Origin: Verrucomicrobiota bacterium
Lineage (GTDB): Bacteria > Verrucomicrobiota > Kiritimatiellia > SS1-B-03-39 > UBA6053
Direction: 5' to 3'
Length of the DNA: 32,280 nucleotides
Assembly (NCBI GenBank): GCA_020831625.1
Contig: JAFIGD010000054.1
Coordinates: 1 to 32,280, forward strand
This document shows, piece after piece, positions 1 through 32,280 of the stretch (position 1 is its first letter; each line of letters starts with the position of its first letter). Below the pieces are notes generated by a model. That model searched no databases, was not told the origin of the DNA, and was given only the letters and a program-made list of their open reading frames with translations. The position numbers and the translations under genes were made by a program.

Positions 1-98
1 AGGGCGGCGCCGCCGGCCGCCAGGGCCGACTGCTTGATAAAGGTTCTGCGGCTGGTGAGCCGGATGTTGGCGTTGGAGGGGTTCAGATCTGATTTCAT
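1..98 (-). CDS. N-terminus of a Tat-exported protein (cut by window edge)
   Basis: Only the first 32 codons are present; the rest lies beyond the left edge. Read on the minus strand from the ATG at 98-96, the protein starts with a polar stretch, then a twin-arginine signal: SRRTFIK followed by a small-residue hydrophobic run (QSALAAGGAA). This matches the Tat consensus S/T-R-R-x-F-x-K, so the product is probably exported folded, often with a cofactor. The identity cannot be read from this fragment: molybdoenzymes, Gfo/Idh-type oxidoreductases and sulfatase-like enzymes all use such signals. It is divergent from the nitrite/sulfite reductase gene, and a terminator-shaped hairpin sits in its upstream leader. 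No clear ribosome binding site is visible before the ATG. Confidence 0.7.
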   Translation of the reverse strand, partial: MKSDLNPSNANIRLTSRRTFIKQSALAAGGAA

Positions 99-147
99 GA
101 TATGTGACTCGTGGTTTGGGCTGATTTATGGATTTCGGAACAAAAAA

Positions 148-192
148 AAGCTGACAGATTTCACCCCGCTTGGGGAGGAAGGCTGTCAGCTT
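148..192 (-). promoter_or_regulatory. Terminator-shaped hairpin in the leader of the Tat-signal gene (possible attenuator)
   Basis: A perfect 10-bp stem, AAGCTGACAG (148-157) pairing with CTGTCAGCTT (183-192), encloses a smaller CCCC/GGGG hairpin. Read on the minus strand it is followed directly by eight T residues (149-142), the form of an intrinsic terminator. It lies about 50 bp upstream of the start codon at 98, on the same strand as that gene, so it would end transcription before the gene. That suggests attenuation or a riboswitch expression platform. It could instead end an unseen short minus-strand transcript. Confidence 0.6.
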
Positions 193-474
193 AAGTCTTG
201 TACTTCGTGCTGAGTTTAGATGTGAGGATCCGGATGGATCGATACCCATTTAGCGAATCCTGTGCCAACTTGGGGATAACCTGTTTTTCACCGGACAATA
301 CGCCGATGTTTATCCTTTAAAGGTGTATTTATTTTGAGGGGATGTTTCGCGCATTTGATTATGGTGACAAAATTGTATGATTTTATTGGCTGTAATACGT
401 AAATGTACTTTAGGGTTGCCTTCACGTTGGAGTGTGCTTGAATAAGAGATTCCTTTGTTACAGGGTAAGATCCA
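193..474. other. Divergent intergenic region
   Basis: No gene is supported here. It is AT-richer than its neighbours and must hold the promoters for both divergent genes. A perfect 10-bp palindrome, CCTTTAAAGG, lies at 314-323. A weak -35/-10-like pair TTGATT (355-360) and TATGAT (376-381) has only a 15-bp spacer, so I do not call it. On the minus strand this segment would be the leader or aptamer region ahead of the hairpin at 148-192. Confidence 0.5.
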
Positions 475-2226
475 ATGCCTCACATGAACCAACTTCCAGA
501 CACACCGTCCCCATTGCATTTGCGGGACTTGAACCCGCGTCAAAAAGGACTGCTGGCGATGATTCAATCGCTGGATCCCAACGGCACGCACCGTCTGCGG
601 ATTCAGTGCCGCGGGGACACGCCCTGGAACATTGCGTTGGTGCACAGTGAATTCAAACTGGGACAGCCGCAGCCGGAGGATGCCGGGGCCCGGGGCCTTG
701 ACCATTGGGACATTATCATCCGCTGCACGGAGGAGGGGCGGCTGCCGGAGGGCGATGACGCGAAGAAATTGAAATCGCACGGACTCTTCGCGCGGCCGGA
801 GGAGGGCTCGTTTATGCTGCGCACCCGGGTGCCGGGCTGTGTCATCCGCGCGGATCAGTGCAAGGGCCTGGCCGACATCGCGGAGCGCTATGGTGACGGA
901 TTGACCACGCTGACCATGCGCGGGAACTTTCAGTTGCGCGGTCTGCGGCCCGAACACACAGTGGACGCGCTGATCGCCCTGCAGGAAATCGGCATGACCA
1001 GCATCGGCTCCGGGGCCAACAACGTGCGCAACATCACCGCCTCCCCCACCTCCGGGCTGGACGCCCATGAGGTTTGCGACGTGCGCCCCCTGGCGAAAAA
1101 ACTCCAGCATTTCATTCTGCATCATCCCGAACTTTACAACCTGCCCCACAAGTTCAATCTGGCCTTTGACAACGGATCCCACAACGGAGTGTTCGCGGAC
1201 AAAAACGACCTGAGTTTTGTGGCCACCCGCATTCCGGAGGGTCTTTCGGTGCCCCCCGGGGTGTATTTCCGGATTTTCGCGGGGGCGAAAGTGACCCGGG
1301 GCATTCGCTCCAAGGATGCGGGGGTGTTGGTGACCGAACGGGATGTGATCAAATACGCCACCGGCATCATTCTGCTTTACAAGTACCGGGGGGATCCGGA
1401 CGGCCGGGGACGGGTGCGGCTGAACGATTTGATCGCCCGGGAGGGACTGGACAAAGTGGCCAACCACGCCGCCGTGCTCTCGGATGTGCTGCTGTACCGG
1501 CTCACGGCGGATGAGCAGTCCGTTCTGCCCGCCCTGGGGGCTTCGAACGGCTTTTCGGGCATTCATCCGGAAAAAACCGCGGGGTTGTTCACGGTGGGGG
1601 TCGGCATTCCCGTGGGCCGTATTCCCGCCGCCAGTCTGCGGGCTCTGGGCGCGGCCGCCGCCCGGCACGGCACCGGGGAGATTCGGCTCACCGCCTGGCA
1701 GAACTGCCTGATTCCCCACGTTCCCGAGGCGGAAATCGCCATCGTGCGCGAGAGCATTCAGGCGCTGGGTTTCTCCTGTGACGAGGGGGATCCCGCCGCC
1801 AGTCTCGTCGCCTGCAGCGGCATCGGCAACTGCCCCTACGCCGCCACCGACGCCAAAGGCATGGGGCAGACCTTAATTTCAAGTCTCCGGGCGTCCGGCC
1901 TGCGGAAAGCGGTGAACATCAACATCAACGCCTGTTCCAACGCCTGCGCGCACCACACCTTCGGGGAAATCGGTCTGCTGGGGGTCAAAGCGGGCGGACA
2001 CGACAAAAAAGCCTATCACCTTTTCATCGGTTCGAACCGGCCCGACGAGGAAACCAACAAACCTCTGTTGTCCAAAATCCCGGAAGCCGAGGTTTCCGGC
2101 GTGGTGGAGAAGCTGGTGCGCCTGTACGACCGCCACGCCCTGCCGGGCGAAAGCTTCGCGGAATTCAGCGCCCGCCAGGGGCAGGACGCACTGCGGTCGG
2201 TGGCGGAGGAAGCCCACACGCCATGA
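475..2226 (+). CDS. Siroheme/[4Fe-4S] nitrite or sulfite reductase
   Basis: Six-electron reductase of the ferredoxin-nitrite/sulfite reductase family, reducing nitrite to ammonia or sulfite to sulfide in the cytoplasm. The protein is 583 aa, the usual size. The siroheme/iron-sulfur signature is complete: C447-x5-C453 (CSGIGNC) and C487-x3-C491 (CSNAC). The N-terminal half carries the family's ferredoxin-like half-domain and the segments NNVRNITASPTSGLDAHE and HKFNLAFDNG. The context slightly favours nitrite, because a large molybdenum cofactor operon lies close by and nitrate reductase needs Moco; this is inference. The next gene overlaps it by an ATGA junction. The start at 475 could also be 484 (MNQLP...); an AGGGTA-like weak ribosome site precedes 475. 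Substrate not decided. Confidence 0.88.
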   Translation: MPHMNQLPDTPSPLHLRDLNPRQKGLLAMIQSLDPNGTHRLRIQCRGDTPWNIALVHSEFKLGQPQPEDAGARGLDHWDIIIRCTEEGRLPEGDDAKKLKSHGLFARPEEGSFMLRTRVPGCVIRADQCKGLADIAERYGDGLTTLTMRGNFQLRGLRPEHTVDALIALQEIGMTSIGSGANNVRNITASPTSGLDAHEVCDVRPLAKKLQHFILHHPELYNLPHKFNLAFDNGSHNGVFADKNDLSFVATRIPEGLSVPPGVYFRIFAGAKVTRGIRSKDAGVLVTERDVIKYATGIILLYKYRGDPDGRGRVRLNDLIAREGLDKVANHAAVLSDVLLYRLTADEQSVLPALGASNGFSGIHPEKTAGLFTVGVGIPVGRIPAASLRALGAAAARHGTGEIRLTAWQNCLIPHVPEAEIAIVRESIQALGFSCDEGDPAASLVACSGIGNCPYAATDAKGMGQTLISSLRASGLRKAVNININACSNACAHHTFGEIGLLGVKAGGHDKKAYHLFIGSNRPDEETNKPLLSKIPEAEVSGVVEKLVRLYDRHALPGESFAEFSARQGQDALRSVAEEAHTP

Positions 2227-2546
2227 GTAAAAAGCCCCTCCTCGAAATCGAATACTGCACCGGCTGCCGCTGGATGATGCGCGCCGCATGGACCGCCCAG
2301 GAACTGCTGAACACCTTTGAGAACGACCTCGGCGGCGTGAGCCTGCTCCCCTCCGAAACCGGCGGCAGGTTTCAGGTGCGTTGCGGAGAGCATGTTCTGC
2401 ATGACCGCAAAAGCGACAGCGGTTTCATTGAGCTGAAAGTACTGAAGCAGCGGGTGCGCGACCACCTCTTTCCCGACCGCGACCTCGGCCACAGCGGGGG
2501 GGGCGGGGGTGAGGACTCGGAAAGAAAATTTGTTAACCACGGATAA
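2223..2546 (+). CDS. SelW/SelT/SelH-like (Rdx family) thiol protein
   Basis: Small 107-aa protein of the Rdx family, thioredoxin-fold proteins thought to act in thiol redox chemistry. The diagnostic CxxC lies after the first beta strand: EIEYCTGCRWM, C12 and C15. This is the cysteine form; no in-frame TGA is used, so selenocysteine is not involved. The start overlaps the stop of the reductase gene in an ATGA junction (2223-2226), which implies translational coupling and co-expression. An electron-transfer or thiol-repair role for the reductase is possible but only inferred. The C-terminal tail (glycine run, then RKFVNHG) is low complexity, and its last codons come from the start of a tandem repeat, so the ancestral end was probably earlier. 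Confidence 0.85.
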   Translation: MSKKPLLEIEYCTGCRWMMRAAWTAQELLNTFENDLGGVSLLPSETGGRFQVRCGEHVLHDRKSDSGFIELKVLKQRVRDHLFPDRDLGHSGGGGGEDSERKFVNHG

Positions 2547-2564
2547 ACACGGATGAACACGGAT
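2535..2564 (+). repeat. Three tandem 10-bp units (AACCACGGAT-type)
   Basis: Units AACCACGGAT (2535-2544), AAACACGGAT (2545-2554) and GAACACGGAT (2555-2564) are head-to-tail and differ by one or two bases. The first unit contains the last codons of the Rdx gene, and its stop TAA spans the unit 1/2 border. Function unknown. Confidence 0.85.
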
Positions 2565-2617
2565 AATTTCATATTGAATGGTACTGAAAAATGAAGCATT
2601 TTCCCTTGATCGCGGAT

Positions 2618-2731
2618 GGGGTTGAAACCCCCAGGTCCATCAGGCGACGCTACGCGGCGCACTCCGTTGTTTTTTTACATTATTCCGTGGATTGAAATCC
2701 ACGTCTATGCGTCGAACGTCGCTACGCGACG
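2618..2731. repeat. Two REP-like double-hairpin units
   Basis: Two related units occur in tandem. Unit A (2618-2660) has the hairpin GGGGTTGAAACCCC (2618-2631) and then a second GC-rich hairpin around GACGCTACGCGGCG. Unit B (2686-2731) has the 8-bp-stem hairpin CGTGGATTGAAATCCACG (2686-2703) and then CGTCGCTACGCGACG (2717-2731). Both share the TTGAAA loop core, a similar linker and the GCTACGC core, while stem bases co-vary (GGGG/CCCC against GTGGA/TCCAC), which favours conserved structure. They sit between the convergent ends of the Rdx gene and moaA. This resembles REP elements moved by RAYT-type transposases; no such transposase is in the window. Confidence 0.75.
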
Positions 2732-2760
2732 AAATTAGTCGAGTAAACCGAATAACAGTC

Positions 2761-3801
2761 TCACCCTCCGATTTCGCTCATGCCGCGGTTGTGGCTGAAG
2801 CGGCGGAAGGCGAGTTCGTGGCCCCAGGGTTTTTCCCAGATGCCGGCGCGGACGATGTTCTCCAGCGCGGCGTTGTCGGCCCCCTTCCGGAGCGGGGTGA
2901 GCAGATCGACCTCGTCGTCCTTGAGCAGGCACAGGCGGAGTTTGCCGTCGGCGGTGAGGCGGGCGCGGTTGCAGTCGCCGCAGAAGGGGGCACTGACGGG
3001 ACTGATGAAGCCGACGGTGCCTTTGGCGCCGGGCACGCGGTAGACGCGGGCCTCGCCGTCCAGTCCGTTGCCCACGGGTTCGAGTTTGCCGAGGGCCGCC
3101 TCGATCCGGGCTTTCACGCTGTCCTCCTCCACCCGTTGTCCGTTCTGAAAATGCTCGTTGTTTCCGAAGGGCATCATTTCCAGAAAGCGCACCTGCCAGG
3201 GACGGTCCAGGCTGAAGCGGGCCAGGGGAACAAAATCCTCCTCGTTGAAATTCCGGACCGTCACGGCGTTGAGTTTGATCTCCAGGCCGGCCGCCTCGGC
3301 GGCATCCAGCCCCCGGAGCACCGCGTCCAGTCCGTCCCGGCGGGACATCTGACGGAAGCGGGCGGGGTCGAGGGTGTCGAGACTGATGTTGACCCGCCGA
3401 AGGCCGGCGGTTTTGAGGGGGCGGGCCAGTTTCGGCAGCAGCATGCCGTTGGTGGTCAGGGCCACAAAAGGTGCTCCGGGAAGGGCGGCGGTTTCCGCGA
3501 TCAGCTCCGTCAATTGCGGGTGCAGGGTGGGTTCGCCGCCGGTGAAGCGGAATTTATCGAAACCCAGCGCATGGAACAGCGGCAGCAGCCGCCGGTATTC
3601 CGCCAGGGAGATGTTTTCAGACTGCGGGCGGAATTTCATGTGTTCCGGCATGCAATAGACACAGCGCAGATTGCAGGCGTCGGTCAGCGACACCCGCAGG
3701 TAGTGGATTTCCCGTCCGTGTTTGTCCGACAGACGGCGGTTCTCGCTCTTCCGGGAAGAGAGCGGCTGGACGGGTTTCAACTGGAGCGTGGGGCCGGGCA
3801 T
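2761..3801 (-). CDS. moaA: GTP 3',8-cyclase, first step of molybdenum cofactor synthesis
   Basis: Radical SAM enzyme that, with MoaC, turns GTP into cyclic pyranopterin monophosphate in the cytoplasm. It is 346 aa, typical length. The N-terminal cluster motif is C43-x3-C47-x2-C50 (CNLRCVYC), GGEP at 88-91 helps bind SAM, and the C-terminal cluster motif is C274-x2-C277-x13-C291 (FCGDCNRARLT...RLC). The protein ends in Gly-Gly, as MoaA proteins do; that tail matters for activity in the family. The gene stands alone on the minus strand, apart from the Moco operon that starts 850 bp further right. The ATG at 3801 gives a normal N-terminus; no strong ribosome site precedes it. A decayed PIN gene starts just upstream. 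Confidence 0.96.
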   Translation of the reverse strand: MPGPTLQLKPVQPLSSRKSENRRLSDKHGREIHYLRVSLTDACNLRCVYCMPEHMKFRPQSENISLAEYRRLLPLFHALGFDKFRFTGGEPTLHPQLTELIAETAALPGAPFVALTTNGMLLPKLARPLKTAGLRRVNISLDTLDPARFRQMSRRDGLDAVLRGLDAAEAAGLEIKLNAVTVRNFNEEDFVPLARFSLDRPWQVRFLEMMPFGNNEHFQNGQRVEEDSVKARIEAALGKLEPVGNGLDGEARVYRVPGAKGTVGFISPVSAPFCGDCNRARLTADGKLRLCLLKDDEVDLLTPLRKGADNAALENIVRAGIWEKPWGHELAFRRFSHNRGMSEIGG

Positions 3802-3844
3802 AATAACGAAGGTGTTCCACTACATAGTTGCCACAAGCGAATAA

Positions 3845-4024
3845 GCAAAAGGAAATCATGTTTTGGAGGCCGTTTCGCTCAAGGCGAAGCTTCAGGGTCC
3901 CATGATTCATGATGAAAGAATTGCCGCCCTGTGCCTGTACCATGGTGTGACGGAATTCTGGACCAGTGACCGTGATTTTTCAAGATTCCCATTTCTGAAA
4001 ACCCGCAATCCCCTGGCGGTCTGA
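3845..4024 (+). pseudogene. C-terminal remnant of a VapC-type PIN toxin
   Basis: The reading frame from 3845 to the stop at 4022-4024 encodes about 59 residues matching the end of VapC-like PIN ribonucleases: a GPMIHDERIAALCLYHGV helix, the strand and acidic site WTSDRDFSRFP, and the terminal KTRNPL. The N-terminal half with the first catalytic aspartate is absent. An in-frame stop (3842-3844) and the moaA start lie just upstream, so there is no room for it. An ATG at 3902 could start a 40-aa peptide, but the fragment is better read as debris of a toxin-antitoxin pair. No antitoxin is left. Confidence 0.75.
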
Positions 4025-4093
4025 TGAACGGGAATTTGGTGCACAGCCCCTGAATTCCATTGCCAGTTCTGTTTCAGATGCTACGATTGACGT

Positions 4094-4279
4094 ATGATAA
4101 AACACGTCGTTGCGAAAAAAAAACTTCAACAGGACACGCCGTCTTCGGATCTTGCGTTTTGGTTGTCGCAAAGTCCGTCCCAACGTCTGTCCGCCGTCGA
4201 ATTTCTCCGGAGACAACAACATGGAACTGAACAAAGACTTCAAAGAGTTTCTAGAGTTGTTAAACAAACACAGGGTTGA
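4094..4279 (+). CDS. Small protein usually paired with MNT nucleotidyltransferases
   Basis: A 61-aa protein with the pattern SSDLAFWLSQSPSQRLSAVE followed by FLRRQQHG and RLQRVSRVV. Proteins of this type (WLS-P-x-ER-x-AVE-x-LRRQ) are often encoded directly upstream of a small nucleotidyltransferase gene, and that is the case here: the next reading frame starts inside it at 4221. Its biochemical role is not established; an antitoxin-like or partner role is inferred from pairing alone. No good ribosome site precedes the ATG. Since the partner is cut short, this gene may also be losing function. Confidence 0.6.
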   Translation: MIKHVVAKKKLQQDTPSSDLAFWLSQSPSQRLSAVEFLRRQQHGTEQRLQRVSRVVKQTQG

Positions 4280-4370
4280 CTATATGGTCGTGGGAGGGTT
4301 CGCTCTGGCTTTCCATGGCGCACCGCGCTACACGGGGGATATCGATGCACTGGATGAGCTGGAATCCTAG
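4221..4370 (+). pseudogene. Truncated MNT-type nucleotidyltransferase
   Basis: The frame starts with ELNKDFKEFLELLNKHRVDY, then the nucleotidyltransferase core VVGGFALAFHGAPRYTGDID, with the GG and DxD (D40, D42) of the minimal nucleotidyltransferase fold. The family normally runs well past 130 residues, but here a TAG at 4368-4370 ends it after 49. The residues just after DID do not look like the family. The same frame reopens after the stop (ATG 4374 to TAA 4529, 51 codons) but that stretch (MTERLLEQAPLMAEQDIPRF...) is unrelated to anything I recognise, so a deletion or replacement is more likely than a simple nonsense mutation. Confidence 0.7.
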
Positions 4371-4529
4371 TGGATGACCGAACGTCTTCTGGAACAGGCC
4401 CCCCTGATGGCCGAGCAGGACATTCCCCGTTTTTGGACAGGAAAACAGGATCATCTTGACGTGACCGGGGCTCCACTCCCGCAAGGGGAGTGGCGGCCAA
4501 TCGGAAAACAAAACAGATTCATGGTATAA

Positions 4530-4645
4530 GTGATTCAACATGTTCAAAGGGTTGCCTGCTCCTCACCAATTGCGTGATGCGCCCGAAATCGGGATGATAT
4601 GCGGTTTCCGGTGGCACATTTTGGAAATTGCGCTAAGCATCGGCT
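4530..4645. other. Upstream region of the Moco operon
   Basis: No gene seen. It holds a small perfect hairpin CCCGAAATCGGG (4582-4593). A TTGCGT (4570-4575) lies 17 bp from GATGAT (4593-4598), a weak sigma-70-like pair. A Moco-sensing RNA leader is conceivable here but nothing decisive is visible. Confidence 0.3.
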
Positions 4646-5134
4646 ATGAATGTGTGTGTTGAACATCTGCTGACCAGCCCGGAGCACAAATACCGCGGGC
4701 ACTTCGGCGGGCCGTCGGGTTCGTGCGGCGCGGTGGCGCATGAGCGGATTGAAGTCCGGGCGGGGAGGGGGATTGTGGGGGACCGCTACTTTGACTACAA
4801 GGAGAACTTCAAGGGTCAGATCACCTTTTTCGATTTGGCGGTGCGGGACGCGCTGGCGGCGCATTGCGGGGTGGACATCTCCCCGGATGCGGTGCGCCGC
4901 AATGTGCTGCTCCGGGGTGTGGATCTGAATTCGCTGGTCGGTAAAACTTTTACCCTGCAAGGGGTCCGCTTTCAGGGATCGGAGGAATGCAAACCCTGTT
5001 TCTGGATGGACGAGGCGGTGGCCCCGGGCGCGGAGGAATTTCTCAAAGGCCGCGGCGGTCTGCGGGCCCGCATCCTCTCCGACGGCGCATTGACACTGGG
5101 GCCCGCCGAACTGCGGGAGGAGGAGCCGGCATGA
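4646..5134 (+). CDS. MOSC-domain protein
   Basis: 162-aa single-domain MOSC protein, the fold shared with the C-terminal domain of Moco sulfurases; such proteins are thought to carry or deliver sulfur for metal-sulfur cofactors. Visible hallmarks are GRGIVGDRYFD (41-50), RRNVLLRGVDLNSLVGK (84-100), the conserved cysteine region EECKPCFWMD (C115 and C118), and the closing GGLRARILSDG. It is the first gene of a seven-gene operon for molybdenum cofactor synthesis and overlaps moeA by ATGA at 5131-5134. That placement fits a role in Mo cofactor insertion, sulfuration or transfer to target enzymes, which is inference. The ATG has no clear ribosome site. Confidence 0.9.
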   Translation: MNVCVEHLLTSPEHKYRGHFGGPSGSCGAVAHERIEVRAGRGIVGDRYFDYKENFKGQITFFDLAVRDALAAHCGVDISPDAVRRNVLLRGVDLNSLVGKTFTLQGVRFQGSEECKPCFWMDEAVAPGAEEFLKGRGGLRARILSDGALTLGPAELREEEPA

Positions 5135-6300
5135 TTCCGGTGGCCGAGGCGTTTGCCCGATTGCGCGACGCGCTTCCCGATTTCGGCACGGAGCCGGTCG
5201 CGCTTTCCGATGCCGTCGGCCGCATCCTTCGGGAGCCGCTGCGCGCGGAGCGGGATGCGCCGCCCTTCGATCGCGTGATGCTCGACGGCGTGGCCGTGTC
5301 CCATGCCGCGCTGGCGGCGGGCCGCTCCCGCTTCCCCGTGGCCGGTCTGGCCCCCGCCGGACAGCCGAGGGCGCGGCTGCTCGATCCGCAATCGGTGCTG
5401 GAGGTCATGACCGGCGCGCCGCTGCCTGAGGGCGCGGACACGGTGGTGCCGGTGGAGGATCTGGAGCGCGAGGGGGACGCGGTGCGGATTCTCGACGTTC
5501 CCGAAAAAGGTCAGGGGGTCCACCGCCGGGCATCCGATGCCCGTGTCGGCGATGAGGTCCTGCCGTCGGGCACGCGGCTGCGGCCGGCCGCGCTTGCGGT
5601 GGCGGCCACGGAGGGGGCGCTCACCCTTCAGACAGCAAGGCGTCCGGTGATTTCCCTGTTGACCAGCGGTGACGAGGTGGTGCCGCCGGACGCGCAGCCG
5701 CTTGATCATCAGATCCGCGCCAGTCATCCCGCCGCCCTCGCCGCGCTGCTGCGCGGATTCGGTCACTGCATTTCCCGGCACCGCCATGCGCCCGATGATC
5801 CGGTCCTTCTGAAAGCGCTGCTCGCGGAGGCGCTGGAATCGGCGGAGATTCTGCTGGTGACCGGGGGGGTATCCAAGGGGAGCGCGGACCACGTGCCGCG
5901 CATTCTGGGGGAACTGGGGGTGCGCGGGCATTTTCACGGCGTGGCCCAGCGTCCGGGCAAACCGCTGTGGTGCGGGTCGCGCGGAAAGCAGGTGGTGCTC
6001 GCCCTGCCGGGCAATCCGCTTTCGGCCCTGACCTGCGCCCGGCGTTATTTGATTCCCGCGCTGGACGCGGCCATGGGCGCGCTGCCCGAGCCGCCGCCAC
6101 TGGTGCGTCCGCTCACCCCGCCCGCGCCCCATCCGACGCTCGCCACCTTTCGGCCGCTGCGCGTCACCTCCGAAGGATGGGAGTGGGTCATCCCGCCCAA
6201 CTCCGGGGCCCTGCACGTGCCCGCCCTGACGCAGGGCTTTCTGGAATGTCCCCCGGGATTTTCGCCCCCCGATCTGTTTCCCTTCTACGCCTGGACCTGA
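5131..6300 (+). CDS. moeA: Molybdopterin molybdenumtransferase
   Basis: MoeA inserts molybdate into adenylylated molybdopterin, with release of AMP. The 389-aa product has the full set of family segments: [13 protein letters not shown] (a variant of the usual SxMDGYA), [29 protein letters not shown], the MoaB/Mog-like [12 protein letters not shown], and RPGKPLWCG followed by [11 protein letters not shown] near the end. Start chosen at 5131 because it forms an ATGA overlap with the MOSC gene and gives the normal MoeA N-terminus ([14 protein letters not shown]); the frame is open further upstream but that part is not MoeA-like. moaC starts two bases after its stop. Confidence 0.95.
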
Positions 6301-6302
6301 TT

Positions 6303-6776
6303 ATGACCGACTTCACACACCTCGACTCCCAAAATATGCCCGCCATGGTGGACATCAGCGGCAAAGCCGTCACCGCCCGCAACGCCACCGCCCGCGTCCG
6401 GGTGGTCTTCCCGCCGGATGTGGCGGAGAAACTTGCAACCGATGGCTGGCAGGCGCCCAAGGGCCCCATTTTGCACACCGCGGTTATCGCCGGCACCCAG
6501 GCGGTGAAACGCACCTGGGATCTGATCCCCTTCTGTCATCCGCTGCCGATCGACGGCTGTAAATTTTCGCACAACTTGACGGACAATGTGCTTGAACTCC
6601 GCTGCACCGTGCGCACCACGCACCGCACCGGGGTGGAAATGGAGGCGCTCACGGGTGTGTCCATCGCCGCGCTGACCGTCATTGATATGTGCAAGGCACT
6701 TTCCCATGAAATTGAAATCCGCGACACGGTTCTGCTTGAAAAAACCGGCGGGAAGAGGGATGTGAGGGTATCATGA
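6303..6776 (+). CDS. moaC: Cyclic pyranopterin monophosphate synthase
   Basis: MoaC completes the first pathway step, converting the MoaA product 3',8-cyclo-GTP to cyclic pyranopterin monophosphate. The 157-aa protein, usual length, shows MVDISGK near the start, [19 protein letters not shown], then [11 protein letters not shown], and the catalytic region [16 protein letters not shown] followed by IDMCKAL (VIDM where YDM is common). The start at 6303 is two bases after the moeA stop; the same frame is open into moeA but upstream residues are not MoaC-like. It overlaps mobA through ATGA at 6773-6776. Confidence 0.96.
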
Positions 6777-7372
6777 ACATGCCCCAATCCCCAACCCTAA
6801 CAGGCCTGGTTCTCGCCGGCGGCAAGAGCCGCCGCATGGGCCGGGACAAAGCCCTGCTGGAGTTTCACGGCAAGCCCCAGGCGCTGGTGGCGGCGGAGAT
6901 GCTTCGCCCGCATGTCGATGAGGTGTATCTCTCCTGCCGTCCGGATCAGTATGCCGACGACGCCTTTTCCGGATTGCCGCGGCTTACCGACCCCGCCGAG
7001 GGCATGGGCCCCATGGGGGGCATGCTTGCCGCCTTCCTCCACAAGCCCGACGCCGCCTGGCTGGTCCTCGCCTGCGATCTGCCCCTGCTCACCCCCGAAA
7101 CCCTAGACACCCTCCTTCGCGGCCGGGAGCCCGGTCTGGCCATGACCGCCTTTGTCTCCGCGTTCGATGGACTTCCCGAACCGCTCTGCACGATTTACGA
7201 ACCCGCCGCGCTGCCTTTCCTCGAGGCCGCGCGGGACAGCGGTCACCTCTGCCCCCGCAAAATTCTGATCCGCAATCCCGAGCAGGTGAAATTGCTGAAG
7301 CTGCCCGAAGGAAATCCGCTCGACAACATCAACGCCCCCGAAGACCTCGAACGCAACGGACTTTCGATATGA
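6773..7372 (+). CDS. mobA: Molybdenum cofactor guanylyltransferase
   Basis: MobA joins GMP from GTP to Mo-molybdopterin to make the guanine dinucleotide form used by DMSO-reductase-family enzymes such as nitrate reductases and formate dehydrogenases. The 199-aa product has the nucleotidyltransferase signature [28 protein letters not shown], the metal-binding strand [13 protein letters not shown], and the closing NINAPEDL. Its presence implies that the cell makes bis-MGD enzymes, which could include a protein with a Tat signal like the one at the left edge (inference). It overlaps moaD by ATGA at 7369-7372. Confidence 0.95.
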
Positions 7373-7611
7373 TCCCTCTGCACGTGCACTATTTCGCCCT
7401 GTTCCGCGAGCAGGCGGGGCGGACCGATGAGGAGATCCAAAGCGCCGCCGCCACGCTGGCCGGCCTTTATGCGGAGCTTCGCGCCCGCCACGGGTTCACG
7501 CTTCCCCCCGACCGGGTGCGCTTCGCCGCGGGCGACGCCTACGCCGATGCCGACACCCCGCTGACCCCCGGCATGTCCATCACCCTGATCCCTCCCGTGG
7601 CCGGCGGATGA
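7369..7611 (+). CDS. moaD: Molybdopterin synthase small (sulfur carrier) subunit
   Basis: MoaD is a ubiquitin-fold carrier whose C-terminal glycine is activated by MoeB and thiocarboxylated, then supplies sulfur to cyclic pyranopterin. This 80-aa protein has the MoaD start (LHVHYFALFREQAG), the central GDAYADADTPLTPG turn, and the end ITLIPPVAGG with the essential Gly-Gly. It lies directly before the gene that fuses its two partners, MoaE and MoeB, overlapping it by ATGA at 7608-7611, so carrier, synthase and activating enzyme are made together. Confidence 0.95.
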   Translation: MIPLHVHYFALFREQAGRTDEEIQSAAATLAGLYAELRARHGFTLPPDRVRFAAGDAYADADTPLTPGMSITLIPPVAGG

Positions 7612-9110
7612 ACTCATTTTCCCTTTCCGACAACCCGCTGAACATCGGCGGGTTCCTGAAAGATTTCGCGAATGACCGGGCCGGGGCGCGGGTTTCGTTC
7701 GAAGGAGTGGTGCGCAATCATCATCTCGGTCAGGGGGTTGATTTTCTGGAGTACGAGGCCTTCCCGGAGATGGTCGAGGCGGAGGGCGGGCGCATTCTCA
7801 CCGAGGCGCGGGAGCGGTTCGCTCTGACCGACGCCGCCGCAGTCCACCGCGCGGGACGGCTCGAAATCGGGGATGTCGCCGTCTGGGTGGGCGCGCTGGC
7901 GGAACACCGCCAGGAGGCCTTTCTCGCCTGTCAATGGATCATGGATCAAATCAAGGCGCGGCTCCCGGTCTGGAAAAAAGAGCATTTCTCCAATGGAACC
8001 GTGGAATGGGTGGGAGCCGGACTTCAGGAGCCCGGATTGACGCCCCGGGCGGAAGCCTATTATCAGCGTCAATGCGTGTTGCCCCAGCTCGGGCCGGCGG
8101 GTCAGGAGAAACTCGGCCGGGCCCGGGTGCTGGTGGCGGGCGCGGGCGGTCTGGGCTGTCCGGCTCTGCTCTACCTCGCCGCCGCCGGGGCGGGACAATT
8201 GAGCGTGATCGACGGGGACACGGTGAACCTCTCCAACCTTCACCGCCAAATTTTGTTCACCCCCGCCGATCTGGGTAAAGGAAAGGCCTCGGTCGCGGCC
8301 GAGCGGCTCCGCGCCCAGAATCCCTGGATTGCGGTTCAGGCCCACGACGGCTTTCTGGACACCGACTGGCTTGCGCAACATCTGAACGGCCACGATTTGG
8401 TGTTGGACTGCACCGACCACTTTCCCACCCGTTATCTGCTGCACGACGCCTGCTGGCGGGCGGGCATCCCGCTGGTGCAGGCCGCCATCCATCAATTTGA
8501 GGGACAGGTGCAGAGTTTTCATCCGGACAGTCCGGGCGGATGCCTGCGCTGCCTCTGGCCGGAACCGCCGTCGGCCGACTGCGCGGGCACCTGCGCTGAA
8601 GCCGGAGTGCTGGGGCTCACCGCCGGTCAGGTCGGCCTGCAGCAGGCCATGGAGGCCCTGCGGTTGCTTCTCGACTGGCCCGGACATCTTCTGGAGCACA
8701 CCCTGCTCATCGACCTGATGAGCGGCGCGACCCGCCGCATCCGCCGTCAAGTCCGCCCCGGCTGCGTCTGCCGGACCGGCGCATTTCCCGCCCCCGCGCC
8801 GATGCCCGCTCCGGCGCCCGCCTGGCTGAGTCCCGGCGATTCCCTGCCGTCTGGAGCCCGGTACGTGGACATTCGCGAGGCGTACGAACGCGAAAACGCC
8901 CCGGCGGACATTCTCGCGCTCCCCCATTTCCCCCGCGAACGCTGGGAGGCGATCCCCGGCGAAATCCGACAGCGGCCCCTCATCCTCTGCTGCGCGGCCG
9001 GGGTCCGCACCCGCCATTGCCTTGAATTGCTCGGCCATCCCCCCGGCATCTGGGCCTGGACGGGGTCGATTCACGACCGACCGGCCGCGAAAGAAAGCCT
9101 CCCGCAATGA
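7608..9110 (+). CDS. MoaE-MoeB/ThiF-rhodanese three-domain fusion
   Basis: 500-aa fusion of three sulfur-relay parts of molybdopterin synthesis. Residues 1-140 are MoaE, the catalytic subunit of molybdopterin synthase, with its lysine region DQIKARLPVWKKEHF (K116, K123, K124) and GTVEWVGAG. Residues about 150-390 are a MoeB/ThiF E1-like enzyme: QLGPAGQEKL, the ATP loop GAGGLG (178-183), VNLSNLHRQILF, the TDHFPTR region with D270, and zinc-type cysteines C312/C315 (CLRC) and C386/C388 (CVC, closer than the usual CxxC). A Pro-Ala linker (394-405) leads to a rhodanese-like domain (about 410-490) with YVDIREAYE and an active-loop cysteine in CCAAGVRT (C462). MoeB-rhodanese pairs are known (MOCS3/Uba4 type); MoaE on the same chain is unusual. 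It overlaps moaD and the MEKHLA gene by ATGA. Confidence 0.93.
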   Translation: MNSFSLSDNPLNIGGFLKDFANDRAGARVSFEGVVRNHHLGQGVDFLEYEAFPEMVEAEGGRILTEARERFALTDAAAVHRAGRLEIGDVAVWVGALAEHRQEAFLACQWIMDQIKARLPVWKKEHFSNGTVEWVGAGLQEPGLTPRAEAYYQRQCVLPQLGPAGQEKLGRARVLVAGAGGLGCPALLYLAAAGAGQLSVIDGDTVNLSNLHRQILFTPADLGKGKASVAAERLRAQNPWIAVQAHDGFLDTDWLAQHLNGHDLVLDCTDHFPTRYLLHDACWRAGIPLVQAAIHQFEGQVQSFHPDSPGGCLRCLWPEPPSADCAGTCAEAGVLGLTAGQVGLQQAMEALRLLLDWPGHLLEHTLLIDLMSGATRRIRRQVRPGCVCRTGAFPAPAPMPAPAPAWLSPGDSLPSGARYVDIREAYERENAPADILALPHFPRERWEAIPGEIRQRPLILCCAAGVRTRHCLELLGHPPGIWAWTGSIHDRPAAKESLPQ

Positions 9111-9580
9111 GCGCGCCCTCTGATCCGTCGGCAAAGATGTTTTCCGGCGATCCTGTTCCGCTGATTGTGCGGAGCTACCGTCACTGGACGGGCGAAAACC
9201 TGCTGCCTTCCGATCTTGCGGAGAGCGGTTGGGCGGAGGCGCTGGCGGGGCTGTCGCGGGTGGTGGTGGCGCACGACACCGCTGCGGATCCCTGTTTTGT
9301 GTATGGAAACCGGGCCGCGCTGGAGTTGTTCGAAATGCGCCGGGAGGACTTTATCGGCATGCCCAGCCGACTGTCCGCCGAGCCGGTGCGGCGGGAGGAA
9401 CGGGCCCGGGTACTGGAGGAGGTGAGGGTCCGCGGGTTCTCCACCTCCTACAGCGGTGTGCGCGTTTCCGCCACCGGGAAACGGTTCCGGATCGAGAACG
9501 CCGTCCTGTGGAATCTGGTGGATCATGAAGGTGTCATCCGCGGTCAGGCCGCCACCTTCGCGCAATGGTCATTCCTGTAA
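9107..9580 (+). CDS. MEKHLA-domain (PAS-like) protein
   Basis: 157-aa single-domain protein of the MEKHLA family, a PAS-related fold with unknown ligand. Typical segments are IVRSYRHWTGENLLP near the start, VVAHDTAADPCFVYGNRAAL, LFEMRREDFIGMPSRLSAEP, the conserved GFSTSYSGVRVSATGKRFRI, and IRGQAATFAQW at the end. It is the last gene of the Moco operon, overlapping the MoaE-MoeB fusion by ATGA at 9107-9110, so it is almost surely co-translated with it. A sensing or cofactor-binding role tied to molybdenum metabolism is a reasonable guess, but nothing in the sequence shows the ligand. It has no output domain, DNA-binding motif or signal peptide. Confidence 0.88.
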   Translation: MSAPSDPSAKMFSGDPVPLIVRSYRHWTGENLLPSDLAESGWAEALAGLSRVVVAHDTAADPCFVYGNRAALELFEMRREDFIGMPSRLSAEPVRREERARVLEEVRVRGFSTSYSGVRVSATGKRFRIENAVLWNLVDHEGVIRGQAATFAQWSFL

Positions 9581-9586
9581 AATCCG

Positions 9587-9615
9587 TTGTCAGCGGGGGC
9601 GGTTTGTGCTATCCT
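9587..9615 (+). promoter_or_regulatory. Sigma-70-type promoter of asd
   Basis: The -35 box TTGTCA (9587-9592) and -10 box TATCCT (9610-9615) are 17 bp apart, and TGC just before the -10 makes it an extended -10 promoter. Transcription should begin near 9622. A ribosome site AGGAG (9636-9640) lies six bases before the asd ATG. Confidence 0.65.
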
Positions 9616-9646
9616 CATGCCCTTTCTTCATTTTTAGGAGTCTCTT

Positions 9647-10759
9647 ATGCAATCTGTAGGATTTATTGGATGGCGGGGCATGGTCGGATCGGTGTTGATC
9701 GACCGCATGCGCCGTGAAAACGATTTTCAGGGGTTTGAACCGGTGTTTTTCACCACCTCGCAGGCGGGTCAGGCCGGGCCGGATGTGGGTGGCGGGGCTT
9801 CGCCGCTGCGCGACGCGAACGATGTGCGGGCGCTGGCGGAGATGGATATTCTCGTGTCCTGTCAGGGCGGGGATTACACCAAGGAGATGCATCCGAAACT
9901 CCGCGCCGCCGGATGGCGGGGGTACTGGATCGACGCCGCGAGCGCCCTGCGCATGAAGGAGGACGCGGTGATTGTGCTCGATCCGGTCAACCGCAAACAG
10001 ATCGAACAGGCCCTGAACAAAGGGTTGCGCGACTTCGTGGGTGGAAACTGCACCGTCAGTCTCATGCTGATGGGGATGCAGGGCCTGTTTGACGCGGGAT
10101 TGGTGGAATGGGTGTCGAGCATGACGTATCAGTCCGCCTCCGGGGCCGGGGCCAAAAACATGAAGGAGCTGGTCGCGCAGATGGGCGGTCTCGCGGATGC
10201 GGGCCGCGCTCTTGCGGAAGATCCCGCCTCGCAGGTGCTGGAACTGGACCGGATCATCAGCGCCAAACTCAACGACGGCTCGCTGCCGACCGATGCGTTC
10301 GGCGCGCCGCTGGCGGCAAATCTGATCCCCTGGATCGACAGCGCCATGGAGGACGGACGCACCCGGGAGGAGTGGAAAGGCATGGTCGAAACCAACAAAA
10401 TTCTCGGCACCGCCACGCCGATTCCGGTGGACGGCCAATGCGTGCGCGTGGGCGCGATGCGCTGTCACAGTCAGGCGCTGACCGTCAAACTGACCCGGGA
10501 TGTGCCTCTGGCGGAGGTGGAGGCGCTCATCGCCGGCGCCAATGACTGGGTGAAGCTGGTGCCCAACGAAAAAGCCGCGACGCTTGCGGGGTTGACCCCT
10601 GCGGCCGTTTCCGGCGGACTCGACATTCCGGTGGGCCGCCTGCGTAAAATGGCGCTTGGCGGCGAATACCTCACCGCCTTCACCGTCGGCGATCAGTTGC
10701 TCTGGGGCGCGGCCGAACCCGTGCGCCGCATGTTGCTGATCGTGCTGGGACGGCTTTGA
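9647..10759 (+). CDS. asd: Aspartate-semialdehyde dehydrogenase
   Basis: Reduces beta-aspartyl phosphate to aspartate semialdehyde with NADPH, the branch point to lysine/diaminopimelate, threonine and methionine. At 370 aa it is of the longer, gammaproteobacterial (E. coli-like) type. The nucleotide-binding start VGFIGWRGMVGSVL, the catalytic cysteine C135 in FVGGNCTVSLML (the same number as in E. coli), YQSASGAG, and the substrate region RVGAMRCHSQAL are all present. AGGAG at 9636-9640 supports this start, and the gene has its own promoter, so it is separate from the Moco operon. Its stop codon begins a long hairpin. Confidence 0.96.
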   Translation: MQSVGFIGWRGMVGSVLIDRMRRENDFQGFEPVFFTTSQAGQAGPDVGGGASPLRDANDVRALAEMDILVSCQGGDYTKEMHPKLRAAGWRGYWIDAASALRMKEDAVIVLDPVNRKQIEQALNKGLRDFVGGNCTVSLMLMGMQGLFDAGLVEWVSSMTYQSASGAGAKNMKELVAQMGGLADAGRALAEDPASQVLELDRIISAKLNDGSLPTDAFGAPLAANLIPWIDSAMEDGRTREEWKGMVETNKILGTATPIPVDGQCVRVGAMRCHSQALTVKLTRDVPLAEVEALIAGANDWVKLVPNEKAATLAGLTPAAVSGGLDIPVGRLRKMALGGEYLTAFTVGDQLLWGAAEPVRRMLLIVLGRL

Positions 10760-10784
10760 TCGGGCGGAAATTTCCGTTCGATCA
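10757..10784 (+). terminator. Hairpin starting at the asd stop codon
   Basis: A fully symmetric 28-base hairpin: TGATCG pairs with CGATCA, two G-T pairs follow, then CGGAAA pairs with TTTCCG (14 paired positions, no real loop). The first three bases are the asd stop. There is no T-run after it, so termination is likely but not certain; it may also protect the mRNA 3' end. Confidence 0.5.
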
Positions 10785-10845
10785 GATATGAGTTCAACGG
10801 AGAGTGGAACGGAGATGAGCCGGAGACGTTTGTGGCTGACAGCGT

Positions 10846-10867
10846 AGGCCTTTGGATTCAAAGGCCT
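10846..10867. terminator. Convergent-end hairpin between asd and hflC
   Basis: Perfect 9-bp stem AGGCCTTTG (10846-10854) and CAAAGGCCT (10859-10867) with loop GATT, lying 14 bp beyond the hflC stop and about 90 bp beyond asd. It could serve as a bidirectional transcript end; no T-run is present on either strand. Confidence 0.5.
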
Positions 10868-10880
10868 TAACCCGGTATGC

Positions 10881-11861
10881 TCACTTCCCGCCCGATTCCT
10901 TCAAGAATCGGAAGTATTCGGAGTTGGAGCTGATGAATAAATCCGTTTGGGAGCCCAGAGTTCTGCCATAGCTTTCCAGGGTGCGGAAGAAGGCGTAGAA
11001 TTCGGGGTCCTGTTTGAAGGCCTCGTTGTAGGTGCGGGTGGCTTCCGCGTCCGCCTCGCCGCGGACCATTTCCGCTTTGCGGAGCGCCTCGGAGCGGATG
11101 ACCGCCAATTGCCGGGCGGTATCGCCATTGATGCGGGAGGCTTCTCCCTGGCCTTCGGAGCGGAACTGCGCGGCGATGCGCTGCCGCTCGGAAATCATCC
11201 GCTGGAAGACCTGTTCGCGCACGGAGGGGATGTAGTTGAGGCGTTTGATGCGCACATCGACGAGTTCAATCCCCAGGAGGGCGGGCATGTCTTTTCCGGC
11301 CTGATCCAGAATAGACTGGGTCAAAATTTTACGACCGATTTTGGTCTCGCCAGTGAGGCTGAGCTCGTCGCTGTCGGGGTTGACCACATCGATTTGGCGG
11401 AGATCCTCCTCGGTGACGCTCCAGTCTTCCGAGCGGACGATTTCGGTGAGCTCGGTTGCAGAAATTTTGTCACGGACCACGGAGTCGATGATGTCATCCA
11501 GACGCGCCTGGGCTCCGCTTTCATCGCGGACACTGTTGTAAAAACGGAGCGGATCGACGATCCGCCAGCGGGCGGTGGTGTCGATGGAGATGAATTCCCG
11601 GCCGAGGGTGGGAATCTGGTTGGGCGAGCCGTCCCAGACGATCAGTTTCTTGTCGAAGCGGCGCACTTCCTGAATGAAGGGAACCTTAAAGTGGACGCCG
11701 GGGGTGGTGACCGGTTCGCCAATGAGTTTTCCGAACTGGAGAACGATGGCCTGTTCGTCTTCCTGAATCACGTAGACCGAGGACATTACGACGACACCGG
11801 CCAGAGCCAGCACAACCAGCAGAGCGCCGCCGGCGAAAGATTTTTTAGGGGAGAGGGTCAT
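10881..11861 (-). CDS. hflC: HflC, membrane-anchored SPFH/prohibitin-family regulator of FtsH
   Basis: HflC forms a large membrane assembly with HflK around the FtsH protease and tempers its activity. The 326-aa protein has one N-terminal membrane segment (about 9-31, ALLVVLALAGVVVMSSVYVI), then the SPFH/band-7 domain: EDEQAIVLQFGKLIGEPV, GVHFKVPFIQEVRRFDKK, and the basic segment IKRLNYIPSVREQVFQRM. A long charged alanine-rich helix (EGQGEASRI ... GEADAEATR) follows. It starts one base after the hflK stop, with AGGAGG (11875-11870) inside the hflK 3' end at eight-base spacing, a typical coupled pair. Two hairpins lie beyond its stop. Confidence 0.96.
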   Translation of the reverse strand: MTLSPKKSFAGGALLVVLALAGVVVMSSVYVIQEDEQAIVLQFGKLIGEPVTTPGVHFKVPFIQEVRRFDKKLIVWDGSPNQIPTLGREFISIDTTARWRIVDPLRFYNSVRDESGAQARLDDIIDSVVRDKISATELTEIVRSEDWSVTEEDLRQIDVVNPDSDELSLTGETKIGRKILTQSILDQAGKDMPALLGIELVDVRIKRLNYIPSVREQVFQRMISERQRIAAQFRSEGQGEASRINGDTARQLAVIRSEALRKAEMVRGEADAEATRTYNEAFKQDPEFYAFFRTLESYGRTLGSQTDLFISSNSEYFRFLKESGGK

Positions 11862-11862
11862 C

Positions 11863-12867
11863 TTATTGGCCTCCTGAGCGTTGACCGTCCCGAAGGGTTT
11901 GGCCGAGGTTGAGTAAGGGGAGGGGGGCGTTCATGCCCTCTTCCAAAATATAAATGTTCCGCAGATTCGGAAGAACTTCATCGACCATTTCCAGATAGAA
12001 GCGCCGGGCGGTGATGTCGGGTTGTTCACGGTAGGCCTCCAGAAGGGAGAGGAAGCGGGCCGCCTCGCCGCGGGCCAGGTTGGTGCGCTCGGCCCGGTAG
12101 GCTTCGGCTTCGGCGACGATTTCATCCGCCTCGCCGCGGGCCCTCGGGATGATCTGGTTGCGCTGTTTTTCGGCCTCGTTGATGAGGCGCTCCCGCTGCT
12201 GACGGGCTTCATTGACCTCGTTGAAGGCGGGTTTCACCTTGTCGGGCGGGGTGACATCCTGCAGTTCGATCCGTTCGATTCGCACCCCGATGTTGAAGGT
12301 GTCCAGAATTTCCTGCATATCGGCAAGGGTTTCGTGGGCGATTTCCACGCGGCCGACGGTGAGGACGTCGCTGCCGAGCCGGTTTCCGACAATCCGCCGC
12401 ATCACCGATTCGGAAACATCGCGGATGGTTTCCCGGGGATTCCTGACTTCAAAAAGATATTTCACCGGGTCGGTGACGCGGAACTGCACGACCCATTCGA
12501 CATCGATCACATTCAAATCACCGGTGAGCATGAGCGATTCGTCGGTCATGGCTCTGGTTTTTTCGTATTGGCTGCGCTGACCGGCCTGCGCGGTGCGAAA
12601 GCCGAATTCCTCTTTCAGAACACGTTCAGTGGGCACGAAGGTGGCCCGGTCGATTCCGAGCGGCAGTTTAAAGTGAAGGCCCGGATTTTTAATGTCGATC
12701 ACTTTTCCAAAGCGCTGAATGACGGCCCGGCCTTCAGGCTCCACGCTGAAAAACATGGAGCGCAGAGCGGCGACGAGCAAAAAGGCGAGGGCGGCGATGA
12801 GGCCGAAACGCATGCTTTTCCGGACGGTTTCCTGGGAAAATTCCGGGATTTGTTGATATTGGTTCAT
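11863..12867 (-). CDS. hflK: HflK, partner of HflC in the FtsH-associated membrane complex
   Basis: 334-aa SPFH/band-7 protein with a single N-terminal membrane segment (about 21-39, RFGLIAALAFLLVAALRSMF). HflK hallmarks include EPEGRAVIQRFGKV, GLHFKLPLGIDRATFVPTER, LMLTGDLNVIDVEWVVQFRV and IERIELQDVTPPDKVKPAFNEV, then a coiled-coil-like charged helix (NEAEKQRNQIIPRARGEADE). The usual Gly-rich or Gln-rich N-terminal tail of E. coli HflK is missing, so the cytoplasmic part is very short. Order hflK-hflC and near-zero spacing are as in most bacteria. No strong ribosome site precedes the ATG. About 70 bp upstream lies the orphan tail of an Rsm22-like gene, also on this strand. Confidence 0.95.
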   Translation of the reverse strand: MNQYQQIPEFSQETVRKSMRFGLIAALAFLLVAALRSMFFSVEPEGRAVIQRFGKVIDIKNPGLHFKLPLGIDRATFVPTERVLKEEFGFRTAQAGQRSQYEKTRAMTDESLMLTGDLNVIDVEWVVQFRVTDPVKYLFEVRNPRETIRDVSESVMRRIVGNRLGSDVLTVGRVEIAHETLADMQEILDTFNIGVRIERIELQDVTPPDKVKPAFNEVNEARQQRERLINEAEKQRNQIIPRARGEADEIVAEAEAYRAERTNLARGEAARFLSLLEAYREQPDITARRFYLEMVDEVLPNLRNIYILEEGMNAPLPLLNLGQTLRDGQRSGGQ

Positions 12868-13210
12868 GGAATCACAGTACGCCCATGATACCCTGAGGCA
12901 ACCTTATTAACGAAACGATTGTCCCTCCTGTCCCCTCTTAGGCCTCATCGCCGAGCCATTGGCCGCCGGTGATGCGGTTTTTGCGGCGTTCGAAGCGGTA
13001 GACGGCGGGGGAGGCGGGTGTTAAAATAACAGGTATTTTAATACTCGAATCACCCCGTGATGCGTTTTAAGTCTTTGGTCTTGTCAAAATGAGCCTCACG
13101 GTTGAAGACGGAACGCGTATTGATTTTGGGTATAATTAACAAATATAGATTATTTTTATTTACTTGTAACGTTTTAATATTACCTTCTTACTGAAGGAGG
13201 TGAGTGTTTC
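12868..13210. other. Intergenic region between hflK and the PAS-like gene
   Basis: Apart from the gene-end relic at 12938-13019, the stretch is AT-rich and without a supported gene. It must contain the hflK promoter (minus strand) and the promoter of the PAS-like gene. Plus-strand candidates are TTGATT (13120-13125) with TATAGA (13144-13149), 18-bp spacer, and a perfect TATAAT at 13131-13136 that lacks a good -35. A strong ribosome site AAGGAGGT lies at 13194-13201. Confidence 0.5.
12938..13019 (-). pseudogene. Orphan 3' end of an Rsm22-like methyltransferase gene
   Basis: Read on the minus strand this is PASPAVYRFERRKNRITGG followed by QWLGDEA and a stop, the last 26 residues of the protein encoded at 18443-19423. 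Bases 12949-13018 match 18454-18523 at 69 of 70 positions, while the last 11 bases differ (DEA-stop here, GDE-stop in the full gene), with the stop at the same distance. Nothing further upstream of it on this strand is Rsm22-like, so it is a relic. It lies in the same orientation as the intact gene 5.5 kb away. Confidence 0.85.
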
Positions 13211-13789
13211 ATGTGTGAAAATACATTTATTTACAGGGTGGATCACACCGACACGATCATCAGCGTCAGTGAAAACTGGAGTGACTTCGCGGAGGGCAAT
13301 GGATGGGGAGGCTCTCTGCGTCCAGAAGAGGTGGTGGGCCGCAGTTTGTGGGATTTCATTCAGGGGGTGGAGACCCGGCATCTGTATGAGGAGCTGATCC
13401 GGAGGGTTCGGGCGGGCATTCCGCCGCGGGTGATCTCATTCCGTTGTGATTCCCCCGGGGAACGGAGATACATGGAACTCCTGATCGAGCCTGCGGGGGG
13501 CGGTGTTCTCCAAATCACAAGCCGGATTTTGCGTGCAGAAGCCCGTACGCCGGTTCGACTGCTCGCGTCGGACCTTCCGCGCTCCGCGAATCTGGTTGTG
13601 TTGTGCAGCATGTGCAAAAAAATGAAAATTTCCGAGGAAAACTGGATTGAGCTGGAGGAGGGGCTGACGCATCACAAAATTTTCGAAACCGATGAAATGC
13701 CTCAACTGAGCCACGGTCTCTGCGGCGCATGTTATCAGGAGGCGATGCGGGACCTGGAGGACGCGGGACTGCACGAGAACCCGGCATGA
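13211..13789 (+). CDS. PAS-like sensory protein with a two-CxxC C-terminal motif
   Basis: 192-aa cytoplasmic protein. Residues 1-110 look like a PAS-type domain (YRVDHTDTIISVSENWSDFA, VVGRSLWDFI). The C-terminal part has CSMCKKMKISEENWIELEEG and then LSHGLCGACYQEA, i.e. two C-x2-C pairs around an FSHG-like motif. This tail is common at the ends of PAS, GAF and response-regulator proteins (C..CKKI...W..LE...FSHGIC..C) and probably binds metal or senses redox state; its function is not established. The start is clear: AAGGAGGT (13194-13201) at nine-base spacing. A strong terminator follows, so it is a single-gene unit. It precedes two sensor kinases and may feed signals into them (inference). 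Confidence 0.8.
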   Translation: MCENTFIYRVDHTDTIISVSENWSDFAEGNGWGGSLRPEEVVGRSLWDFIQGVETRHLYEELIRRVRAGIPPRVISFRCDSPGERRYMELLIEPAGGGVLQITSRILRAEARTPVRLLASDLPRSANLVVLCSMCKKMKISEENWIELEEGLTHHKIFETDEMPQLSHGLCGACYQEAMRDLEDAGLHENPA

Positions 13790-13823
13790 ATCCGTTGCTT
13801 CACCAGCATTAGACCCGTCGCAA

Positions 13824-13867
13824 GCCCCGTTTCCGCTGATTTCGGAAACGGGGCGGTTCATTTTTTT
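13824..13867 (+). terminator. Strong intrinsic terminator
   Basis: A perfect 12-bp stem GCCCCGTTTCCG (13824-13835) and CGGAAACGGGGC (13843-13854), loop CTGATTT, is followed by GGTTCA and seven T residues (13861-13867). It closes the PAS-like gene unit. Confidence 0.93.
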
Positions 13868-14005
13868 ATGATGCCTCCCTTATTCCGGCGGTACTAAATT
13901 TTTATAATGTCCTTGGTTCAAAATCTTATATAGGGTAGAAATGGTTTTGGATTTGGAACAAGTTGAGCATTGAGGCGGCCTTTCACCCCGCCGACCTTTT
14001 GAGTC

Positions 14006-17000
14006 ATGCCACATAATACAGTAAGAAACCATGGGTTTTCGACACCCGCCCGGATTGCGCCGTACCTGATGCTGGTGCTGATGACCTCCGCATCCATTTG
14101 GCTCTGGCGGTTCTGGGCCAACGCCGAAACGGCCAGAGCCCGAACGCATTTCGAGGGGTATTGTGAGAATATCGGCCGGGATATCACCGACAGAATCCAT
14201 ACCTATCGGAGAATTCTCCAGAGCGGTGTGGGGATTTTTATCGCCTCCGAAGAGGTCACACGGGAGGAATGGCGGGCGTATTATGAATATCGCAAGGCGC
14301 GCACGGAGCTCTTCGGGATGCAGGCGTTCGCATTTGCCAAGGTCGTCACACCCGGCGAATTGACGCGCCATGTGGATCGCATCCGGGCCGAGGGTTTCCC
14401 GGAGTACACGGTGTGGCCGGAAGGTGACCGACCCTTCTACTCGCCCGTCATGTTCGTGGAGCCCTTTGACGCGGTCAATCAACGGGCCCTTGGTTTTGAT
14501 GTGTCCACCGATCCGGTGCGGCGGGCGGCCATGGAACGGGCCCGGGACACCGCCTCTGTTGCAATGTCCGGACCGGTCCGTCTGGTCATTGAGGAGACCG
14601 GCGAGGATGGCCAGACGGGATACCTGATCTATGTCCCGTTTTTCGACACGGGCGTGCCCCCGCCCGACGTGGAATCGCGCCGTGCCGCACTGACCGGCTA
14701 TGTGTTTGCCGCTCTGCGTGTGAAGGATCTGATGCGGGGCATCTTCGCGGAGGCGCATGAATACGCCGCGTTCGAACTCTACGACGGGGTGACGGTTTCA
14801 CCGGAGGCGCTGCTGTTCGCCAGCGACGAAATCGGCGGTTCCGTGGATGAACACCGCTCCCGCTTCACCCACCACATCCCTCTGGAACTGTACGGACACA
14901 CCTGGAGTCTGTCCTTCCGCTCCACCGCGCACTTCGAGGCCGAGGCCGTGTCATATTTGCCCTGGATGATCCTGGCGGGCGGGGTTCTTGTCAACATTCT
15001 GGTTTTCCTGCTGCTGCGCGCACAGCGGGATGTCGCGGTCAGGGCAAATGCGCTGGCCGCAACGTTGACGATCAATTTACACAAATCCGAAGAAATGCTG
15101 AGGGCGACGCTTTACTCCATTGGCGACGCCATGATTTCGACTGATGTACAGGGCCGCGTGGCCTCCATGAACCCGGTGGCGGTCTCGCTGATCGGCTGGG
15201 ACGAGCCTGAGGCCATCGGCCAGCCGCTGGAAAACGTCTTCCAAATCATCAACGAAAGCACCCGTCAGCCTGTGGAGAGTCCCGCCCGGAAGGTGCTCAA
15301 GGTGGGCGGGATTGTCGGCCTGGCCAACCACACTCTGCTGATCGCCCGGGACGGAAGGGAGATTCCCATTGCCGACAGCGGGGCGCCGATCCGCAATCGT
15401 GTCGGCGAGATTATCGGGGTTGTCCTGATTTTCCGCGACCAAATTGAAGAGCGCAAGGCCATGCTGGAGCTGGAAAACAGACAGCAACGGCTGGAGAGCA
15501 TGTTCCGGGCCGCCCCCGTCGGCATTGGCCTGGCCTCTTCTGGCGTCATCACCCGGGCCAACACCCTGCTCTGCGAAATCACCGGCTACAGCCGCGGGGA
15601 ATTGATCGGGCAAAGCCCCCGGATGCTCTATCCCTCGGATGAGGAATTCGAACGGTGCGGATTTGGAAACGAAGGCGGGTTTGAACAACAGGGAACCGAC
15701 GCCGTCGAAACAGTGTGGAAGCGAAAAGACGGCTCCGAGGTGGCGGTGTTACTGGGGGCCTCGCCGATGGACCCGGCGGATCCCGCCAAAGGCGTAACGT
15801 TCACCGCCCTCGATATCACCGAGCAGACCCGGGCCGAGGCGGACCGGATCGCCCGCGTGGAGGCGGAGCAGGCCAACCGGGCCAAGAGCGCGTTCCTGGC
15901 CAACATGAGCCATGAAATCCGCACGCCCCTCAACGCGGTGCTCGGTTTCGCCCAGATTCTGGAGCGGGACGCCTCGCTCACCCCCCGTCAGACCGGCATG
16001 CTCCAAACCATCGCGCGCAGCGGACGGCATCTCCTGGATCTCATCAACGATATTCTGGACATGTCCAAAATCGAGGCAGGAAAACTTGAATTGAAGCCGG
16101 TTGATTTTTGTTTGCACGATTTGTTGAACGACCTGGAGATGATGTTTCAATCCAGAGCCCATGCCCGCCAGATACAGCTATTGATGGAACGGGATGACCG
16201 TGTTCCCCGGTATATTCACGCCGATGAAGGCAAGTTCCGGCAGATCCTGATCAACCTTATGAGCAATGCGGTGAAGTTCACCAAGTCCGGCGGAGTCGCC
16301 GTTCGGGTGCGGGCGGAAGCCGACGCTGATGATGCGGCAGCGGTTCGACTCTCTGTGGAAGTGGAGGACAGCGGCCCCGGAATTCCGGAGGACGAGTTGG
16401 AGACCATTTTCGAGCCTTTCCGGCAATCCGCAGCGGGCCGGGAGGCCGGCGGCACGGGCCTGGGCCTGGCCGTGAGCCGCCGTATTGTGGAAATGATGGA
16501 CGGAAGCCTCATGGTCAAAAGCCGCGTGGGCACGGGGTCCCGCTTTTGTTTTGATGTGCGGGTGAAGTCGGCGGAGGGGGCTCCGAAAACGGCGGTGTCG
16601 ACCATGCGGCAAGTGGTCGGCCTTGAACCGGGCACAGGCCCTTACCGTATTCTGGTGGTGGACGATCAGAAAGATAACCGGGATCTGCTGAGCGCCCTGC
16701 TGGAGCCTTTGGATCTTGATGTCAGGGAGGCGGCCAACGGACAGGAGGCGCTGGATCTCTTTGAGGAATGGTCGCCCCACGCGGTCCTCATGGACATGCG
16801 CATGCCGGCACTGGACGGCTATGAGGCCACCCGGCGGATCAAGGCCACCCCGAAAGGCCGCTCCACCCCTGTCATTGCCGTGACCGCCAGCGCCTTTGAG
16901 GATGCGGAAAAAGAGGTCTGGGCCACAGGCGTGGACGGGTATGTGCGCAAGCCGTTCCGATCGGAGGAAATTTTCGCGGTGCTGGCGAAATGCCTCGGGC

Positions 17001-17257
17001 TGCGGTATATCCATGCGGATGATCCCGGGCCCGCCCCGGAAAAAATCGATATCCGGCCTCTCACCCGGGAGGATCTGGAGGCCGTGCCGGAAACGCTGCG
17101 GCAGGCGATGCGGCAAGCCGTGAACGAAGGGGACATGGCCGCTCTACAGGAGCGGATCACCCGGGTCGAAGAGACCGATGCCGGGCTGGCGCGGCGTCTA
17201 CGGAATCTGGCCGATCAGTACGACTACGAAACCCTCACCCATCTCTTGGAACCCTAA
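14006..17257 (+). CDS. Hybrid sensor histidine kinase: CHASE-PAS-PAS-HisKA-HATPase-REC
   Basis: 1083-aa membrane sensor. A membrane segment at about 20-38 and another at 317-338 enclose an extracytoplasmic CHASE domain (GVGIFIASEEVTREEWRAYY, FAKVVTPGE). Two PAS domains follow (about 365-480 and 490-610). The HisKA box FLANMSHEIRTPLN has the phospho-accepting H636; the ATPase has the N box ILINLMSNAVKFT and GTGLGLAVSRRIVEMM. A receiver domain has acidic D886 region (VVDDQKDNRD), phospho-acceptor D930 (MDMRMPALDGYEATRR) and KPF. A short helical tail of about 60 residues has no clear HPt motif. No DNA-binding output is attached. The next kinase begins five bases after its stop, so they probably form a phosphorelay. 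A weak promoter-like TATAAT lies at 13903-13908. Confidence 0.93.
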   Translation: MPHNTVRNHGFSTPARIAPYLMLVLMTSASIWLWRFWANAETARARTHFEGYCENIGRDITDRIHTYRRILQSGVGIFIASEEVTREEWRAYYEYRKARTELFGMQAFAFAKVVTPGELTRHVDRIRAEGFPEYTVWPEGDRPFYSPVMFVEPFDAVNQRALGFDVSTDPVRRAAMERARDTASVAMSGPVRLVIEETGEDGQTGYLIYVPFFDTGVPPPDVESRRAALTGYVFAALRVKDLMRGIFAEAHEYAAFELYDGVTVSPEALLFASDEIGGSVDEHRSRFTHHIPLELYGHTWSLSFRSTAHFEAEAVSYLPWMILAGGVLVNILVFLLLRAQRDVAVRANALAATLTINLHKSEEMLRATLYSIGDAMISTDVQGRVASMNPVAVSLIGWDEPEAIGQPLENVFQIINESTRQPVESPARKVLKVGGIVGLANHTLLIARDGREIPIADSGAPIRNRVGEIIGVVLIFRDQIEERKAMLELENRQQRLESMFRAAPVGIGLASSGVITRANTLLCEITGYSRGELIGQSPRMLYPSDEEFERCGFGNEGGFEQQGTDAVETVWKRKDGSEVAVLLGASPMDPADPAKGVTFTALDITEQTRAEADRIARVEAEQANRAKSAFLANMSHEIRTPLNAVLGFAQILERDASLTPRQTGMLQTIARSGRHLLDLINDILDMSKIEAGKLELKPVDFCLHDLLNDLEMMFQSRAHARQIQLLMERDDRVPRYIHADEGKFRQILINLMSNAVKFTKSGGVAVRVRAEADADDAAAVRLSVEVEDSGPGIPEDELETIFEPFRQSAAGREAGGTGLGLAVSRRIVEMMDGSLMVKSRVGTGSRFCFDVRVKSAEGAPKTAVSTMRQVVGLEPGTGPYRILVVDDQKDNRDLLSALLEPLDLDVREAANGQEALDLFEEWSPHAVLMDMRMPALDGYEATRRIKATPKGRSTPVIAVTASAFEDAEKEVWATGVDGYVRKPFRSEEIFAVLAKCLGLRYIHADDPGPAPEKIDIRPLTREDLEAVPETLRQAMRQAVNEGDMAALQERITRVEETDAGLARRLRNLADQYDYETLTHLLEP

Positions 17258-17262
17258 GTAGA

Positions 17263-18438
17263 ATGGAGAAAATGAACACGATGAATCCCGAGAACACCCC
17301 GGCGGTTATCATGGTGGTGGACGACACCCCGGCCAATCTTAAACTTCTGGACGAGATCCTGCGGGGCCAAGGCTATCAAACGGTGCAATTCCCGCGCGGG
17401 TCCATGGCACTGCGGGCCGCGGCCCGGAATCCCCCGGATTTGATCCTGCTGGACATCATGATGCCCGAGATGGACGGATTTGAAGTTTGCCGGCGGCTGA
17501 AGGAGGACGGGGATCTGAAGGAAATCCCGGTGCTTTTCATCAGCGCCCTGGACGGAACCGACGATAAAATCAAGGCCTTTTCCGCCGGGGGCGTGGATTA
17601 TGTGACCAAGCCCTTTCAGGACGCCGAGGTGCTGGCCCGGGTCGGCACCCACCTTGAGCTGCGCCGGCGGCAAGTGCGTATCGAAACGCAGAAACGCCAA
17701 CTGCAGAAGGATCATGACCGCCTTCTCGAACTTGAAGAATTGCGGGACAATCTTACGAATATGATCGTACACGATATGCGTTCTCCGCTGATGGGCATTT
17801 CCGGGGCCTATGAGCTTGTTTTAATGGAAAAGGACCGGCTCAGTCCAATGCAAAAGGAGAGTGTCGCAATAGGTCAGAGCAGCTGTCGCGAGTTGATTGA
17901 AATGGTGAGTTCGTTGCTGGACATCAGTCGTCTGGAGGCCGGGAAGATGCCCCTGAAGCCGGAACCTTGTGATGTCAGGGAGGTTGCCGAAGCTTCTGTG
18001 GAGTCTATGGCGGTGTTGGCGCGGGAGAAGGCCTTAAACCTCCGGATCACCGGGGAGTCGTCCCGTGTTTCCGCGGACCGCGATATCCTTCACCGCGTCT
18101 TTACCAACCTGATCTCAAACGCCATTAAGTTTTCGCCCCGGGGCGGTTCCATCAGCGTGAGCGTCACATCCTCGAATCCGCGCACACGTGTGGCTGTGAC
18201 GGATCAGGGGGGCGGCATCCCAAATAAATTTCACCAGCGGATTTTTGAAAAATTCGGTCAGGAAGAGTCCCGCAAAGAAGGGCATAAACACTCGACGGGG
18301 CTCGGGTTGACGTTTTGCAAGCTGGCCGTGGAGGCCCACGGCGGTCGGATCGGCATCGAGAGCGATTTGGGCAATGGCAGCACGTTCTGGTTTGATCTGC
18401 CCTCCCTGATCCCTGAACAGACAGGGTCACCCAATTGA
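17263..18438 (+). CDS. Response-regulator/histidine-kinase hybrid (REC-HisKA-HATPase)
   Basis: Soluble 391-aa protein with an N-terminal receiver domain (VVDDTPANLKLLDEIL; phospho-acceptor D64 in LLDIMMPEMDGFE; KPF), a coiled linker (about 130-165), a HisKA domain with H170 in IVHDMRSPLMG, and an ATPase domain with NLISNAIKFSPRGG, DQGGGIP and STGLGLTFCKLAVEAHGG. No membrane segment or output domain. It can take phosphate on its receiver from the preceding membrane kinase and would then modulate its own kinase activity; the final target is outside this block. The ATG at 17263 has no ribosome site, whereas the in-frame ATG at 17272 is preceded by GGAG, so 17272 may be the true start. It ends four bases from a convergent gene. 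Confidence 0.92.
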   Translation: MEKMNTMNPENTPAVIMVVDDTPANLKLLDEILRGQGYQTVQFPRGSMALRAAARNPPDLILLDIMMPEMDGFEVCRRLKEDGDLKEIPVLFISALDGTDDKIKAFSAGGVDYVTKPFQDAEVLARVGTHLELRRRQVRIETQKRQLQKDHDRLLELEELRDNLTNMIVHDMRSPLMGISGAYELVLMEKDRLSPMQKESVAIGQSSCRELIEMVSSLLDISRLEAGKMPLKPEPCDVREVAEASVESMAVLAREKALNLRITGESSRVSADRDILHRVFTNLISNAIKFSPRGGSISVSVTSSNPRTRVAVTDQGGGIPNKFHQRIFEKFGQEESRKEGHKHSTGLGLTFCKLAVEAHGGRIGIESDLGNGSTFWFDLPSLIPEQTGSPN

Positions 18439-18442
18439 AGGG

Positions 18443-19423
18443 TTATTCGTCGCCGCCGAGCCACTGGCCGCCGGTGATGCGGTTTTTGCGGCGTTCGAAG
18501 CGGTAGACGGCGGGGGAGGCGGGCTGCTTGAGCGGGCGGTAGATGTCGCCGGAGCGGCGGCTGGCGACGAGTTCGGCGATGTCCTCCTGTTGACAGCTCA
18601 GGACCCGCAGGAATTTCGGGGCGCGCAGGGGCTTGCCGATGAGATGGGACAATCCCCCGTCTCCGGCGGCGGTTTTATCCGCGACCAGAAAACTGTAGGC
18701 GACCGGTCCGATGTCTAGATTGAGTTCCCTCCGGAAATGACCCCAGAAGGGGTCCTGATGGGCGGAGGAGGGGGCGGGGGCGAAGTGGTGACACCAATGC
18801 GCCTCGTTTTCGGGAAGCAGGAGTCCGCATTCCCCCTGATGCGGGCAGGGCGCGACCATCGTGAAGCGCTCCCGCAGAATTTCCCGCTGTTGCACCAGCG
18901 CTTTGCCGCAGCGCACGGTGCCGGGTTCGACCCACACCACCGCGTCGGTGCTTTGAAGCCGTTCCGCGAGGCCGGCCTGCGCGGTTTCGGTGAGTTCCGT
19001 GAGCACGTGGCTAATGAGGATGGTGCCTTCGAGGGTTTCGGAAGGATTTTTTAATTCTACCGGAATTCCGGTAAATTCTTCTTGAATCTTGTTTCGGGCA
19101 AAGCCGGTGGCAATAGCGGAGTGGTCCATGAGCACCAACCGGTCGAAGGCTCCGGGGAAAGCGGCGAGCATGCGGCGTGCCGCTATTCCGGTGCCGCAGC
19201 CAAAGTCGGTGAGGACGCGGGAGGGTGGAGACCAGCCCCGGAGTTTAAGTTCTTTAATGACGGTGTCCCATTTCCAGCCGATGCGTTCGCCGAGGGTGCG
19301 GTCGTAATCGCTCATCTGACGCAGGGAGGTCCAGTAGGGGCGTTCGAGGGGGAGATCGGCGAGGAAGAGGTCGCGCAGTTCGCGGAGGTCGTTCCAGTGA
19401 ATGGGGTCGGGCGTTTGGCGCAT
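18443..19423 (-). CDS. Rsm22-like SAM-dependent methyltransferase
   Basis: 326-aa protein resembling the Rsm22 family, putative methyltransferases linked to the small ribosomal subunit. Evidence: the SAM-binding loop VLTDFGCGTGIAARRML, VWVEPGT, and the metal-type segment VAPCPHQGECGLLLPENEAH followed by WCHHF, whose cysteines and histidines are a family hallmark. The upstream conserved part begins with LRELRDLFLADLPLERPYW and TSLRQMSDYDR. The frame is open for 115 more codons, but those are low-complexity shadow of the glycosyltransferase gene; ATG 19423 starts seven bases after that gene's stop. The last 70 bases recur at 12949-13018. Target rRNA position unknown. Confidence 0.8.
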   Translation of the reverse strand: MRQTPDPIHWNDLRELRDLFLADLPLERPYWTSLRQMSDYDRTLGERIGWKWDTVIKELKLRGWSPPSRVLTDFGCGTGIAARRMLAAFPGAFDRLVLMDHSAIATGFARNKIQEEFTGIPVELKNPSETLEGTILISHVLTELTETAQAGLAERLQSTDAVVWVEPGTVRCGKALVQQREILRERFTMVAPCPHQGECGLLLPENEAHWCHHFAPAPSSAHQDPFWGHFRRELNLDIGPVAYSFLVADKTAAGDGGLSHLIGKPLRAPKFLRVLSCQQEDIAELVASRRSGDIYRPLKQPASPAVYRFERRKNRITGGQWLGGDE

Positions 19424-19430
19424 AAGTGGA

Positions 19431-20600
19431 TCAGGAGTTGAGGGCGGAGAAGAGGCGCTGGCCAACGGCGGACCAGGTGTAGGCGGAGGTGACGTGTTTG
19501 CGGCCGTTTTCGCCGAGGCGGCGGGCGAGTTTGGGGTTTTGCAGCAGGAGATCGAGCATGGCTTCGCATTCGGGGTAGAACTGAAACCAGAGGCCGGCGT
19601 TGGCCTGTTCGCACTGCCAGCGGAGGACGTCGGATTTGGCGTGGACGAGGGCCGGCGTTCCGGCCAGCCAGGCCTCGAAGAGGACAATGCCGAAGCTTTC
19701 GTTGGTGGAGGGGTGGAAGAAGACAGATGCTCCGGCCATGGCCTCGTGTTTTTCCTGTTCGGAGACAAAACCGAGATCGAGAATGTGCGGTTTCAGCGCT
19801 TCGGGCGCCTCGTAGTCGCCGCTGCCGGTGAGGACGAGATGGAACGGGGTCTGATTGCGTTCGCGGTAGGCGTCGAGGTAGTGAAGCAGCAGGGGGGTGT
19901 TTTTTCCGCCCTCGCGTCGTCCGCAGTACAGAATATAGGGGTGTTCGAGCCCGTGTCGGCGGGCAAAGACCTCCGGGTCGGCTTCAAAGGGCTCCATGCC
20001 CATTCCGACCACGTGCGCGCGGGTTCCGTTCAGTCCGTACAGCCGCTGCGCGAGGTCCCGTTCGGGGGCGGCGTTGAAGAGGTGTCCTTTGACGCGGTGA
20101 AACATGTCCCGGACGATGCTGAGTTGCGCGAAGGGTTCGTCGTGCAGGCAGGGGATGAGCCAGGTCCGTTCGGGCGCGATGTGGCTGACATCGAAGGTGA
20201 TGCCGAAGAGATAGGGGCCGACCAGAATCGCGTCGAAGTCCGCCGCGTGTTTTTCGAGCCACTGGTTGAGTTCGCGGCTGCGCACGCTGTTCGCGGCCCA
20301 TTCCTCTTCGTCTTCGCGGGTGAGGGGCTGTTGGCGGTCAATTTTGGCCTGAAGACTCAGAAAGCGGTCGAGATTGCGGTCGGTGTTGACGGGAAAATAG
20401 TGAACGGTCATGCCTTCGGCGGATTCGGTGCCGGCGGGGCGTTCGTTTTCCCAGGTGAAATGGTTCCGGGCGCAGGTGGTGAGCAGATGGACCTCGTGTC
20501 CGGCGGCGGCGCTGTGGCGGGCGAGCTGGCGGATCAGGGTTTCGGCGCCGCCGACGACGCCCTCGGGGGCGTAGCGCAGGGTGACAAACGCCAGCTTCAT
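19431..20600 (-). CDS. Glycosyltransferase, GT-B fold, family 4-like
   Basis: 389-aa retaining-type glycosyltransferase of the GT1/GT4 kind, likely adding a sugar to a surface glycan on the cytoplasmic side. The N-terminal half begins LAFVTLRYAPEGVVGGAETL (acceptor-side Rossmann domain with the GGAE motif). The C-terminal half has ILYCGRREGGKNTPLLLHYL, LVLTGSGDYE, and the donor-binding ExxxxxxxE motif ESFGIVLFE followed by AWLAGTPALV. Start at 20600 makes an ATGA overlap with the upstream coiled-coil gene and gives a normal family N-terminus; the open frame further upstream is shadow. Substrates are unknown. Confidence 0.88.
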   Translation of the reverse strand: MKLAFVTLRYAPEGVVGGAETLIRQLARHSAAAGHEVHLLTTCARNHFTWENERPAGTESAEGMTVHYFPVNTDRNLDRFLSLQAKIDRQQPLTREDEEEWAANSVRSRELNQWLEKHAADFDAILVGPYLFGITFDVSHIAPERTWLIPCLHDEPFAQLSIVRDMFHRVKGHLFNAAPERDLAQRLYGLNGTRAHVVGMGMEPFEADPEVFARRHGLEHPYILYCGRREGGKNTPLLLHYLDAYRERNQTPFHLVLTGSGDYEAPEALKPHILDLGFVSEQEKHEAMAGASVFFHPSTNESFGIVLFEAWLAGTPALVHAKSDVLRWQCEQANAGLWFQFYPECEAMLDLLLQNPKLARRLGENGRKHVTSAYTWSAVGQRLFSALNS

Positions 20601-21082
20601 GCGGCGGGGGTCTCCCCGGCGGTTCCGTGCGCGGCTTCGAGCGCGGCGATGCGGGCCTCGAGGGCGGCGATTTTCTTTTCGCTCTGCTGATGGGTGGATT
20701 CCAGGGCGGTGACCAGCAGGGCGTTCATCTGGTTTTGCTGACTCCACATGCGGAAGGTGTAAAATTTGAGCAGTTTCCAGATGACGGTTTTCAGGCTGAC
20801 GAGCAGTTTGCCTTTCAGGCCGGGGCGGCGGTCTTCGATGGCGAAATCGTTGATGTCGACCACCACGGTGTCGCGGAGGCAGTTCAGGTAAAAGCGGAGC
20901 AGTTCCTCGCTGTCGGCCATGTACATGAGGTTGTGGCGTTCGGCGCGGGCGATGCAGGCGCCGTCGTAGACACCTTCGCGGCGCTTGCGGTCCACTTCGG
21001 CGCGGATTTCAGCGACCAGCGCGGCGGCGTCAACGCCCTCGGCGCCCAGATCAACCGTTAAAAATTCAGGTTCAGTGCTCAT
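20597..21082 (-). CDS. Coiled-coil protein of a glycan gene pair
   Basis: 161-aa protein, first gene of a three-gene minus-strand run. The middle (RRPGLKGKLLVSLKTVIWKL, LKFYTFRMWSQQNQMNALLV) resembles the amphipathic region that precedes coiled coils in proteins and methyltransferases of bacterial glycan clusters. The C-terminus (ESTHQQSEKKIAALEARIA) is a clear heptad coiled coil. It probably lies at the membrane surface and helps scaffold the co-translated glycosyltransferase, with which it overlaps by ATGA; this is inference. No enzymatic motif is seen. Confidence 0.7.
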   Translation of the reverse strand: MSTEPEFLTVDLGAEGVDAAALVAEIRAEVDRKRREGVYDGACIARAERHNLMYMADSEELLRFYLNCLRDTVVVDINDFAIEDRRPGLKGKLLVSLKTVIWKLLKFYTFRMWSQQNQMNALLVTALESTHQQSEKKIAALEARIAALEAAHGTAGETPAA

Positions 21083-21143
21083 GGTCCGCTTATATGCGGG
21101 CGGAAGTTAAATGTCAAAAGAAGAGAGGCGGGGGCGGGATTTG

Positions 21144-21231
21144 AGCCGGGCCGTTGGCCCTCTGAGGGTGGTGTGGGTCCCGGGACCCAGTCCTGACGGA
21201 CTGGGCTGGGATAAGCCGGGCCGTTGGCCCT
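21144..21231. repeat. Palindromic repeat cluster
   Basis: Four palindromes are packed in 88 bp. The 18-mer AGCCGGGCCGTTGGCCCT occurs twice in direct orientation (21144-21161 and 21214-21231), each with a GGGCC-GTT-GGCCC hairpin. Between them lie GGGTCCCGGGACCC (21175-21188) and CCCAGTCCTGACGGACTGGG (21186-21205), a perfect 8-bp stem. The cluster fills the gap between the glycosyltransferase-operon start (21082) and the DUF2851 stop (21240). It looks like a multi-copy genomic palindromic element. Confidence 0.85.
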
Positions 21232-21239
21232 GATTCCGA

Positions 21240-22628
21240 TTATATCCCGTAATCCTCGTGGAATTGGAGCAGGCCCTGTTTGCGGAGGGTGCCGCGCCAG
21301 AGGCGGGGGTGATGGTCGGGGCCGAAGAGGGCGTGGGCGGCGTTGCGGGCGAGGGCGTTGGCGGGTTCGCCGGGGAGGGCGCGGAGGAGATCCATTGGCA
21401 CTTCGCCCGGTTCCATGACCGCGCGCCAGGGGAGGAGGGCGTTCACCACGATGGCGGCGGCGCGTTCCGGTCCGATGAGGCGAATGCCTTCACCGGGTTC
21501 GCGGACCTGGAGGGTTTTACGGCACCGGCCGAGCCAGGCTTTGGAGGTTTCGCCGGGAGCGGCGCGAAGGATGTCCTCCATGGGCGGGGTGGCGGCGAAG
21601 AGATCGGCGGCGGCCCGCAGGCGGCGGACGGGATGGTTGCCGGGGCGGCAGCTGTCCAGCCGCCAGTGTTCCGGGGTGAGCTGCCGTTCGGAGAAGGTCT
21701 GTTGACGCCGCCACCAGAGGCTCCAGAGCCGGCGGGTGTCGGCCCAGGGCGGCAGACCGCGGCCGTTCTCTTCATGCGGAAGGAGCCCGGCGGCGCCGAG
21801 GAGGAGGGCGTAGGCGGTGTCGGGATCTCCGGCGGCCTCGCGGCGGAGTTCGTGCAGGGGAATCCGCCGGGCGAGTTCCTCACAACTGTCGGCGTTGTGC
21901 TTGTAGCCGAGGGCGCGGAGCACCGCCTGATAGAGGGCCTGTTCGGGGCCGACGGCCTGGACGGCCCGGGCCATGCGGAGGGTTTTGCGGCGGAGGCGCT
22001 CCTGGCCGGCGGCGTCGAGGAGGGCTCCGCGGTTTTCGTCGTCCAGCGCCTGACAATGCAGGCGGAGGGCACTGAGGGGGCCGTCGATGTCCCAGGGATA
22101 GGCGGAGGTGTCGATGCTGTCGAAAAAGAAGTGGGAGCGTTGATCAAGGGCGGCCCGGAGGGCGGTTTCCTCGCAGGCGGGGGGAAGCAGTCCGGGCGGG
22201 AGGGAGCCGGGTTCGTAGGTGACGTGGAGGCGGACGTTGCGGTAGCGGGGATCCTCGTGGTGGCCGTGGTTTTTCCAGTCCATGGGGCGGATGTGGATTT
22301 CCACATCGCCCCGCATCCGGCGTCCGGCCACGGACCATTCCGCGTCGAGAAAGTCGGGCCCGGCCTCAAAATTCCAGCGGCCGGGGGTGTGAAGGACGAT
22401 CGGTTCGCCGCGGAGGGTGGCGAGGGGGGCGGGGCGCAGCCGGTCGTCGAACCAGACGCAGTGCAGATGCCGTTCGGTGAAGGGATCCTGCAGGGACGGT
22501 TCCGGCTCGCGGACTCCGGGGCGGGCATGCGGGGGAAGCTCCCGGTAGATGCGGGCCAGGGGAAACCGGTCCAGGGCGTGGAAGTCGTACAGGGAGACGG
22601 TGTTTGAGATGACGTTATTCGCTTTCAT
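21240..22628 (-). CDS. DUF2851 family protein
   Basis: 462-aa protein of a conserved family with no known function. Recognisable features: the early GRWNFEAGPDFLDAEW, RGDVEIHIRPMDWKNHGHHE with DPRYRNVRLHV, the mid-region LYQAVLRALGYKHNADSCEEL, NHPVRRLRAAADLF (a variant of the RPxNxPxRR motif), and LLQFHEDYGI at the end. The acidic and histidine residues in GDVEIH and HGHHEDP are nuclease-like in flavour, but that is only a guess. Parts of its 5' half, and of its upstream region, recur in collapsed form at 25364-25472. The ATG at 22628 gives MKANNVISNTVSLYDF; a start at a later residue is possible. Confidence 0.85.
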   Translation of the reverse strand: MKANNVISNTVSLYDFHALDRFPLARIYRELPPHARPGVREPEPSLQDPFTERHLHCVWFDDRLRPAPLATLRGEPIVLHTPGRWNFEAGPDFLDAEWSVAGRRMRGDVEIHIRPMDWKNHGHHEDPRYRNVRLHVTYEPGSLPPGLLPPACEETALRAALDQRSHFFFDSIDTSAYPWDIDGPLSALRLHCQALDDENRGALLDAAGQERLRRKTLRMARAVQAVGPEQALYQAVLRALGYKHNADSCEELARRIPLHELRREAAGDPDTAYALLLGAAGLLPHEENGRGLPPWADTRRLWSLWWRRQQTFSERQLTPEHWRLDSCRPGNHPVRRLRAAADLFAATPPMEDILRAAPGETSKAWLGRCRKTLQVREPGEGIRLIGPERAAAIVVNALLPWRAVMEPGEVPMDLLRALPGEPANALARNAAHALFGPDHHPRLWRGTLRKQGLLQFHEDYGI

Positions 22629-22706
22629 AGCTCTCTACACCCCGGTGTTTGCCGTTCTTCCACGGAAAATTCAAATTTTATTTAAAATTGACACATTCAT
22701 TTTAGA

Positions 22707-22916
22707 ATGTGGCTGAAGCGTGCCACCCGGAGCCCCGGCATTGAAATGTTGCGGGCGGATGCGGAGATCGCATGGGAATCCTGTCACCTTCCCGGAGAAT
22801 TTCATCATGATACCGCAGACCAGATGATTGTGGCCACAGCACGCATACTCGGTTTGACTCTGATTACCTGTGATGAAAAAATCCTGCGCTATTCCGGCGT
22901 GCGAACGCTTTGGTAG
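22707..22916 (+). pseudogene. C-terminal remnant of a second VapC-type PIN toxin
   Basis: The 69-residue frame matches the last half of VapC proteins: WLKRATRSPGIEML, IAWESCHLPGEFHHDTADQM followed by IVATARILGLTLITCDEKIL, and YSGVRTLW. The D in HHDTADQMIVATA and the D in TCDEKIL are late active-site acids; the N-terminal half with the first aspartate is missing, and an in-frame stop is found six codons upstream of the ATG. No antitoxin gene precedes it. It is a decayed toxin; an internally started peptide is unlikely to be active. Confidence 0.78.
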
Positions 22917-23053
22917 TGTCGGACGGGATCATCACCCGGGGTCATGTGGTCTATGCCGGCGGGAGAACGTTTCCTTTGGCGGATCACATTCAGGCGCTGC
23001 CTGCGGGAGCGGTGCTCTTGAATGAGACCCGGGGTGACGGGGGCCTGTTTTGA
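22916..23053 (+). other. Unrecognised short coding-like fragment
   Basis: A GTG-started frame of 45 codons beginning at the last base of the PIN remnant's stop gives VSDGIITRGHVVYAGGRTFP followed by LADHIQALPAGAVLLNE and a short tail. Composition looks protein-like rather than random, but I do not recognise it. It may be the end of another decayed gene; no ribosome site is seen. Confidence 0.25.
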
Positions 23054-23135
23054 TGGTGTAGTGGCGTTGCCGTCAACGTATCGCCCAATCCCCCGTCACT
23101 CCCGCCGCCGAGAGTTCTTGAATTCCCCTATTTTC

Positions 23136-23185
23136 TTGACCGTTTCAATATTTCATATATAGAATATATTTCATATATGAAATAT
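23136..23185 (+). promoter_or_regulatory. Promoter and palindromic operator over the start of the IclR-like gene
   Basis: The -35 TTGACC (23136-23141) and -10 TATAGA (23158-23163) have a 16-bp spacer. A perfect 20-bp palindrome ATATTTCATATATGAAATAT (23166-23185) surrounds the start codon at 23177-23179, and its left half recurs as ATATTTCATATAT at 23148-23160, 18 bp away, between the -35 and -10. Three half-sites over a promoter and start codon suggest that the encoded regulator represses itself. The expected transcription start near 23170 leaves only a few bases of leader and no ribosome site. Confidence 0.65.
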
Positions 23186-23926
23186 CAAGATCAAGAGTTT
23201 AGCAGCCCGGCCCTGGCGCAGGGGATTGAGGCGTTGAATACCCTGAATGCGTTGGGTCCGATGTCGCTGGAGGCGTTGTCGCAGCAGGTGGGGGGTTCGA
23301 AGAGTTCGCTGTGGCGTCATTTGCGGACCCTGGCGCAGCTGGGACTGGTTGAGCAGCGGTCGCGGTCGGAGTGGGCGGCGCTGCGGATGCTGGTGGCGAA
23401 TGTCGGACTGGAGGGGGCGAAGGATGCGTTTCGCAAGGGCTTGATGGATGCAGTGGCGGCGGCGACGGGCCTGACGGTGGAATGGTACCGGGGAATGGCG
23501 GAGGGCATGGCGCTGCGGGATCAGCGGCTCGCGGAGACGGAGGTGCGGGTGGTGGCGCGTCCGGGATTTTTGCGTTCCTGGGGAGAAGAGGTGGACGCGG
23601 TGGCGCGGCTGGGCTACGCCTTTGACCCGGAGGCCCCGGTACCGGAGGGGGATTTTTGGCGTTACAGCCGGAATGGCCACCGGCGGGGAATTCAGGCGGC
23701 GACGGTGGTGCGCGCGGTGCGCATGGCGTCGCGTGAACGCGTGTCCGCGGACCGGGCGTTTAATTCCAATTTGGTGCGGCGGAGCGCGATCGCCGTCTTT
23801 TATCAAGGGGCGTATTTGGGAGTGCTGGCGGTGGCGGAGCCTTATTCGTTTCAGTCGGCGCGTGAACCGCACGACATCATCCATCTTTTAAAAACGGAAG
23901 TGAACCATGCGGATTCTGTATCTTGA
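23177..23926 (+). CDS. IclR-like winged-helix transcription regulator
   Basis: 249-aa DNA-binding regulator. The N-terminal winged helix (about 8-62) reads ALNTLNALGPMSLEALSQQV and GGSKSSLWRHLRTLAQLGLV, the IclR-type arrangement. The rest (about 75-235) should be a GAF-like effector domain (YRGMAEGMALRDQRLAE, RRSAIAVFYQGAYLGVLAVA), although it is less typical than in classical IclR proteins. The gene overlaps the following sulfatase by 20 bp, so the regulator very likely controls that enzyme together with itself; the inducer would be the sulfatase's substrate or product (inference). The start codon sits inside a palindrome and there is no ribosome site, which points to a leaderless or nearly leaderless mRNA. 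Confidence 0.8.
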   Translation: MKYQDQEFSSPALAQGIEALNTLNALGPMSLEALSQQVGGSKSSLWRHLRTLAQLGLVEQRSRSEWAALRMLVANVGLEGAKDAFRKGLMDAVAAATGLTVEWYRGMAEGMALRDQRLAETEVRVVARPGFLRSWGEEVDAVARLGYAFDPEAPVPEGDFWRYSRNGHRRGIQAATVVRAVRMASRERVSADRAFNSNLVRRSAIAVFYQGAYLGVLAVAEPYSFQSAREPHDIIHLLKTEVNHADSVS

Positions 23927-25358
23927 TCTTGATGCGTTGCGGCCGGACCATCTGGGCTGTTACGGCTATCACCGGAACACCTCGCCCAACATCGACGCGC
24001 TGGCGGCGGAGAGCACCCGGTTCACGAATTATTATACGAGTGACGCGCCCTGCCTGCCGTCACGGACAGCGCTGTATACCGGGATGTTCGGGATTCACAG
24101 CGGGGTGGTGGGACACGGAGGGACGGCGGCGGATCTGTTTGTGCAGGGTGCCACCCGCGGATTCCGGGACCGAATTGAAAACAATTCGCTCCCGTATCAG
24201 CTTCAATGTGCCGGATACCACACTGCGCAGATCAGCCCCTTTGCCCAGCGGCACGCTGCTCGGCACTTCTACGCGGGGTTCAACGAAATTCATAATACCG
24301 GCAAGCACGGTCAGGAATCGGCGGAGGTGGTGACCCCCGTGGTGATGAAGTGGCTGGCGGATCATGCCGCCGGGGACAATTGGTTTCTGCATGTGAACTA
24401 CTGGGATGTGCACACGCCCTACCGGGTGCCGGAGGAGTACGGGAATCCGTTTGAGAACGATCCGCTGCCGGCATGGCTGACGCCGGAGGTCTGGCGGGAG
24501 CATCTGGAGATGGTCGGGCCGCACAAGGCGCAGGAAATCAATATGCTCGATGACCGGGAGGATCCAAAATATCCCCGGCAGCCGGGATCGCTGCGGACGG
24601 AGGCGGATTTGCGCCGGATGTTCGACGGTTACGACACCGCCATCCGATACGCGGATGATCAGATTGGCCTGATTGTGGAGGCCCTCAAGCATGCCGGGGT
24701 GTATGAAGACACGATGATCCTGATCTCCTCGGATCACGGGGAGAACATGGGGGAGCTGGGCATCTACGGTGAGCACGGGACCGCGGATCAGATCACCTGC
24801 CGGGTGCCCATGATCGTGAAGGGCCCCGGGGTGAAAGCCGGCCGGGTGGATGACGGCCTGCACTACGCGCTGGACCTGGCACCGACGCTGGCGGAGATGC
24901 TCGGCTTTGAGGCGCCGGACATGTGGGACGGCCAAAGCTATGCGGCGGCGTTGCGGGAGGGCGCGGACTGTGGCCGGGATCAGGTGGTGATTTCGCATTG
25001 TGCGCATGTGTGTCAGCGTTCAGTCCGCTTCGGCCCCTGGCTGTACATGCGGACGATCCACGACGGCTTCCACCTGTTTCCGAGGGAGATGCTGTATAAT
25101 GTGGAGGAGGATCCGCACGAGCGGCACGATCTCGCGGCGGCGCGGCCGGAGCTGTGCCGGGAGGGGGCGGCGCGTCTGCTGGCCTGGCAGGAGGATCAGA
25201 TGCTTTCGTCCACGACAAATGTCGATCCCCTGTGGTCGGTGATGCGCGAGGGCGGTCCCTTCCATGCGCGGAAAGAAGATCTGGACCGCTATCTGGATCA
25301 TCTCCGCAAGACCGGACGGGAATGGGCGGTTCCCGAGTTGCTGCGGCGGCATCGATGA
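23907..25358 (+). CDS. Sulfatase (formylglycine type), no signal peptide
   Basis: 483-aa sulfatase of the alkaline-phosphatase superfamily, hydrolysing a sulfate ester. The activation motif C49-L-P-S-R matches C-x-P-S-R, so cysteine 49 should become formylglycine. Metal-site residues appear in LDLDALRPDHLGCYGY (near 7-21) and ISSDHGENMGELG. The protein starts directly with the first beta strand, without signal peptide or lipobox, unlike most sulfatases that act on polysaccharides outside the cytoplasm; it may process small imported sulfated sugars. It needs an anaerobic or FGE-type maturase, none of which is in this window. It overlaps the IclR-like gene by 20 bp. A GGAAG-like site precedes the ATG. 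Confidence 0.92.
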   Translation: MRILYLDLDALRPDHLGCYGYHRNTSPNIDALAAESTRFTNYYTSDAPCLPSRTALYTGMFGIHSGVVGHGGTAADLFVQGATRGFRDRIENNSLPYQLQCAGYHTAQISPFAQRHAARHFYAGFNEIHNTGKHGQESAEVVTPVVMKWLADHAAGDNWFLHVNYWDVHTPYRVPEEYGNPFENDPLPAWLTPEVWREHLEMVGPHKAQEINMLDDREDPKYPRQPGSLRTEADLRRMFDGYDTAIRYADDQIGLIVEALKHAGVYEDTMILISSDHGENMGELGIYGEHGTADQITCRVPMIVKGPGVKAGRVDDGLHYALDLAPTLAEMLGFEAPDMWDGQSYAAALREGADCGRDQVVISHCAHVCQRSVRFGPWLYMRTIHDGFHLFPREMLYNVEEDPHERHDLAAARPELCREGAARLLAWQEDQMLSSTTNVDPLWSVMREGGPFHARKEDLDRYLDHLRKTGREWAVPELLRRHR

Positions 25359-25363
25359 GCGTG

Positions 25364-25472
25364 CCGCGGTTTTCGTCGTCCAACGCCTGACAGTGCAGGC
25401 GGGGGGAAGCAGGCCGGGCGGGAGGGAGCCGGGTTCGTAGGTGACGTGGCGGCTCTTCCACGGAAAATTCAA
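25364..25472 (-). pseudogene. Collapsed duplicate of the DUF2851 gene's 5' part
   Basis: Three pieces of the 22027-22674 region are joined here in the same order and orientation. 25364-25402 matches 22027-22065 (37/39). 25395-25449 matches 22173-22227 (54/55). 25454-25472 matches 22656-22674 (19/19), which is upstream non-coding sequence. The first two pieces meet at GCAGGCGG, which is present at both parental sites (22058-22065 and 22173-22180), so 115 bp were lost between short direct repeats. The loss shifts the frame, so this is debris. Confidence 0.88.
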
Positions 25473-25507
25473 TTTTTTCGGGGTCATACGCGTTTTCAGA
25501 CCTTTGA

Positions 25508-25536
25508 TTGACGCACCAGCCGTAGATGCATATGAT
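25508..25536 (+). promoter_or_regulatory. Sigma-70-type promoter of the glycosyltransferase-sulfotransferase gene
   Basis: TTGACG (25508-25513) and TATGAT (25531-25536) are separated by exactly 17 bp, each one or two mismatches from consensus. Transcription would begin near 25543, giving a leader of about 65 bases to the ATG at 25609. Confidence 0.65.
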
Positions 25537-25608
25537 GCAGGCACGGCAAAAATACTTAAATGAATTCCGTATACGATCCGGTAACGATTTTTTTCCGTCA
25601 GAGTCCGC

Positions 25609-27360
25609 ATGTACAAAAAAATAAAAAAATTCCTTTTTTGGCGCAAGGATGTCAGCATCTGCGCAATCATGATGACCCGCAATTGCGGGGACACTCTCGG
25701 CGCCGTACTGGAAAATCTGAAGGCCAATCGAATCGATGTGATCATCGGGGATAACGGCTCCACGGATGGCACGATCGAGATTGCGGAGCAATATCGAAAG
25801 GATCCGGTGCGGGCGGTTGAACACATTCCGTTTGACGGTGTTTTTCGTTTAGGCGAACAGTTGAAATGGAAAGAAGAGGTCCGAAAGCGGGTGAACAGTG
25901 AATGGATCATCCATTTAGATGGCGATGAAATCATTGAATCGCCCCGGCCCGGTGAATCGTTGCGCCGGTTTATCCAGCGTCAGCATGATGCCGGGAAATC
26001 GGTTATTGATTGTGATGAATTTGTGTTTGTTCCCCGATCGGAGGAGGAGAGTTTCATCGGGACCCGCTTCCCGGAAACAATGTGCTACTATTATCACTTC
26101 TCGCGGGATGCCAGACCACTTCACCGCCTGATCCGGAATGAAGCCGTGACCGGGGAGTGGGGCGACTCGGGAGGGCATATCATTGCCGCGGACGCGGGAT
26201 CTCTGGCCGGGGAGAAAGCACGCCTGCGCCACTATATTGGTTTATCGCTGGACGCCCTGCGAAGACAGTATCTTTCCCGGAGCTTTTCCGCCGAGGATTT
26301 GAGAAAGGGTTGGCACTTCAACCGTATCCCATTAAATGAGAACTTTATCCAGCCGCCCGATCCGTCCCGCTTGCTGAACCTTTCTTCGGACGGCTGGCGC
26401 ACCGACTGTCCGGAGTGCCGGCATTTGATTTTCGCGGAAACCGGGGAATTTCATCCCCCCAACCTTCCGAACCGGGAACCGGAGCATCCTCCGATGCCGT
26501 TTATTGTGGGCGTGGGGCGAAGCGGCACAACCCTGCTGCGCCTGATCATGGATGCCCATCCGGATATGGCCATCGCGCCCGAGGCGCACTGGCTGGTTCC
26601 GGGCATTCGATATCTGGAGCAAAATCCCTGGTCGCTGGACGGGCTTTGGGAGGTTTTAAGCGCTCACCACGGGTGGGACCGGATGCCGTTCACCAAAGAA
26701 AACCTTTCCCGGTTTTTCGAAGCCGAACAAGGGATCGCTCCTTTTTTCCGCGCCATGTATCAGTCCTATGCCGCGGATCTCAACGCGAGCCGCTGCGGCG
26801 ATAAGACACCGATTCATAACCTTTCCATGTTGAAGATCGCCGAACACTTTCCGGAGGCCCGCTTCATACACATCATCCGCGACGGGCGGGATGTGGCGCT
26901 GAGTTACCGGAATGCCGATTTCGGCCCCGGTTCCGACCCCCGCAAGGCGGCCATGCTTTGGACCGGAAGAATCGCCTTTTCCCGCACGCAGGCTGAATTC
27001 CTGCCGCATTATATGGAGGTCAAATTTGAAGACCTAATCCTGAACACCCGCAGGGTGGTTGAGTCCATTGACGCGTTTGTCGGCCTGGATTTCCATCCTC
27101 AGCAGTTGAATTACTTTCACACGGCCAAAGAGCGCCTGACGGAGGCTCATCATCAATCCCCACAGCGGTCAGAGGAGACGTGGAAACGCATGAACCACTA
27201 CTTCTCCAAAACCACGTCCGATCCGGATCCCGGGCGAATCGGCCGCTGGAAGCGTGAGATGAGCGATGGAGATCGTGTCGCGTTTGAAGCGGTTGCCCGG
27301 GATTTGCTGGCGGATCTTGGCTATGAAGTCGGTGACCGGCCGCGCAATACACCGGGCTGA
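25609..27360 (+). CDS. Glycosyltransferase family 2 - sulfotransferase fusion
   Basis: 583-aa two-domain enzyme. Residues about 14-260 are a GT2-type (GT-A) domain: ICAIMMTRNCGDTLGAVLEN, VIIGDNGSTDGT, and the metal-binding DxD region WIIHLDGDEIIES. Residues about 295-575 are a PAPS-dependent sulfotransferase: the 5'-phosphosulfate loop PFIVGVGRSGTTLLRLIMD and the 3'-phosphate motif RFIHIIRDGRDVALSYRN. One protein could thus add a sugar and sulfate it, or sulfate the product of its partner. Soluble, no membrane segment. It follows a sulfatase gene and is convergent with a pyruvyl transferase-like gene, which fits a sulfated, possibly pyruvylated, glycan. PAPS-making enzymes are not in the window. 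Substrates are unknown. Confidence 0.88.
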   Translation: MYKKIKKFLFWRKDVSICAIMMTRNCGDTLGAVLENLKANRIDVIIGDNGSTDGTIEIAEQYRKDPVRAVEHIPFDGVFRLGEQLKWKEEVRKRVNSEWIIHLDGDEIIESPRPGESLRRFIQRQHDAGKSVIDCDEFVFVPRSEEESFIGTRFPETMCYYYHFSRDARPLHRLIRNEAVTGEWGDSGGHIIAADAGSLAGEKARLRHYIGLSLDALRRQYLSRSFSAEDLRKGWHFNRIPLNENFIQPPDPSRLLNLSSDGWRTDCPECRHLIFAETGEFHPPNLPNREPEHPPMPFIVGVGRSGTTLLRLIMDAHPDMAIAPEAHWLVPGIRYLEQNPWSLDGLWEVLSAHHGWDRMPFTKENLSRFFEAEQGIAPFFRAMYQSYAADLNASRCGDKTPIHNLSMLKIAEHFPEARFIHIIRDGRDVALSYRNADFGPGSDPRKAAMLWTGRIAFSRTQAEFLPHYMEVKFEDLILNTRRVVESIDAFVGLDFHPQQLNYFHTAKERLTEAHHQSPQRSEETWKRMNHYFSKTTSDPDPGRIGRWKREMSDGDRVAFEAVARDLLADLGYEVGDRPRNTPG

Positions 27361-27389
27361 CCGGATTAAAGATCCGGGAACGCGTCCCG
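27361..27389. terminator. Nested hairpins at a convergent gene end
   Basis: CCGGAT (27361-27366) pairs with ATCCGG (27372-27377) around TAAAG, and overlapping it CGGGA (27375-27379) pairs with TCCCG (27385-27389). They start directly after the GT2-sulfotransferase stop and include the stop and last codons of the convergent gene. They may end both transcripts. The second hairpin's motif recurs at 31481-31496. Confidence 0.45.
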
Positions 27390-28226
27390 CAACGCTTTCA
27401 AACCGACTTTCGGCGGTTTCAGGGTCGCCCGCTCCATCAGTTCGAAGGGATCGGTCTCGGCGGACACCGCACAGCTCTGTTCACCTGGATATCCGCAAGC
27501 GGCATAATGGTCCCGGTACTTGAACCCCCGGCCCTGAACGTTATCACTGAGTTCAACCCATTGGGTTTTGATCCCGTAGGCCTCCGCGCAGATCAATCCG
27601 TGCAGGGATGAGGAAAGAATGTGCTCACAGCGTTTAATCTGTTTAAGGATTTGTTTAACTGGGTCCCTGACATCAATGATCAAAACCCCGGCATTTCGGC
27701 ATGTGTGTATCCACGGATGGTTTTGATCGACATAGTGCGGAATCATTCCCAGTTGTCGCTTGCGGACAACCCGTGGATCGTAAATTTCCGGGACCAGCAA
27801 AGCGGGATCCCCCAAAGCCACCTCCTGTCCGCAAGTGCCCATGCTTCGGGCTGTTTCCAACGAGAGCGGGCCGCGAAGCGCGTGGATTGTCAGGGGAGCT
27901 GTCTGCGGCCGGATTTCCGGTGCGATGAATCCCGTGCCCCAGATATGGGACTGGCCGTTCGCATACGCCAGAATACTTCCCGCCGCCATGAGATGCGGCT
28001 GCCGGGGGACGTTCCCGGTCGAGTAGCTTTCGATCCGCCGCCCGCTGATTCCGGCCACCAGCCATGGATTCAGCCGATCGCCGAAATTTGGAACCTTCTG
28101 AAACCACACCAGCTTCAAAGGCATACGGGAGGGCACGAAAATCACCTTTCGCACAGGGCGCGGAGAAGCGGGTTTGTGGAGAAGGCGGTGGAAATCATGA
28201 AGGAGTTTCTGTCTCACTGCGGACAA
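27366..28226 (-). CDS. Polysaccharide pyruvyl transferase-like protein
   Basis: 286-aa protein of the polysaccharide pyruvyl transferase family (CsaB/WcaK-like), which moves a pyruvyl group from phosphoenolpyruvate onto glycan sugars. Key segments are LVWFQKVPNFGDRLNPWLVA, GTGFIAPE, HALRGPLSLE, VALGDPALLVPEIY, and ILSSSLHGLICAEAYGI with the conserved SxHG. The start is uncertain: TTG at 28226 is the longest; GTG at 28217 is possible; ATG at 28124 would begin right at the family core (MPLKLVWFQK), where many homologues start. No ribosome site decides it. Convergent with the GT2-sulfotransferase gene, divergent from the helicase. Confidence 0.78.
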   Translation of the reverse strand: MSAVRQKLLHDFHRLLHKPASPRPVRKVIFVPSRMPLKLVWFQKVPNFGDRLNPWLVAGISGRRIESYSTGNVPRQPHLMAAGSILAYANGQSHIWGTGFIAPEIRPQTAPLTIHALRGPLSLETARSMGTCGQEVALGDPALLVPEIYDPRVVRKRQLGMIPHYVDQNHPWIHTCRNAGVLIIDVRDPVKQILKQIKRCEHILSSSLHGLICAEAYGIKTQWVELSDNVQGRGFKYRDHYAACGYPGEQSCAVSAETDPFELMERATLKPPKVGLKALRDAFPDL

Positions 28227-28249
28227 AGCGTCAAGAGCTTATTTCCGGA

Positions 28250-28278
28250 TTGCGCCGGGGCGGGGTTCCCGGTATACG
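28250..28278 (+). promoter_or_regulatory. Possible promoter of the helicase gene
   Basis: TTGCGC (28250-28255) and TATACG (28273-28278) have a 17-bp spacer. Transcription would start near 28285, only about three bases before the ATG at 28288, and no ribosome site is present, so the mRNA could be leaderless. Boxes are imperfect. Confidence 0.3.
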
Positions 28279-28287
28279 TCGAACTCT

Positions 28288-31200
28288 ATGCTGCCTTTTT
28301 CCCGTGAGAAACTTTTGGAGTGGGCCGGTCCGGATGTGTTCCGCCGGGCTGAATTGCTGGTGGACTCGGAGCGGGTGCGGCGGGTGGCTTACAAGGACCG
28401 GAAAATTGAGGGGCTGATCGAGGCGCGGCCGCGGGATATTCTGACGTCGATGGCGTTTCCGGAGGGGGAGGTGGCGCCGGACAATTTGTGCCCCTGCCGC
28501 GAAAACCGGGAAATGGGTCTGATTTGCCATCATGTGGTGGCACTGTGTCTGGAGTATCTGAACATCATCAACACCCCGGAGCGGAAGGCGATGCTGGAGG
28601 AGGAGCGGCGCAAGGCGGAGCGCATGGCGCGGACCTCTGAGGATGAGTATCTGACCCGGGTGCCGGAGGGAACGCCGGGAGCGATTCCGGTGAGGCTGTG
28701 CCTGCATTTTCCGGCAGATCTGCGCTCGCGCTGGTGGACGGACTCGGTTCCGGTGGAGATTATGGTGGAGCACAAGGGGGAGCAGGGGTCGATCCGCAAC
28801 ATCCGGCCGGAACTGAAGCTGGCGATGCCGGAGCGGGAGGACAATGTGCTGTTTGTGCTGGAGGATATCGCGGGCGGTCCGGTGCCGCCGGTGATGGAAC
28901 TGGGGCCGCGCGATCTGGCGAATGTGCTGGAACTGATGGTCGGTCTGCGGATTTGGATCGGGGGCCAGGCGGGCGGAGTGATGCCGGGCAAAGTTCCGGT
29001 GGCGGTGACGCTGGAGCTGGAGGACGACACGGGCATGCTGGCGCTGGATCTGGAAACCCGTCCGCCGGAGGGTCTGGAGGAGCAGATCCCGGCGTTCTGG
29101 GCCAACGGCAAAAAAGCGTGGGCGCTGATCGGGACGAAGATTTTCCTGCTGGATTCGGTGCTGCCGGCGCCGCTGTGGGCGCTGTACAAGGAGCCGATCC
29201 GCATTCACCGTCCGGATGTGCCGCGGTTCATCCGCAGGGAGATGGAGGTGCTGGCCTCGCTGACGACGCTGCGGACGGATGTGGATCCGGACTGGTTCTC
29301 GTTTCAGCCGGAGGCCCCCGGGTTCCGGCTGGAGGTGCGCGGATCGCCCGCGAGTCTGGCGGCGACGCTGTATGCGCGCTACGGCGGGATGGAGTGGATC
29401 GCCGGGGTCGGCGGGGAGGAGGAGGATTTTGTCACCCCGGATCCGGAGAATATCCTGCATTACCGGACGCGGAACATCCCGGCGGAGCGGGCGGCGCTGG
29501 ATTTGCTGCGGCCGCTGGGGTTCGGCGGAGACCGGGGCGACAAAATGGAGGCGATTGTCGGCAAGTCGGGGGTCATGAATTTCTGCGCGTCCTCGGTGCC
29601 AATGCTGCGGCGGCGGGGATGGAAAGTGGAACTGCAGGGGCGCATCGCGGACGCGCTGGAGGATGCGGAGACGCTGATGCCGGTCATACAGGTGGCGGAC
29701 GGGGGAAGCGGCTGGTTTGATATCGACTGTGAATTTGAAACCCGCGAGGGCGAAAGCCTGCAGCTCAGTGACATCCGTCAGGCGCTGGCGGCGGGAGACG
29801 CGTATGTGCAGCGGGGCGACCGCATGCTGCTGTTCGACCGCGACGCGGTGAAGCAGATGGTGGATCTGTTCGAGGACTGCGGCGGCAAAAAGACGGGCAA
29901 CGGCGTGCGGATGCCGGCGGTGCACGGGGCGTTTCTGAAGGCGACGCTGGATGGCCTGGACGGGGTGGATGTGGAGGCGGCGCCGGAGTGGCTGCAGCGG
30001 GTGGAGGCCCAGAACCATCCCGCCAAACTGGAGCCGGTGGCGGCGGATCCGGGACTGAACGCCTCGCTGCGTCCGTATCAGCAGGAGGGCCTCAACTGGC
30101 TGCGGTTTATGGAGCGCTCGGGGTTTGCGGGAATTCTGGCGGATGAAATGGGTCTGGGCAAAACCCTGCAGACACTGGCCTGGCTTCAGCTCCAGCGCGC
30201 GGATGAACGTTTCCGCGGAAAACCGCTGCTGATCATTTGTCCGACGAGTCTGGTGGAGAACTGGATTGATGAGGGGACCAAGTTCACGCCGTCGCTGTCG
30301 TTTTTGAATTTGACCGGCTCGCCGGCGCAGCGGGACAAGGCCTGGAAGACGGCGGGGGAGTACGATGTTTGGGTGATCAGTTATTCGGTGCTGCAGCGGG
30401 ATTTGGCCCGCTATGTGGCCACGGAGTTCGCAGTGGTGGTGCTCGATGAGGCGCAGCACATCAAGAACCGCACCACGCAGAACGCCAAGGCGGTGAAAAA
30501 ACTGCGGGCGTGTACGCGGCTGGTGCTGACGGGTACGCCGGTGGAGAACAGCGTTTCGGATTTGTGGTCGATTATGGATTTTTTAATGCCGGGTTATTTG
30601 GGGCTGCACGAGAAATTCCGGCACCGGTATGAGCTGCCCATCAAGGCGGGCGGGCCGGAGGCCGAGGAGGCCCAGAAGCGGCTGCGGAAAAAACTGCAGC
30701 CCTTTCTGCTGCGCCGTCTGAAGAAAGATGTGGCCAAGGACCTGCCGCCGAAGATTGAGAAGATCGCCTATTGCCGGATGACGCAGGATCAGACGCTGGT
30801 GTACAAGGAACTGGTGCGGCAGTCGCAACAGAAACTGGAGTCGATGGTGGCTTCCCAGGGCTTCCAGAAGAGCCGGATGGAGATTTTGACGGTGCTGATG
30901 CGGCTGCGTCAGGCCTGCTGCCATTTGGATTTGCTCAAGTTGCCGGGCGTGAAGAGCCAGGCGCCCTCGGGCAAGCTGGATTTGTTCAAGGAAATGATGA
31001 TGGAGGCGGTGGACGGGGGACACCGGGTGCTGGTGTTCAGTCAGTTCACCTCGATGCTGTCGATATTGCGGGCGGAACTGGAAAAAATGGAGATGAGCTG
31101 CTGTTATCTGGACGGTTCCACGAAAAACCGGATGGATGTGGTGCGGCGTTTTCAGGGGGATCAGTCGATACCGGTGTTTTTGATCAGTCTGAAAGCCGGA

Positions 31201-31476
31201 GGCACGGGGCTGAACCTGACGGGGGCGGACATGGTGATTCACTATGATCCGTGGTGGAATCCGGCGGTGGAGAATCAGGCGACCGACCGGGCCTACCGGA
31301 TTGGCCAGCAGCGCAACGTATACAGCATGAAGATGATCACCCGCGATTCGGTGGAGGAGAAAGTGCTGGCGCTGCAGCAGCGCAAGCAGGCGGTCATTGA
31401 CGCGACCCTGGACACCGATTCGCAGGTCATGCAGTCGCTGGAGTGGGAGGACGTGCAGGAGCTGCTTCGGATGTGA
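28288..31476 (+). CDS. SWIM zinc finger - SNF2/Swi2 helicase-like ATPase
   Basis: 1062-aa DNA translocase-type protein. An N-terminal SWIM finger has C68-x-C70 and C80-x-H82 (LCPCRENREMGLICHHV). A long middle region (about 130-590) is of the SNF2-associated kind. The SNF2 ATPase follows: RPYQQEGLNWLRFM, Walker A with K625 (ADEMGLGKTLQTL), DEAQ box at 720-723 (VVLDEAQHIKN), TGTPVENS; then helicase C-lobe with RVLVFSQFTSML, LKAGGTGLNLTGADMV and DRAYRIGQQRNV. Bacterial proteins of this type are thought to remodel protein-DNA or RNA polymerase complexes; the exact role here is unknown. It is a lone gene with no nearby restriction or defence partners, apart from a PIN pair convergent to its right. 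Confidence 0.93.
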   Translation: MLPFSREKLLEWAGPDVFRRAELLVDSERVRRVAYKDRKIEGLIEARPRDILTSMAFPEGEVAPDNLCPCRENREMGLICHHVVALCLEYLNIINTPERKAMLEEERRKAERMARTSEDEYLTRVPEGTPGAIPVRLCLHFPADLRSRWWTDSVPVEIMVEHKGEQGSIRNIRPELKLAMPEREDNVLFVLEDIAGGPVPPVMELGPRDLANVLELMVGLRIWIGGQAGGVMPGKVPVAVTLELEDDTGMLALDLETRPPEGLEEQIPAFWANGKKAWALIGTKIFLLDSVLPAPLWALYKEPIRIHRPDVPRFIRREMEVLASLTTLRTDVDPDWFSFQPEAPGFRLEVRGSPASLAATLYARYGGMEWIAGVGGEEEDFVTPDPENILHYRTRNIPAERAALDLLRPLGFGGDRGDKMEAIVGKSGVMNFCASSVPMLRRRGWKVELQGRIADALEDAETLMPVIQVADGGSGWFDIDCEFETREGESLQLSDIRQALAAGDAYVQRGDRMLLFDRDAVKQMVDLFEDCGGKKTGNGVRMPAVHGAFLKATLDGLDGVDVEAAPEWLQRVEAQNHPAKLEPVAADPGLNASLRPYQQEGLNWLRFMERSGFAGILADEMGLGKTLQTLAWLQLQRADERFRGKPLLIICPTSLVENWIDEGTKFTPSLSFLNLTGSPAQRDKAWKTAGEYDVWVISYSVLQRDLARYVATEFAVVVLDEAQHIKNRTTQNAKAVKKLRACTRLVLTGTPVENSVSDLWSIMDFLMPGYLGLHEKFRHRYELPIKAGGPEAEEAQKRLRKKLQPFLLRRLKKDVAKDLPPKIEKIAYCRMTQDQTLVYKELVRQSQQKLESMVASQGFQKSRMEILTVLMRLRQACCHLDLLKLPGVKSQAPSGKLDLFKEMMMEAVDGGHRVLVFSQFTSMLSILRAELEKMEMSCCYLDGSTKNRMDVVRRFQGDQSIPVFLISLKAGGTGLNLTGADMVIHYDPWWNPAVENQATDRAYRIGQQRNVYSMKMITRDSVEEKVLALQQRKQAVIDATLDTDSQVMQSLEWEDVQELLRM

Positions 31477-31480
31477 ACGT

Positions 31481-31496
31481 CCGGGATCACGTCCCG
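31481..31496. repeat. Second copy of a gene-end palindrome
   Basis: CCGGGATCACGTCCCG matches CCGGGAACGCGTCCCG at 27374-27389 in 14 of 16 bases, keeping the CGGGA/TCCCG stem. It lies just after the helicase stop and runs into the end of the convergent antitoxin-like gene. Confidence 0.55.
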
Positions 31497-31672
31497 AGCT
31501 TGCGAGGTTGCGTGGATCCAATGGTTGACGATTTATCCCGCCGCCGAATCATGCGCCCTCTCTTTTCTTGTTTTGCGACAAGATCGGCGCAAATTGCGTC
31601 TAAATCATAATTGAATTTCCGGGCGTGTTCATCCCGGTATTTACGCACTTCAGCAACAATGGGATCATACAT
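31487..31672 (-). CDS. Putative antitoxin paired with a PIN protein
   Basis: 61-aa protein with the pattern YDPIVAEVRKYRDEHARKFN followed by YDLDAICADLVAKQEKRGR, a common small partner encoded next to PIN-domain toxins. It probably neutralises the PIN protein; this rests on pairing. Three ATGs are in frame (31693, 31678, 31672). I choose 31672 because TTGGAG lies six bases before it and it overlaps the PIN stop by only eight bases (ATGTATGA), a coupling arrangement. The order is toxin first, antitoxin second. The last residues come from the palindromic element at 31481-31496. No DNA-binding motif is clear. Confidence 0.7.
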   Translation of the reverse strand: MYDPIVAEVRKYRDEHARKFNYDLDAICADLVAKQEKRGRMIRRRDKSSTIGSTQPRKLGT

Positions 31673-32144
31673 CTTCATCTCCAAGAAATTCATCCGGAGA
31701 GCAAATTTCCGGACAGGTGTACCCCTGCTTCATAACGGAAGTTCGAATGCGACCACGCGTCACAGGGTTGTTGATATGTTTAAAATTCCAAGTCACAATG
31801 CTTTGGATTTCATGCGCGGCCGCAATGGCGATGTGGAGTGCGTCTTCGGCGTACTCAGCGGGAACAGCGCCGTCACGCACCAAATGTTTTGCCAGTTCAG
31901 TACATTCAGGATCGATTTCCAGTGATTCGATTCCGACCAACTCACGTAACCGTGACTCCGCTGCGATTTCATCACCTTTCCCTGCTTCCTCCACCACTAA
32001 TTCAGAGATAAACGCTTCGAATTCCGGCAATTTCGCCCAGAAATCACGTGTCGCGGCCTGATGGCCCGCCACGACCAGATTTTTAGAGGGTCTGGCTGTC
32101 AGATAACTCACAACAGACGTTTCGATGTAAACACTGGGTTTCAT
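31665..32144 (-). CDS. PIN-domain protein, likely VapC-like ribonuclease
   Basis: 159-aa PIN-domain protein. It begins KPSVYIETSVVSYLTARPSK, where an E (E8) stands in place of the usual first aspartate, as in a known subgroup of these proteins. Further acidic positions are in FISELVVEEAGKG and EYAEDALHIAIAAAHEIQSI, and the final strand TWNFKHINNP lacks the classical D, again as in the subgroup. Likely function is toxin ribonuclease of a type II toxin-antitoxin pair with the next gene. It is intact, in contrast to the two truncated PIN genes in this window. No strong ribosome site precedes the ATG at 32144. Confidence 0.85.
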   Translation of the reverse strand: MKPSVYIETSVVSYLTARPSKNLVVAGHQAATRDFWAKLPEFEAFISELVVEEAGKGDEIAAESRLRELVGIESLEIDPECTELAKHLVRDGAVPAEYAEDALHIAIAAAHEIQSIVTWNFKHINNPVTRGRIRTSVMKQGYTCPEICSPDEFLGDEDV

Positions 32145-32206
32145 GGCATTACTCTAACACTGGGCGACCGCCTTTGCAATGCGTCTTTGCTGTCTTTGCC
32201 TTGTGG

Positions 32207-32280
32207 CAGTTCGAAATCCCCAAAGCATCCGGCGGGGTGCGTTTGCTGGGAATCCCAACGGTCGTGGACCGGGAGCGCCC
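32207..32280 (+). mobile_element. Fragment of a group II intron reverse transcriptase
   Basis: The plus-strand frame starting at 32207 reads QFEIPKASGGVRLLGIPTVV followed by DRER at the window end. IPK-x-GG-x-R-LGIPTV-x-DR is a signature of group II intron-encoded reverse transcriptases (RT domain, early blocks). Upstream codons (AVFALW) do not match the family, and PIN-gene upstream sequence begins about 60 bp earlier, so the element looks truncated at its 5' side. Whether it continues to the right cannot be seen. Confidence 0.65.

Follow-up and report, generated by a model that had tools for sequence, protein, structure and literature searches.

A MoaE-MoeB-rhodanese fusion in the molybdenum cofactor operon of a Verrucomicrobiota bacterium

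We found that a single uninterrupted open reading frame of 500 residues (positions 7608-9110, + strand) encodes, in this order, a MoaE domain, a MoeB/ThiF-type adenylating domain and a rhodanese domain; positions are those of the window, which is the whole stretch of 32,280 nucleotides analysed from contig JAFIGD010000054.1 (assembly GCA_020831625.1). The assignment is based on the open reading frame, Pfam, alignment and homologous fusions, and this MoaE-MoeB-rhodanese fusion appears to be undescribed. The three domains named in the original prediction were all recovered on the one chain, MoaE and ThiF by Pfam and the rhodanese by profile, fold and homologues. From the sequence and from analogy with MOCS3 and MoeBR, it is likely that the product is a working tri-functional enzyme of molybdopterin synthesis, in which MoaD would be activated and sulfurated as by these enzymes and would then serve the tethered MoaE. 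The domains, conserved residues, sole gene copies, operon and conserved MoaD neighbour were all observed, and from these we infer each step of catalysis and the advantage of tethering.

The MoaE domain comprises residues 1-137 (7608-8018, + strand), as delimited by Pfam, alignment to E. coli MoaE (1fm0) and residue counts. Residues 7-118 match PF02391 (MoaE) at 1.5e-32 and this N-terminal part also matches MoaE proteins among solved structures, including 1fm0. Conservation was assessed in an alignment of 24 sequences, 22 of them fusions. F31, R36, H100, R101, K116 and K123 were kept in 22/22 fusions, and we take K116, K123, R36, H100 and R101 to be the counterparts of the E. coli MoaE catalytic residues (the catalytic lysines and the conserved arginine and histidine).

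The adenylating domain comprises residues 150-388 (8055-8771, + strand; placed by Pfam, the MoeB 1jw9 match, the fold match and residue counts) and matches PF00899 (ThiF) at 3.4e-69 over residues 152-385. Among solved structures the middle part of the fusion matches E. coli MoeB (1jw9) at 1e-44, as well as ThiF and Uba4, and the predicted fold of the domain matches 1jw9 with a TMt of 0.90. R213, K226, D270 and C329 are invariant in 24/24 aligned sequences; C329 (codon 8592-8594, + strand) aligns with the cysteine of E. coli MoeB "TCVEAG" and, by position, is the presumed counterpart of MOCS3 C239. The active sites of all three domains had been judged to look intact, and this is borne out by their catalytic residues, which are conserved in 22/22 fusions for MoaE and in 24/24 sequences for the other two domains. 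The best scores against the NCBIfam MoeB models lie under the cut-offs (275.9 bits vs 449 for NF006444 and 230.5 vs 266 for NF004281), and we therefore call the domain MoeB-like and not a named equivalog. Its first cysteine pair is present as CLRC (C312/C315) and its second is CVC (C386-x-C388), one residue short of CXXC; two CXXC motifs mark MoeB vs MoeZ (PMC3227635). Fusions from Armatimonadota and one other bacterial contig (L023-L026 and L030) lack both zinc cysteine pairs of MoeB and retain the catalytic cysteine. The CxC form of the second zinc pair in the window and the absence of both pairs in Armatimonadota weigh against a working tri-functional enzyme.

A linker rich in proline and alanine (8772-8846, + strand; from sequence and predicted structure) leads to the short rhodanese-like domain (residues about 414-490; 8847-9077, + strand), which was placed by homologue Pfam matches, profile and fold. 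Pfam PF00581 gave no above-cut-off match on the window fusion, nor at this place in the scan of its own genome. The same model matches 10/24 homologues in the alignment at E 0.01 or better, rhodaneses in the PDB are matched by a profile built from the C-termini of 18 sequences (best 3e-16), and the window C-terminal segment, used by itself, matches the rhodanese of YgaP at 0.002. When the predicted C-terminal fold (pLDDT 90) was compared with known structures, almost all of the top ranks were rhodaneses (prob about 1, TM 0.5-0.6, E only about 5e-3), and the CxxGxR motif (C462, G465, R467) is invariant in 24/24 sequences. Because of these matches, the fold and the invariant motif, we identify the C-terminus, by sequence and structure prediction, as a short, divergent rhodanese domain with C462 (codon 8991-8993, + strand, in CAAGVR) as its active-site cysteine by alignment. 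It should be noted that its shortness, its divergence and the lack of a Pfam match in the window also weigh against a working enzyme. The domain is 60% and 53% identical to small stand-alone rhodaneses of a genus-mate and a family member, respectively, and 51% identical to that of the nearest fusion, and the rhodanese part may have a separate history, by domain replacement or fission. Two stand-alone small rhodaneses (L062:4265-4576, + strand, and L063:3088-3366, - strand), from genomes without MoaE, are nearer to the window rhodanese than are those of most other fusions; by eye, one follows metal-type ABC transporter genes and one lies beside ArsR-/ArsC-like genes.

In MOCS3 the adenylated carrier is attacked by the persulfide of the rhodanese cysteine (C412), after which another cysteine (C239) frees the thiocarboxylate (PMC5372717), and mycobacterial MoeBR is a precedent for the mechanism (PMC3227635). 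The conserved residues fit the MOCS3 scheme, and each part of the fusion would work in its known way. The MoeB domain would adenylate the C-terminal glycine of separately made MoaD, C462 would obtain sulfur from a cysteine desulfurase or other donor, and the sulfur bound to C462 would attack MoaD-AMP to form an acyl disulfide, which C329 would resolve to the MoaD-thiocarboxylate. MoaD-COSH would then depart from MoeB, bind the tethered MoaE domain and sulfurate cPMP to molybdopterin, for which two sulfurs are required. The fusion would hold the synthase and its re-sulfurating enzyme at equal amounts and close together. The further suggestion that the carrier shuttles without leaving the enzyme is unsupported, as in E. 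coli MoaD-COSH dissociates from (MoaD-MoeB)2 before it binds MoaE2 again (PMC5372717). By analogy, the tether could only raise local concentration, and local re-binding would be a reasonable reading of "shuttle".

In the predicted full model the domains are confident and the linkers, including the short one between MoaE and MoeB (8019-8054, + strand), are disordered, with pLDDT below 50 at residues 137-145 and 400-405, and the relative placement of the domains is without confident prediction (pTM 0.57), a further point against the tri-functional reading. Because of the disordered linkers and this pTM, no fixed channel between the sites is supported. Two disordered linkers would also suit a protein that is encoded fused and works as separate parts, by linker proteolysis or internal initiation, with no mechanistic role for the fusion itself. 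An in-frame TTG at codon 144 (8037-8039, + strand), between MoaE and MoeB and with AGGAG upstream, is a possible internal start, and cleavage of MoaD-MoaE fusions has been reported or assumed (PMC3227635). However, such a start preceded by AGGAG occurred in 0 of the ten other fusions checked, and the frame has stayed fused across long divergence. Cleavage is also not required, since the C-terminus of the carrier is not buried here as it is in MoaD-MoaE fusions. We consider such separate working parts unlikely, and prefer a tri-functional enzyme that acts as one chain.

The operon runs from a MOSC-domain protein gene (4646-5134) through moeA (5134-6300), moaC (6297-6776), mobA (6773-7372), moaD (7369-7611) and the fusion to a gene for a MEKHLA-domain (MEKHLA/PAS-type) protein (9107-9580), all on the + strand, and neighbouring genes overlap by 1 to 4 bases. 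As had been proposed, MoaD, a sulfur carrier ending in PPVAGG, is encoded by the overlapping gene just before; its stop shares 4 bases (ATGA) with the ATG start of the fusion. The MEKHLA gene shares 4 bases with the fusion stop and for this reason is probably translated along with the cofactor operon. Upstream of the operon are a nitrite/sulfite reductase gene and moaA (2761-3801, - strand), of which the genome has no further copy. An Acido-Lenti-1 RNA (RF01687) was also found in the window at 21186-21231 (+ strand; 44.6 bits vs a cut-off of 37).

When the host genome (96% complete) was searched with the fusion, neither a second MoaE nor a second MoeB was found, and the only other ThiF match was partial and 32% identical. 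The genome also encodes a molybdoenzyme (L041), annotated by eye as nitrate-reductase-like. It had been claimed that the whole sulfur relay except MoaD is on this chain, which holds for rhodanese, MoeB and MoaE but not for the cysteine desulfurase that supplies the persulfide. Candidates for it elsewhere in the genome are class-V aminotransferases, the family that includes cysteine desulfurases. Neither MOCS3 nor MoeZR is limited to a single carrier (PMC5372717, PMC3227635), and the MoeB-rhodanese half could likewise mainly serve another ubiquitin-like carrier, in thiamine, cysteine or tRNA thiolation pathways, with MoaE as a passenger. However, this is very improbable given that the sole ThiS-family gene in the genome is the adjacent moaD, inside a molybdenum cofactor operon, and that homologous fusions adjoin moaA, moaC, moeA or mobA genes.

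In the nearest relative, at 65-66% identity, the frame is likewise fused without interruption, and the same domain order is uninterrupted in relatives about 40-66% identical. The fusion was found in 16 of 388 genomes of the phylum sample (as read from the match table) and in one more from the sample of relatives (G010), giving at least 17, a minimum because fusions with split matches could have been overlooked. Those from the window's phylum span five families (f1, f23, f25, f28 and f49), and in G155 and G293 the gene lies on 4-Mb single contigs. In G346 and G159 the MoaE-MoeB fusion is present twice per genome. Outside the phylum it occurs in four Armatimonadota contigs and in the other bacterial contig mentioned above. 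The addition of MoaE, predicted to be uncommon, is indeed uncommon overall but recurs in Verrucomicrobiota and Armatimonadota. In every fusion locus examined moaD is directly or closely upstream, with a Gly-Gly end wherever the end was read. MoaE is present in 18/58 sampled relatives, one copy each, and is fused in 7 of these, including 5/5 in family f1; MoaA is present in 7/7 fused genomes, and genomes without MoaE are mostly without MoaA as well. Among plasmid records none covers 80% of the fusion query.

In Bacteriovoracaceae (L027-L029) moaD, moaE and moeB-rhodanese are separate consecutive genes in the same order as the fusion domains, with parts 44-46% identical to the fusion, and MoaE and MoeB-rhodanese are in different frames. 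That the same three parts exist as two adjacent genes would be in keeping with an assembly or sequencing artefact which joins separate genes. However, we give this explanation next to no probability: fused uninterrupted frames in many genomes, among them the nearest relative at 65-66% and the two in which a single 4-Mb contig carries the gene, rule out the frameshift that had been raised as a possible refutation. The trees require two state changes for the MoeB domain and three for the MoaE domain, and a single origin of the fusion is neither shown nor rejected by these sequences (AU p 0.30 for MoeB and 0.086 for MoaE, with long branches).

MoeB-rhodanese fusions were already known, as the original prediction had noted, in MoeBR, MOCS3 and Uba4, which share with the window fusion the order of adenylating and rhodanese domains, a catalytic cysteine in both and, for Uba4 and MoeB, sequence matches. 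The window fusion differs in its additional N-terminal MoaE and its CxC second cysteine pair, and its rhodanese is of a short type that resembles single-domain rhodaneses more closely than it does the Uba4 domain. In MoaX and other MoaD-MoaE fusions a subunit of molybdopterin synthase is likewise joined to a pathway partner, but there the carrier MoaD is fused, whereas here it is a separate protein whose Gly-Gly end is open. Archaea and some bacteria have MoaD-MoeB and MoaD-MoeBR fusions (PMC11237513), which join the same pathway but fuse the carrier to the E1, without MoaE. Fusions described in PMC1779556, PMC11237513, PMC2948915 and PMC3227635 include MoeB-rhodanese, MoaD-MoaE, MoaD-MoeB, MoaD-MoeBR and MoaC-MoaE. 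The architecture could have proved widespread and well characterised, but we found no description of it in the open-access literature searched, including passages of the first three of these papers. In Paenibacillus cellulosilyticus (L096:2659-4508, unannotated) a single frame encodes MoaD fused to MoaE, with the Gly-Gly now internal, and a MoeB-like gene overlaps its end.

Both MoaE and MoeB form homodimers, and the chain could therefore close into a dimer or link into chains. We put forward tentatively, and with some doubt, that the fusion closes into a single dimer, a self-contained molybdopterin machine which would re-sulfurate MoaD beside the synthase site, or that it forms higher-order chains. 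Which of these assembly states the protein adopts is the point of greatest interest, as either would, if true, be a new physical organisation of the pathway with a proximity-driven hand-over of the carrier. The parts are neighbours in Bacteriovoracaceae and fused in Verrucomicrobiota and Armatimonadota, making this a case of gene order passing to fusion. The protein also offers a naturally occurring construct that locks sulfur activation and insertion one-to-one, and in which the transfer of MoaD from MoeB to MoaE would be testable on one polypeptide.
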